Positions 1 to 45,437 of a stretch of 45,437 nt of DNA are shown piece by piece. Position numbers and translations under genes: made by a program. This DNA comes from a bacterium (lineage in GTDB: Archaea > Thermoproteota > Nitrososphaeria > Nitrososphaerales > Gagatemarchaeaceae), in the NCBI GenBank assembly GCA_027310575.1, contig DAIDAO010000049.1, positions 1-45,437 on the forward strand, written 5' to 3'. Under the pieces are notes generated by a model. It was not told where the DNA came from, made no database searches, and saw only the letters and a program-made list of their open reading frames with translations. The first letter of the stretch is position 1. The number at the start of each line of letters is the position of its first letter.

Positions 1-29
1 GAAAAACAAGGAGGTGAGGGTAACCCGTT

Positions 30-680
30 TTAGTACGAGGTACCCTCGGTTGTAGATTCGGCGGACGGCAGGGTGGCTGGAATTTCCGGAAACTTCTCTT
101 TCATCCGGGTTTCAGCTACTGCGGAGGCCTCGGCAAGGATCTTCTCTGCGTCCTCGTTGGCCGCTTCGAAGTTCAGCGAGTATCCACCAACAGTCCCTGC
201 GTCTACCAGGATGCTACTCAGCAGACCAGAGATCTCACCGATCTCGCTCTCCGCCTCAGGCAGCACGCCCACCAAGCCTTGCTTGACGTTGCGTATCACT
301 GCCATCGCCGGAGTCAAGGTGACTACGATGTCGCCCAGTTCCGTGATCGTGTTGAGTCTGAGCACTATCTGCTCCAGAGCGAGCTTTGCCTGTGTGACCA
401 TCTTGTTCATCTTTCTGATCTCGGCAAGCTCGTTCGCGAAGACAGACGCGTGCTGTGTGTCGTGCTTCTGTAGAGAGCTCACGACCTTTGCGAAGATCGA
501 GTTGTCCCTCTCTCTGAGTTTTGTGGATGTGGAGTCGAGTTTGGCTACTTGGACCTGGATTTGTCGGACTGCGAGGTCGAGTCTTGGCTTAAGTGGACCG
601 GGATTCCTTACGGAGTCGCGGACCCTGTCGGCCATACCCTGGCTGTTTTGCTTTTCCCATTTACCTGCGAACGCAGACAT
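30..680 (-). CDS. cdvB: CdvB/ESCRT-III (Snf7-like) cell-division protein
   Basis: This 216-aa protein has the charged helical core of archaeal ESCRT-III. Basic, Gln/Lys-rich helices fill the first 100 residues, and the typical LNTITELGDIVVTLTPA stretch lies near residues 109-125. ESCRT-III proteins polymerise on the membrane and constrict it during division, and are remodelled by the ATPase CdvC/Vps4. The C-terminus carries FPEIPATLP (residues 197-205), which resembles the MIM2 peptide that binds the Vps4 MIT domain. I see no winged-helix extension of the kind that binds CdvA, so this may be a CdvB1/B2-type paralogue. The ATG at 678-680 follows upstream stops. The gene stands alone here, divergent from the phosphoesterase, and neither cdvA nor cdvC is in the window. 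Family assignment is firm; the paralogue class is inferred. Confidence 0.88.
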   Translation of the reverse strand: MSAFAGKWEKQNSQGMADRVRDSVRNPGPLKPRLDLAVRQIQVQVAKLDSTSTKLRERDNSIFAKVVSSLQKHDTQHASVFANELAEIRKMNKMVTQAKLALEQIVLRLNTITELGDIVVTLTPAMAVIRNVKQGLVGVLPEAESEIGEISGLLSSILVDAGTVGGYSLNFEAANEDAEKILAEASAVAETRMKEKFPEIPATLPSAESTTEGTSY

Positions 681-822
681 GGATAGCTTCGAATATCACG
701 CGGTCTCATATTCCCTAAGTGGAGGGTAGTATAATGTTCTTCACAACCGCATTAAGATTTGTTATTTTTGACCGAGGCTCGACCTTAACGTTTTATCACG
801 AACTCGCCCTGCAGCTGCGCGG

Positions 823-1512
823 ATGCGGAAGCTCGCTGTCATCTCCGACATACACGGGAACTTGGAGGCGCTCGACTCGGTGCTCGCCCAGCTGAAGGGC
901 CTGGAGATCATCTGCCTCGGAGACTTCGTGGACTACGGCGCCGAGCCGAACGAGGTGATAGAGAGGATAAGGGGGACTGGGGCGAGGTCGATAATCGGCA
1001 ACCACGACGCAGCCGCGCTGTCCGGGGACACGTCGATGTTCAACGCGAAGGCCGCGATGTCTTCGATGTGGACCAGGACGAAGCTGACGGACGAGAGCAG
1101 GGCCTTCCTTGAAGGGCTCCCGGAGGAGATGCGGGTCGACCTTGACGGAGTCGGGTTCTACTTCACGCACGGGAGCCCCGACGACCGCCTCTGGGAGTAC
1201 ATCGACCCGAGGACCGACGAGGGCATCATGGGTCACTTCCTCGATAAGCTCGGCGTCCAGGCGATGGGGCTCGGCCACACCCACCTCCCGTACGTGTGGA
1301 GGGACGGGAACAGGGTCGTCTTCAACCCCGGGTCGGTCGGGCAGCCGAGGGACGGAGACTGGAGGGCTTCGTACGCGCTGGTCTCGGTGGACCGCGCCGA
1401 GGTGGGGGTGCAGATAGGGAGGGCCGAGTACGACGTGGAGGGGGCCGCTTCAAAGATCAGGGCCGCCGGGCTCCCCGGCTCGCACGCCGAGAGGCTGGGT
1501 ACGGGAAGCTAA
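823..1512 (+). CDS. Calcineurin-like (YfcE/MJ0936-type) metallophosphoesterase
   Basis: A 229-aa protein with the full set of metal-binding motifs of the metallophosphoesterase superfamily: DIHGN near residue 9, GDFVDYG near 33, GNHDAA near 59, a central HGSPDD, and GHTH near 151. These ligate two metal ions for phosphodiester or phosphomonoester hydrolysis. Length fits the small archaeal YfcE/MJ0936 group, whose physiological substrate is generally unknown. A TTTTATC box at 791-797 sits about 28 nt before the ATG, as expected for leaderless transcription. The gene ends 34 nt before ileS, which has its own TATA-like box, so co-transcription is possible but not required. Confidence 0.9.
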   Translation: MRKLAVISDIHGNLEALDSVLAQLKGLEIICLGDFVDYGAEPNEVIERIRGTGARSIIGNHDAAALSGDTSMFNAKAAMSSMWTRTKLTDESRAFLEGLPEEMRVDLDGVGFYFTHGSPDDRLWEYIDPRTDEGIMGHFLDKLGVQAMGLGHTHLPYVWRDGNRVVFNPGSVGQPRDGDWRASYALVSVDRAEVGVQIGRAEYDVEGAASKIRAAGLPGSHAERLGTGS

Positions 1513-1546
1513 AATAATCCTGTTTGGGGACGCGTTGGTGGCTTGA

Positions 1547-4500
1547 GTGGTCCCAAGATTAGCCCGGCGTTATAGAAAGCCCCGGCCACTCGGCACAGCG
1601 TACGACTGGAAGTCGATAGAGGAGAAGGTCAGGAGGTTCTACGAGAAGCCCAGCGTGCGACTGAGGATAGCGAAGGCGGTAGCGAAGAGCAGGCCCGTCG
1701 GCTACGTCGAAGGCCCGCCGACGCTCAACAACCAGCCGCACATCGGGCACGTCCGCGGCAGGATGATGAAGGACCTGTGGTACAGGTTCAGGACCCTGCA
1801 AGGGGAGAACATAGTGTTCAGGGGCGGGTGGGACACTCAGGGGCTCCCCGTAGAGCTGCAGGCAGAGATGGAGCTCGGGCTTTCGGGGAACAAGTGGGAG
1901 GACCTCGAGAAGGTCGGGGTCGACAAGCTCGTCGCGAAGTGCAAGGAGATCATAGCGAAGTACAAGCTCGAGTGGGAGGAGGCGGACCGCCTCCTCGGGC
2001 TCATGATAGACCACGACAGGGCGTACATGACGTACCGCGACTCCTACATCGAGAGGGAGTGGTCGTACCTGGAGACCGCATGGGGTAAGGGCCTCCTCGG
2101 CGAGGGGTTCAAGGTCGTCCCCTACTGCCCCGAGTGCCAGACCGCGCTCAGCGCGGGGGAGGTGAGCCTCGGGGGGTACGAGAAGCTCGAGGACCCCAGC
2201 CTGTACTACAAGGCGAAGACCGAGGACGGGGCCTACCTCGTCCTCTGGACGACGATGCCGTTCACGGTGGTGACAGACGAGCTGGTCGGGGTGAAGCCCG
2301 ACTCCGAATACGAGTACGTGGCTGTGGGCCCGGAGACCTGGATCGTGGACGCGGGGAGGAAGGAAGCGATAGCCAAGGAGCTCGGCGTCGCGTTCGGGGG
2401 GACGACGAGGAGGGTGAGGGGGGCTGAGCTCGAGGGGCTGAGGTACGAGCACCCGCTGCTGGACCAGATACCCGGCCTCCGAGGTCCCGAGTTCGCCGGG
2501 AAGGTGCACAGGGTGGTGGCCGAGGACTACGTCGACGTCACGACGGGCACCGGCCTGGTCCACATGTCGCCGGCGAACGGCGAAGAGGACTTCGCGGTGG
2601 CGCAGAAGCGCGGGCTCCCGGTCTTCGCTCCGTTCGACGACAGGGTGAAGTTCACCGAGGGGGCGGGGAGGTTCGCCGGGCTCTTCGCGCGCGACGCTGA
2701 CGCCGCCGTCATCGACGCCCTCAGGGAGAAGGGGGCGCTCGTGTACGCCGGGAAGATAGTCCACGACTACCCGGTCTGCTGGAGGTCGGACGACAGGCTG
2801 GTCTGGCTGGCCAGGCGGGAGTACTTCTACTGGGTCGACAAGATACGCGCGGACGTGGGTAGGGCGGCGGAGAAGGTCGAGTACTTCTTCGACGGCCCCA
2901 AGAACAGGTTCCTCTCCGGGCTGGCAGAGTCCCCCCCGTGGTGCGTGACGAGGGAGAGGGTGTGGGGGAACCCGCTCCCGATCTGGGTCTGCGAGAAGTG
3001 CGGGGCGAAGACGGCTGCGTTCTCGCGGAAGGAGATAGTCAGGCAGGCCGTCGAGCTCCCGGACGGCCCGAAGTTCGAGCTGCACAGGCCGTGGATGGAC
3101 AGGGTCGTGCTCAGGTGCAGGGAGTGCGGTGGAAGGGCATACAGGGAGCCGTTCGTCCTCGACACGTGGCACAACAGCGGGGCGGCCCCGTACGCTTCCT
3201 TCACAGACGAGGAGTTCGCCAAGCTGGTCCCGGTGGGGTTCCTGACCGAGGGGATAGACCAGACGAGGGGATGGGCGTACACCCTCCTGCTCCTCAACGT
3301 GATCAGGTCCGGGAGGCCGCAGGCGCCGTACAGGAAGTTCCTCTTCCAGGGGCACGTCCTGGACGAGAAGGGGGAGAAGATGAGCAAGAGCCTCGGGAAC
3401 TTCATCGGGGGGCTCGACGTCCTCAGGAACTACTCGGTCGACGCGTCAAGGCTCTACATCCTCTCCAAGGCGTCCCCCGAGGACTCCGTCAGCGTGAGCC
3501 TGAAGGAGATAACCGGGAGGCCGTACCAGGTCCTCAACACGCTCTATCACCTCCACGTCTACCTGCAGCAGAACGGCGCCGTCGATGGGTACGATGCAGG
3601 GAAGCACACGGTCGCGTGGGCGTCGAAGAGGAAGCACCTCACGCTCGTGGACAGGTGGCTCCTGGCGAAGCTGGCCCGGACGAAGCGCGAAGTCATGGCT
3701 GCGTACGGCGGGGCGAGGTTCAACGAGGCGGCCAAGGGCGTGGAGGAGCTGGTGATCAACCATCTCAGCCAGACCTACGTCAGGCTCGTGAGGAACGAGC
3801 TCTGGAAGGACGACCCGAAGGAGCGGGGGAGGAGGCTGGCGGTCTACGCCGTCCTGGGCGAAGGGCTGAGGGCAGCGGACGAACTGCTGCACCCGATCTC
3901 CCCCTTCGTGACCGAAATGCTGTACCAGGAGGTCTTCGCCAGGCAGGGTTGGACGGAGCCGCTGCTGGCAGCCGGGATGGGGAGGCTCGAGGCGGCCGCG
4001 TCGAAGACGGCAGAGGAGACTGTCGACTTCGCGCTCCTGGTAGAGGAGGCGTGCAACTCCGCGAGGGAGAAGGCGAAGCTGAAGCGGCGCTGGCCGCTCA
4101 GGGAGGCGCAGCTCCTCGTCCGGCCGTCGTCCGCCGGAGTCGCGAAGAGCGCGAGGAACACAGTCTCGCTCCTCTGCAACGTCAAGAAGGCCGGGGTCGA
4201 GACGAGCGCCGCCAGGTTCCCAGCCACGTTCCGGCTGGCCCCCAACACGTCGCGGGTGGGCGCGCTCTTCAAGGAGAGGACAAGGGACGTGCTGGCGTCG
4301 ATCAGGCCCCTGGAAGGGAGGGCAGCGCTGCAGGCTTTCTGGTCCGGCAGGCCCGTCCGCGTAGGCTCGTTCGAGGTCCCGCTGTCCGTGTTCGAGCTCG
4401 CAGCCGCGCCCAAAGAGGGGTACGAAGTAGCCGAGAAGGGAGGGGTATTCGTGGCGCTGCCGAAGGGGAGGGACCAGAAGCTGGTCGCAGAGGGGCTGGT

Positions 4501-4747
4501 CAGGGACCTGGCGAGGAGGCTGCAGGCGCTGAGGAAGGAGAAGGGGTTCCTGCCCACAGCCATCCTCGGGTCTGCGTCTGTGGCCGGCCTGGAGAACGAG
4601 GACGTCGAGCTCCTGAAGCCGTTGCTCAGGGAGATGGCGTTCCTCGTCCGCGTGAGGAGGGTGGAGCTGAGTGCGGAGAAGCAGGGGACGGCAGGGTGGT
4701 CGGAGTCGGACCTAGACGGAAGGCCGATCTACATGAAGGTAGGCTGA
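1547..4747 (+). CDS. ileS: Isoleucyl-tRNA synthetase
   Basis: This 1066-aa class Ia synthetase charges tRNA-Ile in the cytoplasm. The HIGH motif is at residues 65-68 and KMSKS at about 611-615. The connective-peptide editing domain lies between them, and GWDTQGLPVELQAE follows HIGH. Zinc-type Cys pairs are visible (CPECQ near 195, CEKCG near 485, CRECG near 525), and a long C-terminal anticodon-binding region follows. Length is normal for an archaeal IleRS. The start is GTG 1547, since an in-frame TGA sits directly upstream. A TAAAATAATC box at about 1510-1519 lies 30-35 nt ahead. The last 36 bp overlap the convergent gtrA gene. Gln replaces the usual His in the GWD-x-H-GLP signature; I believe this is a lineage trait, but that is recollection. 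Confidence 0.97.
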   Translation: MVPRLARRYRKPRPLGTAYDWKSIEEKVRRFYEKPSVRLRIAKAVAKSRPVGYVEGPPTLNNQPHIGHVRGRMMKDLWYRFRTLQGENIVFRGGWDTQGLPVELQAEMELGLSGNKWEDLEKVGVDKLVAKCKEIIAKYKLEWEEADRLLGLMIDHDRAYMTYRDSYIEREWSYLETAWGKGLLGEGFKVVPYCPECQTALSAGEVSLGGYEKLEDPSLYYKAKTEDGAYLVLWTTMPFTVVTDELVGVKPDSEYEYVAVGPETWIVDAGRKEAIAKELGVAFGGTTRRVRGAELEGLRYEHPLLDQIPGLRGPEFAGKVHRVVAEDYVDVTTGTGLVHMSPANGEEDFAVAQKRGLPVFAPFDDRVKFTEGAGRFAGLFARDADAAVIDALREKGALVYAGKIVHDYPVCWRSDDRLVWLARREYFYWVDKIRADVGRAAEKVEYFFDGPKNRFLSGLAESPPWCVTRERVWGNPLPIWVCEKCGAKTAAFSRKEIVRQAVELPDGPKFELHRPWMDRVVLRCRECGGRAYREPFVLDTWHNSGAAPYASFTDEEFAKLVPVGFLTEGIDQTRGWAYTLLLLNVIRSGRPQAPYRKFLFQGHVLDEKGEKMSKSLGNFIGGLDVLRNYSVDASRLYILSKASPEDSVSVSLKEITGRPYQVLNTLYHLHVYLQQNGAVDGYDAGKHTVAWASKRKHLTLVDRWLLAKLARTKREVMAAYGGARFNEAAKGVEELVINHLSQTYVRLVRNELWKDDPKERGRRLAVYAVLGEGLRAADELLHPISPFVTEMLYQEVFARQGWTEPLLAAGMGRLEAAASKTAEETVDFALLVEEACNSAREKAKLKRRWPLREAQLLVRPSSAGVAKSARNTVSLLCNVKKAGVETSAARFPATFRLAPNTSRVGALFKERTRDVLASIRPLEGRAALQAFWSGRPVRVGSFEVPLSVFELAAAPKEGYEVAEKGGVFVALPKGRDQKLVAEGLVRDLARRLQALRKEKGFLPTAILGSASVAGLENEDVELLKPLLREMAFLVRVRRVELSAEKQGTAGWSESDLDGRPIYMKVG

Positions 4748-5185
4748 CGTCCCGGATTCGGGCACGGTCGACTCTTCCTCCTTCTTGATCCAGGCGAACC
4801 TGACGCTGAGCCAGTACCGCAGGAGGGACGCAGCCCCGATGCCGGCCAGGTTCGACACGGCGTAGTGGATGCCGAGGTAAGCGGTGCCAGCGTAGAGGAT
4901 GGCCAAGTTCACGAGGAGCCCTATCAGCATGAGGCCGTTGAACTTCAGCAGCCGGACCGCCATGTGGCCGTGCCTCCTGTCGCGGAAGGTCCAGAAATCG
5001 TTGAGGGCGAAGTTCGAGACGATCGATATCTCGATCGCGACCGCGCTCGCGTAGACGTAGTAGAGCCCCCCAAGGGCGAGGAGGACGAGCGCCCCTTCGT
5101 TGACTACGACCCCCGACAGGCCGACCAGGTTGAACTTGATGAAGCTCCGCCAGTAATCGAGAGTGAGAAGCGCATGGGCGTCCAT
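4712..5185 (-). CDS. GtrA-family membrane protein
   Basis: A 157-aa protein with four hydrophobic segments (about residues 17-38, 41-61, 82-103 and 108-128) and the GtrA-family spacing FNLVGLSGVVVN near the start and SNFALNDFWTF in the middle. GtrA-like proteins are proposed to flip polyprenyl-linked sugars or otherwise serve cell-surface glycan assembly. A TATA-like TTAAATA lies at about 5229-5235, far enough upstream to leave a leader of some 20 nt. A GAGGT Shine-Dalgarno-like motif sits 9 nt before the ATG, unlike the leaderless neighbours. Its 3' end overlaps ileS by 36 bp. No glycosyltransferase partner is adjacent. Confidence 0.82.
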   Translation of the reverse strand: MDAHALLTLDYWRSFIKFNLVGLSGVVVNEGALVLLALGGLYYVYASAVAIEISIVSNFALNDFWTFRDRRHGHMAVRLLKFNGLMLIGLLVNLAILYAGTAYLGIHYAVSNLAGIGAASLLRYWLSVRFAWIKKEEESTVPESGTSAYLHVDRPSV

Positions 5186-5240
5186 CCTGTCAAGACCTCG
5201 GATGGGCTCCGGCCCGCCGATGCCGCATATTTAACGGGGC

Positions 5241-6236
5241 CTAGACCTCGTAGTCAGAGAGGGTCGACTGGTAGGCGGCAAGGGGCCGGGCCGAGAACCC
5301 CATCTTCTTGAGGTCCCGTGCGAATTCGGCCGCGAAGCCATGGACTGTGTACACCATCTCGGGGGAGACGGACTGCACCAGGTCGAGCAGTTCCTGGTAG
5401 TCGCAGTGGTCGCTCAGCGGGAAAGAGTAGTCCGCGCCCATCATGTACTTGTACCCTGAGCCCATCGCCCATCCGCTGAACGCGACCAGGACCGCCCCGT
5501 ACTTCTTCTTCAGGTGCGCCATCAGCCTGCTCCGCCCGCTGGCCATGGGGCTCACCATCAGCCAGGGGCCGTGCGGGAGCCGGTCCATGTCCTCGGAGGG
5601 GTCGAACCTCTTCCCTGCCTTCAGCGGGACGCCATGCTCCATGTGTATCCTGTTCATCTCCGCCACGGCCTCGTGGTAGAAGATCGGGTCCCAGCTTGAG
5701 AAGTAGTAGGAGAGGAGCTGCGCCTTGCCGAGGGGATAGCCCATGAGCACGACAGGGTTCCCCCGGTCGTACGCGGAAGAGATCAGGCTGTTGACCTCCT
5801 TGACCAGCTTGGCGGTCGAAGGGAAGACGTAGTCGGGGGTCCCGTACGTGGTCTCCATGACCAGGATCCTCGCCTGCCTCGTCTTGCACTTGCCCAGGAA
5901 GGCCCGGGCCCTCCCCGAAGCGTCCCCCGTGTAGTAGACCTCGTCCCCTATCCTGATGGCTCGCGACCCCAAGATATGCCCCGAGTCGAGGAGCTCGACC
6001 CCCTCGGCCGCTTCGACCGTGTCGCCGAGGTCATAGCCGCGCGCCTTCGCGAGCTCGTTCGTCACGGAGGAGGCGATGATCCTTTCGCTCTTCGACGGCG
6101 TGTGCATGTGGTCGATGTGCGCGTGGGAGACGAAGGTGTAGTCGGCGCGCACGCGCGTGTGGGGGTCGAGGACGTAGCGGGTCTTGCTCATGTCCACCTG
6201 GATCCCTCCGTTGGCAGTGACGCTCGCCCCGCCCAA
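5241..6236 (-). CDS. Beta-CASP metallo-beta-lactamase nuclease (SNM1/ligase-associated exonuclease-like)
   Basis: A 331-aa MBL-fold hydrolase. The metal-binding HAHIDH motif is at residues 38-43, SGHILGS near 85-91, YTGD near 102-105, and SDHCDYQEL (a beta-CASP motif) near 275. A conserved YTVHGF follows. The pattern is closest to short COG1236-type proteins, which include bacterial ligase-associated DNA exonucleases and archaeal SNM1-like nucleases; it lacks the KH domains of archaeal CPSF. A DNA or RNA 5'-exonuclease role is inferred. TTG 6236 is preferred because VTANGGIQV must form the first strand of the fold and a TTAAAAG box lies 30 nt upstream at 6264-6270. An internal ATG at 6191 would remove that strand. 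No ligase gene is adjacent. Confidence 0.85.
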   Translation of the reverse strand: MGGASVTANGGIQVDMSKTRYVLDPHTRVRADYTFVSHAHIDHMHTPSKSERIIASSVTNELAKARGYDLGDTVEAAEGVELLDSGHILGSRAIRIGDEVYYTGDASGRARAFLGKCKTRQARILVMETTYGTPDYVFPSTAKLVKEVNSLISSAYDRGNPVVLMGYPLGKAQLLSYYFSSWDPIFYHEAVAEMNRIHMEHGVPLKAGKRFDPSEDMDRLPHGPWLMVSPMASGRSRLMAHLKKKYGAVLVAFSGWAMGSGYKYMMGADYSFPLSDHCDYQELLDLVQSVSPEMVYTVHGFAAEFARDLKKMGFSARPLAAYQSTLSDYEV

Positions 6237-6260
6237 GATGGGGCGCCGAGCGCGGCGCGC

Positions 6261-6272
6261 GCTTTTAAGCGC
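6261..6272. promoter_or_regulatory. TATA-like box of the beta-CASP nuclease inside the upstream gene's stop region
   Basis: The palindromic GCTTTTAAGC core, with CGCTTAAAAG on the minus strand, is centred about 30 nt before the TTG of the nuclease gene. It also contains the TAA stop of the glycosidase gene, so the two leftward genes may be transcribed separately despite a spacing of only 28 bp. Confidence 0.55.
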
Positions 6273-8571
6273 TTGAGATGCGGAAGACCTTCCACTCGCT
6301 CGCCTCGAGCGACGCGTCGAAGGTCATAGCGGGCGCGACCCTGAGGGTCCCGGCCTTGCTCCACGTCCCTTTCGCCGGGTCGTAGACCTCGAGGGGCGTG
6401 CTGAGGCGCTTGGCGAGGTCCGCACCCCGCGGAGGCAGGGTCACGGTGAACCTGGAGGGGGCCGCCGTGCCGTTGCCGAGGCACACGATCTGCCCGGGCG
6501 AATGGTAGCTGACCCCGAAGACCCCCTTCGGCATGTCGAGCCGCTCGAACTTCGCGTACTTCTCCCCGAGCTTCGAGGCGACCCTCCCCCCTGCGAAGAA
6601 GAGATGAGGCTTGCCCGCGCTCCTTCCGAGGAACGCAGAGAAGGGTTCCCCAGCCCAGAGGTCGCAGGCCGCGACCCAGGCGAGCCCAGACGAAGCCGCG
6701 GGCGACAGCGAAGCGCCGTCCGTGCCGACCGCGAAGCCGAGCTCCCCTTCCAGCAACGCCTCGAGGAAGCGCGCCGCAGCCACAGGGTCGGTCTCGTCCC
6801 CGTGGATCGTGCGACCGCCGGCGTCCACCCAGGCCGGGAACTCGCCCGGGGACCCGCCCAGGCGGACCGAATCGTCTGTGACCAGCCGCCCGACCTTCCC
6901 GAGGGTCAGGCTGCCTATTCCGGAGAGCCCAGACCTGTAGCAGGTGACTGCGTGAGCAAGGGTCGCGCGGGTCCAGACCCCGCCGAGCTGCCCCATGCCG
7001 TATGCGTCGTTGAAGTAGACCTGGTTCGTCGTCGGGACGCACCTGGGGCCGTACGGGGTGTCGAAGTCCTTCTCCAGGAGCCTGTGGGCCGCGGCCTGCT
7101 CCGCCGAGGCCATGAACTGGTGCCTGTAGGCAGCCACGACCGCGTCGACAGTGTCGTCGCTCCTGAGCCGCCCCGACGAGTCCCTGCAGAGCGAAAGGTA
7201 CCCGCGCTCGTCGACGAGCCTCTTCCTGACATGGTCGGTTATCATCTCCGAGCGCTCGCGGTACTTCGCGGCGTCCCCGGACTTCGTGAGCATGCGGCCC
7301 AGCTGCGCTGCGCTCGAGAGCGCGCCCGCGACAGCCAGAGAAACCTCAGGCACCTCGCCCGTGGGGTAACCGCTCCCGAGGTGCCTCCGCCACCCCTGAG
7401 GGAGCGACGGGTCCGTCACCACAGCGAAGTCCTTCGAGGAAGAGAGGAGGAACCCTGCGAGCTTCTTCACAAGCGGGAAGTGCGCGCGGGCCAGCTTCTT
7501 GTCCTGCGCCGCAAGCATGTGGTCGGCTATGGCCGAGAGCATGAGGGCGGTTTCGAGCACGCCGGGCTTCGTAGCGTCCAGGGAGTGCGGCAGCGAGCCG
7601 TCCTTGCGGATCGCAGGCTTCGCTTCGCCGATCACCCTCAGCGCGAGGGCCGGGTCGGCGTGTCTGAGCGCTGGGAGCACCTCGAGCCTGTCGAGCAGGT
7701 CTGCGGAGAACGCGCCGCCCTCGGTGGCCTGGAACGCCCAGGCCGCGGCTTCTGTCACCTCGCGCTCCGAACATGCGATCGCCGGGGCCGGCGGAGGAGC
7801 CTGCCTTTCCCCCGACTGGACCCGGCCGAACTCGACCAGAGCGTCCTCGAGCTTCCCGGGGCTGTAGATGGAGGCGTAAGTGATCTCGCGCGACTCCCCC
7901 AAGGAGAGCTCGATCTCATGCGAAGCGATGACAATGACCTGGCCCGACATCCCCGCTGTCCCCTCTGGGAGGTCCCCCGCTGACGCGACCTCCAGGGCCC
8001 TCGAGGCGTTGGAGGTCATGTAGTACTTCGAAGGGGAAGGGGACGCGCCGACCACCCTGGCTGAAGGCGGGTCCGACACCTCGTCCATGGCGACGTGGCT
8101 CTCCCTGTTGAACGCGTTGACGCCGAGCGAGCCCCAGACGTCAGAGGAGAAGTGGGCCGCGGTCGGGTCGGAGAGCACGAGCGCCCTGAGCTTGACCGGG
8201 CTCTGAGAACCGTTCCTCAGCTTCAGCTTCCGGAGGTAGCCGAGGGAGCGGCCGCGGTGGAACTCGAGCGACTGGCTGACTTCGACGCCGTCGAAGATCT
8301 TGGCCGCCAGCTGGACCGAACGGGGGCCGAGGCGGACCCCCCAGTCCGGCCTCTGCGCGTGCACGACTATCCCCGCCTGGACCTTGCAGAATGACAGCTG
8401 CTCGAAGCCGAAGAGCGCGCGGCGCTCCTGGAGCGAGTAGAACGAGCGGACCGAGCCGTCTGCGTCGACCTTCAGCCTGCACCCGCGGTTCTGGAGGCTC
8501 AGGGGGCGCCTGAGACCGGATGACCTCAGCCCCGGGGCCCTTAGAGACTCTACAGTGGCGCCCACGGGCAA
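6265..8571 (-). CDS. Six-hairpin (alpha/alpha)6-barrel glycosidase, glycogen-debranching-like
   Basis: A 768-aa protein with an N-terminal beta-rich half (about residues 1-260). This is followed by an (alpha/alpha)6 toroid with the feel of the six-hairpin glycosidase superfamily (GH15/GH63/amylo-alpha-1,6-glucosidase-like). Supporting stretches are DGSLPHSLDATKPG (about 325-340), QGWRRHLGSGYPTGEVPEVSLA (about 392-415), YGPRCVPTTNQVYFNDAYG (about 510-530) and a C-terminal beta domain. No signal peptide or membrane segment is seen, so a cytoplasmic oligosaccharide or storage-glucan role is likely. The exact substrate and catalytic acid cannot be fixed by eye. The TTG start is chosen because a GATATTATC box lies about 25 nt upstream (8590-8600). 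A domain-level call only. Confidence 0.68.
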   Translation of the reverse strand: MPVGATVESLRAPGLRSSGLRRPLSLQNRGCRLKVDADGSVRSFYSLQERRALFGFEQLSFCKVQAGIVVHAQRPDWGVRLGPRSVQLAAKIFDGVEVSQSLEFHRGRSLGYLRKLKLRNGSQSPVKLRALVLSDPTAAHFSSDVWGSLGVNAFNRESHVAMDEVSDPPSARVVGASPSPSKYYMTSNASRALEVASAGDLPEGTAGMSGQVIVIASHEIELSLGESREITYASIYSPGKLEDALVEFGRVQSGERQAPPPAPAIACSEREVTEAAAWAFQATEGGAFSADLLDRLEVLPALRHADPALALRVIGEAKPAIRKDGSLPHSLDATKPGVLETALMLSAIADHMLAAQDKKLARAHFPLVKKLAGFLLSSSKDFAVVTDPSLPQGWRRHLGSGYPTGEVPEVSLAVAGALSSAAQLGRMLTKSGDAAKYRERSEMITDHVRKRLVDERGYLSLCRDSSGRLRSDDTVDAVVAAYRHQFMASAEQAAAHRLLEKDFDTPYGPRCVPTTNQVYFNDAYGMGQLGGVWTRATLAHAVTCYRSGLSGIGSLTLGKVGRLVTDDSVRLGGSPGEFPAWVDAGGRTIHGDETDPVAAARFLEALLEGELGFAVGTDGASLSPAASSGLAWVAACDLWAGEPFSAFLGRSAGKPHLFFAGGRVASKLGEKYAKFERLDMPKGVFGVSYHSPGQIVCLGNGTAAPSRFTVTLPPRGADLAKRLSTPLEVYDPAKGTWSKAGTLRVAPAMTFDASLEASEWKVFRISSA

Positions 8572-8637
8572 GGGAGGCGGTGCCTGCGGATAATATCAGG
8601 GGGATTTACCGAAGTTGAGCTAGTGGATTTCGCCGAG

Positions 8638-10041
8638 TTAACCTCGGGGGGCGCGCTTCCACCTCGTCCCCGAAGGCGTGTCCTCGACCACGATCCCTTC
8701 GGCCAGCAGCGCATCCCTGATCCTGTCCGACTCGGCGTAGTCCTTCCTCTTCCTCGCGTCCTCCCTCCTCTCGAGCAGCTCCTTCAGCCTGGGCTCGAGC
8801 TCGACCTTGCCGAAGTCGAGGACCCCGAGCACAGAGTCCACCCTCTGCATGGCAGCGAGCAGGCCTTCGGCCGCCCCTCTGCCGAGCCCCCCGGAGTCGA
8901 TGAGGGTGTTCGCCCTCTTCGCCAGGGTGAACAGGACCGACAGCGCCTTCGGGGTGTTGAGGTCGTCGTCCATCGCCTCCTCGAACCCCTCGAGGAGGGA
9001 CTTCGCGAGAGAGGAGCCCCCGTCGCCGGGCACGTCCACTGAGCCGAGCCTGTCGACGAACTCGAGGAGCCGGGCGCGCTGGGCCCTTGCCTGCTGCAGG
9101 GCCGGGTCCGTCAGGTCGACCGGGTCCCTGTACCTCGAGCCGATGAGGAAGAGCCTGATGGTCATCGGCTCCCAGCCTTCTTTCACCAGGTCGCGCAGAT
9201 AGACGACGTTGCCTACCGACTTGTGCATCTCCTCCCCCCTGACGTTCAGGAACTCTGAGTGAAGCCAGTAGTTCACGAACTTCTTGCCGGTGGCAGCCTC
9301 AGACTGGGCTATCTCGTTCTCGTGGTGCGGGAACCTGTTGTCAAGCCCGCCCGTGTGGATGTCGAACGTCTCGCCCAGGTACTTCATGGACATGGCGGAG
9401 CATTCTATGCTCCAGCCTGGGCGCCCCTTCCCCAGCTCCGTCTCCCAGAAGACGTCCCCGTCGTCCGGGTCCCACGCCTTCCAGAGGGCGAAGTCCGCCG
9501 CCTCCAGCTTCTCTTCGTAGTGGTCGCTCGAGACCCGGCCAGCAGGCTTGAGCGAGTCCAGCCTGACGCCCGAGAGGGCGCCGTAACGCTTGAACTTCGA
9601 CACCCGGAAGTAGATCGAACCGTCCGGCGCCCTGTAGGCGAAGCCTCCGTCCAGGAGGGTCTTCACCAGCTTCACCATGTCGGCGATGTGCTCCGTCGCC
9701 CTCGGGTACAGCTCGGCTTTCTCGATCCTCAGCGTCGATAGGTCGTCCATGAACGCCGAAGTGTAGAACTCGGTCAGCTCCTTCAGCGGCTTCCCTGTCT
9801 GCTTGATCCCCTTGATTATCTTGTCTTCGACGTCTGTGATGTTCATGACCTGGGTGACGCTGTAGCCTTTGAACTTCAGGTACCTTCGCAGCACGTCCTC
9901 GAACACGAAGGTCCTGTAGTTCCCGATGTGGGGATAGTTCCAGACGGTCGGGCCGCAGGTGTAGACCTTCACCTCTCCCTTCTTGATGGGCTCGAAGGGC
10001 TGGAGCTTCCGTCCGAGGCTGTTGTACAGCTTGAATGCCAT
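8638..10041 (-). CDS. cysS: Cysteinyl-tRNA synthetase
   Basis: A 467-aa class Ia CysRS. CGPTVWNYPHIGN holds the zinc ligand Cys29 and the HIGN motif at 38-41. MNITDVEDKII follows, then WSIECSAM and FPHHENEIAQSEA supply the remaining zinc ligands. The region equivalent to KMSKS reads EMHKSVGN near residues 270-277, so the first Lys and the Ser are replaced while the catalytic second Lys is kept. The C-terminal helical domain and length are normal. The ATG at 10039-10041 has a TTTTTATTTC box about 32 nt upstream. Its presumed substrate tRNA-Cys lies 6.8 kb away at 16815-16925. Confidence 0.97.
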   Translation of the reverse strand: MAFKLYNSLGRKLQPFEPIKKGEVKVYTCGPTVWNYPHIGNYRTFVFEDVLRRYLKFKGYSVTQVMNITDVEDKIIKGIKQTGKPLKELTEFYTSAFMDDLSTLRIEKAELYPRATEHIADMVKLVKTLLDGGFAYRAPDGSIYFRVSKFKRYGALSGVRLDSLKPAGRVSSDHYEEKLEAADFALWKAWDPDDGDVFWETELGKGRPGWSIECSAMSMKYLGETFDIHTGGLDNRFPHHENEIAQSEAATGKKFVNYWLHSEFLNVRGEEMHKSVGNVVYLRDLVKEGWEPMTIRLFLIGSRYRDPVDLTDPALQQARAQRARLLEFVDRLGSVDVPGDGGSSLAKSLLEGFEEAMDDDLNTPKALSVLFTLAKRANTLIDSGGLGRGAAEGLLAAMQRVDSVLGVLDFGKVELEPRLKELLERREDARKRKDYAESDRIRDALLAEGIVVEDTPSGTRWKRAPRG

Positions 10042-10094
10042 GCGGTCGGCGCTGTGGTCTGGGACTTTGAAATAAAAAGGAACGGGAGAAAGAT

Positions 10095-10265
10095 CTACTT
10101 CAGCTTACCAATCCTGAAGATGGCCTTGCCGCAGGAGGCGCAGATCCCCTTGATCGCGGGCCTTCCATTCTTCAGTTTGATTTGCTTGGGATTCTTGATC
10201 TCCCGATTCTTCTTCTTCTCGTAGACGCAGTATCCGGTTACCACTGCGAGTTGCCTCGGCCCCAA
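10095..10265 (-). CDS. DUF5679-type small zinc-ribbon-like protein
   Basis: A 56-aa protein read from TTG 10265, ending in IFRIGKLK. The block NREIKNPKQIKLKNGRPAI followed by CASCGKAIFRIGK matches the DUF5679 pattern as I know it, a tiny zinc-binding protein common in Thaumarchaeota. In the family the N-terminal half carries a first Cys pair (YCVKC-like). Here it reads YCVYEKKK, so the second Cys of that pair is absent and the zinc site looks incomplete. An ATTTAAA box at 10281-10287 lies about 20 nt before the TTG. The internal GTG at 10244 is an alternative start giving a 49-aa protein nearer the family length. Function is unknown. Confidence 0.75.
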   Translation of the reverse strand: MGPRQLAVVTGYCVYEKKKNREIKNPKQIKLKNGRPAIKGICASCGKAIFRIGKLK

Positions 10266-10289
10266 TTCGCCGAATTCCGTATTTAAACC

Positions 10290-10570
10290 CTCGTAACGGG
10301 GCTCAAAATGAGGTTTTTTCGGGTCGCATGCCGATTTGGGGGCGATTCAGCATTCCAATGGCAAAGTCCCTTGTGGAACCCCTCCTGATTCTTCAGGATT
10401 CGCCACCGATTGATTGCCTCTACCGTCTGGCAACACCTTGTTGGCGAATTGAGGGAAGGCGCAAGGGATGGCGGAACTGGGCGCGACCTTGGGACCTCGC
10501 CGATTTGCAACCAAAAGACCAGATTCTTGCCTCGCAGCGCCGAATATGACAGAAACCAAACGCGGCGATT
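10290..10570. other. AT-richer stretch without a supported gene
   Basis: About 280 bp with noticeably lower G+C than the flanks. Short open frames exist on both strands, but none shows codon bias, a recognisable motif or a convincing start. I tested by eye for tRNA, RNase P RNA (a P4-type pairing between the AAAGTCC near 10365 and the ACAGAAA near 10549 fails) and SRP RNA, and found none. It holds a small inverted repeat, CCTGATTCTTCAGG, at about 10384-10397. It may be an unrecognised ncRNA, a decayed insertion or a long regulatory region upstream of the MFS gene. Confidence 0.5.
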
Positions 10571-10596
10571 GAAATATAGCCAAAGGGATTCAGGCG

Positions 10597-11778
10597 GTGC
10601 GGCAATTGCTCAGTTCCGTTCAGAACCGCAGCGCGATGGGGTCGCTGATCTTCGCGCGCATAATCTACGCGGTCAACTGGCTCAACGTCGGCGCGATATT
10701 CTACCTGATGAGCCCTGACGTCGGAGGCGGGGTCTCCGGCCTCGGCACGGTGAACGCCGTTTTCTACGTCGGCATCGGTCTGATGCAGATACCAGGCGGC
10801 GTGCTCGCTGCGAAGTGGGGGCCGAAGAAGGTCGTCGTGATCGGGATATTCCTCACGTCCTTCTCGGTGATCGGCACGTCGCTCGCGTCGACGATCCCGG
10901 AGATCGCAGCTCTGAGGCTGCTGGCTGGAGCAGGGATGGCGCTCGTCTTCGCCCCGGGCGTGGTCATAGTCGCGAACCTGATCAGAGGGGGGAAGTCCGG
11001 GGTGGGGGTAGGGCTGTTCAATTCGGCCTTCGACGTCGGGGGGCTGGCCGGGCTCTTCGGGTGGGTCGTGATCGCCATGTTCGTGGGGTGGAGGCCGAGC
11101 CTGGCGATGAGCGGCGCGCTGGGGGTGGTCACTGGGGTCCTGGTCGCGCTGTTCGTCCCGAGCGACAGGTCCGAGGTGGAGTTCGCGGTAAGGGCGAAGA
11201 CCCTCTGGTCCCTTCTGAAGGACAGGCAGCTCATCCTCCTCGGCCTGGGGACGCTCGGCTTCAGCGTCGCGAACACGATCATCTCGGGGTTCATGGTCTT
11301 CTACCTGGCGGACTCTCTGGGGTTCTCAGGCGAAGTGGCCGGCCTGGTGGCGTCCCTCGTGACCGTGGTGCCCATATTCACAGCCCTCTGGGGAGGGCGC
11401 TTCTACGACAGCCTCACCAGGCACAGGCCCATGATGCTCCTCGCGCTTCTCGGGAGCGCGGCTGCGCTCGCCCTGGGCGCGCTCCCCTCGATCTACGCTG
11501 CTGCGGCCAGCTCTGCCCTCGGCGGCGTGGTGTCTGGGATCGGCTACACCTTCGCCTTCGCAGGCGCGAGGGACCTCAACAGGACGGCGCCGGAATACGA
11601 CACGCTGGCGATCGCGTGGGTGAACAGCATCTCGCTGACAGGGTCGTTCCTCCCTCCGGTCTTCTTTTCGTACGTCGTCGAGCTGCAGGGGTATCCGCAG
11701 GCCTGGATGTGGAGCGCGGCGCTCACCCTGGTGTTCCTGATCCCGATCTTCCTCATGGTCGAAGAGTGGCGGCGCTAG
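10597..11778 (+). CDS. Major facilitator superfamily transporter
   Basis: A 393-aa integral membrane protein with about twelve hydrophobic helices. GVLAAKWGPKKVVVIG near residues 67-82 corresponds to the MFS loop 2-3 motif (G-x3-D/K-R-x-G-R-like). A central hydrophilic loop (about 185-205) separates the two six-helix halves. The substrate cannot be deduced. GTG 10597 is supported by a GAAATATAG box at about 10570-10578; ATG 10636 is an alternative that would keep the first helix. The stop codon interlocks with that of the convergent diiron gene: both TAGs are read from one CTAG at 11775-11778. Confidence 0.85.
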   Translation: MRQLLSSVQNRSAMGSLIFARIIYAVNWLNVGAIFYLMSPDVGGGVSGLGTVNAVFYVGIGLMQIPGGVLAAKWGPKKVVVIGIFLTSFSVIGTSLASTIPEIAALRLLAGAGMALVFAPGVVIVANLIRGGKSGVGVGLFNSAFDVGGLAGLFGWVVIAMFVGWRPSLAMSGALGVVTGVLVALFVPSDRSEVEFAVRAKTLWSLLKDRQLILLGLGTLGFSVANTIISGFMVFYLADSLGFSGEVAGLVASLVTVVPIFTALWGGRFYDSLTRHRPMMLLALLGSAAALALGALPSIYAAAASSALGGVVSGIGYTFAFAGARDLNRTAPEYDTLAIAWVNSISLTGSFLPPVFFSYVVELQGYPQAWMWSAALTLVFLIPIFLMVEEWRR

Positions 11779-12761
11779 AGGGGGGTCGCGATTATCTCGT
11801 CCCCCTTGTTGACCTTCACTTCCAGCCCGGCCAGTCCTATCTCCTTGATCTCTGGGACAGGGATGCCGAGCCCCTCGATCTTGGACCTGTGACGCGTGAT
11901 CGCCTGCATCCACGCCTCCGCCCTCTCCTCCACCTTCGGGACGCCAAGGCCCGACTTGGCCGCGAGGTCCTCGAGCTTCTGGTCGTATTCGAAGAAGTCC
12001 GCGGGGAGCTTCCAGAAGTCGTTCATCGGCCTGAACAGGAGCGGGGAGAGGTAGATGAAGCCGTGCTTGAGCTGGCGGGAGATCGTCGCCTTCTCCTCTT
12101 TGGACATCCGCTCCGCGAGCCGCTCAAGCATAGCGAGGGTCCCGGTCAGGTGCCTTGACTCGTCCCTGGTGATGTTCCTGAACGCGCCGGCGTACACCTT
12201 GTTGGTGGAGCGCTCCCCCACCTCGCGGAAGATCAGCTGCGCGCCTATCTCTGCGAAGAAGAAGCTCGAGAATATCAGCTCGAGGGGGTACTTCCCCCAA
12301 GCCTGGTTGAACGCCGACCAGTACCTCGCCCCGTTGTCGTAGAGGGCCATGATGTTCGCGTGCGCCTTCTCTTCAAGGGTGCTCTTGGGCTTGAACCTGT
12401 AGGGGAAGTTGGGGCAGACCCTGGAGCAGGCCCTCCTGCACACCTCGTCGTGCCTGCATTCGTCGAACGCCACCGCCGAGAGGAACTTCTTCGTCGGGTC
12501 CTCGAAGCCGTGGGTCGCGGCCTGGACCGCGGCTGCGCCGAAGGCCCCTATCCCCGACTTCTCGAAGAGCGCCAGCTTCGACAGCCAGTACGCCTGGGCG
12601 ACAGCTTCGTCGGAGGAGAAGTTCTTCGCGTCGCACTCGTCCCATGGCAGGTCGACCGGGCTCCAGTTCTGCGGGAACCAGAGCTCGTACGTCCTCAGGA
12701 GCGTGTCTGAGACCACGTCCCAGTTACCGGGGAAGACGTTGCCGTCCTTTGGTTCACCCAT
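11775..12761 (-). CDS. Ferritin-like diiron protein of the ribonucleotide-reductase R2 superfamily
   Basis: A 328-aa all-helical protein with the paired metal-binding pattern of R2-like diiron or Mn/Fe oxidases: Glu67 (LFEKSG), E101-x2-H104 (FDECRHDE), Glu171 (FAEIGAQ) and E201-x2-H204 (RDESRHL). The size fits R2/R2lox-like ligand-binding oxidases rather than ferritins. It is not near a class I NrdA gene, so a separate oxidase role is likelier than dNTP synthesis. An unusual Cys cluster (C102, C108, C112, C116) surrounds the first ExxH. The ATG at 12759-12761 has a TTAATTATC box about 30 nt upstream (12788-12796), so the gene has its own promoter despite lying just downstream of the oxidase operon. 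The substrate is unknown. Confidence 0.78.
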   Translation of the reverse strand: MGEPKDGNVFPGNWDVVSDTLLRTYELWFPQNWSPVDLPWDECDAKNFSSDEAVAQAYWLSKLALFEKSGIGAFGAAAVQAATHGFEDPTKKFLSAVAFDECRHDEVCRRACSRVCPNFPYRFKPKSTLEEKAHANIMALYDNGARYWSAFNQAWGKYPLELIFSSFFFAEIGAQLIFREVGERSTNKVYAGAFRNITRDESRHLTGTLAMLERLAERMSKEEKATISRQLKHGFIYLSPLLFRPMNDFWKLPADFFEYDQKLEDLAAKSGLGVPKVEERAEAWMQAITRHRSKIEGLGIPVPEIKEIGLAGLEVKVNKGDEIIATPL

Positions 12762-12805
12762 TCAGGTCACCTCTGTCGCGACGCTCTGATAATTAAGTCA
12801 GGCTC

Positions 12806-13249
12806 CTATGTCGAGGAAGAGCTCGAAGTGGAACCGGCTGCCAGGACGACGATAGTGGCCTTCATCCAGAAGTGGTAGGTGCAGTGATAGTGGAAGGTCC
12901 CCGGCGTGGTGAACGTGTACGTCCATGACGCGCCCGGCGCGATGTTCCCGGAGTCGAAGCTGCCGTCGTCCGCTGTGACAGTGTGAGGGGAGGTGTCCTT
13001 GTTCACGAATGTCACTGTGTTGTTCTGCCCTATCACCACCACCACGGTACCAGGGCTGAAGTTCAGCGACTGGTCGCTCCCTACGCCCACAGGCATGAGC
13101 ACCGACCCCGCTGCCGCCACCCCGCCCGGGAGTCCGGGCTGAAGCTGGAAGATGAACTCCCCGGCCAGCGCGGCCCCTATCACTATGCCGACGACCCCCA
13201 GTCCGAGGAGAAGTCCGCGCGGCGGCCCCGTCTGCTCTTCTATGTCCAT
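12806..13249 (-). CDS. Membrane-anchored blue-copper protein (cupredoxin)
   Basis: A 147-aa protein with an uncleaved N-terminal anchor (about residues 13-35) and an extracytoplasmic plastocyanin-like domain. Type 1 copper ligands are visible: His89 (SPHTV), Cys123, His126 and Met129 (HCTYHFWM). A Ser-rich tail ends the protein. It starts 4 nt after the subunit IV stop, so it is the last gene of the oxidase operon. By position it should deliver electrons to the CuA site of subunit II, taking the part that cytochrome c plays elsewhere; copper proteins are common electron carriers in Thaumarchaeota. That role is inferred from context. Confidence 0.9.
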   Translation of the reverse strand: MDIEEQTGPPRGLLLGLGVVGIVIGAALAGEFIFQLQPGLPGGVAAAGSVLMPVGVGSDQSLNFSPGTVVVVIGQNNTVTFVNKDTSPHTVTADDGSFDSGNIAPGASWTYTFTTPGTFHYHCTYHFWMKATIVVLAAGSTSSSSST

Positions 13250-13253
13250 CTGA

Positions 13254-13511
13254 TCACCCTAGGGACGCCATCATCGCGATGAGGAGGGCAGCCAGGAACA
13301 TTATCGGGATGAGCGCGAAGAGCCTGAGCGAGCCGGGCTCGTCCTTGAGCTGCATGTAGAATACGACTATGGCGACCGCCTGGCTGGCGGCGAGAATGCT
13401 GACGACCGTCGCTGTAGACGAGTAGGCCCATCCGGCGTAGAAGGCCTCGACCTCCGCGACTATTGCGAGGATCATGTAGGCCCAGACGCCGAGGCCGGTG
13501 ATTGTCTTCAT
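13254..13511 (-). CDS. Small cytochrome oxidase subunit IV-like protein
   Basis: An 85-aa protein with three hydrophobic helices (about residues 7-26, 32-53 and 63-84) and the VVFYMQLKDEPGSLR loop between the last two. This loop resembles the caa3/CyoD-type subunit IV (COX4_pro) signature of prokaryotic heme-copper oxidases. It begins 9 nt after the subunit I+III stop and ends 4 nt before the cupredoxin start, so it is clearly within the oxidase operon. Subunit IV helps assembly or stability and carries no cofactor. Confidence 0.82.
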   Translation of the reverse strand: MKTITGLGVWAYMILAIVAEVEAFYAGWAYSSTATVVSILAASQAVAIVVFYMQLKDEPGSLRLFALIPIMFLAALLIAMMASLG

Positions 13512-13520
13512 TTCATCCTC

Positions 13521-15905
13521 CTATAGCAGGTAGAAGAGCGGGAAGACGAAGCACCACACGATGTCTACGAAGGCCCAGTAGAGCCCGAAGTTCTCTATGG
13601 CCTCGTGGGATTCCTTCGTGTAGTGCCCCGCGGATGTTTTCTTCATCAGGTACACCATGATCAGGAGCCCGGCTGTGACGTGGGCCCCGTGGAGCCCGAC
13701 TATGACGTAGTAGGCGCTGGCCGCGAGGGACGTGACCGGGTCCGACCCGAGGACGAACCCGCTCCCGGCGAGGTTGGCCCACTCCGAGATCTTGACCCCC
13801 ATGAATATCGAGCCGAGGACGAAGGTGACTGCCAGCCAAGTCAGGAGCTTCCGCTGGTCCCCGTTCCTTATCGCCTGGATCGCCAGGAACATCGTGAGGC
13901 CGCTCGTGACCAGGACCATCGTGTTGAACGTCCCGAGTGGGATGTCGTGGATCGACCCGGCCGCGGGCCACGTGGTCGAAGCGGCGCGGATGAAGATGTA
14001 CGCCCCGAGGAAGCTGCCGAACAGCACCACCTCGGAGGAGAGGAAGACCCACATCCCGAGCTTGAGCTTGGGGACCGCGTGGAAGGGCCACCTCTCGCCC
14101 TCCTCGTCCGGCGGCCCAGTGAACCTGTCGTGGAGGTCGTCCATCCCCCACCCCCAGAACGAGTAGGCGAGGACCAGGACGCCGATTATCATCAGCCCTA
14201 TGCCTGGAAGCCCCGGATAGAACGGGACCCCGGCGAGGAACAGGAGCAGCCCCAGGGACAGCTCGAGGGGGCGGGAGCTGAGGTGGCCTGCGTGCGCCTC
14301 GGGGGTGGGAGCGGCGGGCGCCTGAGGTGCGCTGGACGACCCGAGCTGGCCTATCCAACCTCCTGCGGGAGGCGAGGCCGACGATCCCAAGGCTGGCGTG
14401 ACCCCTTCCGCGTGGGACGTCCACTCGAGGTCAGGCGACCCCCAGGGGTTGGATGGGGCTATGGGCCCCCTGAACCACGTGTGCAGGACGTTGTACGCCA
14501 GGAGTATCTGGGCCAGGGCGAAGACGAACGCCCCCAACGACGCCAGGGCGTTGAGGACCCCCCAGTCCCCGACGTTCGGATAGGTGAAGATGCGCCTGGG
14601 CATGTCGTAGAGGAGGTTCATCGGGAAGTAGAGGACGTTGAACCCGATGAAGGAGACGACGAAGTGTATCTTCCCGAGCTTTTCGTTGTACATCTTCCCT
14701 GTCATCCTCGGCAGCCAGTAGTAGATGCCGGCGATTATCGCGAATATGGCCGCCCCCACCATCACGTAGTGGAAGTGGGACACCACGAAGTACGAGCCCC
14801 TGAAGACCCTGTCGAGGACCGGGGACGAGAGGAAGACGCCCGTTATCCCGCCGATGATGAAGAGGACCACCCCGCCCAGGGCGAAGAGCATGGGGGTCGC
14901 GAACTTCACCCTCCCCCGGATGAGGGACTCCACGAACGAGAGGGTGATGACGTCGAACGGCACCGATATCGCGATTGTCGCGACGCTGAACGCCCCCTGG
15001 AGTGCGACGGGTATCCCGGTGAGGAACATGTGGTGCATCCAGACGCCGAAGCTGAGCGGGATCACGATGAGGCCTGTCGCGATCAGTATCGCGCTCCTGG
15101 CGGCCAGCGGCCTCCCCGTGAACTGCGGGAGGATGTTGGCGATTATCCCGAACCCAGGCAGCAGGACGATGTACACTTCGGGATGGCCGAAGAACCAGAA
15201 GAGGTTGTCCCACAGTATTGAGGGCTGGATCCATGGGGAGGTGAAGAACACGGTGCCGAGTATCCTGTCTGCTGACGCGAGGAAGAAGGCAGCGATGAGC
15301 GTGGGGAAGGCGAAGAGCATGGCGATGATCGTGAAGAGCACGAACCAGGTGAACATGGGGAGCTTGGAGAAGCTCATCCCCGGGGCCCTGAGCCAGATGA
15401 TGGAGGCGATGAAGTTCACGCTCCCGATCGTGACCGATGCCGCGAGGAGGACCAGCCCGAGGTAGGTCAGGGTGGGCCCGGTTCCCAGGGTCAGGACTGC
15501 GAGCGGCTCGTAGGTCGTCCAGCCCGCGCTCGCGCTCCCCCCAGGGACGAAGAAGCTCGCGAGGGCGAGGATCCCGCCTGCGAGGTAGAGCCAGTAGCTC
15601 ATAGCGTTGAGGCGGGGGAAGGCCAGGTCCTTCGCGCCTATCTGCAGCGGCACGAAGTAGTTCGCGAGCCCTATCGCTATGGGCGAGAGGAACCAGAATA
15701 TCATGATGAGGCCGTGCATCGTCACCGCCTGGTCATAGTAGAACGCGGACAGGAAGTTGTCGTTGGGGACGGAGAGCTGGACCCTCATCATCAGGGCGAG
15801 TATCGCCCCCACGAACCCGAAGTAGCAGGAGGTGAAGAAGTAGAGGATGCCCACGTCCTTGTGGTTGGTCGTGAAGAGCCAGCGCTTGAGCCACTCGTTG
15901 GCCAT
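13521..15905 (-). CDS. coxA: Heme-copper oxidase subunit I fused to subunit III (A-type)
   Basis: A 794-aa membrane protein. Residues 1-480 are subunit I, with low-spin heme ligand His64, the GHPEVY motif (His241, Glu243, Tyr245), the CuB pair His291-His292, and His377/His379 in SHFHY. Residues 490-545 are a Pro/Ala/Ser-rich linker, and 550-794 are a subunit III-like unit (SSEVVLFGSF near 623). The enzyme reduces O2 to water and pumps protons. Asp93 and Asn100 (AKDLAFPRLN) keep the D-channel entry, but the VPTGIK motif carrying the K-channel lysine reads VPFDVI (residues 315-320). The ATG at 15903-15905 overlaps the subunit II stop by one base; an upstream in-frame extension is not credible. 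I+III fusions are known in other lineages. Confidence 0.95.
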   Translation of the reverse strand: MANEWLKRWLFTTNHKDVGILYFFTSCYFGFVGAILALMMRVQLSVPNDNFLSAFYYDQAVTMHGLIMIFWFLSPIAIGLANYFVPLQIGAKDLAFPRLNAMSYWLYLAGGILALASFFVPGGSASAGWTTYEPLAVLTLGTGPTLTYLGLVLLAASVTIGSVNFIASIIWLRAPGMSFSKLPMFTWFVLFTIIAMLFAFPTLIAAFFLASADRILGTVFFTSPWIQPSILWDNLFWFFGHPEVYIVLLPGFGIIANILPQFTGRPLAARSAILIATGLIVIPLSFGVWMHHMFLTGIPVALQGAFSVATIAISVPFDVITLSFVESLIRGRVKFATPMLFALGGVVLFIIGGITGVFLSSPVLDRVFRGSYFVVSHFHYVMVGAAIFAIIAGIYYWLPRMTGKMYNEKLGKIHFVVSFIGFNVLYFPMNLLYDMPRRIFTYPNVGDWGVLNALASLGAFVFALAQILLAYNVLHTWFRGPIAPSNPWGSPDLEWTSHAEGVTPALGSSASPPAGGWIGQLGSSSAPQAPAAPTPEAHAGHLSSRPLELSLGLLLFLAGVPFYPGLPGIGLMIIGVLVLAYSFWGWGMDDLHDRFTGPPDEEGERWPFHAVPKLKLGMWVFLSSEVVLFGSFLGAYIFIRAASTTWPAAGSIHDIPLGTFNTMVLVTSGLTMFLAIQAIRNGDQRKLLTWLAVTFVLGSIFMGVKISEWANLAGSGFVLGSDPVTSLAASAYYVIVGLHGAHVTAGLLIMVYLMKKTSAGHYTKESHEAIENFGLYWAFVDIVWCFVFPLFYLL

Positions 15906-16678
15906 TAGCCGGTGGCACCTCCGGTCCAGGCGAGCCAGGTGGACTGGCTCACCACCGTCAGGTTGGCCCACATCTCTGCGTGGCCCACCCCGCAGAGCTC
16001 GAAGCACCTGACAGCGTCCCAGTACGTGCAGGAGGTCCCCGCGGCGTTGCAGGTCACCTTGGAGATGTCAGGGGTGGTCGCGACCTGCAGGGAAGGGATC
16101 ATGAACCACATCTGGTTGACCTTGCCTGGGATCGCGTCCTCCTTCTCGGCGAGCATCGTTATGCCCATCGAGTGGAAGACGTCCTTCGAAGTGATGTTCA
16201 GAACGATGTCCCAACCGACTGGGACCGTCAGGTTGCCGGCCCCAGATCCGCCGGGCGCCGGCCTGTAATAGAATCCCGAATAGTACGACTGGGCGCAGGT
16301 CTGGCCCGGCTTGGGGTAGGTGTAGTTCCACCCCCACTGGAAGGCCTGGACGCAGACCTGCACGCACGGATGGCCTGTGTCGGCGACGCAGGTGGAGTTT
16401 GTCGGGACCTCGATGTTGTTGAAGCTCGCAAAGGTCGAGTACTCGGCCGTCGAAAGGACGGACACGCTGATGAGGACCGTGAGGAGCACGATCTTCCACC
16501 CCTCGACCCTGTGCTGGGGCGCAGGCCCCTTCTCGCCGCGGTACCTGTACCTGTACATGAAGTACGCGAGCATCGAGATGACTATGACCGCGGCCCCGAC
16601 CCCGAAGAGGAGGTAGAGGTTCAGCAACGAATCGAACGTACCAGTGGTTGGCGGAACAGAAAGAAGACCCGAATACAT
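15905..16678 (-). CDS. coxB: Heme-copper oxidase subunit II with CuA site
   Basis: A 257-aa protein with two N-terminal helices (about residues 17-42 and 61-79) and an extracytoplasmic cupredoxin domain. The binuclear CuA ligands are present: His169, Cys225, Glu227, Cys229, His233 and Met236 (CFELCGVGHAEM). The aromatic electron-entry patch is QWGWNY near 114-119. There are six further Cys (97, 105, 109, 128, 210, 217) outside the copper site, more than usual for this subunit, possibly forming disulfides that hold an inserted loop. It is the first gene of the operon. TTTAATAAC at 16712-16720 on the minus strand is the likely TATA, leaving a short leader. Confidence 0.95.
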   Translation of the reverse strand: MYSGLLSVPPTTGTFDSLLNLYLLFGVGAAVIVISMLAYFMYRYRYRGEKGPAPQHRVEGWKIVLLTVLISVSVLSTAEYSTFASFNNIEVPTNSTCVADTGHPCVQVCVQAFQWGWNYTYPKPGQTCAQSYYSGFYYRPAPGGSGAGNLTVPVGWDIVLNITSKDVFHSMGITMLAEKEDAIPGKVNQMWFMIPSLQVATTPDISKVTCNAAGTSCTYWDAVRCFELCGVGHAEMWANLTVVSQSTWLAWTGGATG

Positions 16679-16711
16679 TAGGTCGTGCGCTTTGTATCTC
16701 CCTAATGTTGG

Positions 16712-16720
16712 TTATTAAAT
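16712..16720 (-). promoter_or_regulatory. TATA-like box of the oxidase operon
   Basis: The minus-strand TTTAATAAC is about 38 nt upstream of the subunit II ATG. It is the only good TATA match between that gene and tRNA-Cys. It should drive the II, I+III, IV and cupredoxin genes. Confidence 0.5.
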
Positions 16721-16749
16721 TTGAAGAGCGGAAACGTTTTTCGGAACAA

Positions 16750-16767
16750 TCTGCGAGAATCCGCAGA
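16750..16767. promoter_or_regulatory. Perfect 6-bp inverted repeat upstream of the oxidase operon
   Basis: TCTGCG and CGCAGA are separated by 6 nt, about 30 nt upstream of the oxidase TATA and 15 nt from the tRNA-Cys promoter. The symmetry and position suit an operator for a dimeric regulator, but a chance repeat of this size cannot be excluded. Confidence 0.35.
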
Positions 16768-16814
16768 CTTCTGAATATAGTGCTTATCTAGCGTCGGCAT
16801 TCAGCCCGGCTTGC

Positions 16815-16925
16815 GGTGGGGTGGCGGAGCGGTTACGCGTACGCCTGCAGTGACTACCGTCGGTGAGCGTATTCACGTGGGTCCGAACGCGGCGAAGTCC
16901 GCCGCCGGCAGTCCCACCCCCACCT
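16815..16925 (+). tRNA. tRNA-Cys(GCA) with two introns (anticodon loop and T loop)
   Basis: Removing two insertions folds this into a 72-nt class I tRNA. Acceptor GGTGGGG (16815-16821) pairs with CCCCACC (16918-16924), and U73 is at 16925. The D stem is GCG/CGC with the GAGCGGTTA loop. The anticodon stem TACGC/GCGTA (16840-16844/16867-16871) is followed by a 5-nt variable loop, then T stem GTGGG/CCCAC (16877-16881/16913-16917). The anticodon loop reads C-U-GCA-G, then 15 nt (16851-16865), then A: the canonical 37/38 intron. About 24 nt (near 16887-16911) interrupt the T loop and form a strong GCGGCG/CGCCGC hairpin. GCA plus U73 is diagnostic of cysteine. Position 55 is C rather than U on every splice option I tried. 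A CTTATC box lies near 16783-16788. Confidence 0.85.
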
Positions 16926-16949
16926 CTTCTTTCCTGTGGGGACACGCGG

Positions 16950-19073
16950 CTATACGAAGATGGCCGAGAGGACTATAGCGGAAATGAACACGATTGAAAT
17001 CGTGTTGACGACCTTGATCAGGGAGTTGATGGCAGGGCCCGCAGTGTCCTTGAACGGGTCTCCGACCGTGTCCCCCATCACCGCAGCCTTGTGGGCGTCG
17101 GAACCCTTCCCTCCGAGCTGCCCCGTCTCGATGTACTTCTTCGCGTTGTCCCAGGCCGCGCCTCCGTTGGTCATCGTGAAGGCCAGGAAGACCCCCGAGA
17201 CTACGCTACCGATGAGCAGCCCCCCGAGCGCCAACGGGCCGAGGACGAACCCCACGACGAGCGGGGTGATCACTGCGAGCGCGCCAGGCTTCACGAGCTC
17301 CTTGATCGCGGCGGACGTGCTTATGCCGACTGCCTTCGCGTAGTCGGGCTTCGCAGTGCCTTCCATTATTCCTGGGATCTCCTTGAACTGCCGCCTGACC
17401 TCGTTGACGATCGTGTACGCCGCCCTCCCCACGGCCTTGATCAGGAAGCTGGAGAAGTAGAACGGGAGGAGCCCGCCCACCAGGAGGCCTATCACCACGT
17501 AGGGGTTGGACAGGCTGAACTGGAGCTGACCCCCGACCATGCTGGCTGCATACCTGCTGGCGGCCGAGGCGTTTGCGAGTATGATCCTGGACGCCTCGTG
17601 CTGGAAGGCCTCGAAGATAGCGACCGCCGCAAGCGCGGCCGAAGTGACAGCGAACGCCTTCGTCGTGGCCTTCGTCGTGTTCCCGAGCGCGTCGAGCTCG
17701 TCCGTCACCGTCCGAACGCTGCTCTCGAGCCCGGCCATCTCGACGATGCCGTTCGCGTTGTCAGTGATAGGTCCGAACGAGTCGATCGACATTATTATGC
17801 CGGTCAGAGAAAGCATCGACATCGTAGCCACCGCGGTGCTGTAGATCCCGGTCAGGACGTCCCCACCCGAGCCCGCATATCCGAGCGAATATGACGCGAT
17901 TATCGCGACGACGAGCACGACGGCCGACGGGGCCGCGCTGGTGAGCCCTGTGGAGAAGCCGGAGAGGAAGTTCGTGGCCGCGCCCGTCTGGCTTGAGAGG
18001 GCGATCTCCTTGACCGGAGCGTAGGAGTACGACGTGAAGTAGTTTGCGACGTTCTCTATCACGACTACCACGATTATCCCGACGATCGCGCTGGCAAGGA
18101 GGTAGTAGCCGAGGGTCGAGCCGTTGAAAAGGACCTGCCCGAAGACGAAGTCGAACACCACTGTCACGACAGCGGCTATCATCAGGGTGACGTTTAGCGC
18201 CCGCAACGGGTTCGACTTTATCGACCTGCGGACGTAGAAGCTCCCCGCCACGGCCCCCACTACCCCTGCCGCGCCCAGCAGGAGGGGGTAGACCAGGAGG
18301 GTGGTCGAAGCGCCGGCGGATATCAGGGCGCCGAGGATCATCACGGCGATCGTGGTCACCACGTAGGACTCGTACACGTCGGCCCCCATGCCTGCGCAGT
18401 CGCCGACGTTGTCCCCCACGTTGTCCGCTATCACCGCCGGGTTCCGCGGGTCGTCCTCTGGGATGCCGGCTTCCACCTTCCCCACGAGGTCCGCGCCTAC
18501 GTCAGCGGCCTTGGTGTATATCCCGCCGGAGACCCTCATGAACATCGCTATGAGCGACGCGCCGAAGCCCAGCCCTGCGAGCGTTGCCGGGGAGCTCACG
18601 ATAGTGGAAGAGAACGCCAGATAGAAGACAGAGAGGCCGAGGAGGTCCAGGCCGACGACCGTCATCCCCATGACGCCCCCGCCCCTGAAGGCCATGGTCA
18701 GCGCGCTCCCGAGCCCAGCCTTCGCTGCCTCGGCCGTGCGCGAGCTCGTCCTGACCGTGACTGCCATGCCGATGTAACCAGCGAGCGCCGACAGGAAGGC
18801 CCCGATCGCGAACCCTGCGGCCGTGGCGCCTCCGGTCCCGTTCGGGTAGTCGATGAGGCCGAAGATGAGGAGCACGATTATGACCGCTATGGGCGCTATG
18901 ACCTTGTATTCCCTGCTCAGGAAGGCTCCAGCCCCCTGCCTGACCGCGTCGGATATCTCGACCATCTTCGCAGTCCCGCGGCTCTGTCCCCTGATGTAGA
19001 ACCAGAGGCCGGCGGCATAGAGGAGAGCGACGAGAGAAAGCCCCAGGGCTACGTAGCCGTAGTCGAGAGACAA
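16950..19073 (-). CDS. hppA: Membrane proton-translocating pyrophosphatase, K+-independent type
   Basis: A 707-aa protein with about 16 transmembrane helices that couples pyrophosphate hydrolysis to ion pumping. The catalytic loop ADVGADLVGKVEAGIPEDD lies near residues 188-206, followed by NPAVIADNVGDNVGDCAG. The second and third acidic regions are ITDNANGIVEM (about 435) and GDTVGDPFKDTAGPA near the C-terminus. The motif GNTTKATTKAF carries Lys where K+-dependent enzymes have Ala, indicating K+ independence, which in known enzymes goes with H+ pumping. The TTG start at 19071-19073 has a CGCTTAAATG box about 28 nt upstream (19097-19106). It probably recovers energy from pyrophosphate released by biosynthesis. 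Confidence 0.96.
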   Translation of the reverse strand: MSLDYGYVALGLSLVALLYAAGLWFYIRGQSRGTAKMVEISDAVRQGAGAFLSREYKVIAPIAVIIVLLIFGLIDYPNGTGGATAAGFAIGAFLSALAGYIGMAVTVRTSSRTAEAAKAGLGSALTMAFRGGGVMGMTVVGLDLLGLSVFYLAFSSTIVSSPATLAGLGFGASLIAMFMRVSGGIYTKAADVGADLVGKVEAGIPEDDPRNPAVIADNVGDNVGDCAGMGADVYESYVVTTIAVMILGALISAGASTTLLVYPLLLGAAGVVGAVAGSFYVRRSIKSNPLRALNVTLMIAAVVTVVFDFVFGQVLFNGSTLGYYLLASAIVGIIVVVVIENVANYFTSYSYAPVKEIALSSQTGAATNFLSGFSTGLTSAAPSAVVLVVAIIASYSLGYAGSGGDVLTGIYSTAVATMSMLSLTGIIMSIDSFGPITDNANGIVEMAGLESSVRTVTDELDALGNTTKATTKAFAVTSAALAAVAIFEAFQHEASRIILANASAASRYAASMVGGQLQFSLSNPYVVIGLLVGGLLPFYFSSFLIKAVGRAAYTIVNEVRRQFKEIPGIMEGTAKPDYAKAVGISTSAAIKELVKPGALAVITPLVVGFVLGPLALGGLLIGSVVSGVFLAFTMTNGGAAWDNAKKYIETGQLGGKGSDAHKAAVMGDTVGDPFKDTAGPAINSLIKVVNTISIVFISAIVLSAIFV

Positions 19074-19131
19074 ACGGGGGGCCGGTCGCTGACGCCCATT
19101 TAAGCGAATAGCCGGGCCTGCCGTCGAAGGT

Positions 19132-20079
19132 CTATTTCCGCTTCGTGAGTGCGTATGACACTACGAACGGGAGGAGTGTCGTCACCTCGGCGTAGAGAGA
19201 GGCTTGCCTCGCCTTCTCCTTCACCTTCCCCCAGGAGACTGCTTCGCTGACCCTCGCCCCGCTCAGGGAGCCGTCGAACTCGGACGCCGTAGTGATGTAG
19301 CAGGCCCAGTCAAGGCCGCCACGGAAAAGGTTCCACCAGATTGTGTGATGTTTCGAGATGCCTCCGCCGAGGACAAGCGCCCCTGTCTCCTTCGCGTCAG
19401 AGGTTATGTCCGACAGCCGCCTCTCGTCCCCTATCAGGTCGACCTTGAAGTCCCTGTGGCTTTCAGCGAAGAGCCAGACCTGGCTCCCCACTGCGCCGTC
19501 GGTCAGGCCAGGGACGAACACAGGCACTCCCTTCTTCTGCGCCCAGTAGAGGAGCGAGCTCTTCGACCCGAGGTCGCGCCCTATCTCCGCGCTGAGAGCC
19601 TCGGACGTTACGGACCTGGCTCCTTTCTCGTATAGCCTCTGTAGGAGGGGCTGCATCCTCTTCTCGATCAGGGGGCCGTAGTTCTCGAGAGGGACCAGCA
19701 CGTTGCCGAGCCGGTGGTATCCGGACCTGTGGAGCTTGGTGTCGTCCATCTCGAAGGCCCCCTCGTAGTAGTCGGCCAGGGTGCGGGCGATGTCGTGGTC
19801 GAGCGTCCCGCACGTGGTCACTATGACGTCCACCAGCCCTTCCCGGACCATGTCGATTAGGACCCCTCTCGCGCCTGTGGCGACTATCGCAGCGGGGAAG
19901 GACAGGAACTTCGTGCACCCTTCCCTCTGGATCATCGAGGCGTACGTGTCCGCGACCTCGAAGAGGTTCTTCGCCATGAAGCCCCCGCCCCTGCCCATGT
20001 CGCTCAGGATCGAGGCGACGTCCTCTGAGGGACGGGCATGGTAGTCCCGGACCTTCCTGAGTCCTGGGATGGCTTTCAT
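19132..20079 (-). CDS. dys: Deoxyhypusine synthase
   Basis: A 315-aa NAD-dependent enzyme that transfers the aminobutyl group of spermidine to a lysine of aIF5A, the first step of hypusine formation. GGGFMAKNLFEVAD, VTTCGTLDHDIAR, and the active-site region GGGISKHH with the catalytic Lys (about residue 243) are all present, followed by SGARVSEAVSWGK and AEVTTLLP. The GTG at 20097 would add six residues, but a GTTAAAG box is centred near 20112, only 15 nt from it. The ATG at 20077-20079 fits the promoter better. The aIF5A gene is not in the window. Confidence 0.93.
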   Translation of the reverse strand: MKAIPGLRKVRDYHARPSEDVASILSDMGRGGGFMAKNLFEVADTYASMIQREGCTKFLSFPAAIVATGARGVLIDMVREGLVDVIVTTCGTLDHDIARTLADYYEGAFEMDDTKLHRSGYHRLGNVLVPLENYGPLIEKRMQPLLQRLYEKGARSVTSEALSAEIGRDLGSKSSLLYWAQKKGVPVFVPGLTDGAVGSQVWLFAESHRDFKVDLIGDERRLSDITSDAKETGALVLGGGISKHHTIWWNLFRGGLDWACYITTASEFDGSLSGARVSEAVSWGKVKEKARQASLYAEVTTLLPFVVSYALTKRK

Positions 20080-20249
20080 CGAGAGTTCGGGGCGCACGGG
20101 GCGCCGTCTTTAACCGTTCGGAGGGCGCACTTTCAGGGAACGGGTCCCTCTCTTTGGGACGGAGATCCGTCGGAGCGGACACCGGCGGCGCAGGTCCGGA
20201 CGGCGAGCTCCCACCATGGAGGTCAACCTTCGCCTGCAGTCGGGGCTTC

Positions 20250-21227
20250 ATGCAGACAGTCGAGATTGACAGCGGGTGCCCCGAGTGTATGGCGAAGCTC
20301 ATCGACACCGGAGACGAGCTCGTATGCCCCAGCTGCGGGATAGCCAGGCAGAAGCAGGTGCTGGAGCCGGTCGGCGGACCGAGGGCAAGGCCCCAGGACG
20401 CGGTAAGGCCCGCGCTCGGCAGCTACATGGGCCCTCGCTCTGCCCCGGCGCGGGAAAGGTCTGCGAGGGGGATAACTGGCTTCGGCGGGAGGTTCGGGTA
20501 CCTGAAAGCCGTGTCTGACTTCGCAGGGAGGGACGAGGGCTCGGGCGTGACGTGTGCGAAGCTAATCGAGCGGGTCGGCGAGAGCCTCTGCCTTCCAAGC
20601 ATCGTGCTGCTCGAGGCCGCTTCCACGGCGAACAAGGTGCTCGCCACGGTCAAGTCGCTCCGAAAGACGCCCATAGCAGTGATCTCGGCGTATTCGATCA
20701 TATCTGCATCCAGGGTGGCCGGAGTGACTACTGCGAACGCGAGGGAGGTCATAGCGGCGCACGAGGCGCTCGGGAGACGGGTGAGCGCCTCGTCCGTTTT
20801 CCATCTGATGCTAGAGTCCCCTGTAAGGACCTTCGCGCGTGGGCCCGAGGAGTATCTTTCCCGCGTCCTTGCCCGTCTTTCCATGAGCCGCGCCCTCTCG
20901 GGCAGGCTCGAGAAGGAAGGACTGTTGCTGACGGCGTATCTTGGCGCGCTCCGCGAGACTGGGCGCGAGCTGCTGCGGCTGACCGACCAGACGGAGATGC
21001 TCGGGAAGAGACCTTGCGCGCTGGCAGCATCCGCAGTCTATTCCGCGGAGACCGTCCTCTCCGTGTGCGAAGCGAGGGACAGGAGGATAACCCAGCGGGA
21101 AGTGGCGAGGTGCGGGGACACCTCCGAGTACACTGTGAGGGAGCAGTGCGCAGTGATCTTCACCGGTGCTGTTGAGAAGCTGGTTGCGCGAAGGATGCAG
21201 ACCCTCCCTCTTGCGCGCGGACGCTGA
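20250..21227 (+). CDS. Divergent TFB (transcription factor B) paralogue
   Basis: A 325-aa protein with an N-terminal zinc ribbon (Cys10, Cys13, Cys28, Cys31; CPEC and CPSCG) and two cyclin-fold repeats. The second repeat contains TQREVARCGDTSEYTVREQ near residues 275-293, equivalent to the recognition helix of TFB that reads the BRE next to the TATA box. The linker and first repeat match canonical TFB poorly and the B-reader region is not recognisable, so this is more likely a specialised paralogue than the housekeeping TFB. ATG 20250 is chosen because the zinc ribbon starts there; the upstream in-frame extension is low-complexity. Its 3' end overlaps the convergent membrane protein by 68 bp. 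Adjacency to the pilus locus hints at a regulatory link. Confidence 0.8.
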   Translation: MQTVEIDSGCPECMAKLIDTGDELVCPSCGIARQKQVLEPVGGPRARPQDAVRPALGSYMGPRSAPARERSARGITGFGGRFGYLKAVSDFAGRDEGSGVTCAKLIERVGESLCLPSIVLLEAASTANKVLATVKSLRKTPIAVISAYSIISASRVAGVTTANAREVIAAHEALGRRVSASSVFHLMLESPVRTFARGPEEYLSRVLARLSMSRALSGRLEKEGLLLTAYLGALRETGRELLRLTDQTEMLGKRPCALAASAVYSAETVLSVCEARDRRITQREVARCGDTSEYTVREQCAVIFTGAVEKLVARRMQTLPLARGR

Positions 21228-21975
21228 AGGTTCCTGCTGGCCCCTGGATGCCCGCCTGCTGAACCTGCACGTCGAAGCTGACGACGCACGACGCGCCTGC
21301 AGAGACCGCATAGCCGAGACTGAATATGAAGCCATCAGCGGCAGCGGTGGAGGCGGGGACCCTGCTTGCTCGATCTATCAGCGGGGCGACTGCGGCCGAG
21401 GTGCAGTTGGAGGCGATCGTCGTCGATATCGCGCTCGACAGGTAGGCCACGGCGTCGACGCAGTCGCCTGCGAGGAGCAGGAGCCGCACCGGCAGATGAA
21501 CCAGGTGTACCTCCGTCTTGTGAATCGACACACCGGCCCCCGTAGAGTTCCCGGACACCGACATTCTAACGGAGACGCCCAAGTCGCCGCTTAGAGAGCC
21601 GTTGAACGGGGCTGCGATCGAAAGGTTGTCGTCCGCTGCGGCGTTGGCCCCCGCCGTGGCGGTCGCGGTCACGGTCACGGGGCCTGAACGCTGGACGTCG
21701 GACAGTCGGCCTATCATGTTCGAGACGTCTTGGGATGCCGTAGAGCAGCTCAGGACCCTCGAGGCAAGAGACGCCTGCGCTTCGATGAGCACGTTTGTCG
21801 CAGCGGCTCCCATCAGCGCGATCGAGTTGACCCGCAGCGAGTCCCCGGCGTCGGACTGCGAGTAGAGCGTCTCCCTCCCCTGCGACGCTGCGAACACCAC
21901 GAGGTTGCTGAGGAGCAGGGCCGCGAATATCAGGGCGGAAGCGGAGGAGGCCGCGACGCCTAACCGGCGGACCAT
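21160..21975 (-). CDS. Membrane-anchored extracytoplasmic protein, last gene of the pilin-like operon
   Basis: A 271-aa protein with a short basic N-terminus (MVRRLG), one strong hydrophobic helix (about residues 7-30) and a long Ser/Thr/Ala-rich, probably extracytoplasmic beta-rich domain containing several N-x-S/T sequons. This is the layout of a minor pilin or pilus-associated adhesin. I recognise no family. It overlaps its upstream neighbour by 16 bp and the convergent TFB paralogue by 68 bp. The Ala/Ser/Thr bias and a single helix are what is seen; a pilus-surface role is inferred from the operon. A plain signal-anchor protein is the main alternative. Confidence 0.65.
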   Translation of the reverse strand: MVRRLGVAASSASALIFAALLLSNLVVFAASQGRETLYSQSDAGDSLRVNSIALMGAAATNVLIEAQASLASRVLSCSTASQDVSNMIGRLSDVQRSGPVTVTATATAGANAAADDNLSIAAPFNGSLSGDLGVSVRMSVSGNSTGAGVSIHKTEVHLVHLPVRLLLLAGDCVDAVAYLSSAISTTIASNCTSAAVAPLIDRASRVPASTAAADGFIFSLGYAVSAGASCVVSFDVQVQQAGIQGPAGTFSVRAQEGGSASFAQPASQQHR

Positions 21976-22316
21976 GCCACGAGCGTGACCTCAAACGGGA
22001 CCAGCCTCATCGAAAGGCTGGCGACGACAGACCCACGCCTCGGAGGGCTGCCGCAGGAGACCGAGCCGAGTGTCGCGGAGACCCCGAAGGACGAGTTCGA
22101 GATGCTGGAGAGGTACGAGCACACAGCCCAGGACGGGGATACGAGAAACCACGCGATCCCCCGCTGCTGCAGGAGGGCTAGCAGGCCGTCCCTCAGCTGC
22201 GTCTGAGCCGCGATCCGATCGGAACCGGTGTCCCCACTCCTGGGATCCCAGGCCACGATGCCTGTTATCGCCGAGGTCCCGATGAGGGCGGCGACCGCAA
22301 GGTCGACGTATCTCAA
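21960..22316 (-). CDS. Short single-helix protein of the pilin-like operon
   Basis: A 118-aa protein of no recognised family. An N-terminal hydrophobic stretch (MRYVDLAVAALIGTSAITGIV) would anchor it, and the remainder (about residues 25-118) is Ser-rich with a few Cys and probably outside the membrane. The TTG start at 22314-22316 overlaps the stop of the preceding 35-aa gene as TTGA, and its own 3' end overlaps the next gene by 16 bp, so translation is probably coupled. Size and anchor suit a minor pilin. Confidence 0.58.
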   Translation of the reverse strand: MRYVDLAVAALIGTSAITGIVAWDPRSGDTGSDRIAAQTQLRDGLLALLQQRGIAWFLVSPSWAVCSYLSSISNSSFGVSATLGSVSCGSPPRRGSVVASLSMRLVPFEVTLVAWSAG

Positions 22317-22420
22317 CGCGGCACCAGCCCAGGGACCAGGACGGCCAGCGCGAGCAGCGAGAGGGTGATGATTACCGCGTACATGACCGCCACGTCGACG
22401 TAGGCTTCCACTTCAGACAC
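22313..22420 (-). CDS. 35-aa single-helix membrane micro-protein of the pilin-like operon
   Basis: The frame starting at GTG 22420 gives 35 aa: an acidic N-terminus (MSEVEAYVD) followed by one continuous hydrophobic helix and a short LVPR tail. The start overlaps the upstream gene by 8 bp and the stop overlaps the next start (TTGA). The surrounding genes leave no gap unless this frame is used, which is the main support for it. It is about the size of a pilin stalk without a head. It may be a minor pilin or an assembly factor. Confidence 0.55.
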   Translation of the reverse strand: MSEVEAYVDVAVMYAVIITLSLLALAVLVPGLVPR

Positions 22421-22790
22421 TCCGCTCCACCTCCACCACGCCCTGCGCGAGCGACAGCCTGTAGTGCGCCCCTGCGGCAAGGCTGACGTTTGGGAGTCGC
22501 CACGCCACAGGCATCGAAAGGGTTCCATTCCCATCGAAGCAGGACACGGACTGGCCCGAGAGACGCACGGAATCAGAGATACCGGCCAGGCCGTAGCTGA
22601 GGATCACTGACACCCCGGGATGGAGGGAGTCGACGACCGCCCTGATCCCGTCCAGATAGCGCCAGTCAGCGGCTTCTCTGGATTCCCGGGAGACTGCGGC
22701 GAGCTGGGGGGTGAAGAGAAGGACGAGCACGGCTGCCGCGAACAGGTAGACCCCCCAGGCATTCAGCCCGCCGAAGGATGACGCGGTCAC
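22413..22790 (-). CDS. Membrane-anchored pilin-like protein
   Basis: A 125-aa protein with an N-terminal helix at about residues 10-31 (AWGVYLFAAAVLVLLFTPQLA), a charged segment (SRESREAADWRYLDG), and a C-terminal beta-rich domain with one Cys. The GTG at 22788-22790 directly follows the TAA of the upstream gene. No family is recognised. The architecture resembles archaeal pilins and TadE/F-like pseudopilins, but no prepilin cleavage motif is clear. Confidence 0.6.
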   Translation of the reverse strand: MTASSFGGLNAWGVYLFAAAVLVLLFTPQLAAVSRESREAADWRYLDGIRAVVDSLHPGVSVILSYGLAGISDSVRLSGQSVSCFDGNGTLSMPVAWRLPNVSLAAGAHYRLSLAQGVVEVERSV

Positions 22791-23150
22791 TTACGTCACC
22801 GACAGGGTGAGCTGCGACGAATCGTCGGTGAACGTGAGCACGTGCACCCCGGGTGGAACACCCACGACGAAGCCACACGTCAGAGGGAGGCGTTCCTCCA
22901 GCGAGGCATTCCCGACGGTCATGCTAAGGACCCCTGCCTGGCACGCTACCGTCGAGGCCGGGAGGGCAACTGTGGCGTTTGCGCTCCCGCTCTCTGCCGC
23001 TCTTGACGCCAGCCCGGCCACGAGCCCGAACGCGGCATGAAGAGAGAGCCCAGACTCGAAGGACGTGAAGCTGCCGTACACTGCGACCGACCCCGTGACG
23101 AAAAGGGTCGAGGCGATCACGACGAGACTGTACTCAACCAGCTCGGCCAT
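22791..23150 (-). CDS. Pilin-like protein with a mature-type N-terminus
   Basis: A 119-aa protein beginning MAELVEYSLVVIASTLF. After removal of Met, the order A-E-L-V-E-Y puts Glu at +5 and Tyr at +6 before a hydrophobic helix, which is the hallmark of a mature Flp/type IVb pilin. A beta-rich head of about 85 residues with two Cys follows. The ATG at 23148-23150 is preferred over GTG 23186 because a GATATAAC (TATA) box at 23172-23179 sits about 25 nt upstream, giving a leaderless message; the longer frame would run through that promoter. It is the first gene of the leftward five-gene operon. Confidence 0.65.
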   Translation of the reverse strand: MAELVEYSLVVIASTLFVTGSVAVYGSFTSFESGLSLHAAFGLVAGLASRAAESGSANATVALPASTVACQAGVLSMTVGNASLEERLPLTCGFVVGVPPGVHVLTFTDDSSQLTLSVT

Positions 23151-23164
23151 CGGGACGACACCCG

Positions 23165-23205
23165 CGGGCGAGATATAACGAGCCACCTTGGGCGTTTTAT
23201 CGCGT
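23165..23205. promoter_or_regulatory. Back-to-back promoters of the divergent pilus operons
   Basis: On the minus strand a GTTATATC box (23172-23179) lies about 25 nt before the pilin-like ATG. On the plus strand CGTTTTATCG (23193-23202) lies about 32 nt before the TTG of the ATPase. The two boxes are about 20 bp apart, so initiation complexes on the two promoters could hinder each other. A shared regulator in this 78-bp gap would control the whole locus. Confidence 0.6.
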
Positions 23206-23228
23206 TTCGTTCGTGGTCCCTCGGACCT

Positions 23229-24668
23229 TTGAAGTCAGGACTCGAACGCTCCTTTCTCTCCCTCACAGCGCGGAGGAAGGCACAGACCGAACCCTCCCCG
23301 CTCCTGATAGAGCTGTTAGGGAAGGCCGACGAAGGCGGAGGCTGGACAAGAGGATACCCGTTCCGGTACAGGGTGACGAGCGTCAACTCGGCCCCGTTCT
23401 ACGAGGTCGGGCTCGGCCTCCCGCTGGACTCCTGCATGCTGCTCAGGAAGGCGGTCAAAGAGATCTCGGTCGCACTCGACCCGCGAGAAGTGGAGCCGCT
23501 CACCTTCAGGCGCCTAATCGAGGTCCTCACCCAGCACGCGGCTGAGCGCCTGGCCTCTTACGGCGCAAGGCTCAGAATCAGGGAACTCGCCGAACTGGCC
23601 GCATACGAGGCGATCGGGCTCTCCAGGATACTGGCCATAGCCAAGGACGAAAGGGTGACCGAATTCTTCGTGGACTCCGACGCCTCGCCCGTCTACCTGG
23701 ACCATGCGGTCGCAGGGAGGTGCGAATCCGGAATCGTCCTGACCGCGAGGGAGAGGGATGCGCTGGCCACCCACGTGGATACCTTCAGCGGGTACACCCT
23801 CGACTTCAAGACACCGTCGCTCAAGAACGACCTTGCCATAGGAGGCGCGATCCTCAGAATATCTCTGGACCTGGAGCCGGTGTCGGTCAACAGATTCGCG
23901 CTCGATGTGCGGCGCCTCAACATCTCGACCCTGTCCCTCGCGGAGCTAGTCAGGCTCGAGGTGATCTCAGGGGAGGCTGCTGCGGTCCTCGTCGGATGGC
24001 TGGAGACCGGTGGGAACGTGACTGTGGTGGGCGAGACCGGGACGGGGAAGACGACGCTGCTGAATGCGCTCGACGAGCAAGTCGAACGCCGCCTGAGGCG
24101 TCTCTACATCGAGGACGCGGTGGAGACCAGAGACCTGCTCGAAAGGGGATACCACCAGATGAAGGTAAAGGTGGACCCGTTCGAACGCGGTGAAGAATCG
24201 GGGAGGACGAAGGAGTCCGAGATCGTGAAGGCGCTCCATCGCTCCCCTGACATCGTGATCCTCAGCGAGATACAGTCCGAAGAGCACAGCCGCGCCTTCT
24301 TCCAGGCGCTCGCGTCCGGGGCTCGCGGGATCCAGACATTCCACGCTTCAGGCATCGAGCAGGCGATCAGGCGGTGGACCGGGATGCACCACATCGCCGC
24401 GGAGAACATCCTCGACCTCGGGCTGATGGTCCAGATGTCCAGGCCTGACCGCCTCAAGCAGTCAAGGTACGTACAGCGCATCTGCGAGGTCGTCCCGGAA
24501 GGAGGGTCCCCGAAGCTCAAGGAGCTCTTCCTCCGCGACAGAGGGGGGAGGCTCCGGAACGTCGCAGGGAGCGGCTGGCCCCTCCCACCTGAGGGGGTTG
24601 ACCCTGCCAGGTTCCACGAGAGGGTCGCCCGAGCGACGGAGCGGCTCGGCGGGAGGTCGGATGGTTGA
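23229..24668 (+). CDS. TadA/FlaI-type secretion ATPase
   Basis: A 479-aa hexameric ATPase of the VirB11/TadA/FlaI/GspE family that powers pilus assembly or secretion at the cytoplasmic face. The N-terminal part (1-240) includes the conserved DERVTEFFVDSD and TPSLKNDLAIGG stretches. Walker A is GETGTGKTT at residues 268-276, the Asp/Glu box is IEDAVETRD, Walker B is IVILSEIQSEEHSRAF near 340-355, and a His box follows (GIQTFHASG). Longer in-frame N-termini look like translated upstream DNA. TTG 23229 is chosen from the TATA box 32 nt upstream. The stop overlaps the next gene as TTGA. Confidence 0.9.
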   Translation: MKSGLERSFLSLTARRKAQTEPSPLLIELLGKADEGGGWTRGYPFRYRVTSVNSAPFYEVGLGLPLDSCMLLRKAVKEISVALDPREVEPLTFRRLIEVLTQHAAERLASYGARLRIRELAELAAYEAIGLSRILAIAKDERVTEFFVDSDASPVYLDHAVAGRCESGIVLTARERDALATHVDTFSGYTLDFKTPSLKNDLAIGGAILRISLDLEPVSVNRFALDVRRLNISTLSLAELVRLEVISGEAAAVLVGWLETGGNVTVVGETGTGKTTLLNALDEQVERRLRRLYIEDAVETRDLLERGYHQMKVKVDPFERGEESGRTKESEIVKALHRSPDIVILSEIQSEEHSRAFFQALASGARGIQTFHASGIEQAIRRWTGMHHIAAENILDLGLMVQMSRPDRLKQSRYVQRICEVVPEGGSPKLKELFLRDRGGRLRNVAGSGWPLPPEGVDPARFHERVARATERLGGRSDG

Positions 24669-25363
24669 GGTTCGCTTCTCTGGACCACTTCCGAATCAGC
24701 CCCTGGAGGATTGGAGCCGTCGGCGCCGCGGCCGCGGGTGGCTCGGGCCTCTCCACGGAATTGGTGCTCGGCGACTCTGTCGGGCAGGCGCGCGTGGCCA
24801 TCGCCCTGATCGTCGCCGCGCTCGTTCTCTACATCGTCCTCTCGACCCCGAGGAGGCTGCTGGACGCGCAGCGGGTGTCCCAGGCGCGGGAGTCGCCTCT
24901 TCTGTCAGCCTCCGCCTCGGCCTGCCTCGCCGTGACGGGGTCGAGGCCGAGGACGCTCATCCTGCTCAGATCCAGGGACCAGGCCCTGGCTGATTCGCTC
25001 AGAGACACGGGGAGGAGGGTCCTCCTCGGGGCGAGCGTCGAAGGCGCCGTAGCGGGGTCGGTCGGCGCGCTGGCGTCGTATTCCGCAGCTGCTTCCCTCA
25101 GGGCTCTGGCGGCGTTCACGCCGAAGGCCGTAGCCCAGGGGGACGAAGAGATGCGCGGGATCGTGTCGTCGGCGGAGCTGAGCAGGGAGACGAAGATCCC
25201 GATGCTGACGACCGTCTGCTTCTTTGCTCCGATTCTGCTCATACTCTATGCCGTCTTCTCGCGCTCGTACGGCGCCGTGCAGCTCGGAGAGCTCGCCTCT
25301 CTCGAGTTCATTGCCATCGACCTTGCCTTCTACCTGTGCGCTGCCGACAGAGGCGCGCGTTGA
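24665..25363 (+). CDS. TadB-like short membrane platform protein
   Basis: A 232-aa protein with hydrophobic segments at about residues 15-35, 42-60, 115-135 and 180-230 around a cytoplasmic helical stretch (SRPRTLILLRSRDQALADSL). It lies between the assembly ATPase and a second similar protein, joined by TTGA overlaps at both ends. This is where TadB and TadC sit in Tad loci. Each T2SSF unit is expected to carry a helical bundle and membrane helices. I infer the family from order, size and topology; sequence motifs are too weak for certainty. The start is the TTG within the upstream stop. Confidence 0.68.
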   Translation: MRFASLDHFRISPWRIGAVGAAAAGGSGLSTELVLGDSVGQARVAIALIVAALVLYIVLSTPRRLLDAQRVSQARESPLLSASASACLAVTGSRPRTLILLRSRDQALADSLRDTGRRVLLGASVEGAVAGSVGALASYSAAASLRALAAFTPKAVAQGDEEMRGIVSSAELSRETKIPMLTTVCFFAPILLILYAVFSRSYGAVQLGELASLEFIAIDLAFYLCAADRGAR

Positions 25364-25998
25364 ACCCCGAGCTTGCGATGGTCAGGTCCCTGCGGAGGGT
25401 GCTCGAGTCGGCGGGGGAGGGGAAGGGCATGGCGCGGTCTGTGGTCCTGGAGCTGCGCACGTCGCCCCCCCTCGGCTCGGACGCTGCGAGGATGCTCCTC
25501 CTCGGATACCCGCTGCGGGCGTCGCTCAGGCCGCTTGTCGAACATGGCTCCGAGGAGGCGGGCATGCTCGCGTCCCTCGTAGTCGCAGCCCCAGAGAGCA
25601 GCGCATCGCTCGTGGGCGCGAGCGGGGAGGCCCTCGCGGACACGCTTGAGACGTGGGTGAAGGCCAGGGACAGCAGGAGGGCCGAGCAGAAGGTCCTGAG
25701 GTTCAGGAGCATCGTGACCTCAGGGGTGCTGGGGGCGGTCACGGCCATGGTGGCGTCGATGGGTCCCCTTGTGGGGAGCCTGAGCTTCGGGGGGAGCGGA
25801 CCGCCTGCAGACCCTGCCACGCTGCTTGCGGGGGCCGCGGTCATGGCCACGACCAGTTCGGCCATGCTCGGCCTGTTCATGTCCGGGAAGGGCTTCCTGA
25901 CCAACGTCCTGGTCACCATCGGAGTGTTCGCCCTCGTGAGCGCAGTCGCGTCCCCCCTGGTGGCTTCGCCGGTGCCGATCGCGTGGGGCGTTAAATAG
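25360..25998 (+). CDS. TadC-like short membrane platform protein
   Basis: A 212-aa protein with an N-terminal helical cytoplasmic half. It includes LGSDAARMLLLGYPLRASLRPL and SGEALADTLETWVKARDSRRAEQKVLRFRSI (read in parts), which resemble the T2SSF helical bundle just before the first membrane helix. Three or four hydrophobic helices follow. The TTG start at 25360-25362 overlaps the preceding TGA. With its neighbour it seems to split the job done by the single ~500-aa FlaJ/ArlJ of archaeal motility. The stop codon lies inside the TATA box of the downstream pilin. Confidence 0.7.
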   Translation: MNPELAMVRSLRRVLESAGEGKGMARSVVLELRTSPPLGSDAARMLLLGYPLRASLRPLVEHGSEEAGMLASLVVAAPESSASLVGASGEALADTLETWVKARDSRRAEQKVLRFRSIVTSGVLGAVTAMVASMGPLVGSLSFGGSGPPADPATLLAGAAVMATTSSAMLGLFMSGKGFLTNVLVTIGVFALVSAVASPLVASPVPIAWGVK

Positions 25999-25999
25999 C
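25990..25999 (+). promoter_or_regulatory. TATA box of the Flp-like pilin gene
   Basis: GTTAAATAGC is centred 25 nt before the ATG of the 69-aa pilin and includes the TAG stop of the TadC-like gene. A separate promoter here would let the pilin be made in excess over the assembly machinery. Confidence 0.65.
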
Positions 26000-26018
26000 G
26001 CGCGCAGGTCTGCTCCCG

Positions 26019-26228
26019 ATGTCGCTCTGGAGCAGGCTGAAGGCGAACCGCAGGGGGGCGCAGCTGATTGAGGAGGCGCTGCTTCTGTCCGTCGCGCTGG
26101 TCGCCCTCACCCTCCTGGTGGGGGGGATAGAGTCCATCCTGAAGCAGAGCGCAGCATACACGTCGGATGTCTGGAACACGATAACGAGCTCGCTTGGCGG
26201 CATCTTCGGCTCCCTCTTCCACTGGTGA
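26019..26228 (+). CDS. Flp-like type IVb prepilin (major pilin candidate)
   Basis: A 69-aa protein with a basic leader MSLWSRLKANRRG followed by AQLIEEALLLSVALVALTLL. If cleaved after Gly13, Glu lies at +5, the pattern of Flp/type IVb pilins. The mature product would be 56 aa: a single helix with a short aromatic-ending tail (GSLFHW). The family is normally 50-80 aa. It sits directly after the TadB/TadC-like genes, has its own strong TATA, and its TGA overlaps the next start as GTGA. It is probably the structural subunit of the filament. The processing peptidase must be encoded elsewhere. Confidence 0.8.
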   Translation: MSLWSRLKANRRGAQLIEEALLLSVALVALTLLVGGIESILKQSAAYTSDVWNTITSSLGGIFGSLFHW

Positions 26229-27967
26229 ATGGTGTGCGCAGCGCGCGGGACGCGGTCTCTCAGGCGGCGTGGCGGATGTGGCCCCACACTAGGATCGGCC
26301 TCGAAGAGATGAGGATCGCAGACGGGAAGTACGTCCTTTCGTCCGACGGCTCGAGGGGGCGCATGACCGCCTTCTTCAGGGTCGGGACCCCGGACCTTCG
26401 GGACGACCCCAACGTGGACTACTCCGCGGCGCTGAAGACCACGCTGCAGCAGCAGAGGATGAGAGGGCTCTTCGAGGGTCTTCGCAGGGCGGCGGTCCCT
26501 TTCATCTATGTCATGCTGATGAACGAGACCGACGCGGGGGAGGACGTCCCCCCGGTCCTGGAGTTCGACCTGGTCGTGGGCACGTGGGTGGACGTCAAGA
26601 AGAAGGAGGAGGGCGCCCCCGCCCTCGAGCAGAGGGCCAGCATCCTGTCAGCCACGCTCAGCGTCGCACTCCCCACGGCCAACGTGGTCAGGCTCGTGAG
26701 GAAGGAGCTCTCCGACTTCGTGAAGTCTGCCCTCCTCCCCGGCGGGAGGGCGCTCCCCCAGTCAGGCTCCGCAGCCGCCGCCGGCTCCCTCGTATCCTTC
26801 GACGGGGTGTCGCCCGTCGCCGAGAGGCTCGAACAGGCCCCAGAGTTCTACGTGCCGAACGTCGCGGACTCGGGGACGGAGGGATTCATCCTCGGCGCTG
26901 TGAAGTCCGGGGGGAGGGAGTTCCACGAGTTCAGGCTCCAGGCCGAGGACCTGAAGAGGCACATCAGCGTCCTTGGAATGACCGGGTCGGGGAAGTCCAC
27001 GACCGCCGGTCTGATCGTGAAGCAGGTAGCCGAGTCCGGGCTCCCGGTCCTGGTCCTCGACTGGCACAACGAATACGGTGCGATCGTCTCCTCCGTCGGT
27101 GGCAAGGTCGTCGCGCCGGGGAAGGACGAGTTCGCTCTGAACCCGCTGGAGGTCAGGCCCGGCTCCGACCCGGCGGAGCACATCGCGATGGTATCCGACA
27201 TCTTCTCGGACATCTACCACTTCACTCACCCGCAGGCGTACATGTTCCGCAACGCCCTGCAGAAGCGGCTCAGCGAAACCGGCACCGACGAGGTCCCGAC
27301 GATCAAGGCGCTCGTCCAGACCATAGAGGCCTACCCTCTGAAGTCAGCCTACGACAACGAGACCAAGGTCGCGCTCCTTCGAAGGCTCGTCCCGCTGACC
27401 CAGGGGCAGTCTCAGAGGGCGCTCGGCGGGTCGGGGCCGCTCCGGCTCGAGGAGCTCCTCGGGACGGTCGTCTGCGTGGAGCTCGGGCACATGCGGGACG
27501 TGCAGTCCAGGGCCGTGTTCTCAGACGTCCTGCTCAAGATGATATACGAAGAGAAGGTGAGCCGCAAGGGAAGCCTGGACCACCTCACCGTCGTCGAAGA
27601 GGCGAGGAACATCGCTCCCGCGAGGAGGCCCGAAGACCCGCCCACCGTGGGCGAGAGGATGGTCTCGGAGCTCAGGAAGTTCGGGGAGGCGATGATGTTC
27701 GTCGCACAGTTCCCCACGCACGTGGCTGCGGAAGTGGTGAAGAACTCCGGGACGAAGGTGGTGCACCGCCTCGCGTGGCCGGACGACGTCGCGCTCATCG
27801 GGGACTCGCTCGGACTGGACCCGAAACAGCGTGAGCACCTCACGAGGCTGAAGCCTGGCGAAGCTGTCGTCGGTGTCGGAAGGCTTCCGAAGCCGGTCCT
27901 GGTGCAGGTGAGGGCGGAGCGTCAGGACCCGGAGAGCAACGACCTGAGCTTCGCGCCCGAGTCGTAG
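26225..27967 (+). CDS. HerA/VirB4-like (DUF87) ATPase of the pilus locus
   Basis: A 580-aa protein. The N-terminal 230 residues are not recognised. A FtsK/HerA-type motor follows: Walker A GMTGSGKST at 251-259, LDWHNEY just after strand 2, Walker B LTVVEEARNI near 455-465, and QFPTHVAAEVVKNSGTKVVHRL near the C-terminus. HerA proteins process DNA ends with NurA, while VirB4-like members drive conjugation and related secretion. No NurA, Mre11 or Rad50 is adjacent. Translational coupling to a pilin by GTGA instead places it in a pilus or transfer apparatus. Function is inferred from context. The 3' end overlaps the convergent kinase by 46 bp. Confidence 0.82.
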   Translation: MNGVRSARDAVSQAAWRMWPHTRIGLEEMRIADGKYVLSSDGSRGRMTAFFRVGTPDLRDDPNVDYSAALKTTLQQQRMRGLFEGLRRAAVPFIYVMLMNETDAGEDVPPVLEFDLVVGTWVDVKKKEEGAPALEQRASILSATLSVALPTANVVRLVRKELSDFVKSALLPGGRALPQSGSAAAAGSLVSFDGVSPVAERLEQAPEFYVPNVADSGTEGFILGAVKSGGREFHEFRLQAEDLKRHISVLGMTGSGKSTTAGLIVKQVAESGLPVLVLDWHNEYGAIVSSVGGKVVAPGKDEFALNPLEVRPGSDPAEHIAMVSDIFSDIYHFTHPQAYMFRNALQKRLSETGTDEVPTIKALVQTIEAYPLKSAYDNETKVALLRRLVPLTQGQSQRALGGSGPLRLEELLGTVVCVELGHMRDVQSRAVFSDVLLKMIYEEKVSRKGSLDHLTVVEEARNIAPARRPEDPPTVGERMVSELRKFGEAMMFVAQFPTHVAAEVVKNSGTKVVHRLAWPDDVALIGDSLGLDPKQREHLTRLKPGEAVVGVGRLPKPVLVQVRAERQDPESNDLSFAPES

Positions 27968-28473
27968 TCCCGCGTCCAGTCGATCCTGGCGGGCGGCCTG
28001 GTCCCTCCCTTGACGATGCCGACGATCTCCGCCGCGGATGCGTTCGGGCTGGAGCGCGTGGTGTCCACTTCGAAGGTCTTCTCCCGCCCGAAGGCGTCAT
28101 AGGAGTCGGCCGAGACCACCCCTATCAGCTCGGCCTCGACGTTCTCGGTCACCTTCCGAGGGGGGTACCCTCTCTTGAGGAGCCGCTCCTTGAGCGCCGT
28201 GGGCTCGCACCGCAGGACGACGACCTTCTCGGCGGACTTCCGCTCCACGACGTACGGGAGCAGGTGGCCGTGCACGACCGCAGGACCCGTGAGATCCCGG
28301 ATGACCCTCCTTCGGAGCGCCCGCGCGTCCACTTCCCCGTGGTCGGGGATGCCGTGGGCCTGGGCGAGCTCGTTCAGGCTCACGCAGCTGAGCTTCAGCC
28401 GCCTCGCGACGATGGGTGAGACGGTCTTCTTGCCCGTCCCCGGGCTCCCCGTTATCCCGATGATTCCGCCCAC
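27922..28473 (-). CDS. Fap7/AK6-like adenylate kinase (ribosome maturation)
   Basis: A 183-aa P-loop protein starting MGGIIGITGSPGTGKKT, with Walker A at residues 9-17. It then has VSLNELAQAHG, the Fap7-type Asp-containing VDARALRRRV, VVHGHLLPY and RCEPTALKERLLKRGY (LID-like). The order matches Fap7/hCINAP/AK6 enzymes, which have adenylate kinase/ATPase activity and assist maturation of the small ribosomal subunit with uS11. GTG 28473 places the first strand at the N-terminus; no internal alternative keeps it. It is the last gene of a leftward set (S9 peptidase, SelB-like, MsrA, kinase) and overlaps the HerA-like gene by 46 bp. Confidence 0.87.
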   Translation of the reverse strand: MGGIIGITGSPGTGKKTVSPIVARRLKLSCVSLNELAQAHGIPDHGEVDARALRRRVIRDLTGPAVVHGHLLPYVVERKSAEKVVVLRCEPTALKERLLKRGYPPRKVTENVEAELIGVVSADSYDAFGREKTFEVDTTRSSPNASAAEIVGIVKGGTRPPARIDWTRDYDSGAKLRSLLSGS

Positions 28474-28484
28474 GCTCTTTCCCT

Positions 28485-28498
28485 GCCTGAAGTCAGGC
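28485..28498. repeat. Perfect inverted repeat between msrA and the Fap7-like gene
   Basis: GCCTGA and TCAGGC flank an AG spacer. The repeat includes the msrA stop codon and lies 12 nt before the Fap7-like start. It could be an operator or merely a chance repeat; a two-base loop is too short for a stable hairpin with every pair formed. Confidence 0.35.
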
Positions 28499-29056
28499 GC
28501 GCTGCGGAGGTGCGGCAGACTTCAGTCTGGATTTCCAGTGGGCCCTGAACTTGGCCAGCTTGGGGGCGATCACCGCCTGGCAGTAGGGCTTGGAGGGGTT
28601 CCGCCTGTAGTACTCTCTATGGTAGTCCTCTGCGGGGTAGAAGGCCTTCAGCGCGACCACCTCTGTGACTATCGGGCTCCGGAAGACCCGCTCCTCGGTC
28701 AGCTCCTTGACCATCGCCTCGGCATCCCTCCTCTGCTCGTCGCTGCCGTAGAAGATGACAGACCTGTACTGGGTTCCCACGTCCCCTCCCTGCCTGTTGA
28801 GCGTTGTGGGGTCGTGGGTCGAGAAGAGCACCTCCAGCAGCTCCCTGTAGCTTATGACCGAAGGGTCGAACGTCACCTGCGCCACCTCGGCGTGGCCTGT
28901 GGTGTCAGTGCAGACGTCTTCGTAGCTAGGATTGGCCAGGGTGCCCCCGGCATAGCCCGGGACCACCTTCACCACCCCCTGGAGCTCTGAGAAGACGGCT
29001 TCGGAGCACCAGAAGCATCCGCTGCCGAACGTAGCCACCTCTGTGGGCATGGCCAT
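28493..29056 (-). CDS. msrA: Peptide methionine-S-sulfoxide reductase MsrA
   Basis: A 187-aa enzyme that reduces Met-S-sulfoxide in proteins. The catalytic GCFWC is at residues 13-17, with nucleophile Cys14. The diagnostic VVPGYAGG, TGHAEVAQVTFDP, HDPTTLNRQGGDVGTQYRS and AEDYHREYYRRN stretches are all present. Length is normal for a bacterial/archaeal MsrA without a fused MsrB. A possible internal promoter AGTTTTAGTT lies 20-25 nt upstream, but the gene also starts 20 nt after the SelB-like gene and is probably co-transcribed. It fits an aerobic organism facing oxidative damage. Confidence 0.96.
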   Translation of the reverse strand: MAMPTEVATFGSGCFWCSEAVFSELQGVVKVVPGYAGGTLANPSYEDVCTDTTGHAEVAQVTFDPSVISYRELLEVLFSTHDPTTLNRQGGDVGTQYRSVIFYGSDEQRRDAEAMVKELTEERVFRSPIVTEVVALKAFYPAEDYHREYYRRNPSKPYCQAVIAPKLAKFRAHWKSRLKSAAPPQRA

Positions 29057-29075
29057 TCTCGGCCCTCCACCGGAA

Positions 29076-30035
29076 CTAAAACTTGATGGTGGCTCCCCCG
29101 GCCACCCGGAGGTTCCCGCCGTTCAGGTCGACGACGCATGATCTCATCCCTCCCCAGACAGGTGCCTGCCAGGGCAGCTTGGCTTCGGTTTCCGATCCGG
29201 AAGCGCTGATCCTGGCTGGGACGGTTTCGCCGGGCAGCTGCAGGTGCAGGTCTCTCCCCCCCACGTCCTGCCTGTAGAAGGGGGACTTCGCGAAGTCGAA
29301 GCGCACCGAATCCGAGACTGAGAAGGTCCCGTCGTCGAGCCAGTGGCTCCTCTCGAGGTCCGCGGGCTCTACCCCCCTCAGGGAGAGGCCGACGCGTATC
29401 CCGCGCCCAGCGGAGTCGAAGTCCACGTCGTTGACCTGGATCCCCTTGACGTCTGCCCGCAGGCCCGAGGGGCCAGGGATAGGCCTCAGCTGGTCGTGGA
29501 CCGAGACCGTCCCGCAGAGGACGAACCCGAGAGCCACAGTCCCGACCCCTTTCACTGTGAAGACGCGGTCGATGTAGACCAGGGTCCCCTTGGCAGGGAA
29601 ATCAGCCCTCGGCCTGGCGGAGGAGAGGTCGATCGCAGCGGACCCAGACTGGCGCTGGTCGGCAGGATACGCCGCGACGGCTGTCCCCCTCAGCGAAGCA
29701 GCTGCGGTCTCGGGGGCCGAAGACCCGTCGAGCAGCTCGATAGTCCCCGGGAGCCCGAAGGAGCCGAGGAGCAGCGCGAGCTCGCCGTCAGGAGGGGCGA
29801 GCTTCCCGGAAGCAGGGTAGAGGTAGAGGGCATGGTCGCAGAGAGATGCGATCCGGGCGTACCCCTGGATCTTCGCGGGGAAGTCGGCAGTGTCGAGGAA
29901 GGAGTACCGCCTCCCCCCTTCGGTCCTCGTGTATACGATCATCCCCTCGGCTTCGCTCTTCTTCGCCACCGCGGCTTCGAATCTCGCCTTCGCCTCCTGG
30001 TCGGTGCCGAACACCCCCACGGTGATGCCGTCCAT
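29076..30035 (-). CDS. SelB/EF-Tu-like protein with a degenerate G domain
   Basis: A 319-aa protein. The N-terminal 140 residues occupy the place of a translational GTPase G domain, but the P-loop position reads VGVFGTDQEAKARF with no GKS/T. Neither DxxG nor NKxD is convincing, so GTP binding is not expected. Residues 151-185 (DRVFTVKGVGTVALGFVLCG) match domain II of SelB/EF-Tu, and 215-233 include GLSLRGVEPADLERSHWL, also typical of SelB. A C-terminal beta-barrel follows. Similar GTPase-less paralogues are known in some archaea; their role is unresolved. It starts 9 nt after the S9 peptidase gene. Confidence 0.75.
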   Translation of the reverse strand: MDGITVGVFGTDQEAKARFEAAVAKKSEAEGMIVYTRTEGGRRYSFLDTADFPAKIQGYARIASLCDHALYLYPASGKLAPPDGELALLLGSFGLPGTIELLDGSSAPETAAASLRGTAVAAYPADQRQSGSAAIDLSSARPRADFPAKGTLVYIDRVFTVKGVGTVALGFVLCGTVSVHDQLRPIPGPSGLRADVKGIQVNDVDFDSAGRGIRVGLSLRGVEPADLERSHWLDDGTFSVSDSVRFDFAKSPFYRQDVGGRDLHLQLPGETVPARISASGSETEAKLPWQAPVWGGMRSCVVDLNGGNLRVAGGATIKF

Positions 30036-30044
30036 GGTAGGTGG

Positions 30045-31970
30045 CTACTTCCTTCGCTTCAGGTGGCCGTCGAACCAGCGGATGTAGTGGTTCAGCCTCG
30101 CCACGCGGTGCTTCGGCTTCCCAACGCGCGAAAGGTCGTGGTTCTCACCGGGGAAGAGGACCAGCTCGGCCTCGCGCCCCAGGCTCTTCAGCGCGGTGAA
30201 GAACTCCAGCCCCTCGACCATCCAGCAGCGATAGTCCTCCATCGAATGCACCAGCATGAGGGGCGTCCTGACGTTGGTGACGTATCTCAGCGGCGAGTCG
30301 TTCATGAGCTTCTCCTCGGAGTCCCACGGGTCCCCTCCCACCTGGTCCCGCGTGAAGTAGGGGCCGATGTCAGATGTCCCCCAGAAGCTGATCCAGCTGG
30401 TGATGCTCCTGTCCGTGACTGCAGCCCTGAACCTGTCCGTGTGGCCGATGGCCCAGTTGGTCATGAACCCGCCGTATGACCCCCCTGCAATGGCCATCCG
30501 TTCTCCGTCGATCTGGGGGAACTTCTTCAGGACGAAGTCGAGCCCTTCCATGAGGTCCTGGAAGTCCCTGGTGCCGTACTTCCCGCGGATGTCCGCGAAC
30601 TTCTCCGAATAGCCGTCGCTCCCGCGCGGGTTGAGGTAGACCACGGCGTACCCTGCCCCGGCGAAGGCCTGGAGCTCGTGCATGTACGCGTGGCCGAACG
30701 CAGTCTTGGGCCCTCCGTGGACGTACAGGACTCCCGGGACCTTCGGCCTCCCTTCAGGGACGAGGACCCACCCCTCGACCGGCTCCCCGTCGCTCGCCCT
30801 GAAGCTCACGTGATGAGGCGCGAGGACCTTCAGCTCGTCGTAGACCTTCGAGTTGAACGACGTGACCTCCCTCTCCCTCCCCGACGACACGAACAGCTCC
30901 TCCAGCCGCGACGCAGTCATTGCCACGAACGCCACAGTCCTCTCGTGGACGTCGTACCCTTCGATGCTCCTGTCGCCCCCGACGACCAGCTCGGCGCCGG
31001 ACCCGGGCTCCTTCCTGCATAGCCTCACAGAACCGCCGTCGGCCTGCAGGAAGTAGATGCCGTCCTTGGTCCAGATGAGGTTTCCAGGCCCATGGGACTC
31101 CGCGCGCGCGTCAGAGTTCAGACCGTTGGCCTTGTTGCGGTCGACATCGTCGGTCATGACGACCTTCCGGGAACGGGGGCTGACCGTCCAGATCCTGGAG
31201 TGCGATGCGAAACCTGCGGGGAGGTCGTCACCGGCTAGCGCGATGAGCCTGTCGTCCGGGCTCCAGGCCAGCCCGGACAGCTCCATGTTCGACCTGGTCA
31301 GCTTCCTCCTTCTCCTGCCAGCGGGGTCTATGACGTAGAGGTCGGAGATGAACGGCTTGAGGTCGTTCGAGGAGGCGAGATACGCGATTGACCTGCCGTC
31401 GTGGGAGATCGCGAAGTCGCTCAGGTCGATCGAGCCGGAGGTGAGCTTTCTCACCTTCCCAGATCCGATGTCCACGCAGAACAGGTGCTTCCTCTTGCCG
31501 TAGACGAACCCGACCCCGTTGAACCAGAAGGGTATGCGGTCGATGACCTTGACGTTGTCCTTCGCCTTCTTCCCGACACGGGACAGGAAGTACACGGAGC
31601 CTGAGTCTGGGGACCACTGCGGTCTGTCGATCCCGTCCTCAGACCTGCGAAGGAGCCTGGCCTCCCCGCCCTCCGCCGAGATGACGTACAGGCCGTTCCC
31701 CTTGTCGTCCTTCTTCAGCCCCCTTCGCGAGACGAAGAGGATCGAGCGGCCGTCCGGGGACCACTTCGGGTCGGCGTCCTTCTTCCCCGTGGTGAACGGG
31801 GCGCACCCCCCTCGTTTCAGGTCTGCGATGTAGACGTCCGAGTCGTACGCGTCTTCGTCGAGGTTGGCCCTCTTTACGGAAAAGGCGACCTTCTTCCCGT
31901 CCGGGGAGAAGCTCGGCTCCGAAAGCGTGGAGTAGAGCTTGAAGTCGGATGGCCCGACCGCCCTTGGCAC
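30045..31970 (-). CDS. S9 family peptidase (acylaminoacyl-peptidase-like)
   Basis: A 641-aa serine peptidase. The first 370 residues are WD40-like/TolB-type beta-propeller repeats (FSPDGKKVAF, WSPDGRSILFV, WSPDSGSVYFL, WSPDDRLIAL). An alpha/beta-hydrolase domain follows, with GGSYGGFMTNW around the nucleophile Ser (near residue 500) and HSMEDYRC and FPGENHDLSR supplying the Asp and His region. The layout matches acylaminoacyl peptidases of subfamily S9C, which are cytoplasmic and degrade short or N-acylated peptides. The GTG at 31968-31970 has a GAATAAGATT box about 27 nt upstream. It leads the leftward set with the SelB-like, msrA and kinase genes. Confidence 0.92.
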   Translation of the reverse strand: MPRAVGPSDFKLYSTLSEPSFSPDGKKVAFSVKRANLDEDAYDSDVYIADLKRGGCAPFTTGKKDADPKWSPDGRSILFVSRRGLKKDDKGNGLYVISAEGGEARLLRRSEDGIDRPQWSPDSGSVYFLSRVGKKAKDNVKVIDRIPFWFNGVGFVYGKRKHLFCVDIGSGKVRKLTSGSIDLSDFAISHDGRSIAYLASSNDLKPFISDLYVIDPAGRRRRKLTRSNMELSGLAWSPDDRLIALAGDDLPAGFASHSRIWTVSPRSRKVVMTDDVDRNKANGLNSDARAESHGPGNLIWTKDGIYFLQADGGSVRLCRKEPGSGAELVVGGDRSIEGYDVHERTVAFVAMTASRLEELFVSSGREREVTSFNSKVYDELKVLAPHHVSFRASDGEPVEGWVLVPEGRPKVPGVLYVHGGPKTAFGHAYMHELQAFAGAGYAVVYLNPRGSDGYSEKFADIRGKYGTRDFQDLMEGLDFVLKKFPQIDGERMAIAGGSYGGFMTNWAIGHTDRFRAAVTDRSITSWISFWGTSDIGPYFTRDQVGGDPWDSEEKLMNDSPLRYVTNVRTPLMLVHSMEDYRCWMVEGLEFFTALKSLGREAELVLFPGENHDLSRVGKPKHRVARLNHYIRWFDGHLKRRK

Positions 31971-32053
31971 GGCCGGCCTCCCTCCGACCGAATCTTATTC
32001 TTTCCCGTGCCGGGAACGGATAAATCGCATCCGTTCGCGCCGCGGACCCGCGA

Positions 32054-32719
32054 TTGGTCAGCGCGGTCATAGTCATCGGCTCGTTCCTCCTTGCCTTCAA
32101 GGCGGTCCTCGTCGAGGGGAGCGAAGTGGCCATTCTTTCCGTGGCGACAGTCAAGCAGCTCGGCAAGAACAACGTGCTGCTCGGAGTCATCGCCGGGGCC
32201 GGCGCCTCGCTGTTCATCTTCCTCGGCGTCAGGCAGGTCTTCCTGCTGCTTCCTGAGGCGGCGATCGACATCGGGACCGGGGCAGTGATCCTCTACTTCT
32301 CGTACAGGTTCCTCAGGGGGTTCAAGCGGTACTACTTCGGCAAGAGGTCGTTCAGGGCGAAGATGGAGAAGATGGAGGCCGAGGTGGTCGAGAAGGAGCT
32401 GGAGAGGTACGGTACGGAAAGGCCGGCGGTGCTCCCGTTCTCCCCGCTGAACGCCCTTCCCGTGTTCGTGATCACACTGACCGAGGGGTTCGAGGCGAGC
32501 CTGGTCCTGAGCGCGTCAGGGACCTACAACTTCGAGTGGACGGTCGTCGGCGCCCTCGTGAGCATCGCGCTGCTCATCGTGGTCTCTGCGATATCGTACG
32601 ACTACCTGATACGCTTCCCCAGGTGGGGGCTGGACCTGCTGGCCGGGAGCGTCCTGTTCACGTTCGGGACGCTCTTCCTCGTGTCCGGGATACTTCTGGC
32701 GCTCTTCGGGATAGGCTAG
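32054..32719 (+). CDS. FTR1-like (COG4280-type) membrane permease
   Basis: A 221-aa membrane protein with six or seven helices. It contains two internally repeated acidic motifs at the end of a helix: LVEGSEVAIL (about residues 19-28) and LTEGFEASLVL (about 145-155). FTR1 iron permeases carry REGxE motifs in the same setting, so a metal-ion transport role is plausible. A charged cytoplasmic loop (FGKRSFRAKMEKMEAEVVEKE) separates the halves. TTG 32054 has a GGATAAATCGC box about 32 nt upstream. Its stop shares CTAG 32716-32719 with the convergent M3 peptidase. The transported ion is unknown. Confidence 0.7.
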   Translation: MVSAVIVIGSFLLAFKAVLVEGSEVAILSVATVKQLGKNNVLLGVIAGAGASLFIFLGVRQVFLLLPEAAIDIGTGAVILYFSYRFLRGFKRYYFGKRSFRAKMEKMEAEVVEKELERYGTERPAVLPFSPLNALPVFVITLTEGFEASLVLSASGTYNFEWTVVGALVSIALLIVVSAISYDYLIRFPRWGLDLLAGSVLFTFGTLFLVSGILLALFGIG

Positions 32720-34455
32720 GGTCCGGCTTCGTACTCCCTGATGACCCGCCTGAGGTCGTCGGCGAACCCCCTGAGCGCGGACGGGCCGAAGCCCCACCTC
32801 AGCCCCCCAGCCTCGAACAGCTCCGGGAGCGACTTCGCTGCGCCGAGGGAGAGGGCAGACTTGTAGGCCTCGACCGCGCCCCTTCTGTCCTCCCTGTAGC
32901 GGGCCCTGATCCCCAGCGCCCCCGTAAGCGCTATGCCGTACTCGATGTAGTAGAAGGGGACCTCGAAGAAGTGGAGCTGGCGGTGCCAGCGGTGCGCCCT
33001 GCTCAGCTCGAGGCCCTCGTAGCTCTCCAGCCCCGCGAACCTGTTGAAGGTGGCCACCCAGGCCGCAGCCCTTTCCTCGTGGGTGTGGTCGGGGTGGGTG
33101 TACACCCAGTGCTGGAACGCGTCGACGGTCGCCACCCATGCGAAGAGCTTGACGTTGTCGACCGCCTCCTCCCAGTTCGAGCGGTTGGCGTTCTCCCTGT
33201 CGTAGAAGACCCCCTCGTAGTGCTCTCCTGAGATTATCTCCATCGACGTCGAGGCGACCTCGGCGAACTCGGTGGGTATGTTCGCGTTCGCGTTGAAGTA
33301 CGGGAGCCCCTCTTTTCTCATGAGGAAGGTGTGGAAGCTGTGCCCGGCCTCGTGCAGGAGCGTCCGGACGTCGTCGTCCCTCTTCGCTGCGTTCATGAAG
33401 ATGAACGGGAGCCTGACCTCCGTGAGCTCCTCCTGGTAGCCGCCTGGGGCCTTCCCCTTCCTGCTTTCGAGGTCGAGGAGGTCCAGCTCGACCATCCTCG
33501 AAAAGTAGCCTGCGAGCTCCTGGTCGATCTGGCTCACGACCTTCTTCGCTCCGCCCAGGAGGCCGGCCGCGTCCTTGAAAGGCGAGAGAGGGGGACGGCT
33601 GTCCGGGTCCACCCTCAGGTCCCAGGGCCGGAGCTCGTCGACGCCCATCTTCTCCATCCTCCTCCGGTCGATCTCCCTGCTCAGGGGGACGATGAACTCC
33701 TCGACCCCCCTGTGGAAGCTCTCGCAGTCAGACGGCGTGTAGTCGAACCTGTCCTTCTTGGCGAAGGTGTAGTCCCTGAAGTCGGCGAACCCCGCGTTCT
33801 TTGCCACCCGGTCCCGGAGACCGACCATCTGGTCGTAGATCCTGTCGAGCGCCTCCCTGTCCTGCAGCGCCCTGGCGTCGGCCAGACGCCACGCCTCTTC
33901 TCTTACCGGCCTGTCAGGCTCTTCGTAGAACTTTGACATCTGCTGCAGGGTCCGCTCTTCCCCGCGGAAGTTGACCGTCATCGCGCCCAGGACGCGCAGG
34001 TAGTCCTGGGAGAGGTTCGAGTCCTGCCTTTCGAGGTCCACGTTCTCTTCCCTGAAGATGCGCACCGCGCTCAGGCGCCTCCTGTCCTCCTGGCCGTAGA
34101 CGCTCCGCGGGAGCTGGGAGTGGAAGGGGGTCGAGGAGTATTTCTTCAGCAGCCCGAACTTTGCGACCTTGATCTTGGGCTCGAGCTCCTCGACGTACCG
34201 GCGGTAGGCTTCAGTGTACTCCTTGTTGTCGGTCTGCAGTGTGCTGTTGATGTACCTGATCGACCTCTGCTCGTAGACGTAGGAATCGAGCTCGGCCTCG
34301 TCGAGGAGCCACTTCTCGAGGTCGGCAGTGCTGGCGATGGCGCGGGCGGCGAGCTCTGCGTAGGCCTTCGAGAGGTCCCCCCACTCGAACCTGATCCCCG
34401 CCGGGAGAAACTGCCGCTTGAACTCCCTTGGGAGGGCAGAGTAGTCGAAGACCAA
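32716..34455 (-). CDS. M3 family oligoendopeptidase (PepF-like)
   Basis: A 579-aa zinc metallopeptidase. The HEAGH active site is at residues 368-372 (LLHEAGHSFHTFL), and the second-half Glu is in NIPTEFAEVASTSME about 25-35 residues later. The helical N-terminal half and AGLCQF-like SFKDAA/GGAKKV region match subfamily M3B. It degrades short peptides in the cytoplasm and has no signal peptide. The TTG start at 34453-34455 has GGTATAAGTAAGG at about 34481-34493, some 30 nt upstream. It converges with the FTR1-like gene on a shared CTAG. Confidence 0.92.
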   Translation of the reverse strand: MVFDYSALPREFKRQFLPAGIRFEWGDLSKAYAELAARAIASTADLEKWLLDEAELDSYVYEQRSIRYINSTLQTDNKEYTEAYRRYVEELEPKIKVAKFGLLKKYSSTPFHSQLPRSVYGQEDRRRLSAVRIFREENVDLERQDSNLSQDYLRVLGAMTVNFRGEERTLQQMSKFYEEPDRPVREEAWRLADARALQDREALDRIYDQMVGLRDRVAKNAGFADFRDYTFAKKDRFDYTPSDCESFHRGVEEFIVPLSREIDRRRMEKMGVDELRPWDLRVDPDSRPPLSPFKDAAGLLGGAKKVVSQIDQELAGYFSRMVELDLLDLESRKGKAPGGYQEELTEVRLPFIFMNAAKRDDDVRTLLHEAGHSFHTFLMRKEGLPYFNANANIPTEFAEVASTSMEIISGEHYEGVFYDRENANRSNWEEAVDNVKLFAWVATVDAFQHWVYTHPDHTHEERAAAWVATFNRFAGLESYEGLELSRAHRWHRQLHFFEVPFYYIEYGIALTGALGIRARYREDRRGAVEAYKSALSLGAAKSLPELFEAGGLRWGFGPSALRGFADDLRRVIREYEAGP

Positions 34456-34650
34456 GTGCGCTGGGGTGAACCTGAAAGATACCTTACTTATACCTCGCTA
34501 GAAAGCAAGAATGTCATGCTCCCGATTTTACGGGAGGTCTCCGTTCCTATGGAAGGCGGGCTATTCTGATTGCCCCACGTGACAGTACCCCTGATGCGCG
34601 AGCGACATAAAAATCCTCCGGAGGTCCATGAGAGGGGTTCGGGAGGGGCG

Positions 34651-34955
34651 TCAGTCACCTGAGTACGGGGGCTCGCCCGTGCCGTCTTCGAATCCGAAGA
34701 AGCTCTTGACGTGGTTGCGGGCGAAATACCACCCGAACAGCCCCCGCCGAAGGTGAGCAGGTACCAGGCCCAATGCAGCCCCATCCAGGTCCCGTAGCCC
34801 GCCACGATGAAGAGGAGGCCGGCGACGGCCGGCGGGATGTTGAGAGGAGAGAAGAGCACGTTGGGCACCGCCAACAGGACCAGGGCGAGGCCCAAGACCA
34901 GGTCGGCGACCGCCACAGCCGCTATCCCGCCCGGTCTATCTCCGCGGTTCAACAC
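34651..34955 (-). pseudogene. Small membrane protein interrupted by a frameshift in a G5 run
   Basis: The first frame from GTG 34955 gives about 71 residues with two or three hydrophobic helices, ending YLLTFGGG. At the run of five G on the minus strand (34741-34745) the frame turns into Ser/Arg-rich nonsense. The -1 frame there continues smoothly as LFGWYFARNHVKSFFGFEDG and stops at 34651-34653. The joined product would be 101 aa: membrane helices, then a basic/aromatic tail. The continuity argues for one gene with a single-base deletion, a sequencing error in the homopolymer, or a -1 slippage site. I do not recognise the family. GTG 34955 or TTG 34952 may be the start. Confidence 0.65.
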
Positions 34956-35017
34956 GGGCGGAAGAGGGTGAGACCGACTTACGCCGTCCGTTCAGTCCGG
35001 CGAATCGGGTTCGAAAC

Positions 35018-35092
35018 TGCCCCGGGCGAGATTTGAACTCGCGTCGCTAGCTCGAGAGGCTAACATGCTTGACCGGGCTACACCACCGGGGC
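35018..35092 (-). tRNA. tRNA-Glu(CTC)
   Basis: A complete 75-nt cloverleaf on the minus strand. Acceptor GCCCCGG/CCGGGGC, anticodon stem TTAGC/GCTAG enclosing loop CTCTCGA (anticodon CTC), a 4-nt variable loop, T stem GCGAG/CTCGC with TTCAAAT loop, and discriminator A. No intron and no encoded CCA. A CGCTATATCC box at about 35112-35121 is positioned 20-28 nt upstream. Confidence 0.96.
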
Positions 35093-35167
35093 TCGGGGAG
35101 CCTTCAGAGGGTGTGGATATAGCGGTTGCTCGTGAAAACCGAGAGTTTGCAGGAGGACCCGGCCTGG

Positions 35168-35395
35168 CTACTGGCTCTGCCTGAGAATCGACTTGGCTGC
35201 CAGCTTGATGTCCGAAGGCTTCACCGTCTTCCTCCCGGCGTGGGCCGCCAACTCGACCGCAGCTTTGGAGATCTGCATCCCCACGGACTCGAGCTCGCTC
35301 CTCAGCTCGATGGCTGCGTCGTCCCCGACCCTTTCTGCGCCGGCCTTCTTTATCACCCTGTAGACAGCCGCAAGGCCGAACTCGGAACTAGACAT
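35168..35395 (-). CDS. Archaeal histone
   Basis: A 75-aa histone-fold protein. The order [47 protein letters not shown] matches archaeal HMf/HTz-like histones, with the RKTV DNA-binding loop and D-I-K-L-A final helix. It binds and wraps DNA as dimers or longer stacks. The first helix carries an extra short N-terminus (MSSS), as in thaumarchaeal histones. ATG 35395 is chosen over the longer frame because TTTTTAATA (35420-35428) lies about 29 nt upstream. Confidence 0.95.
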
Positions 35396-35464
35396 TCGCC
35401 TTTCGGGCCTACGGGGTGTATTAAAAACCTTTGGCGAGTTTCGCCCGCACAATAGTCCGTTTTA

Positions 35465-35478
35465 GGCTCTAAAGAGCC
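35465..35478. promoter_or_regulatory. Perfect 6-bp dyad between histone and tatD
   Basis: GGCTCT-AA-AGAGCC lies in the 200-bp gap between the divergent histone and TatD genes, about 40 nt upstream of the histone TATA. The near-perfect symmetry with a two-base centre suits a protein-binding operator more than an RNA hairpin. The rest of the gap shows only the two promoters. Confidence 0.4.
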
Positions 35479-35595
35479 CAACTCCACCCCTAATCTGAAA
35501 ATAAGTGGAAAAACCGCACCCAGTCGTTCTCGCGTTCAGCTTTGCGTCCGAAGGTCTGAGAGTGGGCTGAAATACCACGTTACCCATGGCAGGGC

Positions 35596-36333
35596 GTGCG
35601 TTTCGTCGATTCGCACCTCCATCTGAGCGGACGGGACGTCGAGCCGGCCCTGGCGCTGGGCGCAGCAACGGAGACTCTTCTGGTCACCTGCGCGACCGAC
35701 CACGGGACGTCCAACGAGGCCCTCAGGCTGGCAGCGGCCAACCCTGAGGCGGTGAAGGCATTCGTCGGCGTGCACCCGTCTGAGGCTGCGAAGTCCGGCG
35801 GCCTCGGGTGGCTTCGAAAGGCCCTCGCCTCATCTGCCGGGCTCGGCGAGGTGGGCCTGGACCCGACCTACTCCTCGGCAGGCCCGCGAAGCGCCCAGAT
35901 GAGGGCGTTCCTCTCCCAGCTGGAGCTGGCCCAGAAGCTCGGCAAGCCTGTCCAGGTCCATTCGCGCGAGGCCGAGAAAGCGGCCATCGAGTCGCTCGAG
36001 GGGTTCAGGCTCCGCGCCGTCCTCCTCCACTGGCTTGAAAGCGAGGAAGCGCTCCCCACAGCGCTGGCGAAGGGATACTTCGTCTCATTCGGCCCGGCAG
36101 TCCTCTACTCGAAGAAGCTTCAGCGCATGGCAGCGAGGTCTGAACCCGGCCAGGTGCTCGCCGAGACCGACTCCCCTGTGACCTATCGCCCGCTCGGGGG
36201 GGTGCAGGGGCCCTCGCTGGTCCCTTCGGTCGTGTTCAGGCTCGCCGAGCTCTGGGGGGTCAGATTCGAGGCGGCAAGGGAGACGATAGCTGCGAACGCG
36301 GCGCGCTTCCTCGGCCTCCCCGAGAAAGGTTAA
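35596..36333 (+). CDS. TatD-family metal-dependent hydrolase
   Basis: A 245-aa TIM-barrel hydrolase beginning MRFVDSHLHLSG, with the HxH metal motif at residues 7-9. It continues with VGVHPSEA, GEVGLDPTY (metal-bridging Glu), VQVHSREA, LLHWLES and AETDSPV (Asp). TatD proteins are Mg-dependent nucleases or D-aminoacyl-tRNA-deacylase-like enzymes. The GTG start has a GAAATACC box about 25 nt upstream. Its stop TAA lies within the presumptive promoter of the downstream S17e gene. Confidence 0.9.
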   Translation: MRFVDSHLHLSGRDVEPALALGAATETLLVTCATDHGTSNEALRLAAANPEAVKAFVGVHPSEAAKSGGLGWLRKALASSAGLGEVGLDPTYSSAGPRSAQMRAFLSQLELAQKLGKPVQVHSREAEKAAIESLEGFRLRAVLLHWLESEEALPTALAKGYFVSFGPAVLYSKKLQRMAARSEPGQVLAETDSPVTYRPLGGVQGPSLVPSVVFRLAELWGVRFEAARETIAANAARFLGLPEKG

Positions 36334-36362
36334 TCATGTCACTCAATCGGGCTTGACCGAAG

Positions 36363-36575
36363 TTGGACAGGACCCGGAGGCTTTCGGAGGAGTTGATGGA
36401 GAGGCACCCTGAAGCCTTCGGCACAGACTTCGAGCAGAACAAGAAGGCGCTCGAGGAGCTCGCGTTGATCCCGTCCAAGCAGCTTCGGAACCGAATAGCC
36501 GGGTACATCGCGAAGTCGCACAAAGAGGACTCGTCCGAGGGCGAACAGGCAGAGGGCGAAGAGCAGAAGGACTAG
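36363..36575 (+). CDS. rps17e: Ribosomal protein S17e (eS17)
   Basis: A 70-aa protein with the S17e core ELMERHPEAFGTDFEQNKKALEELALIPSKQLRNRIAGYIAK (read in parts). This is the helical domain that sits on the small-subunit head. An in-frame TGA lies 9 nt before TTG 36363, so the usual N-terminal MGKVRTK-type residues cannot be included; the protein starts about five residues late relative to others I know. An acidic tail (EDSSEGEQAEGEEQKD) extends the C-terminus. GGTTAATC near 36328-36335 is a likely TATA. It heads an operon with the SerK-like, ubiquitin-like and Cgi121 genes. Confidence 0.9.
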   Translation: MDRTRRLSEELMERHPEAFGTDFEQNKKALEELALIPSKQLRNRIAGYIAKSHKEDSSEGEQAEGEEQKD

Positions 36576-36578
36576 CCC

Positions 36579-37397
36579 TTGGCCCTGGCGAAGACGGGGT
36601 TCCTGCTCACGGTCAAGCCGGTGAGCGTCCTTCGCCCGCACGAGGAGACGATACCGGAGCACGTGGAAAGGCTGGCCGAAGAGATGAGGCGTGACGGCGT
36701 GCAGAAAGACCCGATCATCATCGACCAGGACACGGCTACGGTCCTGGACGGGATGCACAGGCTCGCGGCCTTCGAGAAGCTCCGCGTCGAGAATGCTGTC
36801 TGCTGCGCCGTCGACTACGCCTCGAAAGCAGTCAGGGTCGGCCGCTGGGCGCGCGTCTACACATCCAAGGGCGGCTCGTTCGCCGACGTCCTTGCGCGCT
36901 CCAGGCTCACGCGTCGGGTCACCCTCGCGCAGGCGTTCGACGCGCTGGACAGCCGGGAAGACGGTCTGGCAGTCCTCACTTCCAGCGCCGCATACCTGCC
37001 GGCTGGGGAGCTCGAGCTTGGGCCCGCGTTCGAAGTCATAGGCGATTTCGACCGATACTCTGAAGCCAAGAGGTGGGAGCGCCGCTTCGTACCCGAAGAC
37101 GAGGTCGACGTCCCTCTGCAGGAAGACAAGAACCTGGTACTACTGGTGAGGAAGCTCGGGAAGGAAGACGTGGTCTCGGCCGCCCGGTCCGGGAAGCTGT
37201 TCCCCTGCAAGACCTCGATGCACCGCATCGACCCCAGGCCAGTGGCAGTGAACTTCCCGCTCGAGAAGCTGAACGGGGCTACGACCGCGGCGCTGAAGGA
37301 GTCGCTTGCCGGTCATGGGGAGCGCCTGCTCCCGGCCGGATCCACGTACGAAGGAAGAAGGTATAAGGAAAGGCTGCTCCTCCTCAACCGCGAATGA
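36579..37397 (+). CDS. ParB/sulfiredoxin-fold protein, SerK-like (free serine kinase family)
   Basis: A 272-aa protein whose N-terminus (VSVLRPHEETIPEHVERLAEEM, KDPIIID, TVLDGMHRLAAFEKL) matches the ParB/Srx nucleotide-binding fold of archaeal ADP-dependent serine kinase SerK. SerK makes O-phosphoserine from free serine in Thermococcus. The central DGHHR-type motif reads DGMHR here (residues 57-61). The C-terminal 170 residues extend the fold. SerK, a SbnI-like kinase or another ParB-like enzyme are all possible. TTG 36579 follows the S17e stop by 3 nt, and its own stop overlaps the next start as ATGA. Confidence 0.72.
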   Translation: MALAKTGFLLTVKPVSVLRPHEETIPEHVERLAEEMRRDGVQKDPIIIDQDTATVLDGMHRLAAFEKLRVENAVCCAVDYASKAVRVGRWARVYTSKGGSFADVLARSRLTRRVTLAQAFDALDSREDGLAVLTSSAAYLPAGELELGPAFEVIGDFDRYSEAKRWERRFVPEDEVDVPLQEDKNLVLLVRKLGKEDVVSAARSGKLFPCKTSMHRIDPRPVAVNFPLEKLNGATTAALKESLAGHGERLLPAGSTYEGRRYKERLLLLNRE

Positions 37398-37651
37398 TAT
37401 CCGTCCGCTGTCTCGGCCACATAGGGACGAGCGTCGGGGAGGAGGAGGTGGAGCTCGAAGGGTCTGAGCTGGAAGCTTCTGAGATCGTCGAGAGGCTGCG
37501 GGAGATGAGCGGGAGGGAGGACCCGGGGTTCACCAGGTTCAACACTCTGATGATGGTCGAAGACGGCGAGGCGTTCGTCACCGCAGCGGCGAGCAGGAAG
37601 GTCAGGTCAGGGGAGCGCGTGGTCCTGATCCCGTTTTCGCACGGCGGGTGA
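37394..37651 (+). CDS. Ubiquitin-like/MoaD-ThiS-family protein with C-terminal Gly-Gly
   Basis: An 85-aa beta-grasp protein ending FSHGG, the di-glycine tail needed for adenylation by an E1-like enzyme. FNTLMMVEDGEAF and SGERVVLIPFSHGG match MoaD/SAMP proteins. Such proteins act as sulfur carriers for molybdopterin or tRNA thiolation, or as protein modifiers. Overlap with both neighbours (ATGA upstream, GTGA downstream) ties it to the SerK-like and Cgi121 genes. No molybdopterin gene is nearby, so tRNA thiolation or SAMP-like modification is likelier; this is inference. Confidence 0.85.
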   Translation: MISVRCLGHIGTSVGEEEVELEGSELEASEIVERLREMSGREDPGFTRFNTLMMVEDGEAFVTAAASRKVRSGERVVLIPFSHGG

Positions 37652-38082
37652 GCTGGACGCAGGTCTTCGCCAGAGCGTATCTCTGCGGGTCGGGGATGGA
37701 TCCGGAGGAGCTGAAGCTGAAGGCCGCCCGGGAGTGCCGGGGGGCGGTGGTGCAGACGGCGGCGCAGGATGCCGCGACCAACGAGCTGTTCGTCGAGATG
37801 CTGGCTGCCCAGACCCTCCAGGCGCAAACCACTGGCAGCCTGCTGGCACGGAATCCCGAGATGGACTTCCTGCTCCGGCTTGCGGGGACCGCCCAGATCT
37901 CGAAGGCCATAGGCGAGAAGGGGTCGGCGGTCGGGAAGCCTTTCCTGCTGGTCGTCGCGTCGCGCAGGAGGCTGAAGGAGCTTTCTGGGCTCACCGGGCT
38001 TGAACTTCCGCGGAGGGGACTATCGAAGTCGGAGCTCCTTCGCGTAGAGAGGGCCGCGCTGCTCAGCGCGGAGCGGGCCTAG
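37648..38082 (+). CDS. cgi121: KEOPS complex subunit Cgi121
   Basis: A 144-aa protein with the Cgi121 hallmark ARNPEMDFLLRLAGTAQISKAIGEKG near residues 70-95. In KEOPS (Kae1, Bud32, Cgi121, Pcc1) it recruits the tRNA 3' end for t6A37 synthesis. The GTG start overlaps the upstream stop as GTGA, so it is the last gene of the S17e operon. It converges on the THUMP gene with a shared CTAG stop at 38079-38082. TsaC, which makes the t6A precursor, lies just beyond the THUMP gene. Confidence 0.9.
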   Translation: MSWTQVFARAYLCGSGMDPEELKLKAARECRGAVVQTAAQDAATNELFVEMLAAQTLQAQTTGSLLARNPEMDFLLRLAGTAQISKAIGEKGSAVGKPFLLVVASRRRLKELSGLTGLELPRRGLSKSELLRVERAALLSAERA

Positions 38083-38579
38083 GCGGCGCGTTTGAGCTTC
38101 TGGATGCTGACGATGTCGTGCGGAGACAGCACTGATACCCCCGAATATTCGCCGAAGATCTCCAGCAGCACTATCTTGTCGGGCGAGTCGAGGTTCACCT
38201 TCCTGTCGACCGCGTCGGCGATGGCGTCTATGAGCTGCCTGTCTTGATACGGTGATTCCCTCGCCTCTATCGTGATCCTGAAGGTCTCTCCAGGACCGAT
38301 GGCCGAGGCAAGCTCCTTGACCGCCTTCACGATGTCTCCGACCTTCGTGTCAACGACCCGGTCGACCGGGATGACGCGCAGTATGAACCGGACCTTGAAG
38401 GGCTCTGACCTGACGAAGTCGGTGATGAACGACAGCAGAGCCTTCGGGTCCTCGACGTCGACCTCGATTATGCCGTCGTAGGCCGACCTGTCTATCGTCA
38501 CCTTCCGTATCCCGGAGAGGAGGGCGATCTCCTTGAACTCTGCAGAGGCCTTCGCCTCGAGCCCCTTTGAGGAGGTCAC
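38079..38579 (-). CDS. THUMP-domain RNA-binding protein (Tan1/COG1818-like)
   Basis: A 166-aa protein with a THUMP domain: GLEAKASAEFKEIALLSGIRKVTI, VEDPKALLSFITDFVRSEPFKVRFILRVIPVD, TFRITIEARESPYQDRQLIDAIADAV and VLLEIFGEYSGVSVL (given in parts). No methyltransferase or deaminase domain is attached, matching archaeal COG1818 and eukaryotic Tan1/THUMPD1, which present tRNA for ac4C formation. GTG 38579 is the only standard start near the domain; the longer frame upstream lies inside tsaC and is not coding. The true start could be a rarer codon a few residues further up, since family members often begin NLIVT. It overlaps tsaC by one base. Confidence 0.85.
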   Translation of the reverse strand: MTSSKGLEAKASAEFKEIALLSGIRKVTIDRSAYDGIIEVDVEDPKALLSFITDFVRSEPFKVRFILRVIPVDRVVDTKVGDIVKAVKELASAIGPGETFRITIEARESPYQDRQLIDAIADAVDRKVNLDSPDKIVLLEIFGEYSGVSVLSPHDIVSIQKLKRAA

Positions 38580-39196
38580 TATGAGGTTCGTCCGTATCTC
38601 AACCCGTCGCCGACCCCGACGGGACCTGTTCTTAAGATTGTGACCGTGTCCCCGACCACCTGGACTACGGTGGACTCCTTCCCCGCCCTCACCCCGCCGT
38701 CGAGGACCATGTCCACCATCCCCCCGACCTGCCTCACGGCTTCGTCTGCAGTCCTCGCCGAGGGCTGGCCCGAGATGTTGGCGCTCGTCCCTGTCAGCCA
38801 CCCCCCGCACAGGCTGATGAGCTCGAGACAGGCGGAGTGGGACGGGACCCTCACCCCGAGCTTCCCGGACCCCTGCGTGAGCTGCGTGGGGAGGTCCATC
38901 CTGACAGGAGCCACGATCGTCAGCGGGCCCGGCCAGTTCGCCCTCGCCAGCTCCAGCGCCCTGGCGGAGAGGACCACCAGCTCTTCCGCCTTCGACGCCG
39001 AAGAGCAGAGGACCGGCACCGGCTTCGAGCCCCTCCCCTTCGCTTCGAAGACCCTCTTCACAGCATCCGCGTTGAACGGGTCGCAGCCGAGCCCGTACAC
39101 CGTGTCCGTCGGGTAGACTATGACCCCGCCCCTGCGGACGACCTCTGCCGCCCTGGACATCGAGGCAGGGCCTATCGGCACCGAACCAGCGGTCAA
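38579..39196 (-). CDS. tsaC: Threonylcarbamoyl-AMP synthase TsaC/Sua5-type
   Basis: A 205-aa YrdC-domain enzyme that makes L-threonylcarbamoyladenylate from Thr, bicarbonate and ATP, the precursor for KEOPS-dependent t6A. YPTDTVYGLGCDPFNADAV (near residues 28-46), RVFEAKGRGSKPVPVL, WPGPLTIV, LGVRVPSH and TGTSANISGQPS are all present. There is no Sua5 C-terminal domain. TTG 39196 has the shared TATA box (39224-39232) 32 nt upstream; ATG 39160 is an alternative that keeps the domain. Confidence 0.95.
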   Translation of the reverse strand: MTAGSVPIGPASMSRAAEVVRRGGVIVYPTDTVYGLGCDPFNADAVKRVFEAKGRGSKPVPVLCSSASKAEELVVLSARALELARANWPGPLTIVAPVRMDLPTQLTQGSGKLGVRVPSHSACLELISLCGGWLTGTSANISGQPSARTADEAVRQVGGMVDMVLDGGVRAGKESTVVQVVGDTVTILRTGPVGVGDGLRYGRTS

Positions 39197-39222
39197 TCCT
39201 AGCCGGGCGCTTCACACCGTGA

Positions 39223-39233
39223 CATTTAATAGT
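39223..39233. promoter_or_regulatory. Bidirectional TATA element between tsaC and the acidic micro-protein
   Basis: ATTTAATAG is nearly symmetric. It is centred 29 nt before ATG 39257 on the plus strand and 32 nt before TTG 39196 on the minus strand. One box could serve both genes. Confidence 0.55.
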
Positions 39234-39256
39234 GCAACCTAAATCGCGGTGCGCCC

Positions 39257-39349
39257 ATGTCGGAAGAGGACCAGGAGCTCGACGAGGACCTAGACGAGGA
39301 CTTGGACGAGGACGGATGGGACGAAGACTCGGACGAGGAAGGGTTCTAG
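39257..39349 (+). CDS. 30-aa highly acidic micro-protein
   Basis: An ATG-to-TAG frame of 30 codons: 19 of 30 residues are Asp or Glu, with three repeated L-D-E-D units and one Trp. ATG 39257 is 29 nt from a good TATA box, consistent with leaderless expression. No family is recognised. Small acidic proteins can bind basic partners such as histones, ribosomal proteins or RNA polymerase, but nothing here shows which. It could also be the acidic tail of an unrecognised larger frame, though no upstream extension is open. Confidence 0.55.
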   Translation: MSEEDQELDEDLDEDLDEDGWDEDSDEEGF

Positions 39350-39425
39350 GGCCCTGACGCTCCGCGTGACATGGTCGCAGTCCTACGCCACACTTTAAGA
39401 CACCTCGCAGGCCGCTTGGACGGCC

Positions 39426-40094
39426 TTGTCTAGGACGCTCGTAGTCAACTTCAAGAACTACCCTGAGATCATGGGGGAGGGCTCTGTCCGCCTGGCCCTC
39501 GCCATGAAGAGAGCCGCCGAGACGGCCAACATCGAGGCGATAGCCGCGCCCCCCACCCCGATGATAGCGCTCGTGGCCTCGAAGGCCAAGGTCCAGGTGT
39601 ACAGTCAGTCGGTCAGCAGCGACGCCGGAGACAAGACCACGGGGGCCGTGCTCCCGGAGGCCGTGAAAGCCGCCGGCGCGTCAGGGACGATACTGAACCA
39701 CAGCGAGTCCAGGCGGAACATCTCCGACCTCAGGAAGCTCGTCCCAAGGCTCGCAAGCATGGGGATGGGGGTCTGCCTGTGCTCGCAGGACGCGAGCGAG
39801 GCAGCGAGCCTGTCGAGGCTCGGTCCGAAGTACCTGGCTGTCGAACCTCCGGAGCTGATAGGCTCCGGCGTCGCAGTCTCGACAGCGAAGCCCGAACTGG
39901 TGGAGAGGACAGTCGCGCTGGTAAGGGAGGCAGGCTACGGCGGCAAGATCCTCTGCGGGGCCGGGATAGTCAGCGGGGAGGACGTGGCCAGGGCCGTGGA
40001 GCTCGGGGTGGACGGCGTGCTCGTGGCGAGCAGCGTGGTGAAAGCGGCCGACTGGGAGTCGAAGATCCGGGAACTCGCCGATTCTCTAAAGTGA
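39426..40094 (+). CDS. tpiA: Triosephosphate isomerase (archaeal type)
   Basis: A 222-aa TIM-barrel enzyme interconverting DHAP and glyceraldehyde-3-phosphate. NFKNY near residue 8 holds the catalytic Asn/Lys, LNHSE near 90 the His, and VEPPELIGSG near 139 the catalytic Glu. CGAGIVSGEDVARAVELGVDG is the phosphate-binding end. The protein is shorter than bacterial TPI, as expected for archaeal enzymes. The TTG start has a CTTTAAG box about 29 nt upstream (39393-39399). It fits with the FBPase and aldolase genes 2-3 kb away. Confidence 0.96.
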   Translation: MSRTLVVNFKNYPEIMGEGSVRLALAMKRAAETANIEAIAAPPTPMIALVASKAKVQVYSQSVSSDAGDKTTGAVLPEAVKAAGASGTILNHSESRRNISDLRKLVPRLASMGMGVCLCSQDASEAASLSRLGPKYLAVEPPELIGSGVAVSTAKPELVERTVALVREAGYGGKILCGAGIVSGEDVARAVELGVDGVLVASSVVKAADWESKIRELADSLK

Positions 40095-40108
40095 GAACGG
40101 GCTCTTTT

Positions 40109-40118
40109 TCTTAAATAC
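40109..40118 (+). promoter_or_regulatory. Strong TATA box of gdhA
   Basis: TTCTTAAATAC is centred 26 nt before ATG 40140, with a T-rich stretch directly upstream. It is the best TATA match in this part of the window and suggests high, leaderless expression of glutamate dehydrogenase. Confidence 0.65.
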
Positions 40119-40139
40119 AATGTTAAAAGGGCGCCGATT

Positions 40140-41420
40140 ATGGCTCAAAAATACGAGATGAAACAGATGGAACAAGCCAAACCAAACCCATTCGAAAACG
40201 CACTCGAACAGCTGAGGATTGCTGCAGAGTACCTGAAGCTTGACGATGGAATACACCAGATGCTGGCCAGCCCGAAGAGACAGCTCACGGTATCGCTCCC
40301 TGTAAAGATGGACAACGGGGAGACCCGCGTCTTCACAGGCTACAGGGTCCAGTACAACGACGCGAGGGGGCCATTCAAGGGCGGTATCAGATACCACCCC
40401 GGCGTAACGCTTGACGAAGTCAAGGCGCTCTCCGCCTGGATGACCTGGAAGACGAGCGTCGCGAACATCCCCTACGGCGGCGCCAAGGGGGGCATCATAT
40501 GCGACCCGAAGCACATGTCAATGGGAGAGCAGGAACGCATGACTCGGCGCTACGCGGCAGCCATCGCGCCCATAATCGGGCCCTACAAGGACATACCCGC
40601 GCCAGACGTCTACACCAACGCCCAGACCATGGCCTGGATCCTCGACACCTACAGCACCCTGGAGGGATTCATGTCCCCGGCGGTGATCACGGGCAAGCCC
40701 ATATCTCTAGGAGGCTCTCTCGGAAGGGACAAGGCGACCGGCAGGGGCGCAGTCTTCACCACAGTGGCTGCGGCCAAGGTGAACAAGGTCGACCTGAAGA
40801 AGGCGACCTTCGCAGTTCAGGGCTACGGCAACGCCGGGTCCAACTATGCGGAGATACTCCAGACCTACGGCCCGAAGCTCATGGGCGCCAGTGACTCGAA
40901 GGGCTCGATAACGAGCAAGACCCCCATCGACGCGAACAAGCTGCTCGCTCACAAGGAGAAGACCGGGTCGGTGGTCGGCTTCCCAGGAAGCCAGAAGGTC
41001 TCCGACAAGGAACTCCTTCAGTCGGACGTCGACATCCTGAGTCCAGCAGCGCTCGAGAACAGCATCCTCCCGGACACCGCGAAGGGAATCAGGGCGAAGA
41101 TCATCACAGAATGCGCCAACGGGCCGACCACGCCCGAAGCGGACAAGATCCTGCACAAGAACGGAGTCTTCGTCGTCCCGGACATCCTCGCCAACTCCGG
41201 AGGGGTGATCGTGAGCTACCTGGAGTGGGTCCAGAACCTGGAGAGGATATCGTGGACCGAGGTAGAGGTCAACGACATGCTCGAGAAGAAGATCACGTCT
41301 GCGTTCCACGACGTCCACGCCGCCAGCCAGAAGCACGGCGTCGACATGAGGACCGGCGCGATGATCGTCGGTGTCGGCAGGGTCGCAGACGCAGTCAAGA
41401 CACTCGGGGTCTTCCCGTAG
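40140..41420 (+). CDS. gdhA: Glutamate dehydrogenase
   Basis: A 426-aa hexameric-type enzyme linking 2-oxoglutarate and ammonia to glutamate. GPFKGGIRYHPGV and PYGGAKGGI (near residues 80-92 and 112-120) carry the substrate-binding and catalytic Lys. PAPDVYTNAQTMAW supplies the catalytic Asp. The Rossmann motif is GYGNAGS near 225. ANGPTT and DILANSGGV follow. Length matches archaeal GDH of about 420 aa. The protein would join carbon and nitrogen metabolism and is likely highly expressed judging from its promoter. Coenzyme preference cannot be read with certainty. Confidence 0.97.
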   Translation: MAQKYEMKQMEQAKPNPFENALEQLRIAAEYLKLDDGIHQMLASPKRQLTVSLPVKMDNGETRVFTGYRVQYNDARGPFKGGIRYHPGVTLDEVKALSAWMTWKTSVANIPYGGAKGGIICDPKHMSMGEQERMTRRYAAAIAPIIGPYKDIPAPDVYTNAQTMAWILDTYSTLEGFMSPAVITGKPISLGGSLGRDKATGRGAVFTTVAAAKVNKVDLKKATFAVQGYGNAGSNYAEILQTYGPKLMGASDSKGSITSKTPIDANKLLAHKEKTGSVVGFPGSQKVSDKELLQSDVDILSPAALENSILPDTAKGIRAKIITECANGPTTPEADKILHKNGVFVVPDILANSGGVIVSYLEWVQNLERISWTEVEVNDMLEKKITSAFHDVHAASQKHGVDMRTGAMIVGVGRVADAVKTLGVFP

Positions 41421-41509
41421 GCAGGAAGCTCCACACGGACAGGGCGCCGTCGGAGAAGTGCCGAGGGCGCTCTTCTCACTGTTTTTTATGACTCGGGGAT
41501 AGCGAATGC

Positions 41510-42412
41510 CTAGGACCGTTCGGCTGTCGAGATCCTGCTCTCCAGCTCTCTGACCAGGGACGCGCTCCCGACGTAGGCGGGGGAGGTCTCAGCCAGAGAC
41601 TTCGGCTCTATGTCGAGGATGTTCTTCCGACCGTCGGTCGCATACCCGCCGGCCTGTTCGTTGATGAAGGCCATGGGCGCGGTCTCGTAGAGGACCCTCA
41701 GCTTCCCGCCTGGCTTCTTCACCAGCTGCGGGTAGGCGAAGACCCCGCCTCTGCCGAGGACCTGGTTATAGTCCCCGACGAAGGTCCCGCAGTACCTGAC
41801 GCGCATGCCCCTCCCCTCAAGGGAATCGACGAAGTCCCGCACGGGAGGGATCCACTCGCTCCTGAAACCTCCAATCCCGTAGACCTCCGGCTTGTCAGGC
41901 ACCTTCAGGTCGACTCCGAGGAGCTCGAAGGACATGTTCGGCCCCTGCCGGACGGCGACGAACCTGTGGACCCCCTTCCCGAAGGAGAAGGTGAGGGTCA
42001 TGACGTTGCCGTAGGTGACATAGAGCGCGCCGACTAGGCTGCGACCGGGCGCCGGGAGCTTCTTCGAATAGAACCCGAAGATGCTGCCTAGAGGGTTGTT
42101 GGTCTCGACGTTCGAGCTCCCGTCGAGCGGGTCCATGGCCACGCTGGTGCGCCCCTTCCCTTCCGCTGGCTCTGCCATCTCCTCGGACGCGACCTCGGCC
42201 GCCAGCCCGGTGGCTGTAAGCGTCTCGGCGAAGACGTCGTTGGAGAAGACGTCGATCGCTTTCTGCGTCTCCCCGGAAGGGTTGGTCGCTGCGAGGAGCC
42301 CTGACTTGAAAGGGATGTTGTCCCAGACGGTCACGGAAGCCTTGGCGACCGCCAAGGTCATCGCTGCCAGCTCGTCGGGAGCGTTCAGCCTCAGGAACTC
42401 GTCGAGCTTCAA
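41510..42412 (-). CDS. fbp: Class I fructose-1,6-bisphosphatase
   Basis: A 300-aa enzyme that dephosphorylates fructose-1,6-bisphosphate in gluconeogenesis. The metal site AMDPLDGSSNVETN is near residues 92-105. CGTFVGDYNQVL and YETAPMAFINEQAGG near the C-terminus are the substrate-binding segments of class I (Pig-type) FBPases. Many archaea use the unrelated bifunctional FBP aldolase/phosphatase instead. TTG 42412 has a TCTAAAAG box about 32 nt upstream. It is divergent from the DhnA-type aldolase, which makes its substrate. Confidence 0.93.
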   Translation of the reverse strand: MKLDEFLRLNAPDELAAMTLAVAKASVTVWDNIPFKSGLLAATNPSGETQKAIDVFSNDVFAETLTATGLAAEVASEEMAEPAEGKGRTSVAMDPLDGSSNVETNNPLGSIFGFYSKKLPAPGRSLVGALYVTYGNVMTLTFSFGKGVHRFVAVRQGPNMSFELLGVDLKVPDKPEVYGIGGFRSEWIPPVRDFVDSLEGRGMRVRYCGTFVGDYNQVLGRGGVFAYPQLVKKPGGKLRVLYETAPMAFINEQAGGYATDGRKNILDIEPKSLAETSPAYVGSASLVRELESRISTAERS

Positions 42413-42493
42413 TCCGAATGGCGTGGCGGCCGCAGCATCCGGCTTTTAGAGATATGGCGCGGCCATTCCGTGAGATTGCCGCGCAGTAAACCT

Positions 42494-42502
42494 GTTAAAT
42501 AG
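42494..42502 (+). promoter_or_regulatory. TATA box of the aldolase gene
   Basis: GTTAAATAG is centred about 25 nt before GTG 42523, giving a leaderless transcript. The divergent fbp promoter box (42441-42450) is about 45 bp away. Confidence 0.6.
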
Positions 42503-42522
42503 CGAGCTGGCAGGTCCGGCCT

Positions 42523-43272
42523 GTGAAGCAGGACCGCATGGCTCCGTTCCTGAAGGACGGGAGGAGTATGCTGCTCGCGTATGATCAGGGGCTCGAGCAC
42601 GGGCCCTCGACGGACTTCAACGACAGGAACGTGGACCCGGCCTTCATCATGGACATCGCGGTGAAGGGGAGGTTCAATGGCGTGATATTCCAGAAGGGGA
42701 CGGCGGAGAGGTTCTACGACGGACGGGTCCCTCTGATAGTGAAGGTGAACGGGAAGACCAGCCTCCCCAAGGGGGAGCCGGTCTCGAGGCAGGTCTGCAG
42801 CATCAAGCAGGCCGTTTCGCTCGGGGCAAAGGGGGTCGGGTACACCATCTACCTTGGGAGCGGGCTCGAATCCGAGATGCTCGCAGAGTTCGGCAGGGTC
42901 CAGGAAGAAGCCCACGAGAGGGGGATCGCAGCGATCGCCTGGATCTACCCGCGGGGGGCAGCGGTGCAGAACGACACGTCCAAGGATATCGTGTCCTATG
43001 CCGCAAGGACAGGGCTGGAGCTCGGGGCAGACGCGGTCAAGATAAAGTACACAGGGGACTCTGCGAGCTTCTCCTGGGCGGTGAAGTCGGCGGGGGGTGT
43101 CAGGGTGTTCATGAGCGGGGGGCCGAAGGCGCCGACCGACGACGACTTCCTGAAGCAGGTCAAGGGCGTGATAGAGGCGGGAGGGACAGGGCTCGCAGTG
43201 GGCAGGAACGTGTGGCAGAACCAGGACCCGCTGGCCATGGCGGACAAGCTCAGGAAAGTAATCTTCGGATAG
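42523..43272 (+). CDS. fba: DhnA-type class I fructose-bisphosphate aldolase
   Basis: A 249-aa archaeal-type aldolase (FbaB/DhnA family) that condenses DHAP and glyceraldehyde-3-phosphate. LLAYDQGLEHGPS near residues 17-29 is the family signature. VKIKYTGD near 174 carries the Schiff-base lysine. RVFMSGGPKAP and AGGTGLAVGRNVWQ form the phosphate site. The GTG start fits the TATA box 25 nt upstream. With tpiA and the class I FBPase it completes the triose phosphate to fructose-6-phosphate steps within 4 kb. Confidence 0.94.
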   Translation: MKQDRMAPFLKDGRSMLLAYDQGLEHGPSTDFNDRNVDPAFIMDIAVKGRFNGVIFQKGTAERFYDGRVPLIVKVNGKTSLPKGEPVSRQVCSIKQAVSLGAKGVGYTIYLGSGLESEMLAEFGRVQEEAHERGIAAIAWIYPRGAAVQNDTSKDIVSYAARTGLELGADAVKIKYTGDSASFSWAVKSAGGVRVFMSGGPKAPTDDDFLKQVKGVIEAGGTGLAVGRNVWQNQDPLAMADKLRKVIFG

Positions 43273-43279
43273 TCGCCGA

Positions 43280-44167
43280 CTACTTCGACAGCAGTCTCCA
43301 GGACAGGACTATCCCGAGGAGAGAGAGCAGCGCCGCGAAGCCGACGAGGACGCCGAAGTCGGCCCAAAGGGGAGCCAGTACCGAGTACCCCGGGGCCGAT
43401 GTGGCACCCAACAGCATCTGTCTGACTCCGTCGACCGCGTAGCTCACGGGATTGAGCCTCACGACGGTCTGAAGCCACCCTGGCATACTCTCAACCGGGA
43501 GCAGCGCGTTGCTCGCGAATAGGAGTGGAAGGTTGAGCAGGTTGATGATGGCCATCTGCGTCTGCCAGTCTGCCGACCTGAGAGCAAGCATCACGAAGAG
43601 TGAGGAGAGTCCGAACGACATGAAGAAGAGTATCGCGAACGACCCTGCGACAGTCATGATGCCAAAGTTCGCGGTATCCATCCCGAAAGCTACCGCGATG
43701 CCAAGGACGACCGCGGCCTGGATGAGCGAGCGGACCACACTCTGCAATACTTTGCTCACTACGATGGCTCCCCTGCCAACTGGAGTGCTCAAGGCCTTGT
43801 TCATGAAACCAAATCGCCTGTCCCAGACCACGGACATGCCTGCGAACGCGGCTGTGAAGAGGATGATAAACGCCAGCATCCCCGCGCTGAGGTAGGAGAA
43901 ATACCCCCCTGGAACGTCGAGGGACAGGTTGATGGCCTTCCCGAAGAGGCCCAGCCACACGACCGGCTGCACGAGCGAGATCACGAGCTGGATGGGGTTC
44001 TTGTACCACTTGACAAGGTCCCGGTTGGTCAGGGCCCAGAGCCCGTGCAGCGGGCTCCTGTTGAGCTTCGGCGCTGCCCTGAAGGCGCGCTCGCGCATCT
44101 TCTGGCCCTCGTCCTGAGCCAGCTGCTCCTGCGTAGTCACCGTCGACCGCGTCAGATCGTCGGTCAA
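43280..44167 (-). CDS. ABC-2 type (DrrB-like) exporter permease
   Basis: A 295-aa membrane protein: a cytoplasmic N-terminus of about 50 residues, then six helices. The ABC-2 signature region RLNPVSYAVDGVRQMLLG is near residues 236-253, and the paired DLVKWYKNPIQLVISLVQPVVW is at the start of helix 1. It follows the ATPase gene by 7 nt and is the pump's membrane half. Similar DrrB proteins export drugs or lipids; no substrate is indicated. TTG 44167 is the start chosen. The gene ends 7 nt from the convergent aldolase stop. Confidence 0.9.
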   Translation of the reverse strand: MTDDLTRSTVTTQEQLAQDEGQKMRERAFRAAPKLNRSPLHGLWALTNRDLVKWYKNPIQLVISLVQPVVWLGLFGKAINLSLDVPGGYFSYLSAGMLAFIILFTAAFAGMSVVWDRRFGFMNKALSTPVGRGAIVVSKVLQSVVRSLIQAAVVLGIAVAFGMDTANFGIMTVAGSFAILFFMSFGLSSLFVMLALRSADWQTQMAIINLLNLPLLFASNALLPVESMPGWLQTVVRLNPVSYAVDGVRQMLLGATSAPGYSVLAPLWADFGVLVGFAALLSLLGIVLSWRLLSK

Positions 44168-44174
44168 CCGCCGG

Positions 44175-45173
44175 TCACCTGCGCGCCCTCATCAGCGTCA
44201 CCCGGTGCTTGAAGGCGTCCATCTTGCTGGCCTCCTCTTCTCTTATGCCGTGGCCCGTGAACTCAAGGTAGGCCTCGTCGAGCGTAGGCTTCGTCAGGGA
44301 TATCTTCGTGACCTGCAGCCCCTTGGACCTCAGGAGGTCGATTATCTGGATCGACGACTCCTCCCCGACCTCCGACTTTATCCTGTATTCGTGGTCGCTC
44401 TTCTTCACGTCCTTGACGAGCGAGAGCTTCCTGATGTCGTCCGAAATGTCTGGGTCGCTCTCGGCCACGCCTACGACTATCACGTCCCCGCCTATGCTGG
44501 CCTTGAGCTCGGTCGGCGTACCTATCCGCACTATGTGCCCGTGGTCGATTATAGCTATCCTGTCGCACAGGGAGTCCGCCTCTTCCAGGTAGTGGGTCGT
44601 GAGGAAGAGGGTCATCCTGTACTCCTCCTTCAGCATCCGGATGTAGTTCCAGACTGCGGTCCTGGTCTGGACGTCGAGCCCCAGCGTCGGCTCGTCGAGG
44701 AACAGGAGCTTGGGGTAGTTTATCAGCCCGCTCGCCAGTTCGAGCCTCCTCCTCATCCCCCCCGAGTACGTGCTGACCTTCCTGTCGGCCGCGTCCTCAA
44801 GCTCCACCAGCCTGAGGAGTTCCATCGCGTGAGGCTTGGAGTCGCTCCTCGGGATGCCGTAGAGGTCGGCGCACAGGAGGATGTTCTGGAGGCCGGTCAG
44901 GTCCTCGTCCGCAGTGTACTCCTGCGGGACTACGCCCACCCTCCTCCTGACTTCGTTCGGGTGCTTGTGGATGTCGAGGCCGTCCACCACGGCCTTGCCC
45001 CCGGACGCAGTGAGCAGCGTCGTGAGCACGCTGATCGTGGTCGTCTTCCCGGCCCCGTTCGGCCCGAGGAACCCGTAGAGCTCGCCACGTTCGACGGTGA
45101 GGTCCAACGCGTCCACCGCGCGGACGTCGCCGTAGCGCTTGGTGAGCCCGCTCGTGCGGATCGCGGCCGTCAC
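44175..45173 (-). CDS. ABC transporter ATPase (DrrA-like)
   Basis: A 332-aa nucleotide-binding protein. Walker A is GPNGAGKT near residues 37-44, the Q-loop is VVPQEYTADEDLTG, the ABC signature is STYSGGMRRRLELA, and Walker B is LLFLDEPTLGLD, followed by LTTHYLEEAD. The C-terminal 110 residues are the DrrA-type extension. GTG 45173 is chosen because the fold starts there and it overlaps the upstream stop as GTGA. Arg codons are all CGN in the first 25 or so residues and almost all AGG from EVRRRV (near 74) onward, a break in codon use inside one gene. Confidence 0.92.
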   Translation of the reverse strand: MTAAIRTSGLTKRYGDVRAVDALDLTVERGELYGFLGPNGAGKTTTISVLTTLLTASGGKAVVDGLDIHKHPNEVRRRVGVVPQEYTADEDLTGLQNILLCADLYGIPRSDSKPHAMELLRLVELEDAADRKVSTYSGGMRRRLELASGLINYPKLLFLDEPTLGLDVQTRTAVWNYIRMLKEEYRMTLFLTTHYLEEADSLCDRIAIIDHGHIVRIGTPTELKASIGGDVIVVGVAESDPDISDDIRKLSLVKDVKKSDHEYRIKSEVGEESSIQIIDLLRSKGLQVTKISLTKPTLDEAYLEFTGHGIREEEASKMDAFKHRVTLMRARR

Positions 45174-45437
45174 TTGAGGGCGGCGGCGTCCTCCTGGAGG
45201 GTCGCCACGTCCACGAAGCCGACGAGGAGCCATGCCTGGTCGCCCCGATCGACCAGGATCGCCGAGGCGAGCGGACCGGCGTACGGCAGGAGCGATCGGA
45301 GCTGGGCGGGTGGCGGACCGTCGAGACGGACCGCGGCCCGCAGGTCGAACCCCGAGCCGAAGAACCGGACCCCGGAGACGGCCTCGGGCGCGGCCGGCTC
45401 GGCCGCGGGCTCGCGGAGATCCCGCACGGTCGCGCCC
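45170..45437 (-). CDS. Unrecognised protein, 5' part beyond the window
   Basis: The minus-strand frame is open to the window edge and ends at the TGA overlapping the ABC ATPase start. About 85 C-terminal residues are visible, Ala/Leu/Arg-rich, with LRSLLPYAGPLASAILVDRGDQAWLLVGFVD as the central part (quoted only as a location, near 45220-45320). No family is recognised. All Arg codons are CGN and G+C is well above the rest of the window, unlike the AGG-rich neighbours. The gene is partial; the GTG at 45425-45427 may not be the true start. Confidence 0.55.
   Translation of the reverse strand, partial: GATVRDLREPAAEPAAPEAVSGVRFFGSGFDLRAAVRLDGPPPAQLRSLLPYAGPLASAILVDRGDQAWLLVGFVDVATLQEDAAALK

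Follow-up and report, generated by a model that had tools for sequence, protein, structure and literature searches.

In Sulfolobales, DNA import depends on the Ced system (CedA, CedA1, CedB and CedD), in which CedD is essential for import and has no role in export (PMC11868833). The Ups pilus that partners Ced is encoded elsewhere in these organisms, and regulation of both ups and ced requires the TFB paralogue TFB3 (PMC6934391, PMC4569737). In the Ted system of Thermoproteales, a HerA-like gene lies near a DNA-transfer pilus that has a VirB2-like pilin, a VirB6-like channel and VirB4, with no type IV pilus ATPase described (PMC9905601). Archaeal Epd-like pili and bacterial Tad pili use a TadA/FlaI-type ATPase and a very short pilin with a glutamate at position 5 (E5). 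An earlier reading of the present DNA (the original prediction) had assumed that archaeal type IV pili normally use one FlaJ; this is contradicted by the two platform genes described for Epd-like pili and in several clades (PMC6668835, PMC4858521).

The locus described here belongs to an archaeal assembly of 1.58 Mb (genome label G000), where it lies on contig 37, and the window analyzed is this contig at its full length of 45,437 nucleotides. It resembles Ced in that its HerA-type ATPase is a positional and phylogenetic relative of CedD, in the TFB paralogue in its neighbourhood and in its likely role in DNA import. Unlike in Ced, the ATPase is encoded in one operon with type IV pilus genes, and the genomes that carry this gene set, hereafter the cassette, have no clear CedB. 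The cassette shares with Epd-like and Tad pili the assembly ATPase, two small predicted platform genes and the E5 pilin, but its HerA motor gene is coupled to the pilin gene, residue 6 of the pilin is glutamate and not the tyrosine of Flp, T2SSF is undetected by Pfam, and no TadZ, secretin or TadG gene was seen there. Like bacterial competence (Com) pili, it would work as a pilus with an inner DNA motor, an analogue of ComFA, and its motor gene is interrupted by integrase-bearing elements; it is nevertheless archaeal, has a HerA-type motor and lacks ComEC, and is not a member of the Com family.

Organization of the locus

The features of the locus, with their coordinates in the window, are as follows.

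20250-21227, + strand: TFB-like transcription factor with a Zn ribbon and degenerate cyclin repeats, convergent with the minor-pilin operon
21160-21975, - strand: 271-aa one-helix protein, predicted minor pilin, 23-43% identity in relatives
21960-22316, - strand: 118-aa one-helix protein, predicted minor pilin, kept in relatives
22313-22420, - strand: 35-aa single-helix peptide with matches in nine relatives
22413-22790, - strand: 125-aa one-helix protein, predicted minor pilin, kept in relatives
22791-23150, - strand: 119-aa one-helix protein, kept in relatives, start M[AT]E[LI][VL]EY
23151-23228, no strand: divergent promoter with two outward TATA boxes and the palindrome C(C)AACSTTG(G)
23229-24668, + strand, TTG start: type II/IV secretion (pilus assembly) ATPase, PF00437 (T2SSE)
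24665-25363, + strand: membrane protein 1 (TM1), 232 aa, predicted pilus platform (AlphaFold, Foldseek)
25360-25998, + strand: membrane protein 2 (TM2), 212 aa, predicted second platform subunit, conserved, no Pfam match
26019-26228, + strand: major pilin, 69 aa, RRG|AQLIEEALLL, 74% mean identity in the alignment
26225-27967, + strand: HerA/CedD-type ATPase, Walker A GMTGSGKST (DUF87, PF01935; NCBIfam CedD)
27922-28473, - strand: adenylate-kinase-like P-loop gene, AAA_18 58.8 bits, adjoining nearly all cassettes

All ten genes of the original prediction were found at their coordinates. The gap between the two operons is exactly 78 bp, as had been claimed, and measures 71-82 bp in 16 relatives; the GTGA coupling of the HerA-type gene to the pilin gene is likewise present. 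The five genes on the left had been described as overlapping, but those for the 119-aa and 125-aa proteins abut without overlap. Since the genes of the locus are conserved as proteins in relatives, they are not chance open reading frames; searches of Pfam, NCBIfam and PHROGs returned nothing usable for the small proteins. The TFB-like and kinase genes, which the original prediction had left out of its account, are parts of the conserved neighbourhood. The kinase gene, the conserved right-hand neighbour, is likely a housekeeping bystander.

The pilus components

The secretion ATPase matched PF00437 at 64.5 bits (E 9e-18; cut-off 24.9), which identifies it as a secretion ATPase of the kind found in archaeal type IV pili. 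Its NCBIfam scores for FlaI (79 bits) and TadA (70.7 bits, cut-off 373) both fell under the equivalog cut-offs. Neither membrane protein matched T2SSF in Pfam. The AlphaFold model of TM1 (pLDDT 83) had the T2SSF domains of EpsF and OutF as its best Foldseek matches in the PDB, although not at a significant level (E 1.6, probability 0.75). The T2SSF fold anticipated for both proteins appears among these non-significant structural matches of TM1 but not in Pfam. TM1 and TM2 gave a probability of 9.7% in a profile comparison and have only an LLG motif in common. Both are candidate platform proteins of the pilus.

Among the exported parts of the cassette, the pilin varies least, with 74% mean identity versus 55% for each membrane protein. 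Its alignment follows R[RSKV][GA]|[AV]QL[IV]EE with both glutamates invariant, that is, a class III-type leader and an E5 after the predicted cleavage. All rows have E5-E6 instead of the E5-Y6 of Flp, so the protein is not a Flp pilin by this motif. The pilin was correctly said to have a TATA box of its own, a TTAAATA about 25 bp upstream that is recognisable in all 17 relatives compared. The start of the 119-aa protein resembles that of a leaderless Flp-type E5-Y6 pilin, and from this motif it may be a pilin as well. For prepilin peptidase, an A24 match in the genome itself reached 25.9 bits against a cut-off of 26.5. The cassette of another family (L175) contains a gene for this enzyme (PF01478, 42.5 bits), and a further cassette (L160) probably does so too.

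The HerA-type ATPase resembles CedD

The HerA-type ATPase matched DUF87 (PF01935) at 71.7 bits (E 1e-19). Its best NCBIfam match was CedD at 173.6 bits (E 6e-51), below the equivalog cut-off of 600, and CedD was also the top NCBIfam match for every cassette HerA tested and for the positional homologues in pilus-less genomes. Canonical HerA models scored 50-57 bits (the HerA equivalog 56.8 bits against a cut-off of 800) and VirB4 TIGR00929 scored 24 bits against a cut-off of 643. In the PDB, the fold matches were HerA 4d2i (E 3e-15) and VirB4 4ag5 (E 9e-13). The protein had been called HerA/VirB4-like; the HerA type holds, but it is nearer to archaeal CedD than to conjugative VirB4 (174 versus 24 bits). 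The HerA of the window lacks the N-terminal membrane helices of CedD. In some loci of families outside the class (L164, L175 and L186) HerA is encoded by two genes, one for an N-terminal part with membrane helices and one for the ATPase. We make no claim of a VirB4-type N-terminal fold, as the AlphaFold model is poor in this domain (mean pLDDT 64.5).

Conservation of the cassette

HerA orthologues with 53-76% identity (85% in fragments) were found in most genomes of the same genus and in three of six other genera of the family. In 17/17 same-family loci with enough flank, two of which have an interrupted herA, the genes run ATPase, TM1, TM2, pilin, HerA. All 17 also have the TFB gene and some or all of the divergent block close by, rearranged in one (L048); the kinase gene comes next in every locus whose contig extends that far. 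The original prediction had made its combined machine depend on HerA staying beside the pilin in relatives, and this bore out: the gene is directly behind the pilin gene in every intact same-family locus and in many other families. Palsa-1368, one of the relatives, has been placed in Gagatemarchaeaceae, the group I.1c of soil archaea that do not oxidise ammonia (PMC10640624).

The cassette is recognisable in four other families of the class, with HerA at about 38% identity, as in the Nitrososphaeria MAG SKW303 (L060); carriers make up 32 of the 300 genomes in the class sample. No cassette was present among the matches listed for one family of the same order (f10). Across the phylum, 68/398 genomes have a HerA match at E < 1e-30, and in the loci inspected, which come from ten families outside the class, this HerA is accompanied by TFB, ATPase, pilin and kinase genes. 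About fourteen families beyond its own thus carry the cassette, usually with the divergent one-helix block, a TFB-like gene and the flanking kinase gene. We found no description of the cassette in the literature searched. The locus is real and ancient, and represents an apparently undescribed form of archaeal type IV pilus that has a motor of the CedD type.

The divergent promoter and the TFB-like factor

In an alignment of 17 species, the divergent CAACGTTG promoter has its two outward TATA boxes around the palindrome. With at most one mismatch, the palindrome-TATA pattern occurs once each in G000 and in G005, both times at the cassette; a third genome (G016) has three matches versus two for the backward control. 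The TFB-like protein of the cassette is highly diverged, scoring 27.6 bits with NCBIfam TFIIB (cut-off 384) and 15 bits with TFIIB, and the genome has several other TFB genes with clear matches. Its gene recurs in the same family and in other families. We infer that this factor drives the divergent promoter.

A chromosomal slot shared with CedD

The cassettes sit between Lsm/TGT and kinase/thermosome genes, and pilus-less genomes of other families have a CedD-matching gene in this same slot. In two of these loci (L181 and L310) CedD stands between TGT, Lsm and RpoG on one side and the kinase and thermosome genes on the other; two others (L180 and L183) lack the kinase gene. CedD matches above the curated cut-off were confined to one family (f42, 19 genomes), which we took as Sulfolobaceae because Sulfolobus acidocaldarius is among the matching controls. 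In this family TGT, Lsm and RpoG are followed by three other genes, a short TFB, the thermosome gene and CedD; a cassette that lost its pilus genes and underwent one inversion would have the same arrangement. In 8/10 loci of this family a TFB3-like gene is found one gene away from CedD, and in a ninth it is 4 kb off. In S. acidocaldarius the genes are tfb3 (Saci_0665), thermosome beta (Saci_0666) and a HerA/FtsK protein (Saci_0667) (PMC6934391, PMC4569737). TFB3 is beyond the thermosome gene from CedD, with three other genes between TFB3 and RpoG, and its equivalence to the cassette TFB therefore needs the inversion.

The ATPase-domain tree placed the cassette HerAs and the CedDs of pilus-less loci (L180-L184) in one clade (support 93/85) with CedB outside. 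The weight of this tree is limited by its long branches, by its midpoint root and by two stray paralogue rows that fall within the clade. The cassette HerA is a probable orthologue of Sulfolobales CedD.

Integrase elements within herA

In four relatives (G021, G022, G023 and G027) herA is interrupted mid-gene at two sites, corresponding to window position 27203 (core TTCTCC) or to one near 27061 (core TGGCACA). The halves are ordered on one contig and lie 91 kb apart in G022 and 78 kb apart in G023. The 5' half adjoins an integrase gene in G021, G022 and G027, the products in the latter two having 67% and 73% identity to the G021 protein, while in G023 the 3' half adjoins a related integrase gene (about 40%). 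The three complete integrases show the tyrosine-recombinase residues R, HxxR, H and Y, the PHROG integrase matches of the proteins at these sites ranged from E 1e-4 to 5e-8, and the closest integrases genus-wide were exactly those at the first herA site. For G022 and G023 we rejected an assembly artefact or rearrangement because the halves are on one contig, in order and in the same orientation, the break is marked by an integrase gene, and a short core is shared. The cargo of the G022 element includes adenine deaminase and XdhC; its full extent is putative.

Thaumarchaeal elements described so far inside genes occupy the 3' end (PMC6563490), from which the herA elements differ. In bacteria, prophages disrupt comFA at two sites by way of distinct integrases, and comYC, comK and comM are also interrupted in this manner (PMC4774983).

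A probable machine for DNA uptake

We consider it probable that the locus encodes one machine that takes up or exchanges DNA, with HerA as the inner DNA motor. The secretion ATPase and the two predicted platform proteins would build a short type IV pilus whose subunit is the 69-aa pilin, and the divergent one-helix proteins would serve as its minor pilins or anchor. This pilus may capture DNA or a partner cell, and the HerA-type ATPase, by analogy with CedD, may form a ring at the inner membrane face that pulls DNA in. The neighbouring TFB-like factor would turn on the module from the divergent promoter, a role like that of TFB3 in switching on Ups and Ced. The sequence supports pilus assembly, and we infer the import of DNA and its direction. 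The DNA-uptake reading was drawn because the core order is kept in the family, the class and the phylum; because CedD is the best match, shares the slot and falls in one clade with the cassette HerAs; because CedD is needed for import and not for export; because a TFB3-like gene is near CedD and the regulation of ups and ced depends on TFB3; and because integrase elements split herA as they do bacterial competence genes. ComEC (PF03772) was detected in 0/15 genomes and in 10 control genomes. CedB had no match in five genomes (G000, G016, G378, G342 and G336) and only weak generic matches in three (G005, G075 and G503). Counted against this reading were the CedD score of 174 versus 600 bits, the lack of ComEC and of a clear CedB, the lack of a Pfam T2SSF match, a HerA without the N-terminal helices of CedD and the inversion needed for TFB3. 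The original prediction of a pilus and DNA-pump locus is supported, but its "pilus or transfer machine" narrows to likely DNA uptake or exchange, and a conjugation-type pump fits less well since CedD is nearer than VirB4.

It is also conceivable, though rather unlikely, that the locus encodes an ordinary adhesive or sensory pilus in which HerA is a second or disassembly motor and no DNA is moved. The HerA gene is coupled to the pilin gene, and archaea have no PilT, yet an archaeal pilus is reported to retract (PMC11178785). However, the homologues of known function in this branch of the superfamily move DNA, the import of DNA requires CedD (PMC11868833), and CedD persists in the slot after the pilus is lost. 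The same work found no export role for CedD, which also argues against a conjugation-like machine that exports DNA or protein with HerA acting like VirB4. Despite the similarity in fold of HerA to VirB4, we regard such a machine as improbable: VirB4 models reach just 24 bits, no VirB6, VirB8, VirB10 or relaxase gene was seen in the locus, and the locus is chromosomal and syntenic across families. The pilus operon and HerA might instead be unrelated neighbours, the latter a DNA-repair helicase of the HerA-NurA type, as HerA is also a repair helicase and the top fold match is HerA 4d2i. This is very improbable, given that no NurA, Mre11 or Rad50 gene was seen in the cassette, that CedD reaches 174 bits where canonical HerA models reach 50-57, and that the linkage of pilin and HerA recurs across the phylum.

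More tentatively, and with some doubt, we propose that the machine for DNA uptake is ancestral to the phylum, comprising a competence pilus with a dedicated TFB switch and a motor of the CedD type, without ComEC. The Ced system of Sulfolobales could then have arisen by loss of the pilus genes, the leftover CedD and TFB3 being rewired to a conjugation-type channel and to Ups pili.

The interruption of the motor gene by integrase-bearing elements suggests that transformation and mobile elements are in the same conflict here as in bacteria. The gene set recurs phylum-wide and may be the missing DNA-uptake machine of many archaea. A phylum-wide operon of a type IV pilus and a CedD-type motor provides a concrete candidate for it and suggests an origin for CedD.

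The herA gene of the cassette (window 26225-27967, forward strand), which encodes the HerA/CedD-type ATPase, is broken mid-gene in four genomes of relatives by elements bearing an integrase. The breaks fall at two conserved sites, equivalent to window positions 27203 and ~27061, and cargo-like genes lie beside them, for example one for a KatG-type peroxidase in G021. The interrupted genes correspond to the following loci.

Interrupted herA loci in relatives
G021: L051 and L224
G022: L049 and L050; halves ~91 kb apart
G023: L223 and L229; halves ~78 kb apart
G027: L225

At four other loci (L164, L175, L179 and L186), HerA is divided into a membrane-anchored N-terminal gene and an ATPase gene, and these separate genes sit immediately after the pilin gene. 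On the other side of herA, ~2 kb of additional sequence separates it from the adenylate-kinase-like gene in some relatives (L038, L039 and L045).

Besides the diverged TFB of the cassette, the window genome carries at least six TFB genes, on contigs C1, C30, C51, C52 and C59. It also encodes a second T2SSE ATPase of at least 676 aa (G000:C10:8922-9320; L001), possibly of the archaeal non-secretion type.

In pilus-less genomes, the gene for the RNA polymerase subunit RpoG adjoins that for CedD (L180, L181, L183, L301, L302, L306 and L310). A pilus ATPase, TFIIB and RPB8 were previously reported in company in Thermoproteus (PMC4858521).
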